From positions 868,001 to 932,000 of the forward strand of contig NZ_JABEKX010000002.1 in the NCBI RefSeq assembly GCF_013407595.1: a DNA stretch of 64,000 bases. The letters run 5' to 3'. Shown here piece after piece: positions 1 through 64,000 of the stretch (its first letter is position 1; each line of letters opens with the position of its first letter). The stretch is from Lacticaseibacillus absianus. Its GTDB lineage: Bacteria > Bacillota > Bacilli > Lactobacillales > Lactobacillaceae. A model generated the notes under the pieces. The model saw only the letters and a program-made list of their open reading frames with translations. It did not search any database and was not told the origin of the DNA. The position numbers and the translations under genes were made by a program.

Positions 1-190
1 GGCCCTAAGGCAACGTTAATCGAAATTTCATTGTTTTGTCACTGCCGGGCCGATCGAGTCGCGCATGATCAGCGGTGAGCCCGTTCGCCGGCTCACGAAA
101 GGCGGCCTGCGTTGCGCTGGGCTCGCGGCCAAGGCTTGCGACGTCCCAGCCCGGGGCGCAGTGCGCTTGCCAACCCGTCGCGCCGGCACC
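1..190. other. Non-coding stretch with GC-rich hairpins
   Basis: No credible gene is visible here. Two local helices are: GTGAGCC (75-81) pairs with GGCTCAC (90-96), and GCTGGG (116-121) pairs with CCCAGC (145-150) around an inner TCGC/GCGA helix (123-126/138-141). These may be the end of a structured transcript or chance pairing in GC-rich DNA. The left edge of the window truncates the context. Confidence 0.3.
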
Positions 191-191
191 C

Positions 192-221
192 AAAAAGACG
201 CTGGCCACTTGGTCAGCGTCT
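192..221 (-). terminator. Rho-independent terminator after the first ABC exporter operon
   Basis: On the minus strand an 11-bp stem (arms 196-206 and 211-221, one G-U pair) is followed by a run of five T (the A run at 192-196). It lies just after the stop codon at 228. Confidence 0.85.
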
Positions 222-227
222 CGTTCG

Positions 228-2012
228 TCACTCAACATCCCCGTTTTGCAACCGGTACATATCGTAGTAGCGGCCCTGCTTGGCGAGGAGCTCGTCGTGC
301 GTGCCGCGCTCGATGATCCGGCCGGCATCGAGCACCAGGATCAGGTTCGCGTCCTTGATGGTCGACAACCGGTGCGCGATCGCGATGGTCGTGCGGCCCT
401 GCCGGATACGGCGCAGCCCTTCTTGGATCACAGACTCAGTCTCCGTGTCGATATTGGCGGTCGCCTCATCGAGCACCAGGATCTTCGGGTTCGTGACCAC
501 AGTGCGGGCGAAGCTCAAAAGCTGGCGCTCACCGCTTGAGAACTGGCTCCCCCCTTCGATCACTCGGGCGTGGTACTGGTTCGGCAGCTTGTCGATGAAC
601 CGGTCGGCCTGAACGAACTGCGCCGCGGCCTCGACCTGTGCGTCGGTGATCTTATCGTTGAACAGCCGGATATTCGAGGCGATGTCCCCGTAGAACATGA
701 AGGAGTCTTGCAGTACCAGGCCGAGCTTGGTGCGTAACTCTTCCATCGGGTAGTCGTGGATGTCCACGTCATCGATCAGGATCTGCCCCGTACCGAACTC
801 GTAGAAGCGCATCATCACGTTGATGATCGATGACTTCCCTGAGCCGGTGTGCCCGACCAAGGCGACGGTCTCGCCCGGGTTGGCGACAAAGCTGATGTCG
901 TGCAGGATCTCGTGGACCCCATCGTAAGCGAAGGAGACATGCTTGAACTCGATCTTGCCGGTCGTAATGGTCGCACTGGCGCCTGGGTTCTGGGCTGGTG
1001 CGTACTCCGTGTTGTCCAGGATCCGGAAGATCCGGCTACCGGCAACGACCCCGTCTTGGAAGAAGGACAGCGAGTCCATCATGTTCGTCATCGGGTTGAA
1101 GAAGTTGGCGGTGTACGTCGTGAAAGCGTACACGACCCCAGCTTCGACATAACTGTGCAGTGAGATCAGGCCGAACGCCCACAACACAGCGATCAGGCCA
1201 AGGCTGTACAGCAGGTTGATGATCGGCGACAGCAACAGCGAGTTGGTGCGGATCATCGCCTTGCGCGAGTCGAGGTACTCATCGTTGGTCGCCTCGAACT
1301 CACTGGCGATCCGCTTCTCCTGACGGAACTGCTGGATGATGCCGATGCCTTCGATCGACTCGTTCAGCTTGGTGTTCAGCTCCGAGAGCTTCTCCCGCAT
1401 GTGCCGGTAGACTTTGCTGGAGTAGTGGCTGTAATACCAGATCACGATCAGCAGCACTGGCAGGAACGCCAGGACCGTCATCGCGATGCGGGCATTGAGC
1501 ACGTACATCGTGACGAAGCTGGAGATCACGGAGAACAGCCCGACGATCACGCTGAGGATCACGTTCCAAAAATCGGTCAGTGTCATCGTGTCGTTGGTCA
1601 CCCGGCTGACGATGGAGCCGGCCGGCGTTTGGTCAAAATAACGCATCCCCAGTGCGTGCAGCTTCTTGAACAGCTGGCGCCGCACGTCTTCCAACCCACG
1701 CTCGGAGCCCATCGAAAACAGGAAGGTCTGGAAGAACTGGAAGACCGCCTTGATCACAGTCCCGACGGCATAGATGACGCCGAAGGCAAAAATGATCGCG
1801 GTGGTCGCGTTCATGTGACTCAAGTAATCATCCATGTATTTTTGGAGCACTTGCGGCAGCAAGACATTGACACCGGCTAGGAAGCCGGCGGCAACGATCG
1901 CCCCGATGAACTGCTTCTTGTACGGCCGGGTGTAGCCGAGCAATCGCTTCATGATCTGAAGCTGCTCTTTCATCGGGATACTGCGCGCCCATGCACTTTC
2001 GTATTTAGCCAA
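228..2012 (-). CDS. Heterodimeric ABC exporter subunit, YheH/LmrD type (catalytically competent half)
   Basis: A fused permease-ATPase half-transporter of about 594 residues, expected to pair with the product of the overlapping upstream gene and export drugs or lipophilic compounds. Six membrane segments fill roughly residues 20-310. The ATPase domain has Walker A (VGHTGSGKS), Walker B with the catalytic Glu (LVLDEATA, about residue 510) and the H-loop IAHRLST. Its signature is SSGERQ rather than LSGGQ, as expected for the half whose signature serves the non-hydrolysing site. I chose the TTG at 2012: AAGGTG lies 6 bases upstream, and the codon sits within the end of the preceding gene (stop at 2005), so translation is probably coupled. 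The longer GTG start at 2021 lies inside that ribosome-binding site. The substrate is inferred from family only. Confidence 0.88.
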   Translation of the reverse strand: MAKYESAWARSIPMKEQLQIMKRLLGYTRPYKKQFIGAIVAAGFLAGVNVLLPQVLQKYMDDYLSHMNATTAIIFAFGVIYAVGTVIKAVFQFFQTFLFSMGSERGLEDVRRQLFKKLHALGMRYFDQTPAGSIVSRVTNDTMTLTDFWNVILSVIVGLFSVISSFVTMYVLNARIAMTVLAFLPVLLIVIWYYSHYSSKVYRHMREKLSELNTKLNESIEGIGIIQQFRQEKRIASEFEATNDEYLDSRKAMIRTNSLLLSPIINLLYSLGLIAVLWAFGLISLHSYVEAGVVYAFTTYTANFFNPMTNMMDSLSFFQDGVVAGSRIFRILDNTEYAPAQNPGASATITTGKIEFKHVSFAYDGVHEILHDISFVANPGETVALVGHTGSGKSSIINVMMRFYEFGTGQILIDDVDIHDYPMEELRTKLGLVLQDSFMFYGDIASNIRLFNDKITDAQVEAAAQFVQADRFIDKLPNQYHARVIEGGSQFSSGERQLLSFARTVVTNPKILVLDEATANIDTETESVIQEGLRRIRQGRTTIAIAHRLSTIKDANLILVLDAGRIIERGTHDELLAKQGRYYDMYRLQNGDVE

Positions 2013-3759
2013 GGGTCTCACCTTCGATCTTTTGTTCGAGTTCTTGCTTCTGCCACATCTCAGCGTACCAGCCGTGCGTCGCCAATAGTTCCGCGTGGGT
2101 GCCGCGCTCGATCACATGGCCGTCTTCCAGCACGATGATCTCGTTGGCGTGCATCACAGAGCTCAGGCGTTGGGCCGCGATGATCGTCGTCTTGTTGGCC
2201 CGCTCGCCTTTGAGGTTGCCGAGGATCTCGTTTTCGGTCTTCGCATCGACCGCTGACAGCGAATCGTCAAGGATCAGCAGCTCCGGCGTCGTGATCACCG
2301 CCCGGGCGATCGACAGGCGCTGCTTCTGGCCGCCGGACAGGCTGACCCCGCGCTCACCGACCAGCGTCCCGTAGCCTTCCGCGAAGTCCAAGATGTCATT
2401 ATGGACGGCACTTTCGCGCGCGGCCTCTTCGACCTCCCCCTGGTCCTTCTCAAAGGCGCTGAAGCGAATGTTGTCCGCCACAGTGGTCGAGAACAGGAAG
2501 TTGTCCTGCGGCACGTAGCCGATCGAATCCAGCAGGGCATCCAGCGCGTACTGGCGGATGTCGTGCCCGCCGAATTCGATCACCCCATCGTACTGGTCGA
2601 ACTCGCGCAACAGGAGCTTGAAGATCGTGCTCTTGCCAGCGCCGACGCGGCCGACGATGCCCAGCGTGTCGCCTTCATGCAGCGTGAAGTGCACGTTGAT
2701 CAACGTCGCGTGGTCGTCGTTCGGGTAGCTGAACTTATTGACCTTGAAGCGGATGTCGCCGTGCGCGGGGGTCGTGATCGCATCCGGTGCCTCGAGGATC
2801 GCGCTCTTCTCTTGAAGCAGCAGGTTCACCCGGTCATACGAGGCATTCCCGCGTTCCAGGATGTTGAACAACCGCCCGATGGCAAACATCGGCCAGACCA
2901 ATGATGACACATACGAGACAAAGGAGACCAGCTGGCCGATCGAGATCTGACTGCTCAAGACCAGGTGACCGCCGTAGACGATCGTGATGACGTAGGTGAT
3001 CCCCATGATCAGGCTGGTGGTCGGATCGAACAGCGCGTCCAAGAAGTTGACCTTCTTGTTGATCGTGATCGTCTTGTCAACGATCTTATTGAAATCCGCG
3101 GTGTCCTCCTGCTCCTGACCGAATGTCTTGATCACCTTGATCCCGGAGACAGATTCTTGCGTCTTGTCGTTCAGGCGGGAGAACGCCGCCTGTGAGTGCG
3201 CGAAGGCCGCGTGGAGCTTCATCCCCAGCTTACGGGCCATCACCGCGAGCAGCGGCATCGGCAGGATCGCCAGAATGGTCAGACGCCAGTCGACGAAAAA
3301 GACCATCGCTAGGATCGTGGTCCCACCGGTGATGACCGAGTCGAACAGGGTCAAGATCCCGGCCCCTGCAACGTTTTGGACCGCGTTGAGGTCGTTGGTC
3401 GCGTGCGCCATCAGGTCACCAGTCCGGTGCTTCTGGTAGAATGTCGCATCCATCTTCATGAAGTGCCAAAACAGCCGGGTGCGCAGCGTCTTTTCCAGCT
3501 TCGCGGCGCCACCCCAGATGGCGTTGCGCCAGCCGAAGCGGAAGACGTACTGGCCGACACCCGCAAACAGCAAGAGCGCCAGCCACAGCAGTAAGCGATC
3601 ACTAGTTAGATCGCGTTTATCCATGGCGTCGACCAAGGTCCCGATGACTTTCGGTGGGATCAGGTTCACCAAAGCGACTAACAGCAGGCAGAAGATCCCG
3701 AAGCCATAGCGCTTCTTTTCCTGTTGAAAGTACCAACCGAGTTTTTTGAAAATGCCCAC
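2005..3759 (-). CDS. Heterodimeric ABC exporter subunit, YheI/LmrC type (degenerate-site half)
   Basis: Half-transporter of about 584 residues: a six-helix permease domain followed by an ATPase domain with Walker A (GRVGAGKS), a perfect LSGGQKQR signature and Walker B ending ILDDS. The catalytic Glu is therefore replaced by Asp. This is the mark of the non-catalytic site in heterodimeric exporters, complementary to the downstream subunit. The GTG start at 3759 is chosen because GGAGG precedes it by a normal distance (protein begins MGIFKKLGWYF). Longer in-frame starts run into the promoter. The gene is first of a two-gene operon with its own promoter at 3793-3822. Confidence 0.88.
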   Translation of the reverse strand: MGIFKKLGWYFQQEKKRYGFGIFCLLLVALVNLIPPKVIGTLVDAMDKRDLTSDRLLLWLALLLFAGVGQYVFRFGWRNAIWGGAAKLEKTLRTRLFWHFMKMDATFYQKHRTGDLMAHATNDLNAVQNVAGAGILTLFDSVITGGTTILAMVFFVDWRLTILAILPMPLLAVMARKLGMKLHAAFAHSQAAFSRLNDKTQESVSGIKVIKTFGQEQEDTADFNKIVDKTITINKKVNFLDALFDPTTSLIMGITYVITIVYGGHLVLSSQISIGQLVSFVSYVSSLVWPMFAIGRLFNILERGNASYDRVNLLLQEKSAILEAPDAITTPAHGDIRFKVNKFSYPNDDHATLINVHFTLHEGDTLGIVGRVGAGKSTIFKLLLREFDQYDGVIEFGGHDIRQYALDALLDSIGYVPQDNFLFSTTVADNIRFSAFEKDQGEVEEAARESAVHNDILDFAEGYGTLVGERGVSLSGGQKQRLSIARAVITTPELLILDDSLSAVDAKTENEILGNLKGERANKTTIIAAQRLSSVMHANEIIVLEDGHVIERGTHAELLATHGWYAEMWQKQELEQKIEGETLG

Positions 3760-3792
3760 AGTTCGTTGCCTCCAAAATGAGATTGTCCAGAA

Positions 3793-3822
3793 ATTATATA
3801 ATTTTTTGCTAAGTGAATGCAA
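3793..3822 (-). promoter_or_regulatory. Promoter of the first ABC exporter operon
   Basis: On the minus strand, -35 TTGCAT (3817-3822), an 18-bp spacer, and a perfect -10 TATAAT (3793-3798) lie just upstream of the GGAGG/GTG start at 3759. Confidence 0.75.
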
Positions 3823-3852
3823 ATAACCCGATGAGAAATCGCCGGCCTGTCG

Positions 3853-3888
3853 CAAAACAAAACGGTTCGGTCATGATCGACCGAACCG
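3853..3888 (-). terminator. Terminator after the YneF-like gene
   Basis: A perfect 10-bp stem (3863-3872 with 3879-3888) is followed on the minus strand by TTTTGTTTTG. It separates the UPF0154 gene from the exporter operon promoter. Confidence 0.85.
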
Positions 3889-3906
3889 ATTCCCGCAAAG
3901 CGTGAC

Positions 3907-4125
3907 TTACTTGGTGCGCTTTTGTGCCTGCTTCATCTGCTGCATCATCTGATTCAATTTCTTCTCAGAAGGCTTCTGCCCCATTGACATCATCATGCTG
4001 CGCATCATCTCTTCATTCACAGGGGGATTATCGCGGAAATACTTCTTCATGTAAGCTCGCGCGCCGTAAAAGCCTGCAATGGCCCCCAACAACGCACCGA
4101 GGATCAACCCTAATGCGAAAGTCAT
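3907..4125 (-). CDS. yneF: UPF0154 (YneF-like) small membrane protein
   Basis: A 72-residue protein with one N-terminal membrane helix ([20 protein letters not shown], residues 3-22) and a charged, Met-rich cytoplasmic tail with the [20 protein letters not shown] pattern typical of UPF0154. Its function is unknown in the family. The ATG at 4125 is preceded by GAGGGGAGG; a longer in-frame start is unsupported. In other Firmicutes yneF lies near ynzC and SOS genes. Here the DUF896 gene is its upstream neighbour. Confidence 0.85.
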
Positions 4126-4207
4126 GTTCGTTCCTCCCCTCTTGGTGTACCCGTTCGTACAAGTTTCAACTCTATCATTGTACAAAAGCTCACGTCAGTT
4201 TGAAAGC

Positions 4208-4453
4208 CTAATCTTGCCGCAAACCGCGTTTCTTTTGGATCTCGATCACTTTTTTGGGCGTCCATTCCTTGCCCTGCTTGTTGACGAAGGACGTGGTCTC
4301 GATCTGCTCGCGGAACCCGGCGCGAAAGTCGGCCAGGTAGGCCTCGCGCAGTGCCTGGCGCTCTGCGGTCTCCGCATCTGTGAGGCCAACGGTCTTGGCC
4401 TTGTGGGCCAGCTCGTTGATCCGCGCTAAGCGTTCCTGAGGTTGTTCTGCCAT
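4208..4453 (-). CDS. DUF896 (UPF0291/YnzC-like) protein
   Basis: An 81-residue soluble, highly charged helical protein with the family features: an N-terminal helix-hairpin (RLARINELAHKAK, LTDAETAERQALREAYL), then FRAGFREQIETT and a basic tail. The cellular role of DUF896 is not established. It has an AAGGGAG ribosome-binding site and follows a 57-residue orphan in the same direction, suggesting a small operon. Identification rests on sequence pattern alone. Confidence 0.85.
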   Translation of the reverse strand: MAEQPQERLARINELAHKAKTVGLTDAETAERQALREAYLADFRAGFREQIETTSFVNKQGKEWTPKKVIEIQKKRGLRQD

Positions 4454-4471
4454 CTGCTCATCTCCCTTGGC

Positions 4472-4645
4472 TTAATTCAAATGTAGCGCCTGGTACTGGT
4501 AGCCGGCCGGTGACTGGTCCGGAAACGGGGCGCGTCGAAGCATGTCGACGTACTCCGCCGCGCGCCGCGCCGACTGGAAGGCTTTGATCAGGCGCACCGG
4601 TTCATCCGGTTGCGCGTACAACACGACATAGATGATCTGGTCCAT
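4472..4645 (-). CDS. Small hypothetical protein, 57 residues
   Basis: A short gene starting MDQIIYVVLYAQ, with AAAGGAGG placed correctly before the ATG at 4645. It has a beta-strand-like start, then an amphipathic helix rich in Arg and Ala (residues 21-40), a Tyr/Gln-rich end, and no signal or membrane segment. I do not recognise the family. It lies between the rplS terminator and the DUF896 gene and is probably cotranscribed with the latter. The strong ribosome-binding site and compact spacing argue that it is real. Confidence 0.6.
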   Translation of the reverse strand: MDQIIYVVLYAQPDEPVRLIKAFQSARRAAEYVDMLRRAPFPDQSPAGYQYQALHLN

Positions 4646-4721
4646 CTGACTGCCTCCTTTCGTGGAATCGCGTCTCTGGTCTCCGCAGCGACGGCCCCGC
4701 AACGCGGAGCGCTGGTCAAAT

Positions 4722-4747
4722 AAAAAGACCGCTCTCGCGGCCTTTTC
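4722..4747 (-). terminator. rplS terminator
   Basis: On the minus strand, AAAGGCCGC, a GAGA loop and GCGGTCTTT form a 9-bp stem with one wobble pair, followed by TTTTT. It immediately follows the rplS stop. Confidence 0.85.
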
Positions 4748-4751
4748 AGGA

Positions 4752-5099
4752 TTAACGACGCTTCTCTTTGATACGAGCAGCCTTCCCACGCAGTGCACGC
4801 AGGTAGTAGAGCTTCGCACGCCGAACTTGGCCGTGACGAACGACTTCGATCTTCTCGACACGCGGGGTGTGGAGAGGGAAGGTCCGTTCAACGCCAACGC
4901 CGCTAGAGATCTTGCGGACCGTGTACATTGCGCTGATGCCAACGCCGCGACGCTTGATCACAACGCCTTCGAAGATCTGAACACGTTCGCGTTCGCCTTC
5001 GACGATCTTGGCGTGGACCCGCACGGTGTCACCAGGGCGGAATTCAGGGATATCGTCGCGAAGCTGGGACTTCGTGATTTCTGCAATAATTGGGTTCAT
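4752..5099 (-). CDS. rplS: 50S ribosomal protein L19
   Basis: Full-length L19 (115 residues) with the family core [16 protein letters not shown], the strand [13 protein letters not shown] and the basic C-terminus [15 protein letters not shown]. It sits at the subunit interface near the 16S/23S bridge. In most Firmicutes it directly follows trmD. Here trmD ends at 10200 and two ABC genes plus a non-coding kilobase lie between, so the gene has its own promoter (5180-5208) and leader. The ATG has AAAAGGAG upstream. Confidence 0.97.
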
Positions 5100-5176
5100 G
5101 AAAAGCTTCTCCTTTTACCGACATTCTTAATCGTCCCGACCAGCGGAATATCGTTGTTGTTGTGAGTTATCACAAG
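5100..5176 (-). promoter_or_regulatory. rplS 5' leader (possible L19 autoregulatory leader)
   Basis: About 75 nt of untranslated leader separate the rplS promoter from the ATG. L19 leaders with conserved structure are known in Firmicutes. Here I can only see the right position and length plus a short GTTGT/ACAAC-type pairing, so the assignment is tentative. Confidence 0.4.
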
Positions 5177-5179
5177 TCC

Positions 5180-5208
5180 ATAGTGTAGCATAGCGTCGTC
5201 GGGGTGTA
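5180..5208 (-). promoter_or_regulatory. rplS promoter
   Basis: On the minus strand, -35 TTTACA (5203-5208), a 17-bp spacer and -10 TACACT (5180-5185). The -35 hexamer equals that of the rpsP promoter at 12119-12124. Confidence 0.7.
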
Positions 5209-5231
5209 AAGTCCGACTTCTTGACGGGCGC

Positions 5232-7328
5232 CTACTCGAAGACGAACTGGTTGTGGTAAAGCTCGGCGTAAAAGCCGTCAGCCGCGACGAGTTCGTCATG
5301 CGTCCCGACCTCGATCACCTGACCGTCCTTGAGCACGACGATCTTGTCGGCGTTCAGGATCGTCTTCAGGCGGTGTGCGATCACGAAGCTCGTCCGCCCG
5401 GCGATGGCCGCTTCCATCGCCCACTGGATCTGCTGCTCGGTGACGGTGTCGACGTTACTGGTCGCTTCATCGAGGATCAAGACGGCTGGGTCAGTCAAGA
5501 TGGTCCGGGCGATCGAGATCTGCTGTTTTTGGCCGACTGAGAAGACGGAGTTGCTCTCGTCGACATAGGTCTCGTACCCTTCCGGCAGCGCGTCAATGAA
5601 CTCATGGATGTGCGTCGTCTTGGCCGCCGTGATCACCTCTTCCATGCTAGCGTCCGGTTGGCCGAAGCGGATGTTATCCGCGATGGTGCCGGCGAAGAGC
5701 ACGGACTCCTGCAGGACGATCCCGACCTTCGCGCGCAGCTGATCGAGGTCGAACGCCCGGATGTCGGTCCCGTCGTAGCGGATCGCACCGTCATCGACGT
5801 CGTAGAAGCGGTTCATCAAGTTCATGACGGTAGTCTTACCGGAGCCGGTCGGCCCGACGAGCGCGACCATCTGGCCAGGCGCCACGTCGATTGACACGTC
5901 TTTGAGGATCGGCTTGCCCGGCAGGTAGCCGAAGTCGACATGGTCGATGGCGATCCCGGTGCCGACCCCGTCAAAGGCCAGCCCGTCGACCGGGCGGACC
6001 TCTTCTGGCTCGTCGAACATCACGTTCAGCCGGGTCGCACCGGTGACCGCCAGCTGCAGCTGCCCAAAGGAGCTGGAGATCTGCATGATCGGATTGTAAT
6101 ACTGCTGGGCGTACTGGATGAAGGTCACGACCAGGCCCAGCGCCGCGGCCGTGCTGATCGACGCGTCGTTCAGCGCGATCTTGGTGCCCAAGAAAATCAC
6201 CAGCGCCGTTGTGAGCAGTGAAAAGCCGTTCATCAACGGGAAGATCATGCCCGACCACGCCTGGGCGGCAAAGGTCGAGCGCTGGACGCGGTCGTTCTTC
6301 TCGACGAACCCGGCGATCGTTTCTTGCTGCTGGCCCTCGACGATGATCGCCTTTTGGCCGGAGATCTTCTCGTCCATGTACGCATTCAGCACCCCGACTT
6401 CGGCCTGTTGGCGGTCAGTATAGCGCTTGGCCTGCATCACGATCACGACCGCGCACAGCACGGCGACTGGGGTCGTGGAGACGGTGACCCACGCCAAGCT
6501 GACGTTTTGGCGGAAGATCATGATGACGATCCCGATGAACAGCGCGATGTTGGTCGTCACGTTGACGGCGGCCTGGTTCAGCGTGTTCTGGATGTTATCG
6601 AGGTCCGACGTGAAGCGTGCGAGGATGTCGCCGTCTTCGTGCCGGTCAAAATACGCGATCGTCATCCGTTCAAGCTTCCCGAACAACCCTTTGCGCATCC
6701 GGTTGGTGGAATGCGCGACGATGCGGGTGAACAACAGCGTGTAGAGCAGCTGCGCCACCCCGGTCATCACATAAAAGGCGAGCAGCTTCCACATGGTGCC
6801 CATGAAGTCCGCCTTGCTGGCCGCCGCGGACACGGCGACCTGATGCAGACTGTGAATGGTGGTGCCCTTCGGCAGGCTCGCGGTCAGTGCGGCGGGCACG
6901 TTGGCGTCCGTCAGGGCCTTCCAGCTGTCCGGCATCGCCGCCACCTGCTGGAGCCCATCGATCGTGGTCCCCTTGGGTAGTGCCGCCGCCACCTGCGTCG
7001 GCACCGTCGCATCTGTCAGACTGGTCCAGGCCACGGTATGGCCGGTCGCTTGACTCAGCTTCGTCGCGATCCCTTGGAGCGCATCTTGCGCCTGGGGCCC
7101 AGCCGCCGCGATCTGCTTGAGTGCTTTGGTCGCCTCCGGGGCGTGCTGATGGGTGAAGTAGTCCCCGACATAGGTCGACAGGTGCGTGATCGCATCCCCC
7201 ATGACCACCGGCGCCTTGACCTGAAGGTAGGTCGCGGCGAAGATCAGGACCGCGATCACGGCAAATTGTAGCTTGTACTTCTTGAAGTAGAGGTAGAAAA
7301 ACTTGATGGCGCGACTCGTATCGCTCAT
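5232..7328 (-). CDS. Heterodimeric ABC exporter subunit with enlarged extracellular loop (catalytic half)
   Basis: A 698-residue permease-ATPase, about 100 residues longer than its family (YfiC/LmrD type). The excess lies between TM1 (about 22-36) and TM2 (about 181-200) and so faces outside. It contains a tandem duplication: residues 103-130 and 138-165 share LTDA-VP and LPKGTTI. The ATPase domain has Walker A (GPTGSGKTT), Walker B with catalytic Glu (LILDEATSN) and H-loop IAHRLKT, but a degenerate signature SVGQKQ. It pairs with the LILDDS partner encoded 2 bp upstream. Substrate unknown; the loop could bind an extracellular ligand such as an antimicrobial peptide (inference). GGAGG precedes the ATG. 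Confidence 0.87.
6834..7022 (-). repeat. Tandem duplication inside the exporter extracellular loop
   Basis: Two 28-codon units, 6939-7022 (residues 103-130) and 6834-6917 (residues 138-165), with a 35-residue period. Both share LTDA, VP, LPKGTTI and a closing QVA. Confidence 0.8.
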
Positions 7329-7330
7329 GC

Positions 7331-9067
7331 TTACGCCTCCTTCGCCTTTTGGGTCTCGTAGATCTTGCGGTAGACATCACTGGACGCGACCAGCTCGTGG
7401 TGCGTGCCTTGCGCGACTAAGCGTCCTTCATCGAGGACCAGGATCGTATCCGCGTGCACGACGCTGGAGATCTTCTGGGCAATGATGATCGTCGTTGTCC
7501 CTTGCAGTTCCCGGTCGAACGCCTCCTGGACCAACTTCTCTGACCGGGCGTCTAGCGCTGACGTTGAATCGTCGAGGATCAGGACTTTCGGCTGCTTGAT
7601 CACGCCGCGCGTGATCGACATCCGCTGCTTTTGACCGCCGGAAAAATTGTTCCCACGCTCTTCCACCGGTGCGTCATAACGCTCCGGTAGCCGCTCGATG
7701 AACTCGGCCGCCTGCGCGATCTTGGCGGCGCGGTCCATCTCCTGCGTCGTCGCGTCTGCCTTACCTTGGCGTAAGTTGCCCGCGATGGTCCCGGAAAACA
7801 GAATCGCTTTTTGCAAGACGATCGAGATCGTGTTGTGAAGCGTGGCCTGCGACACATGGCGCAGGTCCTGGCCGCCGACACGCACGGTCCCTTCAGTCGG
7901 ATCGAAGAGCCGTGGGATCAGCTGGGCCAGCGTCGACTTACCGGCGCCGGTCGCGCCGACCACCCCGACCATCGATCCGGCCGTTAACTTGAAGCTGATG
8001 TCCTTGAGCGTCGGCTGGGCGTCGTTCGGATACGCGAAAGTCACGTGGTCGAACTCAACGGTGCCCGCCAGGTCCTCGACGGCCTCGGTGTCATAGGTCA
8101 TCGTCACAGGCGTATTCAGCACCTCGGCGATCCGCCCCATTGACACGAACCCGCGTGAGGCGAACATCGACATCATGCCGCCCATGATGATGGCAAACAT
8201 GATCTGCATCATGTACTGGATGAATGACATGATCCCGCCGAGCTGGTCCTGCGCGACACTCGGGCTCTGGGTGACGACCGTCGATACCAGCCAGATCGCT
8301 AGGAAGATCGCCAGTTGCGAGATCACCGTGAAGGCTGGGATCATCGCTGCAAACGTGTACCCCACCGCCAAGTTGTGGCCGTTGAGCTCATCTGACGCCG
8401 CATCGAACTTGGCCGCCTGACTGTCCTCTTGGACGAACGACTTGACGACGCGCGCGCCGCGCAGATTGTCTTTCGCGATCCCGTTGATCTTGTCGATCAG
8501 CCGCTGGAACGCCGCGAAGTGTGGGCCCATGCGGCCCATCGAGACGCCGGTGACCGCCACGATCAGCACGACCATCACCACGATGATCCACCACAGCCGT
8601 GGCATGGTCATGATCGAGAGGATGAAGGCGCCGACGAACAGCAGTGGCACGCGGATCAGCACCTGGAAGACCATCATCAGAAGCATCTGGATCTGGTTGA
8701 TGTCATTGGTCATCCGCACGACCAAGTTCTCCGACTTGAATTTTTCGATGTCTTCATAGGAGAACGTCTGGATCTTGCGGAACGTCTGCTCACGCAGATC
8801 GGCGGACACCGTCTGGGCGAGCTTGGCCGCCGCCAGGGTGTTGAGCACCGACCCGATCAGGCCCATCACAGCGATGGCGATCAGGCCAAGGCCGTAACCG
8901 CTGATCTTGTCGATCTTCTTGGTGGTTGACAGCGAGAGATCCGCCATCACGCTCAGGATCTCCTTCATGTAGCTGGGTTGCCACAGTGCGGCCCCCACCT
9001 GCAGGAGCATCATCAGCACGGCGACCGTGACCAGGCCTTTGTGCTTCGCGATTGCTTTGCCTACCAT
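7331..9067 (-). CDS. Heterodimeric ABC exporter subunit (degenerate-site half)
   Basis: A 578-residue half-transporter: six membrane helices, then an ATPase domain with Walker A (GATGAGKST), signature [10 protein letters not shown] and Walker B ending [10 protein letters not shown]. The catalytic Glu is thus Asp, complementary to the DEATS of the partner encoded 2 bp downstream. It is first gene of a two-gene operon expressed from the promoter at 9177-9205 through a leader of about 100 nt. ACGGAGGG precedes the ATG. This operon sits where rplS normally follows trmD. Confidence 0.88.
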
Positions 9068-9170
9068 ATCGTATCCCTCCGTTGTTCACGTCCGCTCTCT
9101 TGCCCACACGAATGGCGGATCCCCGCACACGGCGTGGCCCGTCTTGGGCATTGAGATCAAAGAGCAGCGG
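9068..9170 (-). promoter_or_regulatory. Structured 5' leader of the second ABC exporter operon
   Basis: The transcript from 9177 would carry about 100 untranslated nt. Its ends pair: TCCGCTGCTCTT near the 5' end with AAGAGAGCGGA near the 3' end (one bulge), enclosing further GC-rich pairing. No U-run terminator is visible. It could be an attenuation or stability element; nothing identifies a ligand. Confidence 0.4.
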
Positions 9171-9176
9171 ATTTGG

Positions 9177-9205
9177 ATTATACGCTTATTTAGATATAGT
9201 GACAA
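9177..9205 (-). promoter_or_regulatory. Promoter of the second ABC exporter operon
   Basis: On the minus strand, -35 TTGTCA (9200-9205), a 17-bp spacer and a perfect -10 TATAAT (9177-9182). The -35 overlaps that of a divergent plus-strand promoter. Confidence 0.75.
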
Positions 9206-9228
9206 GCAATTTACTCAATTAATTTAAT
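9199..9228 (+). promoter_or_regulatory. Putative plus-strand promoter of the structured RNA
   Basis: -35 GTGACA (9199-9204), an 18-bp spacer and -10 TTTAAT (9223-9228) in an AT-rich patch. The predicted start is around 9235, where the GC-rich hairpin region begins. It shares its -35 bases with the exporter promoter on the other strand. Confidence 0.5.
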
Positions 9229-9235
9229 TGTTTAT

Positions 9236-10020
9236 TGCGGTCGACCAGGCCGAGGCCCGAGTCGTTTTAGTTGTCAAACCCACGGGCCCGCAGTAGACTG
9301 CAGGTAATCCAGGGAGGTTCCGCCGGGTGATCGCGTCAGCGCAACGAGACCGGTAACCCGACGGACAGCCGAAGTCATCCAGGGGCATTGCGTCCTCGGT
9401 AGGCTCAACCCGGAGTATCGATACGGTGAGGCGCGGCGGACCATACACACGCTAGCTGGTTGAAATTGGGTGACACCACCGGGCACAAGGCAAGACGGTG
9501 GTGATCGGTGCAACTGCACGCTGCCACGCCAGACGGTCTGAATCTGGCGGGATAACCAAGACGGTGACGCAGACTGACCGCGTCACCACCCGGCCGGTCG
9601 ATGGCAGACCGTTCACCCCCGGCCGGGCGCCCCCGCGGGGCAGCCGCGGTAGTCAGCCAAAGGCGTCCTCAGGTGCCCTGGGGGCGGCTTTGGTGTGTCT
9701 GAAAACTCCAGAGCGGAGAAGCGCGGTCATGCGGGTTGGGCTAAGGCGGCCTAACGTGAGGCCCCGGGCTTGGGCCTTGCGTTGGAACGACTTAGACCGC
9801 ACCCACATGCGCTTCGCAGCTCGACGAACCAGAGCGGCGCAAAGCCGCCCTTAGCGGGACGGCTAGCCTAGCCGGACACATGCAGCGATGCTTCATGTGT
9901 CCTGCGGCGTGAGGCGAAGCCGAACGGAAGCAAGACATGCCCGCGTTGCGAGTCCGTAGCTCGACGAAAGTCGGGAAGCAGTACGCAAGCTCCCACCGTT
10001 GCTCAGTCCCCACCCAACGT
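9236..10020 (+). ncRNA. Candidate large structured non-coding RNA (about 0.8 kb), family unknown
   Basis: No believable gene occupies this GC-rich stretch, but it is dense in helices read on the plus strand. Examples: 9474-9481/9496-9503 (8 bp), 9527-9533/9543-9549 (7 bp), 9563-9570/9580-9587 (8 bp), 9589-9597/9619-9627 (9 bp), 9656-9662/9688-9694, 9748-9752/9759-9763 within 9723-9728/9795-9800, 9834-9838/9844-9848, 9860-9865/9869-9874, 9875-9882/9894-9901 (8 bp), and 9962-9965/9970-9973 capped by GAAA. The GAAA cap and a GGC-GAA-GCC element favour the plus strand. A promoter fits its left edge. CGGTCG (9238-9243) could close with CGACCG (10105-10110), so the 3' end is uncertain. Size and density recall GOLLD, ROOL or OLE RNAs, but no motif lets me assign one. 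RNase P, tmRNA and SRP RNA signatures are absent. Confidence 0.55.
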
Positions 10021-10149
10021 CAGCCCCCAAAAACACAATGTCGCGCGCAACCAGGCTCGAGCCTGCGTTAGACCGACTGCACCCATGCCACCACAAGTGC
10101 CCAACGACCGGTCTCCCCAGTTTGACCATCTCCTCGGCCCGCCCTGACG

Positions 10150-10185
10150 CAAAAACAAGCCTGACCGCCACTCGACGGTCAGGCT
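10150..10185 (-). terminator. trmD terminator
   Basis: On the minus strand a perfect 11-bp stem (AAGCCTGACCG and its complement, 10157-10167 and 10175-10185) is followed by GTTTTTG. It cleanly ends the rpsP-trmD operon before rplS. Confidence 0.9.
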
Positions 10186-10199
10186 TGCAATATCGATGA

Positions 10200-10955
10200 T
10201 CAGGCTTCATCCGGTGCGCTCACCGTCCGGGCTTCACGTTCGACTTCACGCAACAGTTTTTGCGCGTTCTTGTCCAGTGTCAGCGTCTCTAGAAGGTCCG
10301 GCCGGCGCTCGTAAGTTCGCCGCAACGACTCTTTGAGTCGCCACTGCGCGATCAGCTGGTGGTTCCCGTTTTGCAACACCTCCGGCACCGCCATCCCCCG
10401 GTAGACCGGCGGCCGGGTGTATTCCGGATAGTTGAGCAGGCCGTCTTCGAAGCTATCGGTCGCGGCGCTTTGCTCATTACCGAGCACCCCGGGCAAAAAG
10501 CGCACGGTCGCGTCGATCATCATCATCGCCGGCAACTCGCCGCCGGTCAAGACAAAATCGCCGATCGAGTATTCGTCGGTGACCAGGGTGCGGATGCGCT
10601 CATCGTAGCCTTCATAATGGCCACAGATGAACACCAAGTGCGCCTCTTGCGCCAGTGACTTAGCCGCCACATGGTCGAACTTGCGCCCGGCCGGGTCGAG
10701 CAAGATCACGCGCTTAGGCCCAGGGGCCGCCGCATCCAGCGCGTCCATCGCCTCGAACAATGGCTCGGGCTTGAGCAGCATCCCTGCACCGCCACCGTAT
10801 GGGGTGTCGTCGACGTGATTGTGCTTGTCGTGGGTGTACTGACGATAGTCGATGACATTGAATTGCATCAGGTCGCGCTCAAGTGCTTTGCCGATGATCG
10901 ACTGCTGAAGCGGCGCAAACATGTCAGGAAACAGGCTCAACACATCAATCCGCAT
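10200..10955 (-). CDS. trmD: tRNA (guanine-37-N1)-methyltransferase
   Basis: A 251-residue SPOUT-class enzyme that methylates G37 of tRNAs using S-adenosylmethionine and so prevents frameshifting. Visible hallmarks are the N-terminal [24 protein letters not shown], the knot segment around [11 protein letters not shown], and [13 protein letters not shown]. Length is normal. The start codon lies 11 nt inside the end of rimM, indicating coupling. The usual downstream gene rplS has been displaced and a strong terminator follows. Confidence 0.97.
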
Positions 10956-11463
10956 CGTCGATCAACCCCGCTGGCACGTCGACATAGGCGGTCTTGGTCG
11001 CCAAGTCGATGCGTTGCACCACACTGTTCAAGAACGGTAAGAGGATATCTGGCTGCCCGGGACGCGGGATCACCCAGACGTCGTTAGGCCCCGGCGCGAG
11101 GATCTCAGTGACCTGACCCAGGGTCGCACCGGTCTGATCGATCACGGTCAAGCCGATGATGTCGTGGTAGTAATACTCCCCGTCATCAAGCGCCTGAAGG
11201 TCCGTCTCGCGGACGGACAACAGGTGCCCCTTGAAGGGTAGCACGAGGTTGATGTCGTCGTACCCCTTGAGGCTCAGCAAGTAGAGCCCCTTTTGCTGGC
11301 GGACGTGTGCGACTTCGACGTCAACGTTCGGGGCCGCCTCGATGACCAGCTTGCTCCCCTTGGCGAAGCGCTGCTCGGGAAAATCGGTGATCGGGACAAT
11401 CTTCAACTCACCCTTGATGCCATGCGTGTTGACGATCTTACCCACGTGATACAGATTCGACAT
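10945..11463 (-). CDS. rimM: Ribosome maturation factor RimM
   Basis: A 172-residue 16S rRNA-processing factor acting in 30S head assembly. It has the N-terminal RimM domain ([17 protein letters not shown], residues 6-22) and a C-terminal PRC-barrel half ([14 protein letters not shown], and VWVIPRP toward the end). The ATG at 11463 has GAGGAG at proper spacing; a longer upstream start is unsupported. It overlaps trmD by 11 nt and lies just after an internal terminator-like hairpin. Confidence 0.96.
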
Positions 11464-11502
11464 GTTGTTCTCCTCATTCTTCCAGTCTCTCGTCACTTAA
11501 CT

Positions 11503-11532
11503 AAAAAGGCCGGCGATTGCCGACCTTTTTAG
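11503..11532 (-). terminator. Intra-operon terminator/attenuator between khpA and rimM
   Basis: A 12-bp stem (11503-11514 with 11519-11530, one wobble) with T-runs on both strands. The khpA stop codon (11529-11531) lies inside the 3' arm as written. It probably lowers rimM-trmD expression relative to rpsP-khpA. Confidence 0.8.
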
Positions 11533-11777
11533 TCATGCGGCGCGTCCATGATGTTCAGACGCACACGCTTGGTATATGGTGACTTGACGGCATAAACGAT
11601 GGTGCGGATCGCCTGTGCGACCCGACCACCCTTGCCGATCACCCGACCGACATCATCAGGGGCGACGATCAAGTCAAAAGCCATGTAATCCGCCGTTTCG
11701 TGCGGCGTGATCACGACGGCCTCGGGGTGTGTGACTAATGGCGCCACGATTGCTCGAATCAGTGCAGCAATGTCCAC
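11529..11777 (-). CDS. khpA: KH-domain RNA-binding protein KhpA
   Basis: An 82-residue single KH-domain protein (YlqC family) with the RNA-binding GxxG loop in DVGRVIGKGGRVAQAIRTIV (residues 43-62). In Gram-positives KhpA partners with the Jag/KhpB protein and affects cell elongation and RNA metabolism. Length is normal. It starts 9 nt after rpsP, the conserved operon position. Confidence 0.95.
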   Translation of the reverse strand: MDIAALIRAIVAPLVTHPEAVVITPHETADYMAFDLIVAPDDVGRVIGKGGRVAQAIRTIVYAVKSPYTKRVRLNIMDAPHD

Positions 11778-11785
11778 GTTATCCC

Positions 11786-12061
11786 CTACTTCTTAGCAAA
11801 GCGTGCTTCGTGATACTTTTGCATGATGCCCTTGCTGGAAAGCAAGTTGCGAACGGTATCGGAAGGCTGCGCGCCCTTCTGAAGCCATGCCAAGATGTTG
11901 TCTTCGTCCAACTTCAAGTCAACTGGTTCGGTTAATGGGTTGTAGTAGCCAACGGATTCGATAAACCGACCATCACGTGGGGAGCGAGAATCAGCAACCA
12001 CAACGCGGTAGAAAGGCTTACGCTTAGAACCCATCCGCTTCAAACGAATTTTAACTGCCAT
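11786..12061 (-). CDS. rpsP: 30S ribosomal protein S16
   Basis: A 91-residue S16 with the family start [20 protein letters not shown] and the motif [17 protein letters not shown]. It binds 16S rRNA early in 30S assembly. The ATG at 12061 follows AGGAGG closely; an in-frame upstream extension is rejected. It is first gene of rpsP-khpA-rimM-trmD, with its promoter at 12096-12124. Confidence 0.97.
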
Positions 12062-12095
12062 TAAGTCCACCTCCTGTAAATTTCTCAACCTCAAT

Positions 12096-12124
12096 ATAAT
12101 AGCAAAGCTTATTGGGCGTGTAAA
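12096..12124 (-). promoter_or_regulatory. rpsP operon promoter
   Basis: On the minus strand, -35 TTTACA (12119-12124), a 17-bp spacer and -10 TATTAT (12096-12101). Confidence 0.75.
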
Positions 12125-12170
12125 GAGTTTTTTCTTTACAACCGATATTTTTGTGTGGTGGACTGCTCCC

Positions 12171-12641
12171 TCACAGGTGCCGGTCGAGCCGCCACCATTC
12201 GATGAGATACATCAGGTAATAGGCACTGGCCGTGGCGCCGAGCATTCCGGCCGTGATCATCCCCAGCAGCTGCTTCGTGATGGTCGCGCTGACCGTCAGC
12301 ACAACGACGACCATCAGTCCCGTCAGGACGATCCCCAGGACCCACTGGCTAGTCTTGGCCGCGGCCAACCGCCCGATCTGAAGTTCACGTTCATCGGCCG
12401 CGCTTTGTTCGCCCTGCTGGGGGTCAAAGCTCGCGTCGAGCCGCGGATAGAGGTGCTGCGCCACCTCGAAGACCAGCCCATAAGCCAGGAACACCAGCAT
12501 GGGCCATCCGAACCGCAGTGTCAGCCAGAACGCCGCAGCCGATGCGGTGCTAGTCGAATGGCGGATCACGTCGATGGCCGCAAACGCGAACAGGCCACTC
12601 AAGATGGCATTACCGATCTGAACAAACGCAATTTTTTTCAT
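12171..12641 (-). CDS. Uncharacterised four-helix membrane protein paired with an XRE regulator
   Basis: A 156-residue integral membrane protein. Hydrophobic segments lie at about 4-25, 40-63, 100-122 and 125-147, with a charged loop (about 70-97) after the second. I do not recognise a catalytic motif. It starts 3 nt after the small XRE regulator gene and must be cotranscribed with it. Such regulator/membrane-protein pairs are common in Firmicutes (DUF2178-like type), but their function is generally unknown. The assignment to a particular DUF is not secure. Confidence 0.7.
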
Positions 12642-12644
12642 TCC

Positions 12645-12845
12645 TCATTCCTCCAGTCGAAACAGGTCTGCGACCGGGACCTGAAGCGCCGTTGCGATCA
12701 TCAGCCCAAGCGTCAGCGACGGCGTATAGTGCCCCTTCTCTAATGAAATGATCGTGCGGCGTGTCACCCCGACCCGTTCAGCCAGGGCTTCTTGCGTCCA
12801 GCCCCGCGCTTTGCGCGCCGCGGCCACATCGTTGATCAGTTGCAT
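12645..12845 (-). CDS. Small XRE-family (Cro/CI type) transcriptional regulator
   Basis: A 66-residue protein made almost entirely of one helix-turn-helix domain (ARGWTQEALAERVGVTRRTI, residues 14-33, then SLEKGHYTPSL), with the usual C-terminal VADLFRLEE. The ATG at 12845 follows GGAGG, so a start four codons earlier is rejected because it sits inside the ribosome-binding site. A perfect inverted repeat in its leader and a matching half-site at its -35 suggest it represses its own operon, which includes the adjacent membrane protein. Confidence 0.85.
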   Translation of the reverse strand: MQLINDVAAARKARGWTQEALAERVGVTRRTIISLEKGHYTPSLTLGLMIATALQVPVADLFRLEE

Positions 12846-12858
12846 GTGTGCCTCCAAA

Positions 12859-12908
12859 GTGAAGTTGTCTTCACCTAGTAGTAAACCACGTCCCTAATGT
12901 GAAGTCAA
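12859..12908 (-). promoter_or_regulatory. Promoter and candidate operator of the XRE/membrane-protein operon
   Basis: -35 TTGACT (12903-12908), 17 bp, -10 TTTACT (12880-12885) on the minus strand. A perfect inverted repeat GTGAAG-N4-CTTCAC lies at 12859-12874. The same GTGAAG half-site recurs at 12899-12904, overlapping the -35. This is a classical autorepression layout. Confidence 0.65.
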
Positions 12909-12960
12909 CTGCACACCTCAAAAAGAATGGCGGTCAAGCGCAGCACCGGCCTCAAGCCCA

Positions 12961-13008
12961 AACAAACACCGCCGCACCGATTCGACGTGCGAATCGGTGC
13001 GGCGGTGC
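12961..13008 (-). terminator. ffh terminator
   Basis: A perfect 18-bp stem (12968-12985 with 12991-13008) and a 5-nt loop, followed on the minus strand by TTTGTTTG. It is unusually long for a terminator stem. It lies about 50 nt after the ffh stop. Confidence 0.8.
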
Positions 13009-13056
13009 GGGATGGCGGTGCAGGATTTGGATCGATCGCCAAGCGCCTGCGCTTGG

Positions 13057-14493
13057 CTAGGACTTGAACCGCTTGACGTTCTTCAGGCGTTTCTTCTTGT
13101 TCTTCTTCTGCTTGCGGATCATGTTGTTCATCGCCATCTTGCCGAGGCGGCCTTGGATCCCACCGCCCATCATGCCTTCCATGCCGGCGAAGTTGCCCTT
13201 ATACATCTGGCTCATCATCTGCTTGGACTGGTTGAACTGCTTGATCATGCGGTTGACCTCGACGATCGGCCGCCCGGCCCCTGCCGCGATCCGGCGCCGG
13301 CGACTCGGGTTGAGCAGATCCGGGTCCTCGCGCTCGGCCGGCGTCATCGAGTAGACGATGGCCTTTTGGTGCGCAATGTCTTTGGGGTCAACATGAAAAT
13401 TCTTCATCGCCGGATTGTTCGCTAGGCCCGGGATCATCTTCATGATCTCATCGAACGACCCCATGCTGGAGACCTGGTCCATCTGGTCGAGGAAGTCGTT
13501 GAAGTCAAAGGAATTCTCTTTGATCTTCTCGGCGACTTCCATCGCCTGCTTCTCGTCAAAGTTCTTCTGGGCCTTGTCGATCAGCGTCAGCATGTCGCCC
13601 ATGCCGAGGATCCGGTTCGCCATGCGGTCCGGATAGAACACGTCGAGCGCGTCCATCTTCTCGCCTTGCCCGATGAACTTGATCGGCTTGCCCGTCACTT
13701 TGCGGATCGACAGCGCCGCCCCACCACGGGTGTCCCCGTCAAGTTTGGTCAAGACCACGCCGGTCAAGTCGAGTTGATCGTTGAAGCCCTTCGCCACGTC
13801 GGTCGCCGCCTGCCCGGTCATCGAATCGACAACGAGCAGGATCTCGGTTGGCTGCGCGATCGCCTTGATGTCGGTCAGCTCAGTCATCAACTTCTCGTCG
13901 ATCTGCAACCGCCCGGCGGTATCGATGATCACGTAGTCGTTATGCTGCAGGTCGGCCTGGGCCAGCCCTTGGCGCACGATCTCACGCGGGTCAGTGTCGG
14001 TGCCCATTTCGAAGACCGGCACCCCGACCGACTGACCGACGACTTGCAGCTGGTCGATCGCGGCTGGCCGGTAGACGTCGGCCGCGATCAGCAGTGGCCG
14101 CGCCTTTTGGGTCTCGATCAGGTACTTCGACAGCTTCCCGACCGTCGTCGTCTTCCCGGCCCCTTGCAGACCGACCATCATGATGATCGTCGGGATGTGC
14201 GGCGACTTGTTCAGCGGCACGGCCGCTTCGCCCATCGTCGCGACCAGTTCATCGTTGACGATCTTGATGATCTGCTGCCCCGGCGTCAGGCTCTCAAGTA
14301 CCTCAGCCCCGAGCGCTTTGTCGCGCACGGACTTGACGAAGTCCTTGACGACGCCGAAATTGACGTCGGCTTCCAGCAAGGCGAGGCGGATCTCGCGCAT
14401 CGTGTCACGGACGTCTGCCTCAGTGACCTTGCCCTTGCGGCGCAGGCCCGCGAAGGCTTTTTGCAATCGTTCGGATAATCCTTCAAATGCCAT
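13057..14493 (-). CDS. ffh: Signal recognition particle protein Ffh (SRP54)
   Basis: A 478-residue GTPase that binds signal peptides and 4.5S/SRP RNA and delivers ribosomes to FtsY. NG domain: GLQGAGKTTT (G1), DTAGR (G3), TKLDGDTRGG (G4 region). The C-terminal M domain is Met-rich with a run of Gly/Met (GMEGMMGGG) and a basic tail (KQKKNKKKR). It follows ylxM by 15 nt, the conserved pairing. A long hairpin terminator follows. Confidence 0.97.
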   Translation of the reverse strand: MAFEGLSERLQKAFAGLRRKGKVTEADVRDTMREIRLALLEADVNFGVVKDFVKSVRDKALGAEVLESLTPGQQIIKIVNDELVATMGEAAVPLNKSPHIPTIIMMVGLQGAGKTTTVGKLSKYLIETQKARPLLIAADVYRPAAIDQLQVVGQSVGVPVFEMGTDTDPREIVRQGLAQADLQHNDYVIIDTAGRLQIDEKLMTELTDIKAIAQPTEILLVVDSMTGQAATDVAKGFNDQLDLTGVVLTKLDGDTRGGAALSIRKVTGKPIKFIGQGEKMDALDVFYPDRMANRILGMGDMLTLIDKAQKNFDEKQAMEVAEKIKENSFDFNDFLDQMDQVSSMGSFDEIMKMIPGLANNPAMKNFHVDPKDIAHQKAIVYSMTPAEREDPDLLNPSRRRRIAAGAGRPIVEVNRMIKQFNQSKQMMSQMYKGNFAGMEGMMGGGIQGRLGKMAMNNMIRKQKKNKKKRLKNVKRFKS

Positions 14494-14508
14494 GGTTTCC
14501 TCCTCTGA

Positions 14509-14850
14509 TCAGCGCGCGGCCTGTTCGGCGACGCGTGACAAAAGCGTGCTCAGCTCGGCGTCTTCGGCGTAGCGTCCGTGTACGTACCGGACCAAGGCGT
14601 CGACCGCCTGATTCTGCGCCTGATAGTTGGCCAGCAGGTGCAGCTTGGCCTCGTATTCCTCCAAGCTAGCCTCCGTGCGGCGAATGTTATCATACACCGC
14701 CTGGCGTGACACGTCGAACTCCGTGGCGATCTCGCCCAGGGAATAGTCGTCGCCGTAATACAGCTCGAGGTAACTATGCTGCTTCGACGTGAGCAGCGCG
14801 CCATAAAACTCGAACAGCGAATTCATTCGGTTGTTTTTATCGATTTCCAT
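14509..14850 (-). CDS. ylxM: UPF0122 (YlxM-like) protein, SRP-associated
   Basis: A 113-residue protein with a sigma-like helix-turn-helix ([20 protein letters not shown], then [18 protein letters not shown]). In streptococci YlxM binds the SRP and modulates its GTPases. It is upstream of ffh as in other Firmicutes. The ATG at 14850 follows AAGGAC; the longer in-frame reading to about 15015 crosses the promoter and is rejected. Confidence 0.92.
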
Positions 14851-14881
14851 CTCGTCAGTCCTTCTAAATTGTCCTTTTATA

Positions 14882-14910
14882 AGAATACCGGTCGAGCGGC
14901 GACGCGTCAA
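14882..14910 (-). promoter_or_regulatory. ylxM-ffh promoter
   Basis: On the minus strand, -35 TTGACG (14905-14910), a 17-bp spacer and -10 TATTCT (14882-14887), about 30 nt before the ylxM ATG. Confidence 0.7.
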
Positions 14911-15027
14911 TGCGGCTTGCGCCGGAGACGGCCCCTCACGGCCTGGGCCAACTGTCACACGCCAGGCCGAATGCCGGCCGGCCGCGGGTCCTGCAGCCAG
15001 CACAATCTGTATCAACTTTCACAAAAT

Positions 15028-15058
15028 GGATGTGTTGCGCTTACATCCGTGTTAAAAT
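15028..15058 (+). promoter_or_regulatory. Extended -10 promoter with an inverted repeat
   Basis: An extended -10 element TGTTAAAAT (15050-15058) precedes the 15087 gene. No good -35 is visible. Instead a perfect inverted repeat GGATGT-N9-ACATCC (15028-15048) covers the -35 region, suggesting a regulator-binding site. Confidence 0.5.
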
Positions 15059-15086
15059 AAGGGTGCATTGAATTGGAGGGACAATT

Positions 15087-15401
15087 ATGGTAGCAACGAT
15101 TCTTTACTGGGGCGTGATCCTAGCCTTGCTCGGCTGGGCCGCCTGGAACATCCTCTTCTCCGCCGTCTACGTGCACAACCGCGAGAACGGCAACTTGTGG
15201 TTCTTCGCCATCCTGAACACGCTGGGCCTGCTGGCCGCCGTGATCTTCGACGTGGTGATGTCCAACACGGCTTGGCAGAAGTACTGGTTCGTCGACTCCG
15301 TCACGAACGGTCCGCTGTTGTTTTACATCATCATCGGCTACGCCGTGATGATCCTGCTCCAGCTGGTCCTCGGGCGCGAGAAGAAGCCCGCTGCAGCATA
15401 A
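15087..15401 (+). CDS. Uncharacterised small membrane protein, 104 residues
   Basis: A three-helix membrane protein (hydrophobic stretches at about 5-27, 38-57 and 75-96) with a central WYF-rich loop and a basic C-terminus (GREKKPAAA). The pattern NGNLWFFAILNTLGLLAA resembles the DUF5652-like group; I am not certain. It is a monocistronic gene running opposite to its neighbours, with GGAGGG before the ATG, an inverted repeat in its promoter and its own terminator. Function unknown. Confidence 0.75.
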   Translation: MVATILYWGVILALLGWAAWNILFSAVYVHNRENGNLWFFAILNTLGLLAAVIFDVVMSNTAWQKYWFVDSVTNGPLLFYIIIGYAVMILLQLVLGREKKPAAA

Positions 15402-15412
15402 CTCGCATGGCT

Positions 15413-15439
15413 GAACGTCGCCGATCAGGCGGCGTTTTT
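15413..15439 (+). terminator. Terminator of the 15087 gene
   Basis: AACGTCGCC, GATCA loop, GGCGGCGTT, then TTTTG on the plus strand. Confidence 0.85.
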
Positions 15440-15473
15440 GATTAGGGCTACCGCCTGACGGCGCGGCACCGCG

Positions 15474-15521
15474 AATAGGACCCCAGCGCCACGGTTTATG
15501 CCGCGGCGCTGGGGTCCTATT
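15474..15521. terminator. 17-bp perfect inverted repeat after ftsY
   Basis: Arms 15474-15490 and 15505-15521 are perfectly complementary (AATAGGACCCCAGCGCC). The T-run is poor on both strands, so it may act as an ftsY terminator or as a 3'-end stability hairpin. Confidence 0.6.
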
Positions 15522-15547
15522 TGCATGCTAGCATGTGCTGACCAAGG

Positions 15548-16555
15548 CTAGTCGTCCGCCGGTACGTCGATCAGGCCCTTGAAGAGCCCATAGACGAACT
15601 TGTTTGGATCGAAGGCCTGCAAGTCGTCCATCCCCTCGCCCAACCCGACGAGCTTGACCGGCACGTGCAACTCGTTGCGGATCGCCAAGACGATGCCGCC
15701 TTTGCCCGAGCCGTCTAGCTTGGTCAAGACGATGCCGGAGATGCTGGTGGTCTGGTTGAACTCCTTGGCCTGGCTCAGCGCGTTTTGGCCCGTCGTCGCA
15801 TCAAGTACCAGCAGGACCTCTTGCGGGGCGTCTGGGAGCTCGCGCACGATCACGCGCTTGATCTTATCGAGCTCCTTCATCAGGTTGACCTTATTCTGTA
15901 GGCGGCCGGCTGTGTCGACGAGCAACACGTCGACCTGATCGGCCTTGGCGCGCTGGACGGCATCGTACACGACCGCCGCCGGGTCCCCGCCGGCCTGAGT
16001 CGCCACGACAGGCACGTTATCCCGTCGGCCCCATTCCTGCAGCTGCTCGATGGCCGCCGCACGGAAGGTGTCCGCCGCCGCCAGCAGAACGGACTTGCCT
16101 TCTGCTTGCAGTTGGTGGGCCAGCTTGCCGATCGTCGTGGTCTTACCCGCGCCGTTGACCCCGACGAAGAGGAAAACGGTCGGGCCGCTGGTCGCATAGT
16201 GTAGCGTGTTGTCTTCCTGCGCGCCAGCCTCACCGTACAGGTCGACGAGCTTGCCGACGATCACGCGCGCCACGTCCTCGGGCTTCTTCGCGTTGTGGAG
16301 CTTCACAGACTCGCGCAGCTCGTCGGACAAGCGTACAGCGGTCTCGTAACCGACGTCGGCGCCGATCAACATCTCCTCGAGGTCATCGAAGAAGTCCTCA
16401 TCAACGGTGCGAAAATTCGCAAACAGCGTGTTGAGCCGCTCGCCAAAGGTGCTACGGCTTTTTTCGAGTCCCGCGTCGTACTTCTCGACGGCCGGCGTCT
16501 CCGCTTCCGGCGAACTCCCGCCGAAAGCCTGTTTGATTCGATCGAATAATCCCAT
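15548..16555 (-). CDS. ftsY: SRP receptor GTPase FtsY
   Basis: A 335-residue membrane-associated receptor for the Ffh-ribosome complex. The acidic A domain is short (about 35 residues). The NG domain shows GVNGAGKTTTIGKL (G1), DTAGR and TKLDGSGKGG. It is third in the rnc-smc-ftsY operon, 13 nt after smc, the conserved Firmicutes order. The start is supported by AAGGAGG. Confidence 0.97.
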   Translation of the reverse strand: MGLFDRIKQAFGGSSPEAETPAVEKYDAGLEKSRSTFGERLNTLFANFRTVDEDFFDDLEEMLIGADVGYETAVRLSDELRESVKLHNAKKPEDVARVIVGKLVDLYGEAGAQEDNTLHYATSGPTVFLFVGVNGAGKTTTIGKLAHQLQAEGKSVLLAAADTFRAAAIEQLQEWGRRDNVPVVATQAGGDPAAVVYDAVQRAKADQVDVLLVDTAGRLQNKVNLMKELDKIKRVIVRELPDAPQEVLLVLDATTGQNALSQAKEFNQTTSISGIVLTKLDGSGKGGIVLAIRNELHVPVKLVGLGEGMDDLQAFDPNKFVYGLFKGLIDVPADD

Positions 16556-16568
16556 GTGGGCCTCCTTG

Positions 16569-19500
16569 TCAGGCGTGCTTCTGATCGGTCGCGAGCTGGT
16601 CCAGCGAGACCGCGACCATCTTGGACACCCCAGATTCCTGCATCGTCACGCCGTAGAGCATATTGGCCGCCAGCATCGTGCCGCGGCGGTGGGTGATGAC
16701 GATGAACTGAGTGTCAGAGCTGTAATGCTTCAGGAATTCCCCGAAGCGGTTGACGTTGACTTCATCCAGACTGGCCTCGACCTCGTCGAGGATCGAAAAC
16801 GGCACCGGCCGCACCTGCAAGATCGCAAACAGCAACACGATCGCCGTTAGCGCGCGCTCGCCCCCGCTCAGCAGGGACAGGCGCTGCAGCTTTTTGCCCG
16901 GCGGCTCCGCCGAGATCTCCAAGCCGGTGTTCAGCAAGTCATCCGGGTCGGTCAGCGACAGGTGGGCGGCGCCGCCGCCGAACATCCGGGGAAAAATATC
17001 CATGAAAGCCGCGTTGGTCGCGTCAAACATCTCCTTGAACCGGACCTTGACCTCCTCGTCCAGCTCGCCCATCGTGTCGAGCAGCTGCTGCTTCGCGTCG
17101 AGCAGATCCGTCTGCTGCTTGGTGAGAAAATCATAGCGGGTCTTGACGTTCTCGTACTCGGCGACCGCATTGGGGTTGATCGGTCCGAGTTCATCCAACC
17201 CGCGCTTGAGCAGCTTGAGCTGAGAGCGGAGCACCGGCAGATCAGCGGCTTGGTCCGACGTCGCCGCCAGCGCAGCTTCGTAAGTCAGCTGGTAAGTCTC
17301 GGCCAGTGTGCTCAGCCGGTTCTCCAAGTTGATCTTGATCCGGTTAAGGCTGACGCTTTGCTGTTCGGAATCCGCCATTGCCTGGTGCTGTTGGGTATAG
17401 GTGGTGGTGATCTGCGCGGAGACCTGACTGAGTTCGCCGCGGTTCGCCGCTTTGGCCTTCGTCACCCGGTCTTGCGTCGCCCGGAGCTGCTTGGTGCTGG
17501 CCTCAAGGGCGGCGATCGCCTTGGCGCGGTCTTCCTTGTCGTGGGCGTTGGACTGCGCGTCTTGTTGGATCTTCGCGATCCGCGTGGTCAGCTGCTCGAC
17601 TGCCTGGCGGTTGGCCACCAGCGTCTCGTTCCACTGGCCGAGCTGTGTCGCCGTGGTTTTCTGATCGTTCTTGAGCACCGCCAGCTCCGTCTGCAACCGG
17701 CTGAGCTCGGCCTGAGTGACAGACGCGTCCTGGCTGGCCTGACTGAGCGCCTGCTTGACCTGATCGATCGTCGCCTGCTTGGCGCTGATCACGGCTTCCA
17801 GCTCGCTCGCCCGGCTGGCCAACGTCTCGATCTGGCCGGCGTAGTCTTCACCACCGTCGACCGAGAGCTGCAACGCCTTACGCTGACGCTGTAGTTGCGT
17901 CAGACTGTCGGTCTGCGCCTCGAGCTGGGCGGCCTGCGCCGTGTGTGCGGCCTGCGCCGCCTGCAAGGCCGCCTGCGTTTGGGTGGCCGCCGCTTGGGCC
18001 GCGGCGAGGGCAGATCGCAACTCACCAAGCTTGACTTGCTGCTGCGTCAGCGCTTCTTGCATCTGCCGCAACTGCGCACGCAACTCGGTGACCTCCTGCG
18101 TGCGGGCGAGCGGCGAGCTCCCCTGCTTCTTGGTTTGGCCCCCGGTCATCGCCCCGCCTGGGGTCAAGATGTCGCCATCCAGTGTCACGATCCGGTAGCG
18201 GTGAGCGGTCAGGTTCGCGAGCCGGATGCCAGCGTCCAGCGTCTCGGCCACGATCAGACTGCCCAGCAAGTTGCGCATCACGCTGCCAACTTCTTCGCGG
18301 AAGCGCACGAGCTCGGCCCCGACCCCGACGTAGCCGGGTTGGCCGGTCAGTTCACGCACGGTGGATTCAGGGAGTGAGCGTGGCCGCACGACGGCGGTCG
18401 GCAAGAAGGTCGCGCGGCCAGCACGCGTCTGCTTGAGGTAGCCGATCGCCTGCTTGGCTGCCTGTTCGGTGGTGGTGACCACTGCCTGCAGGTTGCCCCC
18501 CAGCGCGACATCCAGCGCCTGCTGGTACTCGGCTGGCACTGACAGGAGTTCGGCGACCGCCCCGATCACGCCAGGCAGGTCCGCCTTGTGCTTCAGCACG
18601 GCCCGGACGCCGGAGAAGAAGCCGGCGTAGTCGTCCTTAAGCTCCTGAAGCGTCTCGTAACGCGACTTAGCTCGTTGATAGAGCGTCCCGGCCTGCGCAT
18701 AGCGCTCTTGGGCGTCGGCGTAACGTGCTTGCGCCGCTTCGGCCGCCGCTTGCGCGCTGGCGTGCGTCGTCTGGGCCGCTTCAGCCTGCGCGTGCAAGTC
18801 GGCCACTGTGGCGGTCAAGTCGTCAACGGCTGCCTGTTGCGCGGTCACCCGCCGGTTCAGCTCCTGGATCCGCTGATGCTCGGCTTGATTCTGCGATTCG
18901 GCAACTTGTTGGTCCTTCTTGGCCGCATTCAGCGCGTTGCGCGTATCCGCTTGCTGACGCAGGAGGTCGATGTACGCGCTCTGCGCGTCCTCCAGCTGCG
19001 CGTTGAGCTCGGCCGGGCTCTGCGCGGCCTCATCTAAGCCACTGAGCTGCGTCGTCAGCGCTTTGACCTTGGCTTTTTGCGTCGCCTGCAGGTCGTGCAG
19101 GTCTGCCTGCCGCGCCAACGCGCCAGCGACTTGCGTCTTCGCTGTGTCGAGTTGCGTCTGCAGTTCGCTCAGCGTCGCCTGGGCATTGTTGACCCGTTCA
19201 GTCGACAGGTTCGCCTCACCGGTCAGATTCTCGAGCCGCATCGACTGGCTCAACAGCTCATCGTTGACCTGGTTCAGCTCGGCTTCCAGCGCCTGATCGC
19301 GCGCCGTCAGGCCTTCCGATTTGTCCTCTAGCCGCTTGGCCTGCTCGGTCAGCGCCGCGACGGTCTGGTGCGTCACCTGCGCCTGCTGCTGCGTGGTCGT
19401 CTGCTCCGCCGCCAGCGCTTGGATCTCCAACGCCAGGATCGACTTGTGGACCCGCGTGTAATCCGCCGTCTGCCGCTCGAAGTCACGGGCCAGCGAGGCT

Positions 19501-20123
19501 TGCTCCGCCAGCGGCGTCACTTGGTGGTGCAGCTCGGTGATGATGTCGTTGACGCGATCGAGGTTATCGTCGGTTTCGCGTAGCTCTTTTTCGGCTTTTT
19601 GCTTCTGCAGCTTGTACTTCAAGACGCCGGCGGCCTCTTCGAGGATGCCACGCCGGTCTTCTGGCTTCGAGTTGAAGATCGCTTCGACGCGCCCCTGAGA
19701 GATGAAGGAGAAGCTCTCCTTGCCCAGGCCCGAATCCATGAACAGATCGACGATGTCCTTGAGGCGAACGTTCTGGTTGTTGATCAGAAAGTCGGACTCC
19801 CCATCACGATAAAGCCGGCGGGTCACAGTGACGGTCGCCGGCTGATTCTTGAGGTACCCATCTGCGTTATCGAAGGTCATCGCCACTTCCGCCCGGTTCA
19901 GCGGTGGCCGCGCAGCGGTGCCGGCGAAGATCACGTCGCCCATCTTCTCCCCGCGCAGACTTTTGGCGCTTTGCTCCCCGAGCGTCCAACGGATCGCCTC
20001 GGTGATGTTGCTCTTCCCGCTCCCGTTCGGCCCGACGATGCCGGTCAGTCCAGAAACGAACTCGATCTCAGTCTTATCCGCGAAGGACTTGAAGCCGTTG
20101 ATCGTGAGATGTGTTAATTGCAT
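16569..20123 (-). CDS. smc: Chromosome segregation ATPase Smc
   Basis: About 1,184 residues, full length. N-terminal Walker A (VGPNGSGKSN), two very long Ala/Gln-rich coiled coils, and a central hinge (about 500-660, around LPGVIGAVAEL and LTPGGAMTGG). C-terminal signature LLSGGERALTA and Walker B SILDEVEASLDEVN. It forms the condensin core with ScpA/ScpB, which are not in this window. The ATG at 20123 (MQLTHLTINGFKSF) is preferred over a GTG at 20132 that overlaps the rnc stop. Its ribosome-binding site is weak, so coupling to rnc is likely. Confidence 0.97.
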   Translation of the reverse strand: MQLTHLTINGFKSFADKTEIEFVSGLTGIVGPNGSGKSNITEAIRWTLGEQSAKSLRGEKMGDVIFAGTAARPPLNRAEVAMTFDNADGYLKNQPATVTVTRRLYRDGESDFLINNQNVRLKDIVDLFMDSGLGKESFSFISQGRVEAIFNSKPEDRRGILEEAAGVLKYKLQKQKAEKELRETDDNLDRVNDIITELHHQVTPLAEQASLARDFERQTADYTRVHKSILALEIQALAAEQTTTQQQAQVTHQTVAALTEQAKRLEDKSEGLTARDQALEAELNQVNDELLSQSMRLENLTGEANLSTERVNNAQATLSELQTQLDTAKTQVAGALARQADLHDLQATQKAKVKALTTQLSGLDEAAQSPAELNAQLEDAQSAYIDLLRQQADTRNALNAAKKDQQVAESQNQAEHQRIQELNRRVTAQQAAVDDLTATVADLHAQAEAAQTTHASAQAAAEAAQARYADAQERYAQAGTLYQRAKSRYETLQELKDDYAGFFSGVRAVLKHKADLPGVIGAVAELLSVPAEYQQALDVALGGNLQAVVTTTEQAAKQAIGYLKQTRAGRATFLPTAVVRPRSLPESTVRELTGQPGYVGVGAELVRFREEVGSVMRNLLGSLIVAETLDAGIRLANLTAHRYRIVTLDGDILTPGGAMTGGQTKKQGSSPLARTQEVTELRAQLRQMQEALTQQQVKLGELRSALAAAQAAATQTQAALQAAQAAHTAQAAQLEAQTDSLTQLQRQRKALQLSVDGGEDYAGQIETLASRASELEAVISAKQATIDQVKQALSQASQDASVTQAELSRLQTELAVLKNDQKTTATQLGQWNETLVANRQAVEQLTTRIAKIQQDAQSNAHDKEDRAKAIAALEASTKQLRATQDRVTKAKAANRGELSQVSAQITTTYTQQHQAMADSEQQSVSLNRIKINLENRLSTLAETYQLTYEAALAATSDQAADLPVLRSQLKLLKRGLDELGPINPNAVAEYENVKTRYDFLTKQQTDLLDAKQQLLDTMGELDEEVKVRFKEMFDATNAAFMDIFPRMFGGGAAHLSLTDPDDLLNTGLEISAEPPGKKLQRLSLLSGGERALTAIVLLFAILQVRPVPFSILDEVEASLDEVNVNRFGEFLKHYSSDTQFIVITHRRGTMLAANMLYGVTMQESGVSKMVAVSLDQLATDQKHA

Positions 20124-20128
20124 TCGAT

Positions 20129-20836
20129 TCACTCACTCGCATTAGATTGGAGTCGCAACAGTGCGTCGTTGGCCGCCGCTTGCTCGGCCGCCTTCTTGTT
20201 CTTCCCGAGCCCGGTGCCCAGCACCTCGCCGTCCACCGTCACCTCGACTTTGAACTGTCGGTCATGCGCCGGGCCGCTTTCGGCCACGAGGCGGTAGGCG
20301 ATCAGCACCTCCCCGTTTTGCTGCACGAACTCCTGCAGTGCCGTCTTGTGGTCCATGTTCGCCGCGTACTCGCCGGCATCGATCTTCGGGAAGATCACTT
20401 GCTCGGCGAAGTGGATGTTCGCTTCACGCCCCTGATCGAGGTACAACGCGCCGTTGAAGGCCTCGAATAGGTCCTCGAGCAGCGTCTTGCGCTGCCGCGC
20501 ACCGGCATTTTCCTCGCCCTTGCCCAACTTGATGTACTGATCGAAGTGGGCCTCTTTGGCAAACGCAGAAAAGCTCTTGGTCTGCACGATCGCCGCCCGC
20601 ATGCGGGTCAGCTTGCCTTCTGGCAGGTCAGGAAAGTGGCGGTACAAATAATCTGATACCGTGAGCTCGAGCACCGCGTCGCCCAGGAACTCCAGACGTT
20701 CATTGTCCTTGAGCCCAAGTTCCTTGTGTTCGTTCACGTACGAGGAGTGGGTGAAGGCTTCGTCGAGCAACGCCAGATCGCGAAACTCGATCCCGTAGCG
20801 CTGCCGCAGTTCACTCACGAACTCTGATGCAACCAT
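20129..20836 (-). CDS. rnc: Ribonuclease III
   Basis: A 235-residue double-strand-specific endonuclease. The catalytic signature NERLEFLGDAVLELTVSDYL (about residues 40-59) and the second acidic site near ALYLDQGREAN are present, followed by a C-terminal dsRNA-binding domain ending with KKAAEQAAANDALL. The ATG at 20836 is chosen because GGAGGGGG lies between it and a start seven codons upstream. It is first gene of rnc-smc-ftsY. Confidence 0.97.
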   Translation of the reverse strand: MVASEFVSELRQRYGIEFRDLALLDEAFTHSSYVNEHKELGLKDNERLEFLGDAVLELTVSDYLYRHFPDLPEGKLTRMRAAIVQTKSFSAFAKEAHFDQYIKLGKGEENAGARQRKTLLEDLFEAFNGALYLDQGREANIHFAEQVIFPKIDAGEYAANMDHKTALQEFVQQNGEVLIAYRLVAESGPAHDRQFKVEVTVDGEVLGTGLGKNKKAAEQAAANDALLRLQSNASE

Positions 20837-20878
20837 GTGTAATCCCCCTCCGTGCATTGATGCGCACTATTCTTCACT

Positions 20879-20884
20879 ATTATA
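20879..20884 (-). promoter_or_regulatory. -10 element of the rnc-smc-ftsY promoter
   Basis: A perfect TATAAT on the minus strand about 40 nt before the rnc start. The matching -35 (TGGCAT at 17 bp) is weak. Confidence 0.55.
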
Positions 20885-20951
20885 CAAGTCGACCACCCCA
20901 AATGCCACTCACCCCGCCAATTCCGTGGCATTGACGACTGAATCAGCGCAC

Positions 20952-20979
20952 ACAAAAACACCCGCATTCAGCGGGTGTT
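20952..20979 (-). terminator. oppA terminator
   Basis: A perfect 9-bp stem AACACCCGC (20957-20965 with 20971-20979) followed by TTTTTG on the minus strand. It ends the opp operon. Confidence 0.9.
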
Positions 20980-20989
20980 CTCGTCACGC

Positions 20990-22786
20990 TTACTTGGTTG
21001 CTGGAGAATCAGCAGTAAGCTGGATGTCTTGCCATTGGGTCCCTTCGGAGCCGTAGGAGACATTGTAGTTCTTGACGCGCTTGTTGACTGGCGATACCGT
21101 CATGCTGTATTGCAGTGGCACAACGTAGGCCTGATCAAGGGCGTAATCTTGCCACTTCTTGAAGGCTTCAACACGGTGTGCTTCATCCAGGGAAGCCTCG
21201 GAGTCGATGTCATCAAGCAGCTTCGTGTTTTCGTCAGAGACGAAACGGGAGAAGTTATACGGCGCCGCAGCGGAGTACAGGTCAGCTGGGGAAGGTTCGG
21301 AAGAAACGCCCCATGCACCGGTGAAGACATCCACGTCCTTGGTGTCGTTTTGGACCTTGTCGTAGAAGTTGTTGAAGTCGAGCAGACGCCCGGAGGTCAG
21401 CTGAACGCGCAGACCGATCTTCTTCCACTGCTGGATGTTGTTCTGAGCGATCGCTTCAGCGGCTTCACTCCCGGACATCGCGGCGAAGTTGATGGTCAGC
21501 TTCTTGCCGTCTGGGTCGGTCCGGTAGCCGTCTTTGCCCTTCTTGTAGCCCGCCTTGTCAAGCAACTTGTTCGCCTTGTCCAGGTTCAGGGTGTAGCCCT
21601 TCGCGTTGGAGTGGAACTTGCCGAAGATCGGTGGGATCAGAGTGTTCGCGGTGGTCCGCAGGCCGCCAGCGTAGAACTTGTTGTTGACTTCGTCTTCGTT
21701 GAGCGCGTAAGCCATCGCCTGACGCAGCGACTTGTTGTTCATCTTCGCGTTCTTGTCCATGACGTTGATGTTCTTCTTCTTATCGAACTTCCCAAGCTTG
21801 AAGCCCATGTAGCTGTAGTACAGCTCTTCTTTACCCAAGTTGACGTAGCCCGGAACTTTCTTCCAGTTGTCATACGTGGTCGTTGGCATTTTGAGGACCG
21901 TATCGTACTTGTGGTTCTTCAGCGCAGCCGCCGCCGTGGAGGTCGAAACGACTTCCATGGTGATCTTGTCGAGCTTCGCGACCCCTTTGTAGTAGTACTT
22001 GTTCGGGGTGAACTCAACGGACTGGCCCGCAACGATCTTGCTGATGGCGAATGGCCCGAAGAACAGTGGGTGCTTACGGATCTTGTCGCTCTTGACCATG
22101 TCCTTGAACGCGACGTCCTTGAGGTAGTGGTACGGCGCAGCGCTTTCGAGGAAGTAGCCGTTACCGGACTGGGTGAAGCCAGGCTTCATTTCCTTGAAGT
22201 GCAGGACAACCGTCTTGCCGTTTTCACCGTCAGGCATCTCGAGCCCGGAGATCTTGTCGGACTTACCCGCGTTGTATTCTTCCAACCCTTCAAGGTTCAA
22301 CAGCGCCCCGGTCAGACGGGAAGTATCGGAGTCCTTGTTGGCGACCTGTTCGTAGGCGAATTCGTAGTCCTTCGCGGTCACAGGCTGGCCGTCAGACCAC
22401 TTGACGTTGTCCTTGATCTTGATGGTCGCGGTCTTAGCGTCGTTATCGAACTTGATCGAAGCGGCCCCATCGTTAGTGAACTTGAATTCGCTGTCCGTGG
22501 AGAACAAGGATTCAGCTGCTGGGCCCATGAAGTCAGCATCATAGGCGTCATCGTAGTACTGTTCGCTGAAGACCCCCTTGAACGGCTGGTCGATGGCGAC
22601 CCCGATCTTCATCGTGCCGCCCTTGATGGCAGCCTTGTCACTCTTGTACGCCGTCGCAAAGCTGACGCTCTTGGTGGTGGTACTTGAGGTGTTCTTGCTC
22701 GTGTCACTCTTGCCGCCACAGGCAACCAGCAGGATGCTCAGTGCAGCGGTAAGGGTAACATATCCAAATGCGGATTTCTTCTTCAT
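20990..22786 (-). CDS. oppA: Oligopeptide ABC transporter substrate-binding lipoprotein
   Basis: A 598-residue family-5 solute-binding protein. The N-terminus is a lipoprotein signal (MKKKSAFGYVTL, hydrophobic core, lipobox LVAC with the lipidated Cys at 23) followed by a Ser/Thr-rich linker. Family features include VKWSDGQPVTAKDYEFA and the QAMAYALNEDEV segment. It captures oligopeptides outside the cell and delivers them to OppBC. It is last gene of oppDFBCA but carries its own strong promoter at 22862-22890, consistent with the need for excess binding protein. Confidence 0.95.
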   Translation of the reverse strand: MKKKSAFGYVTLTAALSILLVACGGKSDTSKNTSSTTTKSVSFATAYKSDKAAIKGGTMKIGVAIDQPFKGVFSEQYYDDAYDADFMGPAAESLFSTDSEFKFTNDGAASIKFDNDAKTATIKIKDNVKWSDGQPVTAKDYEFAYEQVANKDSDTSRLTGALLNLEGLEEYNAGKSDKISGLEMPDGENGKTVVLHFKEMKPGFTQSGNGYFLESAAPYHYLKDVAFKDMVKSDKIRKHPLFFGPFAISKIVAGQSVEFTPNKYYYKGVAKLDKITMEVVSTSTAAAALKNHKYDTVLKMPTTTYDNWKKVPGYVNLGKEELYYSYMGFKLGKFDKKKNINVMDKNAKMNNKSLRQAMAYALNEDEVNNKFYAGGLRTTANTLIPPIFGKFHSNAKGYTLNLDKANKLLDKAGYKKGKDGYRTDPDGKKLTINFAAMSGSEAAEAIAQNNIQQWKKIGLRVQLTSGRLLDFNNFYDKVQNDTKDVDVFTGAWGVSSEPSPADLYSAAAPYNFSRFVSDENTKLLDDIDSEASLDEAHRVEAFKKWQDYALDQAYVVPLQYSMTVSPVNKRVKNYNVSYGSEGTQWQDIQLTADSPATK

Positions 22787-22861
22787 GAAGTTTCCCCCTT
22801 AAAATATCCAACCCTCAACAGTTATGTGATCCACAACGGTTGAACGCTTTCTGTGAACAAA

Positions 22862-22890
22862 ATGATAGCCTAATTAAAAAACATTGTCAA
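22862..22890 (-). promoter_or_regulatory. Strong internal promoter of oppA
   Basis: Perfect -35 TTGACA (22885-22890), 17-bp spacer, -10 TATCAT (22862-22867) on the minus strand in an AT-rich patch within the opp operon. Confidence 0.8.
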
Positions 22891-23002
22891 TACTAATTTT
22901 CACCATTTAGTCTCATTTTCGTCAAAAAATGCGTTCAGGCCGCAAAATTGCCCCTTCGACGGTGGATCGTCCCGCCGGATCATGCCCTTCGACATGCGTT
23001 AA

Positions 23003-23061
23003 CGGCGAGTTCGGTCGCCCGACTCGCCGCTAAGGCATGCCGTGCATCGAGATGCACGGCA
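23003..23061 (-). repeat. Two intercistronic hairpins between oppC and oppA
   Basis: A 10-bp stem with a 4-nt loop (23038-23047 with 23052-23061) lies just after oppC, followed by a second hairpin (CGGCGAGT at 23003-23010 with ACTCGCCG at 23022-23029, inner TCGG/CCGA). Neither has a T-run. They probably mark the 3' end of, or stabilise, the oppDFBC message. Confidence 0.6.
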
Positions 23062-23080
23062 ACCAATTCAGTTGTAACGC

Positions 23081-23992
23081 CTAGCCGCGGCGCTGACGGG
23101 AGTCCGCCGAGCGCTTGAGGGCCTGACCGACGAAGTTGATCGACATGGACAGGACCAGCAGCAAGAGCGCGGCTGGCAGCCAGACCCACCAACGGTCAAC
23201 GATGATCTCAGGCTGGGTCGCATACCCGATCAACGTCCCAAGCGACGGGGTGTTGTTCGGCAGACCGAAGCCCAGGAAGGCCAGCCCGGATTCGAGCCCG
23301 ATGGAGCTCGCGATGGTCAGCGTCAAGTCGGTGATGATGATTGACGAGATGTTCGGCAGCACGCCGCCGAACATGATCCGCAGGTTCGAGGTCCCGGAAG
23401 TCTTGGAGGCCATGACATAGTCACGCCGCCCCTGTGACAGGACCTGCGACCGGATCAGACGGACCGTCCCCATCCAGGAGAACAGCGTCATGATCCCGAT
23501 CAGCTTGAACTGGTTATAGTTCGGCACGATGGTGACCAGGACGATGATGATCAGGTTCCCTGGCAGAACCATCCAGAAGTCGACGACGCGCATGATCAGG
23601 TTGTCGACGAGGCCGCCGAAGTAGCCGGAGATCGTCCCGAGGACGATCCCGATCAGTTCGTTCAAGACCGCCACAGAGACCCCGATGAAGATCGAGTTGC
23701 GCGCGGCGACGACCAAGTACAAGAAGATGTCACGGCCACCATCATCGGTCCCCAGGATGAAACCGTTGACCCCTGGGGCCAAGTAGCGATCCATGATGTT
23801 GACCGAGGTGACGAGGTCGTTCGGGATGAAAAGCGTCCAGACGAAACTCCCGACCATGATGATCAACGCCAGGGCCAGCGAGACGATGGCCACCTTGTCC
23901 TTCAAGAATTCGCGCACGATCACCCGAAAGGCGGATGGCGATGGTTTGATTTCGGCGACTACAGCCGTCGTTTGGTTGTCATTGTTGTCCAT
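23081..23992 (-). CDS. oppC: Oligopeptide ABC transporter permease OppC
   Basis: A 303-residue inner-membrane permease with a cytoplasmic N-terminus, an extracellular loop after TM1, and the binding-protein-dependent EAA loop (MASKTSGTSNLRIMFGGVLP). It forms the pore with OppB. I chose the ATG at 23992, eight bases after AAAGGGGG, over the ATG at 23998, which is only two bases from it. The gene is 18 nt downstream of oppB. Confidence 0.93.
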   Translation of the reverse strand: MDNNDNQTTAVVAEIKPSPSAFRVIVREFLKDKVAIVSLALALIIMVGSFVWTLFIPNDLVTSVNIMDRYLAPGVNGFILGTDDGGRDIFLYLVVAARNSIFIGVSVAVLNELIGIVLGTISGYFGGLVDNLIMRVVDFWMVLPGNLIIIVLVTIVPNYNQFKLIGIMTLFSWMGTVRLIRSQVLSQGRRDYVMASKTSGTSNLRIMFGGVLPNISSIIITDLTLTIASSIGLESGLAFLGFGLPNNTPSLGTLIGYATQPEIIVDRWWVWLPAALLLLVLSMSINFVGQALKRSADSRQRRG

Positions 23993-24010
23993 TGTCATAT
24001 CCCCCTTTCA

Positions 24011-24973
24011 TTACTCGACACGGATGCGTGGGTCAACGATGCTCATGATGATGTCTGAGAGCAGGTTGCCCAGCAGCGTGAGGAAGCCGAATAGCAGCGT
24101 CAGTGCGGTGATCACGGAGTAGTCACGCGTCCCGATGGAGGAGATGAACAGTTGCCCCATCCCCTGATAAGAGAAGATGGTCTCGACGAAGATCGAGCCG
24201 CCGAGCAACCCTGTGATGGAGTTGCCCATGAACGCCGCGATCGGCAACAGGGAGTTACGCAGGATGTGCTTGGAGAAGACGACGCGCTCCGGCACCCCTT
24301 TAGAGCGGGCGGTGCGGACAAAGTCTTCGTTCGTGTTATCGATGACCCCGGCGCGCAGGTACTGGATCGTCCCAGACGTCGACAGTAACCCGGCGGTGAT
24401 CGCCGGCAGCAGGATGTGCTGGATGCGACTCAAGAAGTACCCGAAGGTCCCCGGGTCTGCTTCAAGCGACACGTACCCCGACGTCGGGAACCATTCCAGC
24501 ACGTACCCGAACAGTAACAGGGCAAACAGCAGGAACACGAAGCTCGGCACGGCAAGCAGGACGAAGGTGTAGACCTGGATCACTTTGTCGCGCATGGAAT
24601 CTTCGAAGCGCCCAGCAATGACCCCAAGCGGGATCGCCACAGTGTACGCCACGATCAGCGTGACCAGTGACAGCCAGAAGGTGTTCACAGCCCGGTCGCC
24701 GATCAGGCCGGTGACTGGCCGCTTAAAGGCGTAGCTCTGGCCCATGTCCCCTTGGAACAGGTTCGCGACCCACCGGAAGTATTGGGTCCACCACGGGTCA
24801 TTCAACCCGGCTTGCGCCCGAAGTTGGGCGATGTGGGCCGGGTCAGTTTGCGGTGTGATCAACCCCGTGAACGGATCCCCGGGCATCATCTTGGCCAGAA
24901 CGAAGACCATGACGCTCAGCAGGATCAACTGTGGGATCATCACTAAAAATCGTCTCAGAATGGTTTTCCACAT
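24011..24973 (-). CDS. oppB: Oligopeptide ABC transporter permease OppB
   Basis: A 320-residue permease: TM1 (about 10-30), a periplasmic-type loop with MPGDPFTGLI and DPWWTQYFRWV, five further helices, and the EAA loop (RTARSKGVPERVVFSKHILRN). It is the partner of OppC. The gene starts 3 nt after oppF, in the lactococcal/lactobacillar order oppD-F-B-C-A. Confidence 0.94.
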   Translation of the reverse strand: MWKTILRRFLVMIPQLILLSVMVFVLAKMMPGDPFTGLITPQTDPAHIAQLRAQAGLNDPWWTQYFRWVANLFQGDMGQSYAFKRPVTGLIGDRAVNTFWLSLVTLIVAYTVAIPLGVIAGRFEDSMRDKVIQVYTFVLLAVPSFVFLLFALLLFGYVLEWFPTSGYVSLEADPGTFGYFLSRIQHILLPAITAGLLSTSGTIQYLRAGVIDNTNEDFVRTARSKGVPERVVFSKHILRNSLLPIAAFMGNSITGLLGGSIFVETIFSYQGMGQLFISSIGTRDYSVITALTLLFGFLTLLGNLLSDIIMSIVDPRIRVE

Positions 24974-24976
24974 AGT

Positions 24977-25927
24977 CTACGCCTCCTCATCTTTCTTCAG
25001 CTCTGGCAGTGCCGCCCAGTGCGAATCAGTGATCTGCTGCAGGTCGTAGACACGGCCATTCTGGTCGTAGTAGCGGTTCTCTTCGTCCCGGAACTCCGCT
25101 TCGATCGCCTTGCGGTTCTCACGGTTGGCTTCACGGTTGGCCGGCTTGATGTCGGGGATCGCGGAGAGTAGCCGCTTCGTGTAGATATGGCGGGGATCGT
25201 TGTAGATGTCTTCACGGGAGCCGATCTCGACGAACCGCCCGCGGTGCATGATGGACATCGCCTTACACATGTGCTTGACGACCCCCAAGTCATGGGAGAT
25301 GAAGAGGTAGGAGATGTTGTACTGCTCCTGGATCCGCTTCATGAAGTTCAGCACCTGCGCTTGAACGGACAAGTCCAGCGCCGAGACGGGTTCATCGGCG
25401 ACGATCAGCTTCGGGTTGGTCGCAACGGCACGGGCGACGCCGATCCGCTGACGCTGCCCCCCGGAGAATTCGTGCGGGTACTTGTACATCGCATCGGATG
25501 GCATGCCGACGATGTCGAGCAGCTCCTGCACGCGCCGCCGTTCTTCATCCGGCGTCAGGCTGGAGAAGTTGCGGATTGGCTCTGCGATGATGTCTTCGAT
25601 GCGCTTGCGCGGGTTCAGACTGGACAAGGAGTCTTGGAAGATCATCTGAACGTCCTTGTTGTACTGCAGGCGCTTGCGGTTGCTCGCCTTGGTGATGTCT
25701 TCGCCCTTGTAGAAGATGTGCCCCGAGGTGACCGGCTCCAAGCCGACGATGGCCTTACCGATCGTCGACTTCCCGGAACCGGATTCCCCGATCAGCCCGT
25801 AAGTTTCCCCTTCTTCAATGTCGAAGTTGACCCCGTCGACGGCCAGCACGTGGTCCGTCACGCGGTTCCAGAACCCGCTACGGATCGGGTAGTGGATCTT
25901 AAGATCTCGAATTTCAATTAATGCCAT
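24977..25927 (-). CDS. oppF: Oligopeptide ABC transporter ATPase OppF
   Basis: A 316-residue ATPase with Walker A (GESGSGKST), signature FSGGQRQRIGVARA, Walker B LIVADEPVSALD and switch His (ISHDLGV), followed by the oligopeptide-transporter C-terminal extension typical of OppF. It heterodimerises with OppD to power import. It starts 3 nt after oppD. Confidence 0.94.
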   Translation of the reverse strand: MALIEIRDLKIHYPIRSGFWNRVTDHVLAVDGVNFDIEEGETYGLIGESGSGKSTIGKAIVGLEPVTSGHIFYKGEDITKASNRKRLQYNKDVQMIFQDSLSSLNPRKRIEDIIAEPIRNFSSLTPDEERRRVQELLDIVGMPSDAMYKYPHEFSGGQRQRIGVARAVATNPKLIVADEPVSALDLSVQAQVLNFMKRIQEQYNISYLFISHDLGVVKHMCKAMSIMHRGRFVEIGSREDIYNDPRHIYTKRLLSAIPDIKPANREANRENRKAIEAEFRDEENRYYDQNGRVYDLQQITDSHWAALPELKKDEEA

Positions 25928-25930
25928 AAG

Positions 25931-26950
25931 CTACCCCTCCGTGGTCGTCGCTGGTTCGTCTTCGAAGTGGAACGTCTTGTAGCACGAGCACTGGACAAAA
26001 TGGTCCGGTCCCACTTCGTGCATGTGTGGCTCCGCCTCATGTGCGTCGGCTGGGATCCACGGGATCCGTTCAGCAAAACGGCACCCCTTCACCTGCATGT
26101 TCTTCAAAGACGGTACGACCCCTTGGATCACGTGCAGCTCGTCGTCGTCGGAGTCCGCCTGAGGCATCGACCGGAGCAGGCTACGCGTGTACGGGTGCGT
26201 CGGGTGCTCGAAGACATCCTGCGCCGTCCCGAGTTCGACGATCTGACCGGCATACATGACCGCCACGCGGTCGGCTGTTTCGGCCACGACACCGAGGTCG
26301 TGGGTGATCAGGATGATCCCAGAGTGCGTTTCGGTCTGGATGTCGCGCAACAAATCCAGGATCTGCGCCTGGATCGTTACGTCCAGCGCGGTGGTCGGCT
26401 CATCGGCGATGATGATCGGCGGCTTGCAGGCGATCGCGATCGCGATCACGATCCGCTGCCGCATCCCACCAGACAGTTCGTGTGGATACTGACGGAAGAC
26501 CCGCTGGGGGTTCGGGATGCCGACTTGCGCCAGCAGTTCCAGAACACGCGCATCGCGCTCTTCTTTCGACATCTTCGTGTGGTAGACGAGGGTCTCGGCG
26601 ATCTGGTCGCCGATCCGCATCAGCGGGTTCAAAGCCGCCAGCGGATCTTGGAAGATCATACCGATATCGTTACCACGGATCCGGTTGTAGATCGGCTCGT
26701 TCAAGCCGACCAAGTTCAGGTTGTTGTACAAGATATCACCGGTCACCCGCGTGTTGAGCGGATTGTGTAGCCCGATGATACTGGTGGCCAGGGTACTTTT
26801 ACCGGACCCGGACTCCCCCACGATCGCCAAGATTTCATCCTTGCGTAACGTGAGATTGACATCGTCGATCGCATCAAAAAAGTCGTCGCCGACTCGGAAT
26901 GCGGTGTGAAGATGTTGAATATCTAAAAGCAGATCTTCTGGTTTTTCCAC
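25931..26950 (-). CDS. oppD: Oligopeptide ABC transporter ATPase OppD
   Basis: A 339-residue ATPase: Walker A (GESGSGKST), signature LSGGMRQRIVIAIA, Walker B IIADEPTTALD, switch ITHDLGV, then the OppD C-terminal region (PHPYTRSLLRSMP, KGCRFAERIPW) that often carries an iron-sulfur site in relatives. Only a few Cys are seen here (KGCRF, VQCSCYK). The GTG start follows GGGGGAG. It is first gene of oppDFBCA. Confidence 0.94.
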   Translation of the reverse strand: MEKPEDLLLDIQHLHTAFRVGDDFFDAIDDVNLTLRKDEILAIVGESGSGKSTLATSIIGLHNPLNTRVTGDILYNNLNLVGLNEPIYNRIRGNDIGMIFQDPLAALNPLMRIGDQIAETLVYHTKMSKEERDARVLELLAQVGIPNPQRVFRQYPHELSGGMRQRIVIAIAIACKPPIIIADEPTTALDVTIQAQILDLLRDIQTETHSGIILITHDLGVVAETADRVAVMYAGQIVELGTAQDVFEHPTHPYTRSLLRSMPQADSDDDELHVIQGVVPSLKNMQVKGCRFAERIPWIPADAHEAEPHMHEVGPDHFVQCSCYKTFHFEDEPATTTEG

Positions 26951-27036
26951 ATAGACTCCCCCTTTGCTGACTCCGAATCGTGGTGCTGAAACTCGAAGAT
27001 GAGAGCAAGATTAGACTTCAAATGAATTTATGAATC

Positions 27037-27065
27037 ATTATATATAAGACTTTGCCGCTTTGCAA
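27037..27065 (-). promoter_or_regulatory. oppDFBCA promoter
   Basis: On the minus strand, -35 TTGCAA (27060-27065), 17 bp, perfect -10 TATAAT (27037-27042). The remainder of the 26951-27223 gap shows AT-rich TTCAT repeats downstream of the -10 but no operator I can name. Confidence 0.75.
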
Positions 27066-27223
27066 GGCCAACCGCGTCTTCGTAAGCCTTTTCATGCCGC
27101 CGCGGGGTATTTTTCATTTCGGTCCGGGGGGCTCACCGTTCTGTAATCATCGTACAGGGGGCCTAACCTGTCTCGAGATCGCGAACAAGTGTCTGCATTG
27201 ACGCGTTTGGGCCGCCGAACGTC

Positions 27224-27258
27224 AAAAAAACCGCCTGCTCCCAGAGGGATGCAGGCGG
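27224..27258 (-). terminator. acpP terminator
   Basis: An 8-bp GC stem CCGCCTGC (27231-27238 with 27251-27258) followed by seven T on the minus strand. Confidence 0.9.
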
Positions 27259-27271
27259 GCCTGATTGACAG

Positions 27272-27514
27272 TCATTGTTGGTGGTTCAGGACGTACTGAA
27301 CGGCATCGCCGACGGTTTCGATGTGCTCGGCGTCTTCGTCCGGGATCTCCGCCCCGAAAGTGTCCTCGAGTTCGAGCACGAATTCGACCGTATCGATCGA
27401 GTCCGCGTCGAGGTCCTTCTTGAAGCTCAGTTCGTTGGTGATCTTGTCTGCGGGGATCTGGAAGTGATCCTCGATCAGACTGGCGATCTTGCCAAATACT
27501 TCTTGCTCAGTCAT
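27272..27514 (-). CDS. acpP: Acyl carrier protein
   Basis: An 80-residue acidic protein with the phosphopantetheine attachment motif DADSIDTVEF (Ser at about 37). The ATG at 27514 (MTEQEVFGK) is preceded by AAGGAGGAG; the in-frame upstream extension is rejected. It carries acyl chains between fatty-acid enzymes and PlsX, whose gene lies directly upstream in the same operon. Confidence 0.95.
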   Translation of the reverse strand: MTEQEVFGKIASLIEDHFQIPADKITNELSFKKDLDADSIDTVEFVLELEDTFGAEIPDEDAEHIETVGDAVQYVLNHQQ

Positions 27515-27585
27515 GACACGGCTCCTCCTTATTTTTTCGACGCCCTCTAGCATACCCGATAGCGCCGAATTTGTCTAGACCGTTC

Positions 27586-28587
27586 CTACTCCGCGCTGCG
27601 GTGCGCGGCGAAGTAGTCCACGCTCTTGGCGACCGTGCCGTTGGCGACCATCGCGGCGACCTGCTTGATCGTGTAGTAGACCGCATCGGCATCCGCCCCA
27701 CCGTGCGCCTTGACGACTGGGGCCTTGAGCCCAAGAAGCACCGCCCCACCATAGCTAGAGACGTCGAAGGTGTCGGCGATTCCGCGGATACTGCCCTTGA
27801 GCAGCAGGCCGCCGAGCTTGCCTTTGACCCCGCTGTCCATGATTGCGTGCTTGACGAGCCGCATGATCGACTTGGCCGTCCCTTCGATCGCCTTCAAGGC
27901 CGCGTTGCCGGTAAAGCCATCAGTGACGACGACATCGGCGACGCCTTGGAGCAGCGCGTCAGATTCCACGTTGCCGACGAACACGATCCCAGGCAGCTCA
28001 CTCAGGAGCTGGTAGGTCTCCTGGTGCAGCGAATCGCCCTTGTTCGGCTCGGTCCCGTTGTTCAACAGAGCAACACGCGGCGACGCCACCCCGCGCAAGT
28101 CCCGGGCGTAAAAGTTGCCCATCACCGCGTACTGCACGAGCTGCGAGGCGCGGTTATCGGCGTTGGCTCCGACATCGAGCATGACGAAGCCGCGCCCGTC
28201 GACGGTCGGCAGCGTTGGCATCAGGCCAGGCCGGTCGATCCCCGGGATCCGGCCGACGATGAACAGGCCTGCTGCCAGTAACGCGCCGGTCGAGCCGAGG
28301 GAGAAGACCGCATCAGCGGCCCCGCTTTTGACCGCCTGGGCCGCTAGCACCATCGAGGCCTGTTTCTTGCGGCGGATCGCGCGAACTGGCTCATCCGTGC
28401 TCTCGATCTTCTCCGTCGTGTGGATCACGGTGATCTGCGCCGGGCTGTGCAGCAACGGGCGGATCTTCGTCTCATCCCCATACAGCAAGAACTCGACATC
28501 GCGCAACTCATCGCGCGCGCGCTCGACTCCTGCGATCACCACTTCGGGGGCGTGGTCGCCACCCATGGCGTCTACGGCAATTTTCAC
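27586..28587 (-). CDS. plsX: Phosphate acyltransferase PlsX
   Basis: A 333-residue enzyme making acyl-phosphate from acyl-ACP, the first step of phosphatidic acid synthesis with PlsY. The start ([17 protein letters not shown]) is the family hallmark. Later motifs include [28 protein letters not shown] and the C-terminal [11 protein letters not shown] at 28587 follows AAAGGAG. It precedes acpP by about 70 nt. Confidence 0.95.
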
Positions 28588-28661
28588 TTCCAACCACTCC
28601 TTTGTCGTGTGTCTAATAGGTCCACTGTGCGCCAATCCCGACCAAAAAGCAACCGTGACGG

Positions 28662-30695
28662 TCAGTCCAGCCGCCCGACCTGCCGCTGCATCCGCGCGAG
28701 GTACGCCCGTAGCGGGGCATATTCCGCAGCGTTCAGCGTTGGGTCCGCCTTGAACAAGGCGGCGGCGCTTTGCTGTGCGGCGGTCAGGGTGGCAAAATCG
28801 GCGACCGGGTCGCCGACCTTGAAGGCCGGCAGGCCACTTTGCTTATCGCCGAAGATATCCCCGGACCCGCGCAGTTCAAGGTCCTTCTCGGCCAGCTTGA
28901 AGCCGTCGGTGGTCGCGACCATCGTTTCCATCCGCTCGACGCCAGTATCGTTTTTGGGGTCTGCGATCAGGATGCAGTAGGCGGCGGCCTGGCCGCGCCC
29001 GACGCGGCCGCGCAGTTGGTGCAGCTGCGCCAGGCCGAAGCGGTCTGCATCGTAGATCATCATCACCGTCGCATTAGGCACGTCGACGCCGACTTCGACG
29101 ACAGTGGTCGAGACCAGCAGCTGCACCTCGTTGGCGCTGAAGGCGCGCATGATCGCCTCTTTGTCGTCCGACTTCATCTGTCCGTGCAGAAGTGCCACGT
29201 GCCACTGGGGAAACGCCTGCGAGAGATCAGTGAACAGTTGCGCCGCGTTTTGCAGGTCGATCTTCTCGGACTCAGCGATCAGCGGGGTGATCGCAAACAC
29301 CTGGTGCCCCGCCGACAGTTCCTGTTGCACCCGGGTCATCGCCGAGCGAAGCTGGTTCTTGCGCACCCAAGTGGTCGTGATCGGCTGGCGGCCGGCCGGC
29401 AGCTCGGTGATACTGGAGACATCCATCTCCCCGTAGGCCGTGATCGCCAGCGTCCGGGGGATCGGCGTCGCGGTCATCGCCAGCAGGTCGGGCTTGAGCC
29501 CTTTTTCCTGCAAGATCCGGCGCTGGTTGACCCCGAAGCGGTGCTGTTCGTCGATCACGACGAGCCCGAGGTTCGCGTAGTCGACCGCCGTCTGGATCAG
29601 CGCGTGGGTCCCGATCACGAGATCGATCTCGCCGCTGCGCAGGCCGTCAAGGATCGGCCGGCGCGCCTTGGCGGTCGTCGACCCGGTCAAAAGCGCCAGC
29701 TTGACGGGGAATTCCGCGAATAGCTTGGTCAGCTTCGCGAAGTGCTGCTCAGCCAACACTTCCGTTGGGACCATCAATGCAGCCTGATAGCGCGCCGTGA
29801 CTGCCGCGTACATCGCGATCGCCGCGACAACCGTCTTACCCGAGCCAACATCCCCTTGCAGCAGTCGGTTCATGTGCCGCGGCGCGCGCAGGTCCGCGCA
29901 GATCTCGTTGACCACCTGCTTTTGCGCCCCAGTCAGCGCAAATGGCAGGGTCTGGATCAAGGCCCGCAGCGCCTGGTTGTCGTATGGGATCGCCAGGCCG
30001 TTGGCGGCCTGCTGATTGTCCGCACGCAGCGACTGAATCTGGCATTCGAACAGGAAGAACTCACGGAAGATCGCGGACCGCCGCGCGGCCTGGGCCTCCT
30101 GCAGGGAGTCGGGAAAGTGCATGCCGTGCACGATCTGGGCGTCACTCAGCAGACGGAACCGCTGCCGCAACGCCTGGGGGACGACGTTGCCGATCTCCGC
30201 TGACGCCTGCGCGTAGGCCGTCTGGACCAGCTCGACCAGCGTGCTCTGGCGGACGTGTTTGTTCGTCGGGTAGATCCCCGCCAGCGATGGCGCCGCTTCA
30301 GTCTGCGTCGCCAGCACCTTCATCCCTGTCATCGTGTGCCGCTTGGCGTCCCACTTGCCGTAGACTGCGGCGGCCATGCCCTCTTCGAACTTGTCTTTGA
30401 GCCACGGCTGGTTGAAAAAAGTGACCAGCACCACGGCATGGTCGACCTGCAGCTTGACGTTCAGCCGCGTCTTGCGCGCCCCGACGCGGGTGACGATCGG
30501 CGGGGCGACGATCACCCCTTTGAGCGTGATCTTCTCTTGATCGGCCGCTTCCGCCAGATCCTTGACCTGCAGATCATCGTAGCGAAACGGGAAGTAGAAC
30601 AACAGGTCTCCGATCGTCTCGAGGCCCAGCGTCGCCAGCTGCTCGGCGCGCTTCGGTCCGACGCCCGGGAGCGCCGTCAATGGGTCGGCTAGCAT
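28662..30695 (-). CDS. recG: ATP-dependent DNA helicase RecG
   Basis: A 677-residue branch-migration helicase for stalled forks and recombination intermediates. It has an N-terminal helix-hairpin ([20 protein letters not shown]), an OB-fold wedge domain (about 55-150), then SF2 motor domains: Walker [16 protein letters not shown] box, TATPIPRTL, and the RecG-specific QLRGRVGRG. Length and order are normal. The ATG has AAAGGAGGGG upstream. Confidence 0.96.
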
Positions 30696-30734
30696 CCCGC
30701 CCCTCCTTTCTCAGTTGTGACTATACTATAGTAG

Positions 30735-30773
30735 AAAAAGCAAAGGGCCGGAAACCACCAGCTTCCAGCCCTT
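30735..30773 (-). terminator. fakA terminator
   Basis: An 11-bp stem with one wobble (30743-30753 with 30763-30773) and a TTTTT run on the minus strand, just after the fakA stop. Confidence 0.8.
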
Positions 30774-30777
30774 GCGC

Positions 30778-32445
30778 TTATTCAACGGAGACCAAGTACG
30801 GATACACTGGCTGGTCGCCGGTGTGGATCTCCACCTCCACGTCCGGGTTGGCCGCCGTGACCGCCGCCGAGATCGCCTCAGCTTCTGCCGACGTGCCGTC
30901 CTGCCCAACGATCAGCGTGATGATCTCAGCGTCCTCATCGAGCATCGTGTCGATCATCTCGATGGTTGCCTGCGTGCGATCGGCGATCGAGACCTTGATC
31001 TTGTTGTCGATGATGCCCATCCAATCGTCCTTGTGGATCTCGAGCCCGTCGATCGTCGTGTCCCGGATCGCCTGGGTGACCGCGCCAGAGACCACGTTCG
31101 CCAGCTCGGCGGTCATCGCCTCGGCGTTGTCGGCCAAGGTTCCTTCCGGATTGAAGCCGAGCATTGCCGTCAACCCCTGGTTGATCGTGCGCGAGCGGAC
31201 CAACGCCACGTCGACGGTCGCGGCCTTCGCCGCCTCCTCTGCCGCCATGAAGATGTTGCTGTTGTTAGGCAACACAAGCACGTTTTTGGCGTGCGCGGCA
31301 GTGATCGCCTCGAGGATGTCATTGGTGCTCGGGTTCATCGTCTGCCCGCCGTTCAAGACGTAAGCGACGCCCAGGCTCTTGTACAGCTCGCCCAGCCCAG
31401 CCCCGGCCGCGATGGCGACCACGGCGATCTCAGCTAGCGGCTGCGGCTGTGCGGCCTGTTGCTCCTCACGCTCAATGATCGACTCATGCTGTAGCCGCAT
31501 GTTGTCGACCTTGATCTTCTCCAGCGTGCCGAACTGCTGCCCGTACTTGAAGACCGTGCCCGGGTGCTCCGTGTGGACATGGACCTTGACCACCTCATCA
31601 TCGGCGACGACCAGTGTCGAATCGCCGAGCTTGTTCAGGTAGGTGCGGAAGGTCTCGTAGTCGAACGGCTTCGGGTCCGCCCCTTCTCCCAGGTTGACCA
31701 TCATCTCCGTGCAGTAGCCGTACACGATATCATCCGGGTTCAGCTGCGTCTGTGCGCCTTGGTGGTGCGTGGCGTTGACCATCTCACCCATCTCGGTCTC
31801 ATCCGGCACATAGGCATCGTCGCTGGTCTCCCCGCTCAGCCCTTCCCGGAAGCCCTCGTAGATGAAGACGAGGCCCTGGCCACCGGAGTCGACCACGCCG
31901 ACTTCCTTGAGCACCGGCAGCAAGTCTGGCGTCTTCGCCAGCGCACGCTTGGCCGCCTTGACCACCGCAGTCATCACCTCGACGGCGTCATCGGTCGTCG
32001 CGGCCGCCTTGAGGCCCGCCTTGGCGCCTTCACGGGCCACCGTCAGGATCGTGCCTTCGACCGGCTTCATCACCGCTTTGTAGGCCGTCTCGACGCCGCC
32101 AGCGAAGGCGTCGGCGAGGTCTTGTGCAGACAGCGTCGACTTCTTCTCAACGCTCTTGGCAAACCCGCGGAACAGCTGGCTGGAGATCACGCCGGAGTTC
32201 CCCCGTGCGCCCATCAGCAAGCCCTTGCCTAGGTGCTTGGCCAGTTCCCCGACATGGTCGCTGTCACTTTCGAGCACCGCCTTGGCCCCGGTCTGGAACG
32301 TCAGGTTCATGTTCGTCCCGGTATCGCCATCTGGCACGGGAAAAACGTTCAAAGAGTTGACAAACTCTGCATTTTTCTTGATGCGGTGTGCCGCGACACG
32401 GATCATGTCTTGGAACTTCGCCGCGTTGATTTCGGTTACTTCCAC
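30778..32445 (-). CDS. fakA: Fatty acid kinase catalytic subunit FakA (YloV, DAK2 domain)
   Basis: A 555-residue protein. The N-terminal DAK2 kinase domain has the nucleotide/metal motif FPVPDGDTGTNMNLT (about 34-48) and GARGNSGVISSQLFRG. A middle domain follows, then a C-terminal DegV-like/EDD-type domain. It phosphorylates fatty acids bound to FakB proteins (not in this window), feeding PlsX/PlsY. I chose the GTG at 32445 (MEVTEINAAKFQ), which follows GGAGG; the apparent earlier TTG lies upstream of that site. It is cotranscribed with the Asp23-type gene. Confidence 0.93.
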   Translation of the reverse strand: MEVTEINAAKFQDMIRVAAHRIKKNAEFVNSLNVFPVPDGDTGTNMNLTFQTGAKAVLESDSDHVGELAKHLGKGLLMGARGNSGVISSQLFRGFAKSVEKKSTLSAQDLADAFAGGVETAYKAVMKPVEGTILTVAREGAKAGLKAAATTDDAVEVMTAVVKAAKRALAKTPDLLPVLKEVGVVDSGGQGLVFIYEGFREGLSGETSDDAYVPDETEMGEMVNATHHQGAQTQLNPDDIVYGYCTEMMVNLGEGADPKPFDYETFRTYLNKLGDSTLVVADDEVVKVHVHTEHPGTVFKYGQQFGTLEKIKVDNMRLQHESIIEREEQQAAQPQPLAEIAVVAIAAGAGLGELYKSLGVAYVLNGGQTMNPSTNDILEAITAAHAKNVLVLPNNSNIFMAAEEAAKAATVDVALVRSRTINQGLTAMLGFNPEGTLADNAEAMTAELANVVSGAVTQAIRDTTIDGLEIHKDDWMGIIDNKIKVSIADRTQATIEMIDTMLDEDAEIITLIVGQDGTSAEAEAISAAVTAANPDVEVEIHTGDQPVYPYLVSVE

Positions 32446-32468
32446 TGGGATATTGCCTCCATTGCTCA

Positions 32469-32512
32469 ACTCTCACGTCGCCTGCCACGGTGCCGGCCAG
32501 CGGCGTGAGAGT
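32469..32512 (-). repeat. Intercistronic hairpin between the asp23-type gene and fakA
   Basis: A perfect 9-bp stem ACTCTCACG (32469-32477 with 32504-32512) with inner GC pairing and no T-run. It is probably a stability or attenuation element. Confidence 0.5.
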
Positions 32513-32522
32513 AACTTGTTGA

Positions 32523-32888
32523 CTAGTCTTCGTTTTGGACCCGCACACCTTGGACGATCACGGTCACTTCATTGGCTGTCACGCCCAGCATAGTCTCAAG
32601 GTTGTACTTGACCTTGTCCTGGACGTTGCGGCAGACCTCGGAGATCTTGGTGCCGTAGCCGACGACGATGTTGACCTCGACGTTGACGCCGTTATCCGCC
32701 TGGCGGACAACGACCCCGCGCAGGTAATTCTCGCGCTTCAAAATGTCGTTCAGGTTGTCGCGGATCTGGTTTCTGCTGGCCATGCCAACGATGCCGTAGA
32801 TATCCGTCGCCGCACCGCCGACCACTGTCGCAATGACGTTGTTGGAGATATCGATGATCCCATACTTGGTTTTGATTTTGACCGCCAT
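32523..32888 (-). CDS. yloU: Asp23/Gls24 family protein (YloU)
   Basis: A 121-residue Asp23-type protein (TKYGIIDISNNVIATVVGGAA; later YGTKISEVCRNVQDKV and TVIVQGVRV). The family is envelope-associated and linked to fatty-acid/cell-envelope functions. It always precedes fakA in Firmicutes, as here. The ATG at 32888 follows AGGAGG; upstream codons are excluded. A second paralogue lies at 58310-58750. Confidence 0.93.
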   Translation of the reverse strand: MAVKIKTKYGIIDISNNVIATVVGGAATDIYGIVGMASRNQIRDNLNDILKRENYLRGVVVRQADNGVNVEVNIVVGYGTKISEVCRNVQDKVKYNLETMLGVTANEVTVIVQGVRVQNED

Positions 32889-32949
32889 GTCTTGACCTCC
32901 TATTGACTGGCTCGGCGCCAAACGCGCCAAGCCGCACTACTTAACAACT

Positions 32950-32978
32950 AGTTTAGCATAGGCCGGAATGTTTGGAAA
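32950..32978 (-). promoter_or_regulatory. Promoter of the yloU-fakA operon
   Basis: -35 TTTCCA (32973-32978), 17 bp, -10 TAAACT (32950-32955) on the minus strand. It is divergent from rpmB. Confidence 0.55.
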
Positions 32979-33111
32979 GCGCGCCCCATCCGCTTATCCA
33001 CCCCTGTCAAGTAAAATAACTTGGCAAAACTTCTTGCATTCCCGCTGTGCCTATGATAAGTTAGTTGAGTGAAAAATTCGCAGCTTGCGGATAAGCAAGG
33101 AGGTCCGAGAA

Positions 33112-33297
33112 TTGGCAAAAGACGTAATCACAGGGCGCCACACCGTATTTGGCAACAAGCGTTCCCACGCTTTGAACTCCAGCCGTCGCTCCTGGAAGGC
33201 AAACCTGCAAAAGGTTCGCATCCTCGTGGATGGCAAGCCGAAGCGCGTTTGGGTATCTGCCCGCGCATTGAAATCAGGTAAAGTGACTCGGGTCTAG
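33112..33297 (+). CDS. rpmB: 50S ribosomal protein L28
   Basis: A 61-residue L28 (family start [20 protein letters not shown], closing [11 protein letters not shown]) with TTG as start codon at 33112. AAGGAGG lies 8 bases upstream and the next codons match the family's second residue onward. No ATG fits in this frame near the conserved N-terminus. It is divergent from yloU-fakA, the usual arrangement. Confidence 0.95.
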
Positions 33298-33313
33298 TCC
33301 CGAGCTAAAGATC

Positions 33314-33345
33314 AGCCCCTCACCAGCCGGTGAGGGGCTTTTTTT
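33314..33345 (+). terminator. rpmB terminator
   Basis: A perfect 11-bp stem AGCCCCTCACC (33314-33324 with 33329-33339) with an AGCC loop and a T-run. Confidence 0.92.
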
Positions 33346-33443
33346 GATGTGACGGCCCCAAAGGCTGGCGCTGCCCTGCGCACTCGGCGCCATGCGTCTC
33401 AACCCTGGTCGCGCGGCAATAGGCCCCCCTCAGCCCGCAGCGC

Positions 33444-34349
33444 TCACTCGACGTCGCGCGGCAGTGGAAGCCAGCCGACGAGTTGCTTCAACGCCCGGGT
33501 GACCACCGCCGCCAGTCCGAGCTGACGCGCCGGTAGCGCCTGCGGGACCGCACTGGCCTGTGGCCGATACGGGACCGCCGCCACGTGGTGCGGTGAACGC
33601 GCCGGCGCCACCCCGGCCCATGGGTTCAGCGGGGTGTACGTAACGATCACCGGATCAGCCGGGTCGGCCGGGACGCGTAGCGGCTCGATTACACGGGTGT
33701 AGCCGGCATACTCCGGGTAGTCAGCGATCGGCTGGCCCTGCAGCCCGTAGACCTGCTGGCCCTCGACCAGGCTCTGCCCGCTTTCATCCATCGGGTACAT
33801 CGTGTACGCCAACACCCGAGGCAGGTACGTGACCGTGATGAAGCGGTGGACCGGTCGCGTGAACCCCGGGGCAAGCGGCAGCGCGGCGACGTTGCGATCC
33901 GCGACGAAGCCCGTGACCCCCGGCGCGACCAAGGCGGGAAAATCCCCCATCGGCGCAAACCCGATGATCCGATCGCGTCCGACCTTGCCGGCTAGCACCT
34001 GCACCGTGACCTTCTGGACGATCGGCGCGGGTGTCTGCGCGCCGGCGCCCATGAACGTGATCGTGCGTGTGACCGTGATCGTCCGCGCCGTCGCCTCCGG
34101 CATCACCACGAGTCGTCCAGCGGTGTAATGTGCTTGGCTGAGGTCGAGCGCCGGGTTCGCCAGTTGAAGCATCAGCTTCCCTTGCGCCGTCAACGTGATC
34201 GCATGGCTGCCGACCGTCAGGGGACCGTCGATCGCAAAATCGGCCGGTGCCCAGACCGGTGCGGTCAGGCCCGTCGTCATCACCACCGGAAAGACCGCCG
34301 GTGGCACTTCACCAGCCATCAACGGGTGTGTCCCGATCTTGATCTCCAT
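33444..34349 (-). CDS. Leaderless protein built of mucus-adhesin domains (MBG / Mub B2 / MucBP-like)
   Basis: A 301-residue protein I read as three extracellular-adhesin modules. An MBG-like unit covers residues 1-84 (GSHAITLTAQGKLMLQLANP). A Mub B2-like unit covers about 88-176 (TVTRTITF, the IVQKVTV strand, GDFPALVAPGVTGFVADRNV, ending ITVTY). A MucBP-like unit covers about 178-240 (GLQGQPIADYPEYAGYT, ending VIVTYTP). Oddly there is no signal peptide, no membrane segment and no clear LPXTG; LPARQ (272-276) is at most a relic. GGAGG precedes the ATG and the gene starts 12 nt after the membrane-protein gene upstream, so it is expressed in an operon. It may be a detached adhesin fragment or use a non-classical export route. 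Domain calls are by eye. Confidence 0.6.
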   Translation of the reverse strand: MEIKIGTHPLMAGEVPPAVFPVVMTTGLTAPVWAPADFAIDGPLTVGSHAITLTAQGKLMLQLANPALDLSQAHYTAGRLVVMPEATARTITVTRTITFMGAGAQTPAPIVQKVTVQVLAGKVGRDRIIGFAPMGDFPALVAPGVTGFVADRNVAALPLAPGFTRPVHRFITVTYLPRVLAYTMYPMDESGQSLVEGQQVYGLQGQPIADYPEYAGYTRVIEPLRVPADPADPVIVTYTPLNPWAGVAPARSPHHVAAVPYRPQASAVPQALPARQLGLAAVVTRALKQLVGWLPLPRDVE

Positions 34350-34361
34350 TGCCTGCCCTCC

Positions 34362-34868
34362 TCACTTCACCCGCTCGAACGTCGACCCGGGATAGACCCA
34401 AAACTCGTACTGCTGCGTCAGCTGGCCGGCGCGCTTCACGAAGCCGCCGATCCGCTGGACCGTTACCCCGCCCTTGCCCGTCGTGGTCCCAACGGCCTGA
34501 AAAACGACCAGACCCTTGTGCTTGAGTTCCTTGGGGTGTGCGGCGTAGTAATGGTCGACCAGGCGGACCGCATCGTCTCGCGTGGGCCGCTGACCGCTCG
34601 CCGAGTGCACCTTAGGCGCCTGGCGCGGGACCGTGGCCGCCGGCGTCGTGGCGGCAGGATGAAGCTGACCGAGCGCAACGGTCCCGATCAAGGCGGCCCC
34701 GCCGATGATCAGCAGCGCCCGCGCCGCAAAGATCGCCTGGATCAACTGCCGCTGCTGCGTGCGCCCCTGGCTGTGGCGCACCACGAAGACATAGCGCCAG
34801 ATGAAGCCGATCAGCGTTGCCCCAAGCGCCACACTTAGGCCCCAGATCAAAAACCGCTGTCCTGCCAT
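34362..34868 (-). CDS. Two-TM membrane protein with extracellular YEFWVYPG domain (paralogue 1)
   Basis: A 168-residue protein: TM1 about 6-28, a short basic loop, TM2 about 48-68, a Pro/Ala/Thr linker, then a C-terminal domain (about 98-168) containing QRIGGFVKRAGQLTQQYEFW and VYPG. By the positive-inside rule the domain faces outside. The same architecture and motif recur in the 37225-37845 gene, on the other side of the LPQTG protein gene. I do not recognise a named family. GGAGG precedes the ATG. It is transcribed with the adhesin-domain gene downstream. Confidence 0.7.
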   Translation of the reverse strand: MAGQRFLIWGLSVALGATLIGFIWRYVFVVRHSQGRTQQRQLIQAIFAARALLIIGGAALIGTVALGQLHPAATTPAATVPRQAPKVHSASGQRPTRDDAVRLVDHYYAAHPKELKHKGLVVFQAVGTTTGKGGVTVQRIGGFVKRAGQLTQQYEFWVYPGSTFERVK

Positions 34869-34891
34869 TTCCCCACCTCCGTCTAGTTACC

Positions 34892-34897
34892 ATTATA
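34892..34897 (-). promoter_or_regulatory. -10 element for the 34868/34349 operon
   Basis: A perfect TATAAT on the minus strand about 25 nt before the start codon. No good -35 was found. Confidence 0.45.
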
Positions 34898-34951
34898 CAT
34901 GGCCACACCCCGCCGTGGGACCCAAAACCGCGGGCCCGTCGCCAAGGACGC

Positions 34952-34978
34952 AAAAAGACCCCGCTACGCGGGGTCTTT
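34952..34978. terminator. Bidirectional terminator after the LPQTG protein gene
   Basis: A perfect 11-bp stem AAAGACCCCGC (34954-34964 with 34968-34978) with T on the minus-strand side. Confidence 0.88.
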
Positions 34979-34999
34979 GAGTGGTGTGCGCAGACTAAC

Positions 35000-36646
35000 T
35001 TAGGCGCGCTTCTTCAGAGAAGTGCCTGCCAGGCCGAACAGCGCACCGATGACCGCAACGACCCCAAGGGACGAAGCGATCGGGTTCACGCTGTCGCCGG
35101 TCTGAGGCAGTGCCGCCTTAGCCGCCTTGGCAGCAGGCGTGGTCGCAGCAACGGCCTTGACCGTCTTCTTAGCGACTGGCGTCGGAGTCGGCGTCTTCGC
35201 GGCTTCGGCTGCCTTAGCCGCCTTTTCGGACGCTAACGTGGACAGGTTCGGGGTGTCCGCGATGCTGCCGCCGCGAGCTGCGTCACTGGCGATCGTGGAC
35301 TTGTTCGGGGTGTCGGCAATGCTGCCGCCACGGGCCGCGTCACTGGCGATCGTGGACTTGTTCGGGGTGTCGGCAATGTTGCCGCCGCGAGCTGCGTCTT
35401 CAGCGATCTTAGCCTTCAGCGCCTGGACCCGTTCGGTCACAGCCTTCAGGGCATCGTAGTCCAGATCGAAGTAAACCCCATCGTCGTCGACCTTGACCTC
35501 AGCAGAGTTGAAGAGGTAGTCGATGTCACCGTTGAACGTGCGGCCCGTTTCTGGGTCGATCGCTTCGCCAACAGGTGCGACCGCAGCCTTGCCCTGGCTC
35601 TTCAGCAGTTCCTTGACGCCGCTAACGACTGGCTTGAGGTAGTTGTACAGGTCCTTGCGGGACGTGATCTTACCTTCGTTGACCAGCTGCTTCGCGTAGT
35701 CGAAGTCGCCGTTGAACGTGCGGCCGGTCGCGGTGTCCGTCTCTTCACCGTATTCGCTCAGACGGTCCTTGTTGTCCTGGATGCGGGCAAGCAGATCGTT
35801 GACGACGGTGGCCTTGGCGTCCTTGGCGGCAGCAGCAAGCTTGGCCGCTGCGTCAGCGACTTTATCCTGCAAGGCCTGCACGTTGTAAACGCCAATGTAA
35901 TACTTGTTGTTCGCCTGGTCCCAGGTGACTTTGGTCTTGTCGACACGGTAGCCGGCAGGCACTTCGGCGAATACCTTGTCTAAGCTGACGCCTTCGTTCT
36001 TGCCCACGGTAAACGAGGTCTGAACCACGACGTTCAAATACGTGTCGGAAGACTCAGACGTCGTGTCGATGAAGTCGACCTTGATGGTCTTGGTCGTGGC
36101 CGCCTTGGCACGCGCCAGAACGGCCGCGTACTCCGTCGTGTCCAGGTCGATCCGGACACCCTCGAACTCTGGGTCCACCGAAACAGCGGCGGTGTTGAAC
36201 AAGTTGTCCATGTCACCGTTGAACGTGCGGCCAGTTTCAGGGTCCGTCAGGTTAGCGGCTTCGCCAAGCTGTTGCTTCGCCTGCGCCTTAGCGTATTCCT
36301 TGTAGCCGTTGGCCATCGGCAGCATGGCTGTCAGGAGTTGTTCCTTAGTCGTGATCGCGCCACTCTCGACCTGTGCGTTGATGGCGTCGACGTCGCCGTA
36401 GAATGTCTTATTGGTGACAGTGTCCTTCACCCCACCGATCGAGCCGATCTGAGACTTGACACTTGCAACTGCCGCGAGCAGGTCCGCTTTAGTGGTCGTG
36501 CTGGTGGCCACCGGTGCGGTTTCACTAGCAGATACAGTTTGCGTCCCCAAGGCTTGGACACTGAACAGGGTTGCAGCCGCGACCCCGGCAGCGATCCAAG
36601 TCTTGTGAGCTTTGTACAATTTCTTTGCCCCTTGACGATCCTTCAT
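35000..36646 (-). CDS. Sortase-anchored (LPQTG) repeat surface protein
   Basis: A 548-residue cell-wall protein. The signal peptide is of the KxYKxGKxW-like type (KKLYKAHKTWIAAG, cleavage near VSA at 38-40). The mature part carries four copies of a T-x-x-TFxGDxD element (about 77-87, 137-147, 306-316, 366-376) in two unequal halves. Three perfect-to-near-perfect 19-residue repeats follow (418-436, 437-455, 456-474; core GGSIADTPN). Then comes an Ala/Lys/Thr-rich wall spacer and LPQTG at 513-517, a hydrophobic helix and KKRA. No enzymatic motif is recognised; adhesion is inferred. The gene lies between two paralogous membrane-protein genes and has an unusually AT-rich upstream region. Confidence 0.88.
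   Translation of the reverse strand: MKDRQGAKKLYKAHKTWIAAGVAAATLFSVQALGTQTVSASETAPVATSTTTKADLLAAVASVKSQIGSIGGVKDTVTNKTFYGDVDAINAQVESGAITTKEQLLTAMLPMANGYKEYAKAQAKQQLGEAANLTDPETGRTFNGDMDNLFNTAAVSVDPEFEGVRIDLDTTEYAAVLARAKAATTKTIKVDFIDTTSESSDTYLNVVVQTSFTVGKNEGVSLDKVFAEVPAGYRVDKTKVTWDQANNKYYIGVYNVQALQDKVADAAAKLAAAAKDAKATVVNDLLARIQDNKDRLSEYGEETDTATGRTFNGDFDYAKQLVNEGKITSRKDLYNYLKPVVSGVKELLKSQGKAAVAPVGEAIDPETGRTFNGDIDYLFNSAEVKVDDDGVYFDLDYDALKAVTERVQALKAKIAEDAARGGNIADTPNKSTIASDAARGGSIADTPNKSTIASDAARGGSIADTPNLSTLASEKAAKAAEAAKTPTPTPVAKKTVKAVAATTPAAKAAKAALPQTGDSVNPIASSLGVVAVIGALFGLAGTSLKKRA
35225..35395 (-). repeat. Three tandem 57-bp repeats in the LPQTG protein gene
   Basis: These encode the three 19-residue units at residues 418-474. 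Units differ only at a few codons (N/S, K/L, I/L), indicating recent expansion or homogenisation. Confidence 0.9.
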
Positions 36647-36960
36647 ATCAAATTCATCCTATAAGAAAAAGCAATTTTTGTATCCGCAGTAAGACGATAT
36701 GTTTGGCAGAGCGCGCCTAAATACACGGATATCATCTGAATTGTAAGCCCACAATTCATAAAAGTCCACGAATTTTAAACATATAAAATTAATGGCTATA
36801 TTATTTAGTGGTATTAAAATTATGTTTTCAAATCTGCAACAAAACTTGTTCAGGGGATTTCATATCCGCCGCAGAAAAAAACCGTTTTCGTCGCCACGAA
36901 CTTTTTTCTTTGCGAAAACTAATCACAAACTAATTCTCCATTTATAAAAACGCCACCATT
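36647..36960. other. AT-rich leader and promoter region of the surface-protein gene
   Basis: About 310 bp, strikingly AT-rich against GC-rich surroundings, with no gene. It contains the promoter at 36740-36768 and many A/T runs further upstream. It could hold an UP-element, a silencing or bending region, or be a remnant of transferred DNA. Confidence 0.6.
36740..36768 (-). promoter_or_regulatory. Promoter of the LPQTG protein gene
   Basis: -35 TGGACT (36763-36768), 17 bp, -10 TACAAT (36740-36745) on the minus strand, giving an untranslated leader of about 90 nt. Confidence 0.55.
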
Positions 36961-36964
36961 CAGG

Positions 36965-37170
36965 TGATTCGTGCGTTACTGCACATTAGGGTCTGGGCGC
37001 ACACCGCGGCCTGCGCTTGTGCTCAGTTAAGCCAACACGTATGGTCACGATTATCGATCGGTGGGCTTTGGCCGTATGGCCCACCCCAAACGGGGCCAAA
37101 GCGCGCGTGTTGCCGTGTTATTTATTACGAAAACATTTCCGCCGACAAAACCGCGCTTTTGTTTTTTTTT
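36965..37170 (+). ncRNA. Candidate small structured RNA with alternative hairpins
   Basis: There is no gene here. CAACACG (37033-37039) pairs with CGTGTTG (37106-37112), enclosing two mutually exclusive helices: GGTGGGC/GCCCACC (37060-37066/37079-37085) and GCTTTGGCC/GGCCAAAGC (37065-37073/37094-37102). A further CCCC/GGGG option lies inside. Downstream, ACAAAA/TTTTGT (37145-37150/37157-37162) followed by eight T is a plausible plus-strand terminator. No promoter is clear. Confidence 0.35.
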
Positions 37171-37186
37171 AACCTGTTGGGCCACG

Positions 37187-37212
37187 CAAAAAGCCCTGTC
37201 GTGACAGGGCTT
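37187..37212 (-). terminator. Terminator of the 37225-37845 gene
   Basis: AAGCCCTGTC pairs with GACAGGGCTT (37191-37200 with 37203-37212; the innermost bases form the loop), then TTTTTG on the minus strand. Confidence 0.85.
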
Positions 37213-37224
37213 GAGCGGTATACC

Positions 37225-37845
37225 TTAGAAATCTGTCTGTTGATCGAACTGATTGCCCGGATAGACCCAGAATTCGTACCGCTGGACCATCTGATCGCCT
37301 TGCTTGACGAAGCCCCCCACCCGGTGCACGGGTAAGCTGGCATTGCCGGTTGTGTCGCCCAGGTAGCGGTACGTGACTGCCTTATCCGTCTTCAGCTGAT
37401 CGGCGTGCTGCGCGTAGTAGTCCTCGACCAGTTGGACCGCGGCGCGCGTTGCCGCCGTCTCCTGCACCGCGCGACTGGACGTGCTGCTGGTCTCGCTGGT
37501 CGTCTGCGCGGCGGCCTGCGACGCGCGCACCGACTTCGACGTGTGCGCCGCGCGCTTCTTCGGCTGAGTGGCCGTCTGCCGCTGCGTCTGCGCGTGCGGT
37601 GCGAAGTGCGGCCAGAGTCGGTCATAGCCGACGACTGCGACTAGCACCACCGCGATCAGCACCATGAAGTGCCGCGTCCCGGCGATCAACCGGCTCAGCT
37701 TGCCGCGCTGAGACCGGCCGCGCAGCGTTTTGGCCGCATGCACGTAGCGGAAGTAATAGACCACCACCGCCAAGACCAACAGCGCGACCAGCCCCAGTTC
37801 GCGCACCAAGAGATTATTCGCTAACGTTCGTGCCCATTCACCCAC
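37225..37845 (-). CDS. Two-TM membrane protein with extracellular YEFWVYPG domain (paralogue 2)
   Basis: A 206-residue protein: TM1 about 15-34, a strongly basic loop (AKTLRGRSQRGKLSRL), TM2 about 59-77, a long Ser/Thr/Ala linker (about 84-130), then a C-terminal domain (about 133-206) with VHRVGGFVKQGDQMVQRYEF and WVYPG. The domain aligns over its whole length with that of the 34362-34868 protein (shared LVxxYYAxH, GGFVK, QRYEFWVYPG pattern). Topology predicts the domain outside. GTG start after AGGAGG. Function unknown. Confidence 0.7.
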   Translation of the reverse strand: MGEWARTLANNLLVRELGLVALLVLAVVVYYFRYVHAAKTLRGRSQRGKLSRLIAGTRHFMVLIAVVLVAVVGYDRLWPHFAPHAQTQRQTATQPKKRAAHTSKSVRASQAAAQTTSETSSTSSRAVQETAATRAAVQLVEDYYAQHADQLKTDKAVTYRYLGDTTGNASLPVHRVGGFVKQGDQMVQRYEFWVYPGNQFDQQTDF

Positions 37846-37876
37846 CCAGATGTCCTCCTATGCCTCGATTAGGTCC

Positions 37877-37885
37877 ATTATACCA
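37877..37885 (-). promoter_or_regulatory. Extended -10 promoter of the 37845 gene
   Basis: TGGTATAAT on the minus strand, about 35 nt before the GTG start. The -35 is not recognisable. Confidence 0.55.
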
Positions 37886-37941
37886 ACAGCACACGCACTT
37901 GAGGGGATCAATCTCCGTAAAAATGGGACACATCTACTGGT

Positions 37942-38607
37942 TCAGTTGTCGCGGGTCTGGCCGATGCGATCATTCGACTCGATCACGGCAACCGTCCCCT
38001 GCGTCCAGCTGATGACCACCGGCGTCGCGTCGACAAACTCGTTGGACGCCCAAGCAAACGGGGTCTGACTCGACCAGTCGTGCAACGGATACTTGGCCCC
38101 AGTAATGGTCAAGTGAGCGATCGCTGTCAGCGGCACGATCCCCAAGTATCGGTATGTCGAGTCCGGCTGCAACTGATGGGAGCCGGCGGTGAAGAACCGG
38201 ACCCGATTCTGTCGGTCCAACAGCTCGATCCGCGCCGCGTCGGCAGCGAAGCGCGGCTGCGTCGCCAAGAATAGGTTGGCCAGCAGGTGATCCAGCCGGC
38301 CACCGGTCGCCCCGATCAGCCGGACGCGGGTCGCCCCGGCGGCCAAGGCCAGCCGGACTGCCATTTCTGTATCCGTCTCGTCTTTTTCCGCCGGCGCCGT
38401 GTGCAGTTCGGCGACTGCGGCGGCGACAGTCACGCGCTCCGCCGGGGTGAGCGAATCGAAGTCCCCGACCGCCAGGACCGGGGTGATGCCCGCCTTCAGC
38501 AAGCGCAGCGTGCCGCGGTCGACCCCGACCCAGTCGCCCGCCAGTTGCGGCCAATCGGTCGGCAATGCCGCGGCCGGCCCGCCGACCATCAGATTCAGCG
38601 TCGTCAT
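37942..38607 (-). CDS. thiN: Thiamine pyrophosphokinase
   Basis: A 221-residue enzyme converting thiamine to thiamine diphosphate with ATP. Motifs: GDWVGVDRGTLRLLKAGI, AVGDFDSL, EKDETDTEMAV and IGATGGRLDHLLANL. The start overlaps the rpe stop by one base. It is last gene of the rsgA/rpe/thiN end of the cluster, as in other Firmicutes. Confidence 0.95.
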   Translation of the reverse strand: MTTLNLMVGGPAAALPTDWPQLAGDWVGVDRGTLRLLKAGITPVLAVGDFDSLTPAERVTVAAAVAELHTAPAEKDETDTEMAVRLALAAGATRVRLIGATGGRLDHLLANLFLATQPRFAADAARIELLDRQNRVRFFTAGSHQLQPDSTYRYLGIVPLTAIAHLTITGAKYPLHDWSSQTPFAWASNEFVDATPVVISWTQGTVAVIESNDRIGQTRDN

Positions 38608-39251
38608 CAGGCGCGCCGCAACGCCGCGATCCGGGCAGCCGGGTCGTCTGATGCGTAGACGTAAGACCCCGCCACAAGGATATCGGCCCCAGCCTCAAGC
38701 ACGACCGGCGCCGTCTGGTCGGTGATCCCGCCATCGACTTCGATCGCATAGTGGTACCCATTGGTCTGACGCAACGCCGCCAGTGCGGCGACCTTGGCCG
38801 CCATGTCCGGCAGGAACTGCTGGCCCCCAAACCCGGGGTTCACGGTCATCACTAGGACCTGATCGACGATCGGCAGCAGCGGCTGAAGCGTGTCGACGGC
38901 AGTCCCTGGGTTGAGCACGACGCCTGCCCGGCAGCCCGCGTAGCGGATCGCCTGCATGGTCCCATAAATATGCGGCGTCGCCTCAACGTGCACCATCAGC
39001 GTGTCCGCACCAGCCTTAGCGAATTCCGGGATCCAGAGGCTCGGATCGTCCACCATCAGATGGACATCCAGCCCGAGGTTGGTGACCGGGCGGATCGCCG
39101 CGACCATGCTCGGCCCAAAGGTCAGATTCGGGACGAAATGGCCGTCCATCACATCCACGTGCAACAGATCGGCACCGGCGGTCTCGACCAAGCGAATGTC
39201 TCGCGCCAGGTTGGCAAAGTCGGCGCTCAGGATCGAAGGCGCAATTTTCAT
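38607..39251 (-). CDS. rpe: Ribulose-phosphate 3-epimerase
   Basis: A 214-residue TIM-barrel enzyme interconverting ribulose-5-P and xylulose-5-P. Motifs: KIAPSILSADFANL, HVDVMDGHFVPNLTFGP, HLMVDDP, MTVNPGFGGQQFLP, EVDGGI. The ATG at 39251 has AAGGAGG; the upstream in-frame extension is rejected. It lies between rsgA (with terminator) and thiN. Confidence 0.96.
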   Translation of the reverse strand: MKIAPSILSADFANLARDIRLVETAGADLLHVDVMDGHFVPNLTFGPSMVAAIRPVTNLGLDVHLMVDDPSLWIPEFAKAGADTLMVHVEATPHIYGTMQAIRYAGCRAGVVLNPGTAVDTLQPLLPIVDQVLVMTVNPGFGGQQFLPDMAAKVAALAALRQTNGYHYAIEVDGGITDQTAPVVLEAGADILVAGSYVYASDDPAARIAALRRA

Positions 39252-39370
39252 CAGTGTGTCCTCCTTGGAACTCTTCTTGTCTCCAGCATAGCGCAGACCC
39301 CACGGATGCGCCACTGTTTTGCTTTCGTTCACTTAATCGTCCGTAAAAAAAATTGATTACCGCCGCCACA

Positions 39371-39397
39371 CAAAAAAGGCAGGCACAACGCCCGCCT
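39371..39397 (-). terminator. rsgA terminator
   Basis: A 9-bp stem with two wobbles (39377-39385 with 39389-39397) followed by six T on the minus strand. It separates rsgA from rpe. Confidence 0.8.
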
Positions 39398-39402
39398 CTT
39401 GC

Positions 39403-40314
39403 TCATTTTTTCAGGTATGTCGGGCGCTGACCCGCCAGTTCGGCCCGGAACTGCAGATAGTTCTCGTAGCGACTGGTCATGATCGTCCCTGCCGCCACCG
39501 CCGCCTTGACCGCACAGGCCGGCTCGGCCACGTGCTGGCACGAGCGGAACTTGCAGTCAGACGCGCGGGCGACGAACTCCGGAAACCGCATCCGGAGGTC
39601 ATCGAGCGTCACGTCCAGCAGGCCCAGCGAGCTGAACCCCGGCGTGTCCGCGACCAACCCGCCGTCGGCCAAGAACAGCTCAGTCGTGCGGGTCGTGTGC
39701 TTCCCGCGGTTGAGCGCTTTGGAGATCTCCCCGGTCGCTAGGCGCAGCCCGGGGACCAGGTGGTTGATCAGGGTCGATTTACCGGCCCCTGTCTGCCCTG
39801 TGAAGATCGTCAGCTTGTCTGCGAACGTCGCCCGTACCGCTTCCATCAGTGCCGCCGCAAACGGTGGCTCGCTGTGGAAAGTGCGGTAGCCGATCTGCTC
39901 ATAACCGGCGAGACTGGCGCTGATCTCAGCCAGCCTGGCGGCGGAGATCAGGTCGGTCTTCGTCAGGTAGATCTCCGCGTGGATCTGCTTGCCCTCTAGG
40001 TAGACGAGGAAGCGATCCAGCAAGTTGAGCGAGAATTCCGGTTCAGCGGCTGCGACGACCAGGATCGCCTGATCGATGTTGGCGACTGGCGGCCGGACCA
40101 AAGCGTTCTCGCGCGGAAGGACCTTCAGCAGGTACCCTTCATCATCGGCCCCCACGCCGGGCGAGAACTCGGCAAAGTCACCCACCAGGGGGGCGACCTT
40201 TTTTTGCCGCAGATTCCCGCGGCCACGCGTGCGGTACACCGTTCCATCGACCGCAATGTCGAAGTAGCCGCTGAGCTGGCGAATGATGCGCCCGGTCAAC
40301 TGTTGATCACTCAA
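39403..40314 (-). CDS. rsgA: Ribosome small subunit GTPase RsgA
   Basis: A 303-residue circularly permuted GTPase acting late in 30S maturation. It has an N-terminal OB-fold (GYFDIAVDGTVYRTRGRG), then G4 (TKTDLIS), G1 ([12 protein letters not shown]), G3 (DTPGFSSLGL) and a C-terminal zinc motif (CKFRSCQHVAEPAC). TTG start at 40314 with GGAGG six bases before it, overlapping the prkC stop by 8 nt. Longer reading frames run through prkC without a ribosome-binding site. Confidence 0.95.
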   Translation of the reverse strand: MSDQQLTGRIIRQLSGYFDIAVDGTVYRTRGRGNLRQKKVAPLVGDFAEFSPGVGADDEGYLLKVLPRENALVRPPVANIDQAILVVAAAEPEFSLNLLDRFLVYLEGKQIHAEIYLTKTDLISAARLAEISASLAGYEQIGYRTFHSEPPFAAALMEAVRATFADKLTIFTGQTGAGKSTLINHLVPGLRLATGEISKALNRGKHTTRTTELFLADGGLVADTPGFSSLGLLDVTLDDLRMRFPEFVARASDCKFRSCQHVAEPACAVKAAVAAGTIMTSRYENYLQFRAELAGQRPTYLKK

Positions 40315-42328
40315 TATTATCCTCCGAGGCGACGACAACGCCATTGTTGACGACGCGGTACGCGCCACTGGTCGCATCATCGACCGTGAAGGTCAAGGTG
40401 ATGGTCGTGTCGCTGGTGATGGTCATGTTCTTGTAGACTTGACTGATGTTGTGGGTCTTGTCTTGGATGTAGACTTGGACCTGGTTGGCACCGCTGGTGC
40501 TGCTCGAACTGCTGGCCGCATCGCTCGACGCGCTGGTGCTGGCGTCTGCCGGCGCCTCGTAAGTGATCGAGACGCGCCGGGTCACAGTCTTCGTCGTATC
40601 GCTAGCCGAAGAGCTAGACGCTTCCGGTTCCTTACCCTTGGACAGCGTCACGCGTAAGGTGTCCCCCTTGCTCATGTCCGTGCCTGCCGATGGCGACTGA
40701 TCGACCACATTGCCCGACGCCACGCTGTCACTGTAATCCGCATCGTTGAAGGTCAGCGTCAAGCCGTGGTTCTCGGCATAGGCCTCGACCTGCGCCTTCG
40801 TCTGATTGCTCAGATTTGCCATTGCGAAGGTCTTCGTCCCGCTCGAGACCGTCAGGGTGATCGTCGTCCCCTTGACGACGACTTTTTTGCCAGCATCAAG
40901 GCTCTGCGCCATGATCTCGCCGGCAGCAACCGTGTCGGAGCTCTCTTCCTTCTTCTTGACGGTGAACCCACGATCGCGCAGGTCCCCCGCCACATCGACA
41001 TAGTCTAGACCGACATAGTCCTTCAGCGTGTAGCGCTTCGGCCCGCTGGACAAGACCAGATCCACCTTGCTCCCGCTCTTGACGCTCGCCGCTTGACCCG
41101 GATCACTGCTGATCACGTGATCCTTATCGACCGACTCAGACGCCTTACGGGTGACACTGCCGAGCTCAAGGTCAGCGTTGGTCAGTGCGCCGACCGCCTG
41201 CGTGCGCGTCATGCCGCGCAGATCCGGCACGGTCGCATCGCCACGGTTGCCGCTGAAGGCGAAGATCAGCCCCCCGACGATCGCGACGAGCACGATCCCG
41301 AGCAGATAAAACGGCCAGTACGACCGCCAGTGCCGCTTCTTGGCGGCCTTGGGCAGCGGCGCCTTGCCCGCGCCGCCGGGGCGTGGGACCAACTTCGGGT
41401 CCTTAGGCGTCGGCGTAGCCGTCGCCGCCGCCATGCTTGGGATCACCTTCGTCTCATCCAGGCTGCCATCGGTCGGGACCACGTACTTGGGTTCGCGTGC
41501 GCGCGCTGGCGACAGCGCCGTTTTGAGGTCGGCCGCCATTGCGTCTGCGCTGGTGTAGCGGTTCGCCGGGTCCTTGGTGGTCGCCTTGAGCACGACGTTT
41601 TCAAGCGCCTGCGGGATGCGCGGATCGTAATCCCGCACCGCCGGCATGTCTTCTTGAAAGTGCTTCAAGGCGATCGAGACCGCCGAATCCCCCTCGAACG
41701 GGACCGTACCGGTCAGCATCTCGAACAGGATGATCCCCAGCGCGTAGATGTCACTTTGGCGCGTCGGCATGGCACCGCGCGCTTGCTCCGGGCTAAGGTA
41801 GTGGACCGAGCCGAGCAGCGAGTTGGTCTGCGTCATCGAGTTATCCGACAGCGCAACGGCGATGCCAAAGTCCGTGATCTTCGCGTTGCCGTCTGCATCG
41901 ATCAAGATGTTTTGAGGCTTCAAGTCGCGGTGGATGATGTGATGGTCGTGCGCCAACTGCACGGCAGACAGGATCTGCTGCATGATGTCGATGACGCGCT
42001 GATACGGGATCGGAAAGTGCTCGACGATGTATTTTTTGAGGTCAGAGCCTTGCACGTACTCCATCACGAGGAACTGCTGACCATGCGCCGAACCGACATC
42101 GTAGATCGACACGATGTTCGGGTGCACCAGCTCGGTCGTCGCCATCGCCTCGCGCTGGAACCGCCGGATGGTGTCCGGATCGTTTTGAAGGTCCAAGCGC
42201 AGGACCTTGACGGCGACATCGCGATCGAGGATCAAGTCGTGGGCGAGGTAGACGTTCGCCATCCCCCCTTCGCCCAGCGTCTTGAGCAGCTTATAGCGTT
42301 CATTGAGAATATAGCCTGGTTCGATCAA
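40307..42328 (-). CDS. prkC: Membrane Ser/Thr protein kinase PrkC with PASTA domains
   Basis: About 673 residues. Kinase domain: GEGGMANVY loop, VAVKVL Lys, HRDLKPQNILID, DFGIAV. A basic juxtamembrane stretch precedes one TM helix (about 335-357: FYLLGIVLVAIVGGLIFAF). Three extracellular PASTA domains follow (about 362-565), then a Ser-rich linker and a C-terminal beta domain. It senses muropeptide/cell-wall state and phosphorylates division and wall proteins; Stp reverses this. TTG start at 42328, GGAGG eight bases upstream, overlapping the stp stop (TTGA), so the pair is translationally coupled. Confidence 0.95.
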   Translation of the reverse strand: MIEPGYILNERYKLLKTLGEGGMANVYLAHDLILDRDVAVKVLRLDLQNDPDTIRRFQREAMATTELVHPNIVSIYDVGSAHGQQFLVMEYVQGSDLKKYIVEHFPIPYQRVIDIMQQILSAVQLAHDHHIIHRDLKPQNILIDADGNAKITDFGIAVALSDNSMTQTNSLLGSVHYLSPEQARGAMPTRQSDIYALGIILFEMLTGTVPFEGDSAVSIALKHFQEDMPAVRDYDPRIPQALENVVLKATTKDPANRYTSADAMAADLKTALSPARAREPKYVVPTDGSLDETKVIPSMAAATATPTPKDPKLVPRPGGAGKAPLPKAAKKRHWRSYWPFYLLGIVLVAIVGGLIFAFSGNRGDATVPDLRGMTRTQAVGALTNADLELGSVTRKASESVDKDHVISSDPGQAASVKSGSKVDLVLSSGPKRYTLKDYVGLDYVDVAGDLRDRGFTVKKKEESSDTVAAGEIMAQSLDAGKKVVVKGTTITLTVSSGTKTFAMANLSNQTKAQVEAYAENHGLTLTFNDADYSDSVASGNVVDQSPSAGTDMSKGDTLRVTLSKGKEPEASSSSASDTTKTVTRRVSITYEAPADASTSASSDAASSSSSTSGANQVQVYIQDKTHNISQVYKNMTITSDTTITLTFTVDDATSGAYRVVNNGVVVASEDNIE

Positions 42329-43068
42329 ATCTGCGCCCTCCAATCCTGGTGAATGATCAGTGCCGTGATATTGTCAGGACCGCCAGCGGCATTGGCCATG
42401 TCGATCAGCTGACCGGCCTTATCGCCGATCGGGACCGGCTGCGCCAAGACCGCGGCGATCTCCGGATCCGACACCTGATTGGTCAGCCCGTCCGAGCACA
42501 GCAACAGGTAGTCGTCGTATTCCATGTCGTAGATCGTCACGTCCGCATCGACATCTGAGGAGACGCCTAGGCTGCGCGTGATCACGTTGCGTTGCGGGAA
42601 CTTCGCTGCTTCTTCCGGCGTCAGCTCCCCGGTCTTGACCAGCTCATTGACCAGACTGTGGTCTTCGGTGATCTGGATCAGGTGCCGGTTGCGATAAAGG
42701 TACCCGCGCGAGTCCCCGATGTTAGCGACAACGAAACGGTTACCGGAGATGATCACGGCGACCAGCGTCGTCCCCATGCCGCTGAGGTCCGCGTACTGCT
42801 GCGCTTTTTCCAAGATCACCGTGTTCTCTTCTTGCAGCTCAAAGATCAACCACCGCACGATCGTCTCGACGTCGGTGGTATTCGTCTTCTCAAAGGCGTA
42901 GCCGATATGGGACACTGCCATCTCCGAAGCGACGTCGCCGCCTTGGTGGCCCCCCATCCCGTCCGCCACGATCGCCAGCGTGGTGCCGGCGTCATTGGCA
43001 AACAGGCCGACGTAGTCCTGATTGTTCGGCCGTTTGCGGCCAATGTCTGTCCGATACGTGTATTCCAT
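42325..43068 (-). CDS. stp: PP2C-family Ser/Thr protein phosphatase
   Basis: A 247-residue metal-dependent phosphatase with the full set of acidic metal ligands: KRPNNQDYVG, VADGMGGHQGGDVAS, NIGDSRGYLYR, LLCSDGLTNQV, GGPDNITALII. It dephosphorylates PrkC and its targets. The gene overlaps prkC by 4 nt. It follows rsmB as in most Firmicutes. Confidence 0.96.
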   Translation of the reverse strand: MEYTYRTDIGRKRPNNQDYVGLFANDAGTTLAIVADGMGGHQGGDVASEMAVSHIGYAFEKTNTTDVETIVRWLIFELQEENTVILEKAQQYADLSGMGTTLVAVIISGNRFVVANIGDSRGYLYRNRHLIQITEDHSLVNELVKTGELTPEEAAKFPQRNVITRSLGVSSDVDADVTIYDMEYDDYLLLCSDGLTNQVSDPEIAAVLAQPVPIGDKAGQLIDMANAAGGPDNITALIIHQDWRAQI

Positions 43069-43107
43069 GGTGTCTCCTATGTCTTATCTCTCGCGCCGGC
43101 CGGCCGC

Positions 43108-44448
43108 TCAGCGCTTCACCAGACTCGCGATGAAGAAGCCATCCGTCCCGTAATCGTCTGGAAAAAGCTGAAGCGCAGGCCCCCCATGCGCGCGGTCCAA
43201 CGGCTGGGCCAGCGGGACTGGGACCTGCTCGAACTCAGGGTGCGCCGCCAAAAACGCCGCGACGACCCCCTGGTTCTCCTCTTCGACCATCGTGCAAGTG
43301 CTATACGTCAGCCGTCCCTGTGATTTTAGCAGAGGGGCGGCCGCGTCGAGAAGTGCGCGCTGGATCTTTGGCAAATTCTCAAGGTCTTGTGGGGTCTTCT
43401 CGTAACGGATCTCAGGCTTGCGCCGGATCAAGCCCAGCCCTGAGCAAGGCGCGTCGATCAGGATGCGATCAAAAGACGCCGGGGCAAACGCCGTTCCGAC
43501 TGTCCGGGCGTCCATCGCCTGCGCCGTGATGCGATCTGTCAGGCCCAGGCGCGCCGCGTTTTGTTCGATCAGGCGAACCTTGTGTGGGTGCAGGTCTAAC
43601 GCGTCCACGTGGCCCCCAAGTGCAGGGTCGAGGAACTGCGCGATGTGCGTGGTCTTCCCCCCCGGAGCCGCGCAAGCATCGAGCACTCGGTCGCCAGGTT
43701 CAAGCGCCAGGCTCGGCGCGACCAGCATCGAGCTTTCGTCCTGCAAGGTGAAGGCCCCGACGACGAACTCCGGGAGCGCGGCAAAATGCCCGCCAGGCGC
43801 GACGAGGCCATCCGGTGACAGCAGGGAGTCGCGCAATTCAGGAAAGCGCGACTGTAGCTCGGCCTTGAGCTCGGCGCGGGTCCCCTTGGTCGTGTTCACG
43901 CGCAGGCTAGCCTCGGCTGGCTGGTTGATCGACGCCAGGATGCTGCTGGCCTTCTCAAGTCCGAGCTGGTCGACCAGCTTGTCGACCAGCCAGCGCGGTA
44001 CGCTGGCGGTGACGCTGAGGCGCGCCAAGGGATCGGTGATCGTCTGCGGGTCCGGCAGACCGCGCCGCTGGATGTTACGCAGGACCGCGGTGACGAACTT
44101 CGCGATCCCGATGTGGCCCAGACGCTTGGCGATCTGCGTAGATTCGTAGAAGATCGCCCGTTCCGGGACCTTGTCGAGATAGACCATCTGAAACACGGCG
44201 GTGTCGAGCAGCACACGCACCCAGGCGTCGAGTGGCTTGGCGCCGATGAACGGCGCAAGGTAATAGTCGAGCGTCAGCTGATGTTGGATCACCCCGTAAA
44301 CCAGCGTGGTCGCTAAGTTCGCGTCACGCGCCTCCAAGTGGGCCTGGCGCAAGCTCGCGTCGAGCGCGAGGTTCGCGTAGCTCCCCTGTGTGCGCACCTT
44401 CGTCAGGATCGTGACCGCCAGGGTCCGCGGGTCAGTTGGTTTCGCCAA
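43108..44448 (-). CDS. rsmB: 16S rRNA (cytosine-967-C5)-methyltransferase
   Basis: A 446-residue enzyme with an N-terminal NusB-like domain (about 1-135) and a C-terminal SAM-dependent methyltransferase. The latter has DACAAPGGKTTHIA, DALDLHPHKVRLIEQNA, DAPCSGLGLIRRKPEIRY with the Cys of motif IV, and STCTMVEEEN with the Cys of motif VI. TTG start at 44448, GGAGA upstream, 17-nt overlap with fmt. Confidence 0.95.
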   Translation of the reverse strand: MAKPTDPRTLAVTILTKVRTQGSYANLALDASLRQAHLEARDANLATTLVYGVIQHQLTLDYYLAPFIGAKPLDAWVRVLLDTAVFQMVYLDKVPERAIFYESTQIAKRLGHIGIAKFVTAVLRNIQRRGLPDPQTITDPLARLSVTASVPRWLVDKLVDQLGLEKASSILASINQPAEASLRVNTTKGTRAELKAELQSRFPELRDSLLSPDGLVAPGGHFAALPEFVVGAFTLQDESSMLVAPSLALEPGDRVLDACAAPGGKTTHIAQFLDPALGGHVDALDLHPHKVRLIEQNAARLGLTDRITAQAMDARTVGTAFAPASFDRILIDAPCSGLGLIRRKPEIRYEKTPQDLENLPKIQRALLDAAAPLLKSQGRLTYSTCTMVEEENQGVVAAFLAAHPEFEQVPVPLAQPLDRAHGGPALQLFPDDYGTDGFFIASLVKR

Positions 44449-45382
44449 TGATCAAATCTCCTTCTTGAATAGACTGACCGGCGCCGTTCAAAAACGCCGC
44501 GATCGGTTGCTTCGCCTTGCCTGCTGGCTGCAGCTCATCGACGGCAAACGTGGTCCCGTCACCCGCCGCCAGCACCAAGCGCTTCTTACTGCGGGTGATC
44601 ACCGTGCCCGGCACGGCCGCCGTGCGGTCCGCTAGCGGCGTGATCGCCCACAGCTTGGTGCGCACGCCCAGCAAGTCGACCCAGCCCCCGACGTCTGGCC
44701 GCAAGCCGCGGACCCAGTTGTCGAGCTGGACCGCCGGTAGCGTGATGTCGAGGTGTTCGTCAGCCTTCTTCAACGTCGGCGAGAACGTCACCTCGGCTTC
44801 TGGCTGTGGCGTCTTGGTGGCCGTACCGGCGATCACTGCCGGCAGGGTCGCCAGCAGCAGGTCCCGGCCCAGCAGACTGAGTTTGGCAAAGGCGGTGCCG
44901 GTGTCATCGGTCCGCGTCAGCGGCAACTTGGCCTGCGCGTACATCCCCCCGGCGTCCATCGCCTTGACCATCTCGATGATCGTCACGCCGGTCTCGGTAT
45001 CACCGTTGATGATACTGTACTGGATCGGCGCCCCACCGCGGTACTTCGGTAGCAGGGAGCCGTGCACGTTGAGCGCTGCGATCTTCGCCGCGTTCAGAAA
45101 CTTGGTCGGCAAAAACTGCCCATACGCGGCGGTGATGATCAGGTCCGGCGCCAGGGCGATCGCGTCGGCGAGCTCTGGTGAGCCGGCCAGCTTCTCCGGC
45201 TGCAACACCGGCAACCCCAGCGCGGTTGCGGCCTGCTTGACCGGGCTCGCATGCAGGACCTGCTTACGCCCCACTTTACGGTCGGGTTGGGTGAACACGG
45301 CCACCACGTCGTATTGTGCATTCAGCGCTTCCAGGATCGGCACCGCGAACTGTGGGGTGCCGAGAAAAATAATAGATGTCAT
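44432..45382 (-). CDS. fmt: Methionyl-tRNA formyltransferase
   Basis: A 316-residue enzyme formylating initiator Met-tRNA with 10-formyl-THF. Start IIFLGTPQFAVPIL; catalytic region NVHGSLLPKYRGGAPIQYSIINGD containing the Asn-His pair; GVTIIEMVKAMDAGGMY. A C-terminal OB-fold binds tRNA. The ATG lies about 45 nt after priA. The folate supplier folD is at 56.9 kb. Confidence 0.96.
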   Translation of the reverse strand: MTSIIFLGTPQFAVPILEALNAQYDVVAVFTQPDRKVGRKQVLHASPVKQAATALGLPVLQPEKLAGSPELADAIALAPDLIITAAYGQFLPTKFLNAAKIAALNVHGSLLPKYRGGAPIQYSIINGDTETGVTIIEMVKAMDAGGMYAQAKLPLTRTDDTGTAFAKLSLLGRDLLLATLPAVIAGTATKTPQPEAEVTFSPTLKKADEHLDITLPAVQLDNWVRGLRPDVGGWVDLLGVRTKLWAITPLADRTAAVPGTVITRSKKRLVLAAGDGTTFAVDELQPAGKAKQPIAAFLNGAGQSIQEGDLIIGETN

Positions 45383-45429
45383 TCATTAGCCTCGATTCGT
45401 CGGTCCATGTGCTCACTATTATACACGTC

Positions 45430-47844
45430 TCACATGAAATTCTGCGGCTCACGGTCGATCGCGACGAAGAATCCGTTGCGACTGGCCGCTTGCGTTTCGT
45501 CCAAGATCGCCTTGAGCGTCTGATCCAGTTGGGGTTCGCGCTTATACTTGATCACTAGCTGGTAGAAGTAGCGGTTCTTCAGTCGGGCGATCGCGCCGGG
45601 CGTCGGTCCAAGCACGATCGCGGTGGGCGACAGCGCCTTGCGCAGCTGCGCGGCCAGGCTGAAGATCGCCTTGGCCGCTTCGTCCTCATCCGGGTGGCTG
45701 ACCGTCAGCTTCGTGGTGAAGTAGTACGGCGGGTAGTCCCCCCGGTGGCGGATCGTCATCTCGTGGCGAAAGAACCCTTCGTAATCATGGTGCTGCGCGA
45801 ACTGGATCGCGTAGTGCTCCGGGTTGAAGGATTGGATGAAGACCTCACCGCGCTTATCGGCGCGTCCGGCGCGGCCGGACACCTGCGTCAAGAGCTGGAA
45901 CGTCCGCTCACTGGCGCGAAAGTCCGGCATCCCCAGTCCCGTGTCGGCATTGATCACACCGACCAGTGTGACGTTCGGGAAGTCCAGTCCCTTGGCGATC
46001 ATCTGCGTGCCCAGCAGGATATCCGCTTCACCCGCCCCAAACGCCGAGAGGATCCGCTCGTGCCCCCCCTTGCGCCGGGTCGTGTCCACGTCCATTCGCA
46101 GCACCCGCGCCTCAGGCAGCAAGGTGTGCAGCGACTGTTCCACTTTTTGCGTGCCCGTCCCGTAGTAGCGGATCTTCTTAGACCCGCAGCTCGGGCAGAC
46201 CGTCGGGATCGGTTCCTCGTGACCGCAGTAGTGGCAACGCAGCGTGTGGGTGTCCATGTGCAACGTCAGGCTGATATCGCAGTTCGGGCACTGCACGACG
46301 AAGCCACACTCGCGGCACATCACGAAGCTCGAATAGCCCCGCCGGTTCAGCAGCAGCACACTCTGTTCCCCACGCGCCAGGCGCAGCGCCAGGGCGTCTA
46401 GGAGGTCCTTAGAAAAATCATCCTTGCCCCCGCGCTTATAGGCGTCGCGCATATCGACAATGTGCACCGTCGGCATCGGGTGTGCATTGATCCGCTGGGG
46501 CAGCATCAGCGGGGTGTAGACCTGCTTGGCGGCCCGCGCCCGCGATTCCAGGCTCGGCGTCGCCGATCCGAGGACCACCGGCGCGTGGTGCGTCGCCGCC
46601 CGGTGCAGGATCACATCGCGCGCGTGGTAGCGCGGGGCATCGTCTTGCTTATAACTCGACTCGTGCTCCTCGTCGATAATGAACACACCGATGTTGGTGA
46701 GCGGCGCGAACGCCGCGGAGCGTGCCCCCACGACCACGCGCGCCTCACCGCGCTGGATCCGGCGCCACTCATCGAACTTTTCACCATCGGATAAGCCGCT
46801 ATGCATCACCGCGACAGTTGCGCCGAAGCGCCCCTTGACGCGGTGGACCATCTGCGGCGTCAACGCGATCTCTGGCACCAACATCATCGCGTTGCGCCCC
46901 TGAGCCAAAGCGGCAGCGATCACCTGCAGGTACACTTCAGTCTTTCCGGAGCCGGTCACCCCCTCCAGCAGGAACGTCTCGGCGCGTGTGGCTGTGACCG
47001 CCGCTTGGATCGCGGTCGTCACGGCCGCCTGCGCAGAGGTCAACGTCAGTGGCGCGGTGTGCGGCTGGTCGTCAAGTTGCGCGTAAGGCGCGCGGTAGAC
47101 CTCACGCGCCTCGAGGGTCAACCACCCGCGCTTGGCGCCAGCCACCAAGTCCGCACGCACTAGGCCGGTGTCTGCCGTCACCGCGGCGACCGCAGGCGTC
47201 TCATGCGCCGCCTGCCACTGGGCCAGTAGGTCCAGCAGCTGCAACTGCTTCGTGGCGTTCGGGCGGACAGCAACACGCAACGCGGCGTAGTCGGCCTCAG
47301 CGTCAGGGACGACATAGTCTTGCGTCTTGACCGTCGCGCGATCCTTGCGCGCGTAATGGAGGGTCAGTGCCCCGCTTTGGACCAATCGCAGGACCTGCGC
47401 CGTCGCCGCCTCATCGAGGTCGGCCAGCGGCAGTCCTGCACGGTCGCCGAGCAGCGCTTGCGCCGCTGGCGTCGGCTTAGGCCCTAGGACCGCCGTCTTG
47501 ATCGTCTCGATCTTCAGCATTGTCGGCAACATCGTCTGGATGCAGGTGATCCAAAACGCGAAGGTGGTCTGCGCGAGCCACTGCGACAAGGCGAGTCCCT
47601 CTGCGTTCAACACGGGGGTGTAATCCAGCACCGCCAGGATCGGCTTCAGGTCGCCGTCATAGTCAGCCGCCGCGTTGACGGCGACCACCATGCCTGCGAC
47701 CTGCCGCGCGCCGCGGCCGAACTGGACCCACACCCGCATGCCCGGCTGGATCTGGCCGGCCAACGCCGCGGGGATCGCGTAATCGAAGGGTTTGTCCGTC
47801 TGCATCGTCGGCACATCGACGATGACCTTGGCGACGGCGGTCAT
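45430..47844 (-). CDS. priA: Primosomal replication-restart helicase PriA
   Basis: An 804-residue protein with an N-terminal DNA-binding half, then a SF2 helicase: GVTGSGKTEVYL, IIDEEHESSYKQ, and GSATPSLES. It is interrupted by a zinc-binding insert with paired Cys motifs (CRECGFVVQCPNC, CHYCG, CPSCGS). C-terminal TQMIAKGLDFPNVTLVGV and VSGRAGRADKRG complete it. The start overlaps the coaBC stop by 4 nt (ATGA). Confidence 0.96.
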   Translation of the reverse strand: MTAVAKVIVDVPTMQTDKPFDYAIPAALAGQIQPGMRVWVQFGRGARQVAGMVVAVNAAADYDGDLKPILAVLDYTPVLNAEGLALSQWLAQTTFAFWITCIQTMLPTMLKIETIKTAVLGPKPTPAAQALLGDRAGLPLADLDEAATAQVLRLVQSGALTLHYARKDRATVKTQDYVVPDAEADYAALRVAVRPNATKQLQLLDLLAQWQAAHETPAVAAVTADTGLVRADLVAGAKRGWLTLEAREVYRAPYAQLDDQPHTAPLTLTSAQAAVTTAIQAAVTATRAETFLLEGVTGSGKTEVYLQVIAAALAQGRNAMMLVPEIALTPQMVHRVKGRFGATVAVMHSGLSDGEKFDEWRRIQRGEARVVVGARSAAFAPLTNIGVFIIDEEHESSYKQDDAPRYHARDVILHRAATHHAPVVLGSATPSLESRARAAKQVYTPLMLPQRINAHPMPTVHIVDMRDAYKRGGKDDFSKDLLDALALRLARGEQSVLLLNRRGYSSFVMCRECGFVVQCPNCDISLTLHMDTHTLRCHYCGHEEPIPTVCPSCGSKKIRYYGTGTQKVEQSLHTLLPEARVLRMDVDTTRRKGGHERILSAFGAGEADILLGTQMIAKGLDFPNVTLVGVINADTGLGMPDFRASERTFQLLTQVSGRAGRADKRGEVFIQSFNPEHYAIQFAQHHDYEGFFRHEMTIRHRGDYPPYYFTTKLTVSHPDEDEAAKAIFSLAAQLRKALSPTAIVLGPTPGAIARLKNRYFYQLVIKYKREPQLDQTLKAILDETQAASRNGFFVAIDREPQNFM

Positions 47845-49022
47845 GCCCGCACCTGCTGGATGTGACGGAGGATCGCCGCGGCCACATTGACTTTGCTGGC
47901 CTCAGGCACACTGACCGGTGCTTGGTCCGGCGTCAGCAGCGTCACTTGGTTGGTCGCCGCGTTGAAGCCGTGGCCGTCACCGACCCGGTTGGCCACGAGC
48001 ATGTCCACGTGCTTGCGCGCGAGCTTGGCGGTCGCGTTCGCTAGGACATCATTCGTCTCGGCCGCAAACCCAACGACGAATTGGTGCGTCTTGGTCGCCC
48101 CCAGCCCCGCGAGAATATCGGGATTCTGCACCAGCTCAAGGGTGAGGCCCGCGTCACCGGTTTTTTTGAGTTTCTGCGTCGCCGTGTACTTCGGTCGGTA
48201 ATCGGCCACAGCCGCGGCCATGATCACCACATCGGCCGCCGCGAACGCTGCCTGCACGGCCGTCTGCATTGCCTGCGCCGTTGTCACCGAGATGACCGTC
48301 ACCCCTGGGAGGACCGGCTGGTCGCCGGTCGTCACCAAGGTCACTTGGGCCCCTGCGGCCGCGGCAACATTGGCCAGCGCGGTGCCCATCTTGCCAGAGG
48401 AGTCGTTGCCGATATAGCGCACCGGGTCGAGGCGCTCGCGCGTGCCGCCAGCAGTGATCAGCACCGTTTGACCCGCTAAGAAGGGCTCGGGCTGTGCGGT
48501 CGCGATGAAAGCCTCGATCACTGGCAGGTCAGGCATTCGCCCGACCGCCGCGTACCCCTCCGCCAAAAACCCAGTGGCCGGCGGCAGCACCTGCCACCCC
48601 ATGTCCCGCAGGTGCGCCACGTTGGCTTGCGTCTGTGGGTTCACCCACATCTGGTCGTTCATCGCCGGGACTAAGAGCTTCTGCCCCCCAAACGCCAGCA
48701 GCGTCGTGGTTACCACGTTATCCGCCAGCCCGGCCGCCAGCTTCGCGATCGTGTTCGCCGTGGCCGGGACCACCACCGCCTGGTCCATCCAGTGCGCGAG
48801 CGCCACGTGTGCCACATGCGCTGGCTCGGCGAACTCACGCGCATCGGTCAAGACTGAGTGCTTGCTGACGGTGGCCAGCGTTGCAGCCGTCACGAAGGCT
48901 TCTGCCGCCTGCGTCATTGCGACCCGGACCTCTGCCCCACCGCGGATCAAGCTGCGGATCAGCAGTGGGACCTTGTATGCGGCGATCCCGCCTGTCACCA
49001 TCACTCCGATATGTTGCGTCAT
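47841..49022 (-). CDS. coaBC: Bifunctional phosphopantothenoylcysteine decarboxylase/synthetase CoaBC
   Basis: A 393-residue coenzyme A enzyme. The CoaC half (about 1-185) has VTGGIAAYKVPLLI, the active-site His region (HVALAHW), PATANTIAKLAAGLADN and PAMNDQMW. The CoaB half has TAGGTRERLDPVRYIGNDSS and AAAVADYRP. Oddity: in the flap motif that usually reads LACGY...GR, this protein has LAEGYAAVGRM, so the usual catalytic Cys of the decarboxylase is Glu. The ATG at 49022 follows GGAGG; an upstream in-frame extension is rejected. Confidence 0.93.
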   Translation of the reverse strand: MTQHIGVMVTGGIAAYKVPLLIRSLIRGGAEVRVAMTQAAEAFVTAATLATVSKHSVLTDAREFAEPAHVAHVALAHWMDQAVVVPATANTIAKLAAGLADNVVTTTLLAFGGQKLLVPAMNDQMWVNPQTQANVAHLRDMGWQVLPPATGFLAEGYAAVGRMPDLPVIEAFIATAQPEPFLAGQTVLITAGGTRERLDPVRYIGNDSSGKMGTALANVAAAAGAQVTLVTTGDQPVLPGVTVISVTTAQAMQTAVQAAFAAADVVIMAAAVADYRPKYTATQKLKKTGDAGLTLELVQNPDILAGLGATKTHQFVVGFAAETNDVLANATAKLARKHVDMLVANRVGDGHGFNAATNQVTLLTPDQAPVSVPEASKVNVAAAILRHIQQVRA

Positions 49023-49133
49023 GCCACGCGCCTCCTCATCAGTTGCCATGCGCATGCGCGCATGATTCTGCGTCATATTATACCAGACCTGCCTCACCGG
49101 CGGTCACACCGTCACCAACACCGCTACGCCTAA

Positions 49134-49160
49134 CGCAAAAAAACCGCCCTGTCAGGCGGT
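49134..49160 (-). terminator. rpoZ terminator
   Basis: ACCGCC pairs with GGCGGT (49143-49148 with 49155-49160), then seven T on the minus strand. Expression of coaBC onward must read through it or use another promoter. Confidence 0.75.
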
Positions 49161-49171
49161 CGCTAACGCGC

Positions 49172-49417
49172 TTATGCTTCGTGGTCCAACTTTTCGGCGT
49201 CGCGCTCGAGCAGCTTGGATTCCGGGTCGATGATCACGTCACCGGCTGCGACTTCCTCTAGCGCCTGGCCGACCATTTTCTTCGACCGGTACGTGGACAG
49301 CATCCGGATACTCCCGGGCGTTTCTAGCTCGTGCGCGCGCTTCGCGGCCAACACCGCCAGCGAGTAACGAGACGGCACCTTCGCGAGCAACTTATCGATA
49401 GATGGGTAGATGATCAT
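49172..49417 (-). CDS. rpoZ: RNA polymerase omega subunit
   Basis: An 81-residue omega subunit with the family start [20 protein letters not shown] and AAKRAHELE. It stabilises the beta-prime subunit. It follows gmk by 18 nt, the standard gmk-rpoZ pair. Confidence 0.94.
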
Positions 49418-49435
49418 GTTTGTCTCTCCTTTTGG

Positions 49436-50044
49436 TCAGTTGACCATGTTCTTGTAGCGATCGATCACCCGCGGGACCCGCAGGTGTTCGCTTTCGATGA
49501 TCCGCTCGATCCGCGCGACGGCCTTCTGGACCTCATCGTTGACGACGGCGTAGTCGTAGTTCGCCATCATCTGGATCTCTTCTTTGGCCTGCGCGATGCG
49601 CTTTTCGATCACCTCAGCCGAATCCGTCCCGCGGCCGGTGAGGCGGTTCTTCAGCTCCATCAGGTCTGGCGGGGTCAAAAAGATGTAGACGCCATCGGGG
49701 CACTTCTCACGCACCTGCATCGCCCCTTTGACCTCGATCTCAAGCAGGACGTCTCGCCCTGCATCCAACGTCTGGTTCACATACTTGAGCGGTGTGCCGT
49801 AGTAGTTGTCGACATACTTGGCATATTCCAGCATCTGCCCGGCTGCGATCTCCGCTTCAAACTGCGCTTTGGTGCGGAAGTAGTAATCGACCCCATCCAC
49901 CTCACCGGGTCGCATCTGACGCGTCGTCATCGAGACCGAGTACTGAAAGTCGCGATAATCCCCTTCGAGCATGGCTTGCCGCACCGTTCCCTTCCCGACC
50001 CCACTCGGGCCAGACAAAACGATGAGCATTCCCCGTTCCTGCAT
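49436..50044 (-). CDS. gmk: Guanylate kinase
   Basis: A 202-residue enzyme phosphorylating GMP to GDP. P-loop [11 protein letters not shown] (about 11-21), GMP-binding [19 protein letters not shown], and [12 protein letters not shown]. The ATG at 50044 with AGAGG upstream is preferred over an internal ATG five codons later. It heads the gmk-rpoZ-coaBC-priA cluster. Confidence 0.96.
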
Positions 50045-50077
50045 GCTTTAACCTCTTTCATTAACTGTATTAGACCT

Positions 50078-50106
50078 ATTATGCGGTGTTTACCCGCAAA
50101 ATTCAA
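50078..50106 (-). promoter_or_regulatory. gmk-rpoZ promoter
   Basis: -35 TTGAAT (50101-50106), 17 bp, -10 CATAAT (50078-50083) on the minus strand. Confidence 0.65.
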
Positions 50107-50181
50107 GGTCTATCCGGCGGTTCCGCACCGCAGCACGGCGCTGACCGGCATTCACGCCGGATGCCGCCTTGCGCGCCCACA

Positions 50182-50859
50182 TCAAGTGGCCCGGAACACC
50201 TGCGCCAGGTCAGTCGTCGCCAGCACCCGCTGCGCCGCTTTTTGCCCGGCCACGAGGAGCGCCGCGCGACTACGTGGGCGAAAGTCGAGGATGCCGGTGG
50301 TGCGCGGCGCCGGCTGGATCAAGTAGTCGGCCGCACCACGCACTGGCCCGAGGCCCTGGGCCGCGATCGCGATCACCGTCGTGGCCCCCAGATCGCGGGC
50401 GATGTCGACTGGCAGGTCGTTCACCACCCCACCGTCGATGTACGTCACGCCGTCGATGGTGACCGGCGCGAAGACGCCGGGGATCGCTGCGCTCGCCAGC
50501 AACCACACTTTGGCGGTCGCCGCTTGCAGCGTGACGACATGTGCGCGCGTTCGGCCGACTCCACACACCGCCAGTGCCGGCCACGGGTAGCGCCGCGGCA
50601 ATGCAATCAGCGCATCGAGTTGCGGCTCGAAGACGACCGGTCGACCGGGCACCCCGACGACCTGGCTAGGCAGCGCGGTCAACCACCACTGGCACATGGC
50701 CGCCGCATCCAGCCGGGTGGTCGCAAACGCGTTCATCGCGCCGATCGATGTGCCCAAAGTGAAACGAGGCCGGAGCCCTGCCGCCGTCAACGCTTGGTAC
50801 GCCCCGGCCTGAAAGGCCCCACGCGCGCCACCCCCTCCAAACACCACTGCTACCGTCAT
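50182..50859 (-). CDS. Patatin-like phospholipase family protein
   Basis: A 225-residue serine hydrolase of the patatin/RssA type. Oxyanion loop FGGGGARGAFQAG at the N-terminus, nucleophile elbow GTSIGAMNA (Ser in GxSxG, about residue 41), and the catalytic Asp in YIDGGVVNDLP. Shorter than many relatives (about 280) because the C-terminal lid is missing. Substrate unknown. The ATG at 50859 follows GGGGGAGG; the long upstream extension crosses the divergent SOS promoter and is rejected. Confidence 0.85.
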   Translation of the reverse strand: MTVAVVFGGGGARGAFQAGAYQALTAAGLRPRFTLGTSIGAMNAFATTRLDAAAMCQWWLTALPSQVVGVPGRPVVFEPQLDALIALPRRYPWPALAVCGVGRTRAHVVTLQAATAKVWLLASAAIPGVFAPVTIDGVTYIDGGVVNDLPVDIARDLGATTVIAIAAQGLGPVRGAADYLIQPAPRTTGILDFRPRSRAALLVAGQKAAQRVLATTDLAQVFRAT

Positions 50860-50896
50860 TTGCGATCCTCCCCCAAAAAAGATTTCACCAAAGTCC

Positions 50897-50925
50897 TTGC
50901 ACATCAGAACGTTTGTTCGTATAAT
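50897..50925 (+). promoter_or_regulatory. Promoter of the SOS-type small gene
   Basis: -35 TTGCAC (50897-50902), 17-bp spacer, perfect -10 TATAAT (50920-50925). The spacer is covered by the LexA-type box. Confidence 0.8.
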
Positions 50926-50945
50926 GAAGACACAAACAAACGTTC
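50907..50945 (+). promoter_or_regulatory. LexA (SOS) box with a second, degenerate copy
   Basis: GAAC-GTTT-GTTC (50907-50918) fits the Gram-positive LexA/DinR half-site pattern GAAC-N4-GTTC and lies between -35 and -10. A mirrored AACAAACGTTC (50935-50945) follows the -10, making an 11-bp inverted repeat with the first. This double-operator layout is typical of tightly repressed SOS genes. Confidence 0.7.
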
Positions 50946-50958
50946 GGAGGTCATCACC

Positions 50959-51258
50959 ATGGAAAATCACGCCCACACCCTTCAATCTGTCACGCACACC
51001 CTGATCAAGTCAACGCGCGAGTTCTTCGCCTTGGAAGAACCGGCCGTGGTGATGCCACAATTCCAGCTCCACGCATTCGCCGCTCAGGCACACGCCAAGC
51101 ATTACTTGGTCGCCGCCTTTTTCGCCGGTGAGGGAGACCCGATGGCCGGGCACCTGACGCGACAGCTCGGCGACGGACGCTATCTGCTTCAAGCATACCG
51201 CAGCAACGTGGTGCGTGTCGTGTCCCTCGCTCAGCTGACCTTCATCCAGAAGCTGTGA
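50959..51258 (+). CDS. SOS-controlled small protein of unknown function, 99 residues
   Basis: Starts MENHAHTLQSVTHTLIKSTR. It is a soluble mixed alpha/beta-looking protein with many His and Ala, including HAFAAQAHAKHYLVAAFF (about 38-55), and a C-terminal YRSNVVRVVSLAQLTF strand pattern. No signal or membrane helix. CGGAGG precedes the ATG. The LexA-type box in its promoter is the main clue to function: expression on DNA damage. It does not look like YneA or ImuA/B. Divergent from the patatin-like gene, convergent with recN (itself a DNA-repair gene) across a shared terminator. Confidence 0.8.
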   Translation: MENHAHTLQSVTHTLIKSTREFFALEEPAVVMPQFQLHAFAAQAHAKHYLVAAFFAGEGDPMAGHLTRQLGDGRYLLQAYRSNVVRVVSLAQLTFIQKL

Positions 51259-51278
51259 ACCCGATCACGACGCAGACA

Positions 51279-51317
51279 AATAGGGCGGCCCCCCACAGGA
51301 GCCGCCCTATTTTTTTG
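51279..51317. terminator. Terminator shared by the SOS small gene and recN
   Basis: A perfect 11-bp stem AATAGGGCGGC (51279-51289 with 51301-51311) and a T-run on the plus strand. On the minus strand the tail is weaker. Confidence 0.88.
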
Positions 51318-51327
51318 CGCCTGTGCC

Positions 51328-53028
51328 TCACGCGCGCAGGCTCGCCTTCGTCTTCGCGGCCATCGCCAGCATCTCCGTCGCGTGCTCGATCGCCAGGTGG
51401 GTGACCTCTTCACCAGCCAGCATCCGCGCGATCTCGCGCACCCGCGCGGCGTGGTCGAGCTTGGCCACCGTGGTCGTGGTCCGCCCGCCAGCCACCCGCT
51501 TCTCGATCACATACTCGTGGTCGGACATCGCCGCGACCTGCGGCAGGTGGGTGATACACAACACCTGCGAGTTCATGGCGATCTGACTGATCTTGTTGGC
51601 GATCGCCTGTGCGACCCGGCCAGAGACGCCGGTATCGACCTCATCGAAGATGATGCTGGTCACGCCGTCCGTCTTCGCAAAGATCGTCTTTAGTGCCAGC
51701 ATGATCCGCGACAGTTCACCACCACTGGCGATGCGTGCGAGCGTCTTGGCCGCCTCGCCCGGGTTCGTCTGAATGTAAAATTCGACCGTGTCGAGCCCAT
51801 CGGCCCGCAGTTCCCCGGCCACCAGCGGCGTGAAGTGAACGGTGAACACCGTTTTGGCCATGTACAACGCGGCCAGCTGCTGGTGGATCGCTGCCGCCAA
51901 CGCATCGGCCGCCTTGACGCGGGCCGTGTGGATCGTCGCCCCCAGAGCCAAAAGCGCCTCGTGCTGGGCGGTGACGCGCTGGTCGAGCCCAGACGCGTCA
52001 GCCTCTGTCGCCTCCATGTCTGCGAGTTCGGCCGCCGCTTTTTGCCCGTACGCAATGACCGCCTCGACGGTGGCCCCGTACTTGCGCTCGAGCTGCGCAA
52101 TCAGATCCAGCCGCTTCTCAACGTCGTCTAGGCGCCCCTCATCCCACGACAGCTCATCGATCTGGCGAGACAGGTCTCCTTGGGCGTCTTGCAGGCCGTA
52201 ATACGCCGTTGCGATGGTGCTAGCGATGCTGTCAAACGCCGGATCGAGCGCCGCGACGCCTTGCATCTTCGCCATCGCCTGGGCGATCAGATCGAGGGGG
52301 TTGGCCTCTTCGTTGCTGAACAGCGCGTAGCTGTCGTTCAAGGCATCGGCGATCCGCTGATAATTCGCCAAGCGATCACGCTCGGCTGCCAACTGCTCGT
52401 CTTCGTTCGGTTGCAACGCCGCGCTTTGGATCTCACCGACTTGAAAGCGCAGCATATCCAGCCGCTGTGCCCACTCGCGTTCGTTAGCCTGCTTCTTGTG
52501 CAAGGCCGCCATGTCTTTGGTGTACGCAGCATAGGCCGTGTGGTACTCGGTCAATAACGGCGCGAGCGACGCGCCGGCGAACTGGTCCAGCAGGCCGAGG
52601 TGCGTCTCGGGATGGATCAGCTGCTGGTGCTCGTTTTGCCCGTGGATATCCACCAACGTCTCCCCAATCGCCCGCAGCGTGGCCGTGTTGACCAACGTGC
52701 CGTTGACGCGGCAGAGGTTGCGCCCCGTCGCGTAAAGTTCCCGGGCGAGCAGGACCGTCCCTTCATCTGGGGTCAGGCCGTATGTCGCCATCACCTCGGC
52801 CGTTCGCGGATTAGACGTCGCATCGAACAGCCCCTGCAGGCTGGCCTTCGCCGCGCCGGTGCGCACGAAATCCACGCTTCCGCGCCCGCCGGCAAGCAGG
52901 CTGACGGCGTCGATGATGATTGACTTCCCGGCGCCGGTCTCGCCGGTCAAGGCGGTCATCCCAGTCGTGAAGCTGAGTTCGAGGTCCTCAATGATCGCAA
53001 AATCGTGGATCGCGAGTTCTTGCAGCAT
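51328..53028 (-). CDS. recN: DNA repair protein RecN
   Basis: A 566-residue SMC-like ATPase acting early at double-strand breaks. N-terminal Walker A (GETGAGKSIIIDAV), two coiled-coil stretches (about 155-230 and 265-370), C-terminal signature IASGGELSRIMLALK and Walker B SIIFDEVDTGVSG. The start follows argR by one base, the conserved argR-recN order. Confidence 0.96.
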   Translation of the reverse strand: MLQELAIHDFAIIEDLELSFTTGMTALTGETGAGKSIIIDAVSLLAGGRGSVDFVRTGAAKASLQGLFDATSNPRTAEVMATYGLTPDEGTVLLARELYATGRNLCRVNGTLVNTATLRAIGETLVDIHGQNEHQQLIHPETHLGLLDQFAGASLAPLLTEYHTAYAAYTKDMAALHKKQANEREWAQRLDMLRFQVGEIQSAALQPNEDEQLAAERDRLANYQRIADALNDSYALFSNEEANPLDLIAQAMAKMQGVAALDPAFDSIASTIATAYYGLQDAQGDLSRQIDELSWDEGRLDDVEKRLDLIAQLERKYGATVEAVIAYGQKAAAELADMEATEADASGLDQRVTAQHEALLALGATIHTARVKAADALAAAIHQQLAALYMAKTVFTVHFTPLVAGELRADGLDTVEFYIQTNPGEAAKTLARIASGGELSRIMLALKTIFAKTDGVTSIIFDEVDTGVSGRVAQAIANKISQIAMNSQVLCITHLPQVAAMSDHEYVIEKRVAGGRTTTTVAKLDHAARVREIARMLAGEEVTHLAIEHATEMLAMAAKTKASLRA

Positions 53029-53029
53029 G

Positions 53030-53482
53030 TTATCCCACCATTCCGTCTAGCATCTTCAACACGGACTCCGCCTCATCTGCCCCGCGGCAGATCACCAGGA
53101 TCGCTGCATCGCCGGCGATCGAGGCGAAGATCCGCGGGTCCTCCAGCTGATCGATCAGTGTACCGACCGCCGGGGCGGTCCCAGGCGACATCACCAAGTG
53201 GACGAACTGCGCCATCACATCACCGCGCAGGTACGCCCCGGCCAGTGTCCGCCGCAACTTATCCAGCGGCGCCAATTGTTTTTCAGGTGGCAGGCTGTAC
53301 CGGTACTGCCCGTTAGCCATCGGCACCTTGACCAGCTGCATCTCCTTGATGTCGCGCGAGATCGTCGCCTGCGTAACGGGGATCCCTAAGGCGTCGAGCT
53401 TGGTCACGAACTCACCCTGCCGCTGGATCACGGTGTGCTCGACCAATCGCCGAATGTGCGCCTGACGTTCACTTTTTTGCAT
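53030..53482 (-). CDS. argR: Arginine repressor ArgR
   Basis: A 150-residue regulator. An N-terminal winged helix (RRLVEHTVIQRQGEFVTKLD, VTQATISRDIKEMQLVKVP) is followed by a C-terminal oligomerisation/arginine-binding domain. The motif that usually reads GTIAGDDT is here ASIAGDAAILVI, so the second Asp and the Thr are absent and arginine affinity may be altered. An ARG-box-like site lies upstream (53547-53562), suggesting autoregulation. Coupled to recN downstream. Confidence 0.93.
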   Translation of the reverse strand: MQKSERQAHIRRLVEHTVIQRQGEFVTKLDALGIPVTQATISRDIKEMQLVKVPMANGQYRYSLPPEKQLAPLDKLRRTLAGAYLRGDVMAQFVHLVMSPGTAPAVGTLIDQLEDPRIFASIAGDAAILVICRGADEAESVLKMLDGMVG

Positions 53483-53546
53483 ATTGCCACCTGCTTTCCG
53501 TATCTATACCCGTAGTCTAACGCATTTTGCATGTTCATGCTAGTTT

Positions 53547-53562
53547 AATGAATAGATATGCA
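53547..53562 (-). promoter_or_regulatory. Candidate ARG box upstream of argR
   Basis: AATGAATAGATATGCA resembles the Gram-positive ARG-box pattern (TGAATAAAAATGCA). It lies 65-80 nt before argR. The promoter hexamers here are not clear. Confidence 0.4.
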
Positions 53563-53607
53563 GATACGAAAAAAAGGCCCACCCGCCACGGCGAGACCTC
53601 GATGGGG

Positions 53608-54432
53608 TCAGTGCCCCGGACGCAGCTCCGCGTAGGCACGCGCCAGCGTCTCTTTGACGGAGACGGACTCGGCGCGCACGCCAGGCACCGTGGCCGCGTT
53701 TTGCAGGTGGATCAAAAACTCGATGTTGCCTTCGCCCCCCTTGATCGGGCTGAAGTCCAACCCGAGGACGTTGTATCCGGTCGCCAGGGCGAAGTCGACG
53801 ATCATGGTCAACACGTCTTCGTGCACTTTAGGATCACGCACGATCCCTTTTTTGCCGACATTGGCCGGACCGGCTTCGAACTGGGGCTTGATCAGTGCAA
53901 CGGCGTGTCCGCCCGGGGCCAGGATCGGCTTCAGCGGCGGCAGGATCAGACGCAGGGAGATGAAGGAGACGTCGGTCATTGCGAACTCGACGGGGCCGGC
54001 CGTGAAGTCCGCCGGCTTGCTGTAGCGGAAGTTCACGCGTTCCATCACGGTGACCCGCGGATCCTCGCGCAGCTTCCACGCCAGTTGGTTGTACCCGACG
54101 TCAAGCGCATAGCTACGCTTGGCCCCGTGCTGCAGCGCGACGTCGGTGAACCCACCGGTGGAGGCGCCGATATCAAGCACAGTTTTGTCGGTCAAGTCGA
54201 GCGCAAACACGTCCAGCGCCTTAGCGAGCTTGAGCCCGCCACGACTGACATACGGCATCACCTTGCCCTTGACGTGCAGGACCGCATCGGCCGCGATCTT
54301 GACGCCGGGCTTGTCCAGCCGCTCATTGTTCTGGTCGTACACTTCGCCCGCCATCACGGCGCGCTTGGCCTGCTCGCGGGAGGTGAACAACCCCTGCTCG
54401 ACTAGCAGCACATCTACTCGTTCTTTTGCCAT
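53608..54432 (-). CDS. tlyA: TlyA-family rRNA methyltransferase / hemolysin-like protein
   Basis: A 274-residue protein with an N-terminal S4 RNA-binding domain (RVDVLLVEQGLFTSREQAKRAVMAGEV) and a C-terminal FtsJ-type methyltransferase (VLDIGASTGGFTDVALQHGA, LIKPQFEAG). In mycobacteria TlyA 2'-O-methylates rRNA; the Firmicutes homologue (YqxC) is less defined. It lies between ispA and argR, the usual order. A weak stem with seven T follows the stop. Confidence 0.92.
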   Translation of the reverse strand: MAKERVDVLLVEQGLFTSREQAKRAVMAGEVYDQNNERLDKPGVKIAADAVLHVKGKVMPYVSRGGLKLAKALDVFALDLTDKTVLDIGASTGGFTDVALQHGAKRSYALDVGYNQLAWKLREDPRVTVMERVNFRYSKPADFTAGPVEFAMTDVSFISLRLILPPLKPILAPGGHAVALIKPQFEAGPANVGKKGIVRDPKVHEDVLTMIVDFALATGYNVLGLDFSPIKGGEGNIEFLIHLQNAATVPGVRAESVSVKETLARAYAELRPGH

Positions 54433-54488
54433 GTTACTCCTTATACTTAGTCAGCCGTTGCCCTGAGGCGACCCATCAGCCAGGTGCG

Positions 54489-55346
54489 TCAGTCAAAATA
54501 CGTCAGAAACGCGCGCAGCTGGGGGGCCGCGACGCTGAGGTGGCTGAGCGCATCCCGCGCCATCATCAACTGGGTGGCCAGCGCCTTTTGCGCATCGGCC
54601 ATCCCCATGATCGCCGGAAACGTTGCCTTGTCGGCCGCCACGTCCTTATTGGCCGTTTTGCCCAGCTCTGCAGTCGACTTGGTCACATCGTTGAGGTCGT
54701 CTTGGATCTGAAACGCGAGCCCAAACGCTTGCGCGAATTTGCGCAGGGCGACGGCATCATAGGCGTCGGCCGCGACCAGATCGGCGCCCATCATCACTGC
54801 ACACTCGATCAGCGCACCGGTCTTCAGTGCCTGCAACAACCGCAGATGCGCGATGTCGAGGTGATGATGCTCGCCGTCCATGTCCATCACTTGGCCCGCG
54901 ACCATACCGTTGGCGCCGACCGCCTGCGCGAACCGTTGCGTGAGCGCGACGACGGTTGCCGCCGGGGCCTCGGTCTGCGCGAGCATCGCGAAAGCCTCGC
55001 TTTGCAGCGCATCCCCCGCGAGGATCGCGAGTGCGTCGCCGAACTGCCGGTGATTGGTCGGCTTGCCGCGACGCAGGTCATCGTTGTCCATTGCCGGCAA
55101 GTCGTCGTGGATCAGCGAGTACGTGTGCAGATACTCGAGCGCCGCGGCAGCCGGAAGCGCCTGCTCAACGTCCCCGCCGAAGCTATCAACGGTCACCAGC
55201 AGCAGCAACGGCCGCAACCGCTTGCCCCCTGCGAATAGTGAGTAGCGCATCGCGTCTTGTAAGTGCTGGTTCGCGATCGCGCCGAGCCGAGCCGCCATCG
55301 TCGCCTCGATCAGTGGGATGAACGTCTGCGTGCGGGCCTCAAGCAT
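54489..55346 (-). CDS. ispA: Geranylgeranyl/farnesyl diphosphate synthase (IspA type)
   Basis: A 285-residue all-helical trans-prenyltransferase making farnesyl diphosphate for undecaprenyl carrier lipid. First Asp-rich motif LIHDDLPAMDNDDLRRG and second FQIQDDLNDV, with GGKRLRPLL upstream. The ATG at 55346 overlaps the xseB stop; an alternative ATG two codons earlier (55352) is possible, as neither has a strong ribosome-binding site. Confidence 0.94.
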   Translation of the reverse strand: MLEARTQTFIPLIEATMAARLGAIANQHLQDAMRYSLFAGGKRLRPLLLLVTVDSFGGDVEQALPAAAALEYLHTYSLIHDDLPAMDNDDLRRGKPTNHRQFGDALAILAGDALQSEAFAMLAQTEAPAATVVALTQRFAQAVGANGMVAGQVMDMDGEHHHLDIAHLRLLQALKTGALIECAVMMGADLVAADAYDAVALRKFAQAFGLAFQIQDDLNDVTKSTAELGKTANKDVAADKATFPAIMGMADAQKALATQLMMARDALSHLSVAAPQLRAFLTYFD

Positions 55347-55566
55347 TGCCATCCGGCGCAAAGTCGACCGTCGTGCCGTCCTCCTTGACCATCTGCGTGA
55401 CGGTTTGCTCTGCAGTCTTCAGCGTCGCCTCGAGTTGCTTACTCAGGGTCACGCCGCGCTTGAACTGGTCGAGCGCCTCTTCTAGGGGCACGTTGCCCTG
55501 CTCCAGATTGGCGACGATCTGCTCGAGTTGGGCGAGGTTCTGTTCAAAAGTCGGTTCTTCAGCCAT
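55339..55566 (-). CDS. xseB: Exodeoxyribonuclease VII small subunit
   Basis: A 75-residue helical-hairpin protein (FEQNLAQLEQIVANLEQGNV, LEEALDQFKRGVTLSKQLE), normal length. It binds several-fold to XseA. The gene lies 2 nt after xseA and overlaps ispA. Confidence 0.95.
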   Translation of the reverse strand: MAEEPTFEQNLAQLEQIVANLEQGNVPLEEALDQFKRGVTLSKQLEATLKTAEQTVTQMVKEDGTTVDFAPDGNA

Positions 55567-55568
55567 AG

Positions 55569-56903
55569 TTACTTCCTTTCTGCGATCACGACCGGGACAT
55601 CCCCATCGCTCACATGGATCGAAGCCTGCGCGCCGGGGACGAAGTCCTGGGTCCGGCTCAGCATCTTGCCGTCTACATCGGTCACATAACTATACCCACG
55701 CCCCAGGATCTTGAGCGGGCTCAGGTGGTCCAGTGACTCGACCGCCGCCCCGAAGGTCTGGCGCCGGGTCGCGACCAGCCCCTGCACCGCCCGGATCAAC
55801 CGCGCGCGGTCGGCCGCGAGCGTCTGCTGCGCCGTGGTCACGCGGACCGCAAGCTGTCGCGGTCGCAACTGCGCCTGCGCGACGGCGACCCGCCGCGCCT
55901 GCCCGTCCAGCTGGGCGCGCATACGCTCGCCCAACCGCGTGGTCAGCAGGTCGACTTGTTGTGCGTACTGGTCATACAACCGCGTCGGCTGCGTCAGCAC
56001 AACGCTGCGTTGCGCGTGACGCAACCGATCCGTCTGGGCCTGCAGTCGGTTGCGCATCGCTGTGACCAACCGCAGCCGGTCTTCCGTGATGCGATCCAGC
56101 GCATCGACCAGCGTGATCGGGGTGACGAGCTCGGCGGCAGCTGTCGGCGTTGCGGCGCGGTGATCCGCGATGAAGTCGGTGATCGTGGTATCTGTCTCGT
56201 GACCCACCGAGCTGACGATCGGCATCGGCATCTCGACGAGCGCCCGCGCAACGCGCTCCTCGTTGAACGGCCACAGGTCTTCGATCGACCCGCCGCCGCG
56301 CCCGATGATCAAGGCGTCAAAGCCGCCCATGCGCCGGATCCGCTCGAGTTGCGCGACGATACTGTCAGCGGCCTGGTCACCCTGCACAACGGCGGGAAAC
56401 AGCGTCAGCTGCAGGATCGGGTAGCGCCGCGCAACCGTCGTCCGGATGTCTTGGATCACCGCCCCACTCGGACTGGTGATCACAGCCACTCGGCGGGGGA
56501 ACAACGGCAGCGGCCGCTGGTTACGGGTGAAGAGCCCTTCCGCGCCGAGCTTCTCTTTCAGTTGTGCCAACGCCTGATACAAGGCCCCGACCCCATCCGG
56601 CTCCATCGAGTCGATAACGATCTGGTATTGCCCCGAGGCGTTATATAACGTGATCCGGCCGGTAACACGTACCTTCATCCCTTCTTCGGGGCGAAAGCGC
56701 AACTTGGCGAAGGCCGGTTTGAACATGACCGCCGAGATCTTCGCGTGATCATCCTTCAGGGAAAAATACTGATGCCCCGGACGCAGCCGGAAGTTCGAGA
56801 TCTCCCCGGTCAAAAACACCCGCGCCAAGTAGGGATCGAGGTCAAATTTGCGGCGCAGATACTGCGTCAGCGCGCTGACTGATAGATAATCTGATTCAGG
56901 CAT
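55569..56903 (-). CDS. xseA: Exodeoxyribonuclease VII large subunit
   Basis: A 444-residue nuclease: N-terminal OB-fold (VFLTGEISNFRLRPGHQYFS), catalytic domain with TSPSGAVIQDI, IGRGGGSIEDLWPFNEE and SSVGHETDTTITDFIAD, and a C-terminal coiled coil. It degrades single-stranded DNA. It overlaps folD by 8 nt. Confidence 0.96.
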   Translation of the reverse strand: MPESDYLSVSALTQYLRRKFDLDPYLARVFLTGEISNFRLRPGHQYFSLKDDHAKISAVMFKPAFAKLRFRPEEGMKVRVTGRITLYNASGQYQIVIDSMEPDGVGALYQALAQLKEKLGAEGLFTRNQRPLPLFPRRVAVITSPSGAVIQDIRTTVARRYPILQLTLFPAVVQGDQAADSIVAQLERIRRMGGFDALIIGRGGGSIEDLWPFNEERVARALVEMPMPIVSSVGHETDTTITDFIADHRAATPTAAAELVTPITLVDALDRITEDRLRLVTAMRNRLQAQTDRLRHAQRSVVLTQPTRLYDQYAQQVDLLTTRLGERMRAQLDGQARRVAVAQAQLRPRQLAVRVTTAQQTLAADRARLIRAVQGLVATRRQTFGAAVESLDHLSPLKILGRGYSYVTDVDGKMLSRTQDFVPGAQASIHVSDGDVPVVIAERK

Positions 56904-57747
56904 GCACTCGCCTCTTTGCTAATTCGACAGTCTGCATCATCAGCGCCGCGATCGTCATCGGACCAACGCCGCCCGGGACCGGCGTGATCGCCCCAGCGAT
57001 CGGCGCAACACTCGCGTAATCAACGTCTCCGACCAGCTTGCCGGCCGCGTTGCGATCCATCCCGACATCGATCACCACTGCGCCTGGCTTGACCATGTCT
57101 GCGGTGATGAACTCCGGCACGCCTGTCGCGACCACGAGCAGGTCGGCCTGGCGCGTCACCGCCGCCAGGTCGCGGGTCTTGCTGTGGGCGATCGTGACGG
57201 TCGCATTATGATTCAGCAACAGCCCCGCCATCGGCCGCCCAACGATGTTGGAGCGCCCGACGATCACGGCGTTCATCCCTGTCACGTCTAGCCCATAATG
57301 CGCGAGTAGCGCCATGATCCCGTAAGGCGTCGAGGCGACGACCCCTGGTGTGTGGGTCCACAGGCGCCCGACATTGACCGGATGAAAGCCATCGACATCC
57401 TTGTTCGGGTCGATCGCTTCGATCACCGTGTCTGCGTCGATCTGCGGCGGTAGTGGCAGCTGAACCAAGATTCCGTCGACTGTGGGGTCCTGGTTCAGGC
57501 GCGCGATCACGTCTAGGAGCGCGGCCTGCGTCGTGGTCGCCGGTAAGGTCTCTTTGATCGACCGGATGCCGAGGCTCTCGGCGCGACGCTGCTTGTTACG
57601 TACGTAGATCGCGCTGGCTGGGTCATCGCCCACCAGCACCACGGCCAGCCCCGGGGTCACCCCTTGGCTGCGTAAGTCGCTCACCGTCTGGGCAAGTGTC
57701 GTCATCAACGTGTTGGCCGTCTGTTTCCCGTCAAGAATCGTCGTCAT
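56896..57747 (-). CDS. folD: Bifunctional methylene-THF dehydrogenase/cyclohydrolase FolD
   Basis: A 283-residue enzyme supplying 10-formyl-THF for purines and Fmt. Motifs: SAIYVRNKQRRAESLGI, GILVQLPLPPQID, IDPNKDVDGFHPVNVGRLW, VIVGRSNIVGRPM, PVPGGVGPMTIA. Strong GAGGAGG before the ATG. First gene of folD-xseA-xseB-ispA-tlyA-argR-recN. Confidence 0.97.
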   Translation of the reverse strand: MTTILDGKQTANTLMTTLAQTVSDLRSQGVTPGLAVVLVGDDPASAIYVRNKQRRAESLGIRSIKETLPATTTQAALLDVIARLNQDPTVDGILVQLPLPPQIDADTVIEAIDPNKDVDGFHPVNVGRLWTHTPGVVASTPYGIMALLAHYGLDVTGMNAVIVGRSNIVGRPMAGLLLNHNATVTIAHSKTRDLAAVTRQADLLVVATGVPEFITADMVKPGAVVIDVGMDRNAAGKLVGDVDYASVAPIAGAITPVPGGVGPMTIAALMMQTVELAKRRVHA

Positions 57748-57766
57748 GTGTCGTCCTCCTCAGGCT

Positions 57767-57796
57767 ATTATAAAGGATATGCTGTGTCTGTACCAA
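57767..57796 (-). promoter_or_regulatory. folD operon promoter
   Basis: -35 TTGGTA (57791-57796), 18 bp, perfect -10 TATAAT (57767-57772) on the minus strand. Confidence 0.7.
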
Positions 57797-57812
57797 AAAA
57801 TAAATAATAGGG

Positions 57813-57862
57813 CAAAAATGCGAAAGGGACCCGGGACAGCAGCGAACGTGTCCCAGGTCCTT
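57813..57862 (-). terminator. nusB terminator
   Basis: A long stem of about 14 bp with a wobble and a bulge (57824-57838 with 57849-57862), then GCATTTTTG on the minus strand. Confidence 0.7.
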
Positions 57863-57917
57863 GCGCGTATCTGATAATGCCTCACGGGCGTGCCCTCACC
57901 GCCACACCCGCTTGCGA

Positions 57918-58313
57918 TCAGGCCTTGACGTACTGGCCCAAGATGCCATTCACGAACTTCGCGGCTTGGTCATCGCTGTACTTCTTCGCCAACTCGATCG
58001 CTTCGTTGACCGCCACCTTGTCCGGGAGGTCGGGTTCGTATTGGACCTCGTACAGGCCCAACCGAAGAACGACCAGATCCGGCCGCGTCAGCCGGTCTAA
58101 GCGCCAACCCGCTTTGAGCTTGCCGGTGATCGCAGCGTCGAGCTCTGCCTCATGGGCAAGCACGCCGTCGATCAGCGCGACCATGTAGTCACTGGCGACT
58201 TGGTCATCGCCGAGCACGTCCTGGTAGACCTGCTCACGGTCGGCTTCCGGGTTGCCATCCAAGGCGAACAGGGCCTTGAACGCCGCTTCCCGAGATTCAT
58301 GTCTGCCTATCAT
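57918..58313 (-). CDS. nusB: Transcription antitermination factor NusB
   Basis: A 131-residue all-helical protein with ESREAAFKALFALD at the N-terminus, RPDLVVLRLGLYEVQYEPD, and NEAIELAKKYSDDQAAKFVNGIL at the C-terminus. It acts with NusE/S10 in rRNA antitermination. It overlaps the Asp23-type gene upstream by 4 nt. Confidence 0.96.
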   Translation of the reverse strand: MIGRHESREAAFKALFALDGNPEADREQVYQDVLGDDQVASDYMVALIDGVLAHEAELDAAITGKLKAGWRLDRLTRPDLVVLRLGLYEVQYEPDLPDKVAVNEAIELAKKYSDDQAAKFVNGILGQYVKA

Positions 58314-58750
58314 GCGTCGTCTTCCTCGGTTTCGTTGTCGTCGTCTTTGAACAGGTCATCTGGGTCGATCTTCGCCGTTTTTTCCGGCACGACGCCCACC
58401 ACGTGCACGTTGACCTCATCCAAGGTGAGATCTGTCATGAAGAGCAACTGTTCCCGCAGCGTCTCCTGCATGGCCAAGGCCACCTTCGGCACGGCGACCC
58501 CGTAGTCGAGGTAGACGTACACGTCTGCGGTCAGCCGCTCGCCGTCCACGGTCAGGGCCACCCCTTTACCATGGTTGGCGCGGCCGAACCACTCATTGAT
58601 CGAGCTGGTGAGGCTCCCACGCATCTGGTAGACACCGTCGACCGACACCGCGGCAATGCCCAAGATGACCTCCAAGACCTCTGGGACGATCTCGATCGTC
58701 CCTTGCGCATCCGTGCGGTTGGCAAGTATGATATTCGTTTCTTCAGCCAT
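58310..58750 (-). CDS. yqhY: Asp23/Gls24 family protein (YqhY-like)
   Basis: A 146-residue Asp23 protein (IEIVPEVLEVILGIAAVSVD, VYVYLDYGVAVPKVALAMQE, VNVHVVGV) with a very acidic tail (DDLFKDDDNETEEDDA). In Bacillus YqhY modulates acetyl-CoA carboxylase activity. It lies upstream of nusB as in Bacillus (there with accBC, absent here). Second Asp23 protein in the window. Confidence 0.92.
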   Translation of the reverse strand: MAEETNIILANRTDAQGTIEIVPEVLEVILGIAAVSVDGVYQMRGSLTSSINEWFGRANHGKGVALTVDGERLTADVYVYLDYGVAVPKVALAMQETLREQLLFMTDLTLDEVNVHVVGVVPEKTAKIDPDDLFKDDDNETEEDDA

Positions 58751-58795
58751 TAGGCATCCTCCTCATATCCGTGTGCGTCGTCACCTCTGCGCGCG

Positions 58796-59353
58796 CTAGG
58801 CGCGCGAGATGTAACTGCCGTCTTGCGTGTTGATCGTCAAGACGTCCCCTTCATTGACGAAAAACGGAACGTTGACGACCAACCCGGTCTCCATCGTCGC
58901 CGGCTTCGTTCCACCGCTGCTGGTGTTCCCGCGCACGCCCGGCTCGGTCGCGGCGACCGCCAGATCGACCGTGTTCGGCACTTCGACCCCCAGGGTCTCA
59001 CTGCCGTGCATCATGATCTTGACGGCCATGTTTTCCTTCATGTACTTGAGCTCGTCGCGGATCTCATCCCCCGGCAGGGTCAGTTGGTCGTAGCTTTCCA
59101 TGTCCATAAACACATAGGAATCCCCGTCAGCGTACAGGTACTGCATCGTCTTGGTGTCGATCTGGGCTTTTTCGACCTTTTCAGTGGAGCGGAAGGTCTT
59201 CTCCTGAACGGCCCCCGTGCGCAGGTTCTTCAGCGTCGAGCGAACGAACGCAGACCCTTTCCCCGGCTTGACGTGCTGAAATTCAACGATCCGCCAAAGA
59301 CCGCCTTCTACTTCGATCGTCAAGCCGTTTTTAAAGTCGTTTACAGAAATCAT
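58796..59353 (-). CDS. efp: Elongation factor P
   Basis: A 185-residue EF-P with three beta domains. Domain I carries the tip loop [16 protein letters not shown] with the conserved Lys that is modified in other bacteria; domain III ends [13 protein letters not shown]. It relieves stalling at proline runs. GGAGG precedes the ATG. Confidence 0.97.
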
Positions 59354-59389
59354 TATGGTTCCTCCATTGTCGTTTGTCCATTACCTCTA

Positions 59390-59418
59390 ACTATATCAAT
59401 CTCCACCGGGTCGCGCAA
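59390..59418 (-). promoter_or_regulatory. efp promoter
   Basis: -35 TTGCGC (59413-59418), 17 bp, -10 TATAGT (59390-59395) on the minus strand. Confidence 0.6.
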
Positions 59419-59534
59419 CCGCGCCGTCAAGGTCTTGGCGGCAGGTCAGCCAAGCGGTGAATCGGATCAATGGAGTTGCGGGTGTCCCCGCTCATTCGCG
59501 GTCTGCCCGCACTGGGGGCCGCTGCGTGCTGTTA

Positions 59535-60614
59535 TCAATCGCTCACCTTCACTACCAAGATCTCAGCTGGCGCCGGCGTGCTCAGCAACTGGGCCCCATC
59601 TGCCGTGATCAGCAGGTCATCTTCAATGCGGACGCCACCGATGCCAGGCAAGTAGATCCCAGGTTCGTTCGTCTCAACGTTGCCTGGCACCTGACCGACT
59701 TGGTTGTAGACGCCCCAAGCGCCAGGGCCTTCGTGGATCGACAGACCAATCCCGTGCCCAGTGCCGTGGCCAAAGTACTGCCCATAACCGGCAGCGTCGA
59801 TGAACCCGTGCGCGCAATCGTTGATCGCTCGGCCAGTCACCCCCGGGGCCATCAGTGCGGTGACCCTCGCGTTCGCCGCGTACACGACCTTGTAGATGGC
59901 CCGGATCTGCGGATCCGGCTCACCGACCGCAAACGTCCGGGTCAGGTCGGACATATAGCCGTGATAGACACAGCCCCAATCTAGCGTGACCACGTCTCCA
60001 GCCTCGATCACCTTGTCTGTCGCCGCCCCATGTGGCATCGCTGAGCGCGCCCCGCTGGCGACGATCGTCTCAAAAGATGGGCCAGAGGCCCCGAGCTGGC
60101 GCATATAAACCTCAAGGTCCAGCGCCACAGCCGCCTCAGTCATCCCCGGCTGGATTGTTGCCAGCACGTGCTGATAACCGGCCTCTGCGATCTCGATCGC
60201 CCGCTGGATCAGCGCGAGCTCCGTTGCGTCTTTGACCTCACGCAGCTGGGCGACCAAATTCGTCGTCGCGATCCACTCGACGGTCGCCGGAAGCTTCGCG
60301 TACGCCGCGTACACCAGCGTCTCGGCCTCAAACCCGATCCGGTGCAGCGCGTGTGTCGTCGCCAGCGTGCCGGCTTCTGCGAGCACACCGGCCTGGTGCA
60401 AGACCATCTCCGCGTTCGTGACCTCGACTTTGACCTGCTCCGTGAAGCGGGAATCCGTGATCAACCACGCGTGCGTCGCGCTGACCAACAGCGCGCTCTC
60501 TTCACCGGTGAAACCGGTCAGGTACGTGATATTCGTCGCATCGGTGACGAGCATCGCATCTAGTTCTTGCGTCTGCAGCTTCGCCTGCAGGTGCTGTAAT
60601 CGTTCGTTTGCCAT
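59535..60614 (-). CDS. pepP: M24-family Xaa-Pro aminopeptidase/dipeptidase
   Basis: A 359-residue creatinase-fold metallopeptidase: N-terminal domain about 1-130, then the pita-bread domain with metal ligands in TLDWGCVYHGYMSDLTRTF, GHGTGHGIGLSIHEGP, NEPGIYLPG and GVRIEDDL. It cleaves N-terminal residues linked to proline, useful with Opp-imported peptides. The gene is upstream of efp, the usual pair. Confidence 0.93.
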   Translation of the reverse strand: MANERLQHLQAKLQTQELDAMLVTDATNITYLTGFTGEESALLVSATHAWLITDSRFTEQVKVEVTNAEMVLHQAGVLAEAGTLATTHALHRIGFEAETLVYAAYAKLPATVEWIATTNLVAQLREVKDATELALIQRAIEIAEAGYQHVLATIQPGMTEAAVALDLEVYMRQLGASGPSFETIVASGARSAMPHGAATDKVIEAGDVVTLDWGCVYHGYMSDLTRTFAVGEPDPQIRAIYKVVYAANARVTALMAPGVTGRAINDCAHGFIDAAGYGQYFGHGTGHGIGLSIHEGPGAWGVYNQVGQVPGNVETNEPGIYLPGIGGVRIEDDLLITADGAQLLSTPAPAEILVVKVSD

Positions 60615-60670
60615 AGTGATCCCTCCGTGATGGCGGTGGTGGGACCGGAGTCACTCACCCTTGGTCGGTC

Positions 60671-60695
60671 AAAAAAACGCCCCGTGACCGGGGCG
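60671..60695 (-). terminator. rpmA terminator
   Basis: CGCCCCG pairs with CGGGGCG (60678-60684 with 60689-60695), then seven T on the minus strand. Confidence 0.9.
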
Positions 60696-60703
60696 CCTTT
60701 GTG

Positions 60704-60994
60704 TTATTCAGCTTGTTCGACTGGATAAACTGATACTTGCTTGCGGTCGCGGCCAAGGCGCTCGAATTTCACGATGCCGTCTGCCTTTGCAAACAACGTA
60801 TCATCACCGCCACGGCCGACGTTGGTGCCTGGGTGGATCTTGGTCCCGCGTTGACGGTACAAGATGTTCCCGGCAAGAACGAACTGGCCGTCAGCGCGCT
60901 TGGAGCCAAGACGCCGACCGGCAGAGTTCCGCCCGTTAGAAGTGGAACCGCCCCCCTTATGGTGGGAGAAGAATTGTAAGTTCATCTTTAACAT
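60704..60994 (-). CDS. rpmA: 50S ribosomal protein L27 (precursor with cleavable N-terminus)
   Basis: A 96-residue L27 beginning [20 protein letters not shown]. The extra N-terminal segment ending LQFF is the Firmicutes extension removed by the Prp protease, encoded next door, to expose the peptide near the peptidyl-transferase centre. The core [20 protein letters not shown] is canonical. GGAGG precedes the ATG. Confidence 0.97.
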
Positions 60995-61026
60995 AGTCTG
61001 TACACCTCCGAATATTGAATTAGGCT

Positions 61027-61362
61027 CTATTTGGTTTGCACCGTTACATAATCGCCGTAATCCGCCGCGATGTCTTGCATGGCCAGCAATAAACTCTCCA
61101 GCAAGATCTGCGTGGTGTGGCGCTGATCCTGGCTGATGCGGTGCGGAATGGTCACATCGAGGTGACCGCCGTTGACCTCATCCGCCACGACTGTCGGTTC
61201 GTAGCCGGCGAGGGCTTCGATCCCGTTGACTGCACCGATACTGACGGCTGACACCGCCGCACAGACGATGTCTTGGCCGTACTCACCGGAGTCTGCGTGC
61301 CCCGTCAGCTTGAACTGATGTAGCGCGCCGTCTCCGTCGCGGGTAAAAATCGCTTTGATCAT
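61027..61362 (-). CDS. prp: Ribosomal-processing cysteine protease Prp (YsxB)
   Basis: A 111-residue protease with the catalytic His in [12 protein letters not shown] (about residue 22) and Cys in [13 protein letters not shown] (about residue 34), invariant in the family. It cleaves the L27 N-terminal extension before assembly. It is located between rplU and rpmA as in all Firmicutes with the extended L27. Confidence 0.96.
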
Positions 61363-61377
61363 GTGTTCAACTCCTAG

Positions 61378-61689
61378 TTAGGCGTTGATCGCGTCGATGA
61401 CAACCTTCGTGTAAGGTTGACGGTGACCCTTCTTCTGGTGGCTGTGCTTCTTAGGCTTGTACTTGAAGGTCACGACCTTCTTTTCACGCCCTTGCTTCTC
61501 AACCTTACCCGTAACGGTCGCGCCGTCGATCGTAGGCGTGCCGATCTTAGCATCGCCTTCACCGCCGACCAAGATCACTTGGTCGAAGGTGACCGTTGCG
61601 CCTTCTTCAACATCGAGCTTCTCGACGTAAAGTGCTTCGCCGACTTCGGCTTTGTATTGCTTACCGCCAGTTTTGATAATTGCGTACAT
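61378..61689 (-). CDS. rplU: 50S ribosomal protein L21
   Basis: A 103-residue L21 ([40 protein letters not shown]). The ATG at 61689 follows GGAGG; three upstream codons are excluded. First gene of rplU-prp-rpmA, with a structured leader. Confidence 0.97.
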
Positions 61690-61803
61690 CTTGTGCACCT
61701 CCTGTTGCCCGTAGGCTTTTTCCCCTGAGGACTCGCCAAGTCAGGTGCTACGCTTGAAAACCTGACGTTGTGCGGTTGCAGATGAGGGGTGACAAATACA
61801 ACG
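61690..61803 (-). promoter_or_regulatory. Ribosomal protein L21 leader
   Basis: An untranslated leader of about 110 nt between the rplU promoter and ATG, in the position and size of the Firmicutes L21 leader. Local helices are visible (for example CAGGTT with AACCTG-type pairing around CTGACTTGG). Assignment to the family is by context. Confidence 0.6.
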
Positions 61804-61808
61804 TGTCG

Positions 61809-61837
61809 ATTATAGCAAATCCCCCGGCAAGGCACAA
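61809..61837 (-). promoter_or_regulatory. rplU operon promoter
   Basis: -35 TTGTGC (61832-61837), 17 bp, perfect -10 TATAAT (61809-61814) on the minus strand. Confidence 0.75.
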
Positions 61838-61866
61838 GTGAAAGTTTGTGTCACCGTGCGCCAGGC

Positions 61867-61895
61867 TTGTTGCCGTCTACGATATCCGCTATACT
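61867..61895 (+). promoter_or_regulatory. Promoter of the 61930 gene
   Basis: -35 TTGTTG (61867-61872), 17 bp, -10 TATACT (61890-61895). Divergent from rplU. Confidence 0.6.
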
Positions 61896-61929
61896 GGCAG
61901 GCAGAGATCACCGTTAGAGGAGTGCGGAC

Positions 61930-62166
61930 ATGTTAATTCTCAGCTACCTATTATTATTCTTGCTGGTCGCCGGCCTGATGATCGTCGTCACGGCGCGGCT
62001 GCACGCCCCGTTGAACCTGACGATCGACGCCGTCGCGGCCGTCATCATCCTGGCCACCGCCCTCAAGCTGTTCGGCGTCGGGCTGTTAACACTCAGCCTG
62101 CTTGTGTGGATGATCGCCCTAGTGGCGGGGCTTTATGCCTTACGCAACTATCTGCGCCAGCGTTGA
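61930..62166 (+). CDS. Small two-helix membrane protein, 78 residues
   Basis: A very hydrophobic protein: helix 1 about 3-22, helix 2 about 30-68 with a possible break, and a short basic tail (YLRQR). AGAGGAG precedes the ATG, and the gene has its own promoter and terminator. No family recognised; function unknown. Confidence 0.75.
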   Translation: MLILSYLLLFLLVAGLMIVVTARLHAPLNLTIDAVAAVIILATALKLFGVGLLTLSLLVWMIALVAGLYALRNYLRQR

Positions 62167-62178
62167 CGCGTAAAAATC

Positions 62179-62209
62179 AAAGGGTCAGGCATTTGCCCGA
62201 CCCTTTTTG
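62179..62209 (+). terminator. Terminator of the 61930 gene
   Basis: AAAGGGTC pairs with GACCCTTT (62179-62186 with 62199-62206), inner GGC/GCC, then TTTTT overall. Confidence 0.85.
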
Positions 62210-62261
62210 CGTGCGCGGCGTCAGGCCGCGCGGTGCCCCTGCCAAGGGCTTCAGTATAGCA

Positions 62262-62289
62262 CAAAGCGCACACCCAAAGGGCGTGCGCT
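62262..62289 (-). terminator. Terminator of the 62301 small gene
   Basis: An 11-bp stem with one wobble (62265-62275 with 62279-62289), then TTTGTG on the minus strand. Confidence 0.7.
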
Positions 62290-62300
62290 GACAATCGGCA

Positions 62301-62423
62301 TTAGTTATTCAGCTGCGCCACTGCCTGCTCGATCGTCCGACCAGTCCCAGTGTGCTGCTGGTCTGTCAGGTCGATCGCGATGAACAGTTGCGACTGCGTG
62401 TCTAATTGGATCTTGTACTTCAT
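62301..62423 (-). CDS. Very small hypothetical protein, 40 residues
   Basis: Reads MKYKIQLDTQSQLFIAIDLT followed by a TGTGRTIEQAVAQLNN end. GGAGG lies at correct spacing before the ATG at 62423, and a terminator follows the stop. The predicted beta-beta-alpha pattern resembles half of a DUF1508/HicB-like fold, but the match is not secure. Upstream in-frame codons lack a ribosome-binding site. Function unknown. Confidence 0.6.
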   Translation of the reverse strand: MKYKIQLDTQSQLFIAIDLTDQQHTGTGRTIEQAVAQLNN

Positions 62424-62586
62424 GTAAATTACCTCCATTCGAAATTGCATGAATGGTCTCTTTGGTAGCGATGAATTCATCTTACTGATTTTAAGTAATT
62501 TAGTCAAGCGTTATCATGAAAATAAGGTTAAACATCAGACCTAAGACCTAGTCCGATTGCCATCACCAGTTAATCCGCCCGTGGGG

Positions 62587-62615
62587 TTGAGTCCCAACAG
62601 ACCTGGCGGTATGAT
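62587..62615 (+). promoter_or_regulatory. Promoter of the cytochrome b5-like gene
   Basis: -35 TTGAGT (62587-62592), 17 bp, -10 TATGAT (62610-62615). Confidence 0.6.
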
Positions 62616-62653
62616 TGGGATGTCCACAATTATATTGGTCTGGAGGGATTTTG

Positions 62654-62887
62654 ATGGAACGCACCTTCACACGCGCAACGCTCGCCCACTACAATGGGGT
62701 CGATGACCCCCACAAGTATGTCGCGATCGACGGCATCGTCTACGATCTGACTGATGTGCCCGCTTGGGGCGGCGAGAATCACCATGGCAACCACGCCGGG
62801 CAGGATCTGACCGCCGCCATCGCGCACTCACCGCACGGCAAAGGGGTGCTGACCAAGCGTCCGGTCGTTGGCCGCTACATCGGCTAA
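62654..62887 (+). CDS. Minimal cytochrome b5-like heme/steroid-binding domain protein
   Basis: A 77-residue single-domain protein. The N-terminal FTRATLAHYNGVDDPHKYVA and the core VYDLTDVPAWGGENHHGNHAG match the bacterial cytochrome b5-like (PF00173-type) fold; His residues (HH, NHAG, and HSPHGKGV) could ligate heme. No signal or membrane anchor, so cytosolic. The electron-transfer partner is unknown. TGGAGGG precedes the ATG at 62654; an earlier in-frame ATG lacks a site. Confidence 0.8.
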   Translation: MERTFTRATLAHYNGVDDPHKYVAIDGIVYDLTDVPAWGGENHHGNHAGQDLTAAIAHSPHGKGVLTKRPVVGRYIG

Positions 62888-62905
62888 CGCCCCGCATCGA
62901 CTCGA

Positions 62906-62927
62906 CGCCCCCACCGGGCGCCTTTTT
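62906..62927 (+). terminator. Weak terminator of the cytochrome b5-like gene
   Basis: CGCCC pairs with GGGCG (62906-62910 with 62916-62920), then CCTTTTT. Confidence 0.5.
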
Positions 62928-62948
62928 GTGTCTCACCGCAGAAGGTCA

Positions 62949-62977
62949 TTGCTCGACCACAACGATCGGACTACAAT
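62949..62977 (+). promoter_or_regulatory. Promoter of the SHOCT protein gene
   Basis: -35 TTGCTC (62949-62954), 17 bp, -10 TACAAT (62972-62977). Confidence 0.65.
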
Positions 62978-63020
62978 GGTCACTAGTGTTCGGTCGCTTA
63001 GACCATCCGGAGGTGAACCG

Positions 63021-63359
63021 ATGAAAAATACATCCAAAAGTGGCGGCTGTCTGCTCGCCCTGATCGCCCTTTTCGCCTTCGCCGTCCTGATCACCTACTG
63101 GTACGTGTTCCTCGGCCTGGCGCTCCTCGGCGGCGCGATCTGGTACTACTACCACCGCCAAAAATTGGCGGCAGCCGCGGCAGCCGCCGCGCAAGCCGCC
63201 CAGCAAGCCGCCGATCAGCAGCAACAAGCCGCGACTGCGGCCAAGATCGACCGGATCCGTGCGTTCAAGGCCCTGCTGGACGAAGGCGCGATCACCCAAG
63301 CGGAGTTCGACGCGCAAAAGGCCAAACTGCTCGAACAAGATGACCCGCTCGACTACTGA
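63021..63359 (+). CDS. Membrane protein with C-terminal SHOCT domain
   Basis: A 112-residue protein: a basic N-terminus, a hydrophobic region about 11-44 (one or two TM helices), an Ala/Gln-rich helix (about 50-72), then a SHOCT domain (IRAFKALLDEGAITQAEFDA, KAKLL) at the C-terminus. SHOCT modules act as small oligomerisation or docking units. CGGAGG precedes the ATG. Function unknown; sits among stress-type small genes. Confidence 0.82.
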   Translation: MKNTSKSGGCLLALIALFAFAVLITYWYVFLGLALLGGAIWYYYHRQKLAAAAAAAAQAAQQAADQQQQAATAAKIDRIRAFKALLDEGAITQAEFDAQKAKLLEQDDPLDY

Positions 63360-63371
63360 CTGGCCTCTGCC

Positions 63372-63398
63372 AAGCCCGGCTCGCCGGGCTTTTTTTGC
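63372..63398 (+). terminator. Terminator of the SHOCT protein gene
   Basis: AAGCCCGGC pairs with GCCGGGCTT (63372-63380 with 63383-63391), then a T-run. Confidence 0.88.
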
Positions 63399-63458
63399 TG
63401 CCCACTGCTCTGGGCATGGGGGTGACGAGCCGAGGTCATTTATAAAGAATTAAATTGT

Positions 63459-63487
63459 TTGCAACTCATTCTTCAATATAAGATAAT
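63459..63487 (+). promoter_or_regulatory. Promoter of the CsbD-family gene
   Basis: -35 TTGCAA (63459-63464), 17 bp, -10 GATAAT (63482-63487) in an AT-rich patch. Confidence 0.7.
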
Positions 63488-63514
63488 AGGGGTATATCAA
63501 AGGAGGGATTATCT

Positions 63515-63724
63515 ATGAGTTTAGATGGTAAAGTCGACAGCACAAGGGACAAGATCTCCGGTAAGGCCAAAGAAGTTGAAGGCAAGGTCACTGGCGATAA
63601 GGCCCGCGAAGCGCAAGGCAAGGCGGAGGGTGTCCTTGGCAAGGTCAAAGAGAAGCTTGATGACGCCAAGGATGCGATCAAAGACACCGTGGACGACGTC
63701 AAAGACAAGTTAGACCGCGACTAA
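63515..63724 (+). CDS. CsbD-family stress protein
   Basis: A 69-residue, almost entirely charged, helical protein with the repeating pattern GKAKEVEGKVTGDKAREAQG and GVLGKVKEKLDDAKDAI typical of CsbD, a small general-stress protein (sigma-B-controlled in Bacillus). Its molecular role is unknown. AAAGGAGGG precedes the ATG. Monocistronic with its own terminator. Confidence 0.9.
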   Translation: MSLDGKVDSTRDKISGKAKEVEGKVTGDKAREAQGKAEGVLGKVKEKLDDAKDAIKDTVDDVKDKLDRD

Positions 63725-63737
63725 GCACGCACCACCC

Positions 63738-63764
63738 AGACCGGCGACCCGCCGGTCTTTTTTG
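63738..63764 (+). terminator. Terminator of the CsbD-family gene
   Basis: AGACCGGCG pairs with CGCCGGTCT (63738-63746 with 63750-63758), then TTTTTT. Confidence 0.9.
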
Positions 63765-63775
63765 CGCTGCAACGC

Positions 63776-63797
63776 AAAAAAGGCGCCGAAGCGCCTT
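63776..63797 (-). terminator. Terminator of the partial gene at the right edge
   Basis: On the minus strand AAGGCGC, TTCG loop, GCGCCTT, then TTTTT (arms 63780-63786 and 63791-63797). Confidence 0.88.
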
Positions 63798-63805
63798 GGC
63801 CAAAA

Positions 63806-64000
63806 TCACTGATTCGCCTGAACGGCCTGGTCTGCCTTGGCCCGGGTCGCCTGGACCTCCGTCAATGCCTGATCAAGGTCCGCGTTGCCCTTAGCCTGCG
63901 CCGCGTTAAGCTGTTGCTGCGCCGTCGCCAGTTGCTGTTGCAAGGCCGCAGCTCTCTGGTTTGCGGCGTCCACTTCCTGCTGTTTGGCCGCGACCTTCCG
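63806..64000 (-). CDS. Partial gene: C-terminus of a coiled-coil protein
   Basis: The last 65 codons of a minus-strand gene entering from beyond the window, ending ...ADQAVQANQ and stop at 63806. The visible part is a Gln/Ala-rich heptad-like coiled coil (KQQEVDAANQRAAALQQQLA) with no other motif. It could be the tail of a cell-wall hydrolase, a lipoprotein or a secreted coiled-coil protein; the N-terminus is needed to decide. A strong terminator follows. Confidence 0.7.
   Translation of the reverse strand, partial: RKVAAKQQEVDAANQRAAALQQQLATAQQQLNAAQAKGNADLDQALTEVQATRAKADQAVQANQ

Follow-up and report, generated by a model that had tools for sequence, protein, structure and literature searches.

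A gap beside trmD in Lacticaseibacillus absianus appears to combine a putative structured-RNA gene with interspersed rod-shaped repeat units

The gap beside trmD in a 64,000-nucleotide stretch of Lacticaseibacillus absianus DNA (hereafter the window, meaning the whole stretch that was analysed) is very probably a composite of several interspersed repeats rather than one giant RNA, as judged from the comparison of its copies. The original prediction had proposed a giant GOLLD-, ROOL- or OLE-like RNA here, whereas the region resolves into a multicopy element of ~440 nt followed by two widespread units of ~120 nt, each folding as a rod. On our overall reading, which we consider probable, the 5' part is an RNA gene and the rod units are mobile elements that seek 3' ends, where their fold would act as RNA structure. 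The gap had been described as lying between trmD and rplS, but the neighbour of trmD (10200-10955, minus strand) across the gap is an ABC exporter (7331-9067, minus strand).

The absence of a plausible gene in the gap, as originally proposed, was borne out, since none of the seven gap ORFs tested, all of 54-118 aa, matched Pfam. A coding origin was rejected on that result and on the 1-nt indels found among copies. Rfam 15 assigned the gap to no family, and a search of positions 9000-10400 at E<=5 returned a single chance-level match (14.7 bits, where the gathering score is 55); the earlier suggestion of structured RNA belonging to no known Rfam family is therefore supported, with compensatory changes in both parts of the composite. 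Models for GOLLD, ROOL, OLE and HEARO gave no matches, whether the whole window was searched at gathering scores, positions 9000-10400 at E<=5 or 17 copy loci at E<=1; the group II intron models of Rfam were equally silent in all three sets, and the 17 copy loci matched no other Rfam family at E<=1. The only match in the window at its gathering score was a ribosomal protein L21 leader (RF00559; 61718-61787, minus strand, 42 bits). The gap folds more stably than 20 shuffles on the plus strand (z -3.06) and likewise on the minus strand (z -3.63). Because both strands fold stably, fold energy by itself is no proof of RNA, and the evidence that follows is comparative.

Querying the L. absianus genome with positions 9230-10190 gave 59 matches, itself included. 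The composite recurs at near full length at three further sites (80-87% identity), its first ~460 nt recur alone at five more, and many short matches derive chiefly from the right half of the query. Across 60 genomes, L. absianus included, 15 contained matches, and those in other genomes came from the right half, save two short, marginal ones (G004, E 0.001; G039, E 0.003). Alignment of the copies places the repeated sequence at ~9258 to 10048-10052, with a right half that is a mosaic and varies among copies (Table 1). These boundaries replace the single RNA that had been drawn from 9236 to ~10110 and leave its supposed closing helix (9238-9243 with 10105-10110) outside the repeated sequence. 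The promoter, formerly placed at the left edge, gives way to a conserved promoter-like box inside the element. The many predicted helices are real, and the nested group at 9723-9800 falls within one complete unit; the window does contain the exact GAAA-capped stem (9962-9973), although its cap is not conserved and recurs in only one of the other copies compared (L036).

Table 1. Features of the trmD-adjacent gap and its margin, in window coordinates.
Feature	Position	Strand	Basis or remark
5' unit (subfamily I), a putative promoter-bearing gene for a ~400-nt structured RNA	9258..9700	+	nine aligned copies
Promoter-like box, TTGTCA-17 nt-TAGACT	9271..9299	+	consensus scan; conserved hexamers and spacing
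Strong 3' hairpin of the 5' unit, possible terminator	9656..9693	+	common to three subfamilies
Repeat unit 1 of the rod family	9708..9827	+	R1 covariance model, 84.3 bits, E 4.5e-18
Repeat unit 2, its usual apical part replaced by a nested hairpin	9829..9967	+	R1 covariance model, 46.8 bits, E 3.6e-9
Tail common to other composite copies	9968..10052	+	copies align up to 10048-10052
Terminator-like hairpin 3' of trmD	10155..10188	-	outside the repeated element

The 5' unit looks like a structured-RNA gene of ~400 nt, since its promoter-like box is present in all 13 copies and its nine close copies share compensatory changes and a strong 3' hairpin. The element is ~440 nt long; the nine close copies in the L. 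absianus genome can be aligned from about 9256 to 9709, with upstream sequence unique to each, and four further copies form a diverged subfamily. Subfamily I comprises the window copy and L036-L040, subfamily II L041-L043, and subfamily III, also in this genome, L070, L072, L073 and L074, which are 97-99% identical and carry no trailing repeat units. Common to subfamily III and subfamilies I and II are the start, the motif GAAATCATCCARGG, a complementary GGATGA, the 3' hairpin and an arrangement of hairpin, TAATCAAG and hairpin. Each of the 13 copies has a TTGYYM hexamer, exactly 17 nt and then TAGACT or TACAGT (TASAST); the hexamers and their distance are constant while the spacer sequence varies, as expected of a promoter. 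Transcription is predicted to start near 9306, and the transcript would run from there to the 3' hairpin. This hairpin has no clear or strong U-tract, so that it is only a candidate site of termination.

The consensus fold of subfamilies I and II contains 127 pairs, 11 of which show two-sided change, and 98.3% of its 1142 cells are paired compared with 31-44% when partners are slid. None of 500 shuffles matched this pairing percentage and two matched the number of two-sided pairs, while 498 reached the observed number of further pair types. The clearest compensatory cases lie in three helices (alignment columns 274-301, 313-338 and 340-378); with nine closely related rows the helices are supported at small depth. 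By blastn, the window copy of the element matched none of the 29 other genomes of the genus, and a subfamily III query found just 27 nt of G010 (E 0.007) outside its own genome. The 68-nt core of the unit is too generic in look for a covariance model, and the exact 3'-hairpin pattern was searched in 301 Lactobacillaceae genomes; it gave 11 matches in L. absianus and none elsewhere, in a search that would miss diverged relatives. The unit matched no plasmid or phage, and two exact patterns from it matched nothing in IMG/VR, collections from which records of this genome or its near relatives may be absent; a plasmid, phage or viral origin is thus unsupported. In all nine close copies, a ~120-nt unit begins 4-7 nt after the 3' hairpin.

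Both of the ~120-nt units in the window start with CCAGAGCG and end with GCTCGACGA. The unit folds as a rod of 37 pairs with no branch points, with conserved internal loops and ends, the ends pairing as GAGC/GCTC. Gathering units by their end motifs from loci of L. absianus and its relatives yielded 46, from which 39 of 110-127 nt were kept, reduced at 90% to 28 sequences and aligned with MAFFT (alignment A2); the resulting covariance model, R1, does not include the unit at 9708-9827 among its 28 sequences. In A2, a plain MAFFT alignment of units chosen by end motifs, with a structure drawn with one sequence in view, 91.8% of 1031 cells are paired and 30 of 37 pairs show two-sided change. No shuffle in 500 matched any of five measures, and pairing fell to 31-44% after sliding by 1-3 columns. 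A second alignment, A3, brings together 52 matches at 30 loci, of which 28 lie outside the genus and two (L256 and L257) in G027 of the same genus; here 94.6% of 1882 cells are paired and 34 of 37 pairs change on both sides, with no excess of further pair types (180 of 500 shuffles reach the observed count). Since A3 and A4 were fitted to the model, their pairing is biased towards it.

The unit has a fold energy of -40.2 kcal/mol on the plus strand and -28.9 kcal/mol on the minus strand, and G-U outnumbers A-C by 67 to 10 on the plus strand; both point to the plus strand as the one that folds. The natural reading is that this folded strand is RNA, although a single folded DNA strand could give similar strand-biased covariation. 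A nested hairpin module ending in GCCGAACGGAAGCAAG (~9874-9932 in the window) is inserted in the apical part of some units and occurs also in L041 and L057; its arms differ among copies yet stay complementary, and a similar hairpin lies near L023:1890-1935 in L. daqingensis.

At E<=1e-4, R1 matched 28 of 30 Lacticaseibacillus genomes, with 2 to at least 119 matches each, and had no match in the other two. It was also found in at least 65 of 301 genomes and at least 15 of 40 genera of the Lactobacillaceae sample, and in at least 8 of 246 genomes of the Lactobacillales order sample, where the carriers outside the family were two genomes of one genus. In these surveys at most 119 (genus), 11 (family) or 14 (order) candidates were scored per genome; copy numbers are lower bounds, E-values are rough and weak carriers may be missed. 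Two genomes of another Lactobacillales family (G412 and G433) had 4 and 8 R1 matches, partly in tandem, suggesting either transfer or an older origin. An exact pattern for the junction between two units occurred in 8 of the 30 genus genomes, with 21 matches in L. absianus, and its reversed control occurred in none of the 30.

The number of R1 matches per 400 kb was 52 in L. kribbianus (G006), 16 in G027 and 12 in L. absianus; three of the last (L295:12379, L296:4809 and L300:2211) resemble other palindromic repeats by eye and were kept in the counts. Extrapolated from the 52 in 400 kb, a genome may carry up to hundreds of units. Of those three look-alikes, L295:12379-12488 and L300:2211-2320 are two copies of a different palindromic repeat (GTGCCATAAC...GTTATGGCAC, then GTAACGTTCTGGAATAGTC) that R1 matches weakly.

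The units stand head to tail in intergenic arrays, whose placement we examined in three 400-kb samples with genes called by ORF scoring; 54 of 55 arrays could be placed, one being dropped because it had no flanking gene. Forty-two of the 54 lie behind a co-oriented gene, compared with 27.8 in simulation (sd 3.7; reached in none of 2000), and 32, against 5.4 expected, begin no more than 75 nt from such a gene's stop codon, while only 2 occupy divergent gaps (12.2 expected). The arrays follow co-oriented genes because most start at a stop codon or directly after an intrinsic-terminator T-run. Twenty-five of the 42 co-oriented arrays have a run of four Ts no more than 14 nt upstream (6.7% of random intergenic positions) and 19 have a strict terminator there (1.2% at random), and another 12 begin at the stop codon. 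In a separate scan, a terminator-like site preceded 24 of the 42 and followed 5. The remaining 12 of 54 arrays are oppositely oriented; a T-run precedes just one of these, and several adjoin the Shine-Dalgarno region of a gene facing away. Among the A3 loci, a T-run precedes 9 of 35 arrays, and a stop codon, by eye, precedes many others.

Comparison of the trmD-downstream regions of related lactobacilli had been proposed as a check on the RNA. Compensatory changes were indeed found, among the copies, but the tie to trmD was not, because the first 500 nt behind trmD contain a unit in only 2 of 30 genomes of the genus (G023 covers just 143 nt there): L. absianus itself, on the opposite strand, and G013. 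The trmD neighbourhood of the composite is thus incidental. In four further genomes (G009, G005, G028 and G027) a same-strand unit lies ~630 nt behind trmD. Just after the trmD terminator of G013 there is an array, while the related terminator of G024 is followed by none; the sequences to either side can be aligned and G013 is longer by ~260 nt, so units were gained or lost at a terminator that already existed. At this one junction no target-site duplication was recognised by eye. The trmD gene of one genome (G018, locus L351) reads as two overlapping segments that differ in frame, with a TAA, which would reflect either a sequencing error or a disrupted gene.

Sequence comparison establishes the boundaries and copy number, the conserved pairing, the preferred strand and the location at gene 3' ends. 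We propose that the units may be small, non-autonomous and mobile, settling directly downstream of a stop codon or of a hairpin with a T-run, and we are slightly inclined to attribute their placement to insertion behind 3' ends. Such settling would explain why units lie after terminators, after the hairpin of the 5' unit and after each other, so that one rule could apply throughout: units occur 3' of a hairpin or gene end. The 12 oppositely oriented arrays and the A3 loci, with a T-run before only 9 of 35 arrays, count against this reading. A rod that directly adjoins a stop codon, or is reached by read-through, would be transcribed and might then serve as a 3'-end RNA structure, either an exonuclease shield or a back-up stop. 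Action at RNA 3' ends would put the fold under selection, and the deep covariation argues for the importance of the folded strand, either once a unit has inserted or in its spread. Behind terminators, read-through would be the sole source of unit transcripts, which weakens the case for a 3'-UTR role, and we advance the 3'-end RNA role of the rod tentatively. Reverse transcriptases or Y1 transposases are known from elements with such targets. In the L. absianus genome, Pfam PF00078 (reverse transcriptase) had no match and PF01797 (Y1 transposase) one partial match; both enzymes are missing from the unit-rich genomes of L. daqingensis (G001), L. kribbianus (G006) and L. parakribbianus (G010), and the search for these two identified no mobilising enzyme for the units. 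Spread by either enzyme was therefore rejected.

A 3'-end RNA role combined with tolerated mobility is the likeliest account, and a purely selfish one is nearly as good. In the latter, a single-stranded DNA fold serves spreading, gene ends are tolerated sites and the RNA has no function; the depletion of divergent gaps (2 of 54 against 12.2), the location behind terminators, the head-to-tail arrays and the occupied and empty trmD sites all fit such behaviour. We nevertheless consider it unlikely, because the 5' boundary falls within a few nucleotides of a T-run or stop codon, tighter than tolerance predicts, and because the Y1 transposase and reverse transcriptase are missing from the three unit-rich genomes. 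If the units were instead non-mobile, vertically kept cis elements of mRNA 3' ends, acting in stability or processing, the very strong covariation, the conserved internal loops and ends, the 12 of 42 co-oriented arrays directly at a stop codon and the shared position ~630 nt behind trmD in four genomes would be expected. Against this, copy number ranges from 0 (2 of 30 genomes) to at least 119 within one genus, positions differ by species, with 2 of 30 genomes having a unit within 500 nt of trmD, and many units lie behind terminators, which makes such an account distinctly improbable.

Little remains of a single ornate ~0.8-kb RNA of the GOLLD, ROOL or OLE type, new or outlying, with a long-range closing helix. 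Dense helices, the lack of a gene and the near full-length composite at three other sites speak for it, but there is no Rfam match, the closing helix lies outside the repeat, the right half is a mosaic and the components are also found apart (units on their own in 28 of 30 genomes, subfamily III without units), so we rejected it as highly implausible. We also reject, with near certainty, a degenerate group II (IIC) intron with its insertion site behind terminators, because, although group IIC introns target intrinsic terminators (PMC4424553), as the units seem to, Rfam gave no group II match even at lax thresholds, the L. absianus genome has no reverse transcriptase and the unit is just 120 nt long.

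Favouring the combination of an RNA gene with 3'-end-seeking rods, we consider a stronger formulation rather doubtful, namely that the units are an undescribed class of RNA-structured interspersed element across much of the Lactobacillaceae, lying 3' of terminator hairpins and then of their own, without a reverse transcriptase or Y1 transposase, and joined here by a new promoter-bearing structured RNA of ~400 nt. Should the favoured reading hold, a bacterial family of industrial importance carries a very abundant structured RNA family that lacks an Rfam entry, and whose rods shape the 3' ends of many genes and complicate small-RNA annotation; occupied and empty sites would then form a natural test set for how small repeats pick terminators. 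In a small-RNA study of L. casei BL23, conventional libraries were reported to over-call structured 3'UTR-derived transcripts (PMC8220740). These may include rod units, which is directly checkable.

Finally, we compared the rods with known systems. GOLLD, ROOL and OLE resemble the gap in having many helices over several hundred nucleotides, whereas the gap is multicopy and composite. REP elements with RAYT/Y1 transposases are high-copy intergenic palindromes in composite arrays; the rod unit is much longer, keeps a fixed head-to-tail orientation and is found in three genomes (G001, G006 and G010) without a Y1 transposase (PF01797). With group IIC introns the units share insertion at terminators (19 of 42 strict, 25 of 42 by T-run), a shared behaviour only, but they match no intron model, have no reverse transcriptase in their own genome and are far shorter. 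Nearest in style are the BOX elements of Streptococcus pneumoniae (PMC3049150), which with RUP and SPRITE are small, modular, variable-length interspersed elements in more than 100 copies per genome, with transcripts structured by prediction; the rod units are likewise dispersed, intergenic, modular and multicopy. As for BOX-type ends, those of the rod pair (GAGC/GCTC), and no duplication was seen by eye at the one occupied and empty pair. Compared with BOX by description, the rod unit differs in being a single rod of ~120 nt, in occurring in 15 of 40 sampled genera rather than in few species, and in a placement tied to same-strand terminator T-runs and stop codons. Nearest in size and fold are the enterobacterial ERIC elements, described in PMC2267715 as ~127 bp, intergenic, multicopy and forming a single long predicted stem-loop, to which the ~120-nt intergenic, unbranched rod of 37 pairs corresponds; on the same descriptive basis, the rod differs in its bacterial hosts, its head-to-tail arrays and its position behind terminators. 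Lactobacillales motifs listed with Rfam accessions in PMC2864571 are covered by the Rfam searches if still in release 15, Lacto-int, which has no accession, lying outside them. We regard the family as new because no Rfam model matches it and no description of the repeats was found in the literature covered, which excluded most subscription journals and all bioRxiv preprints. Matching no family tested, the rods hence constitute a new family of a known kind, the interspersed structured repeats, with an unusual rule of placement.
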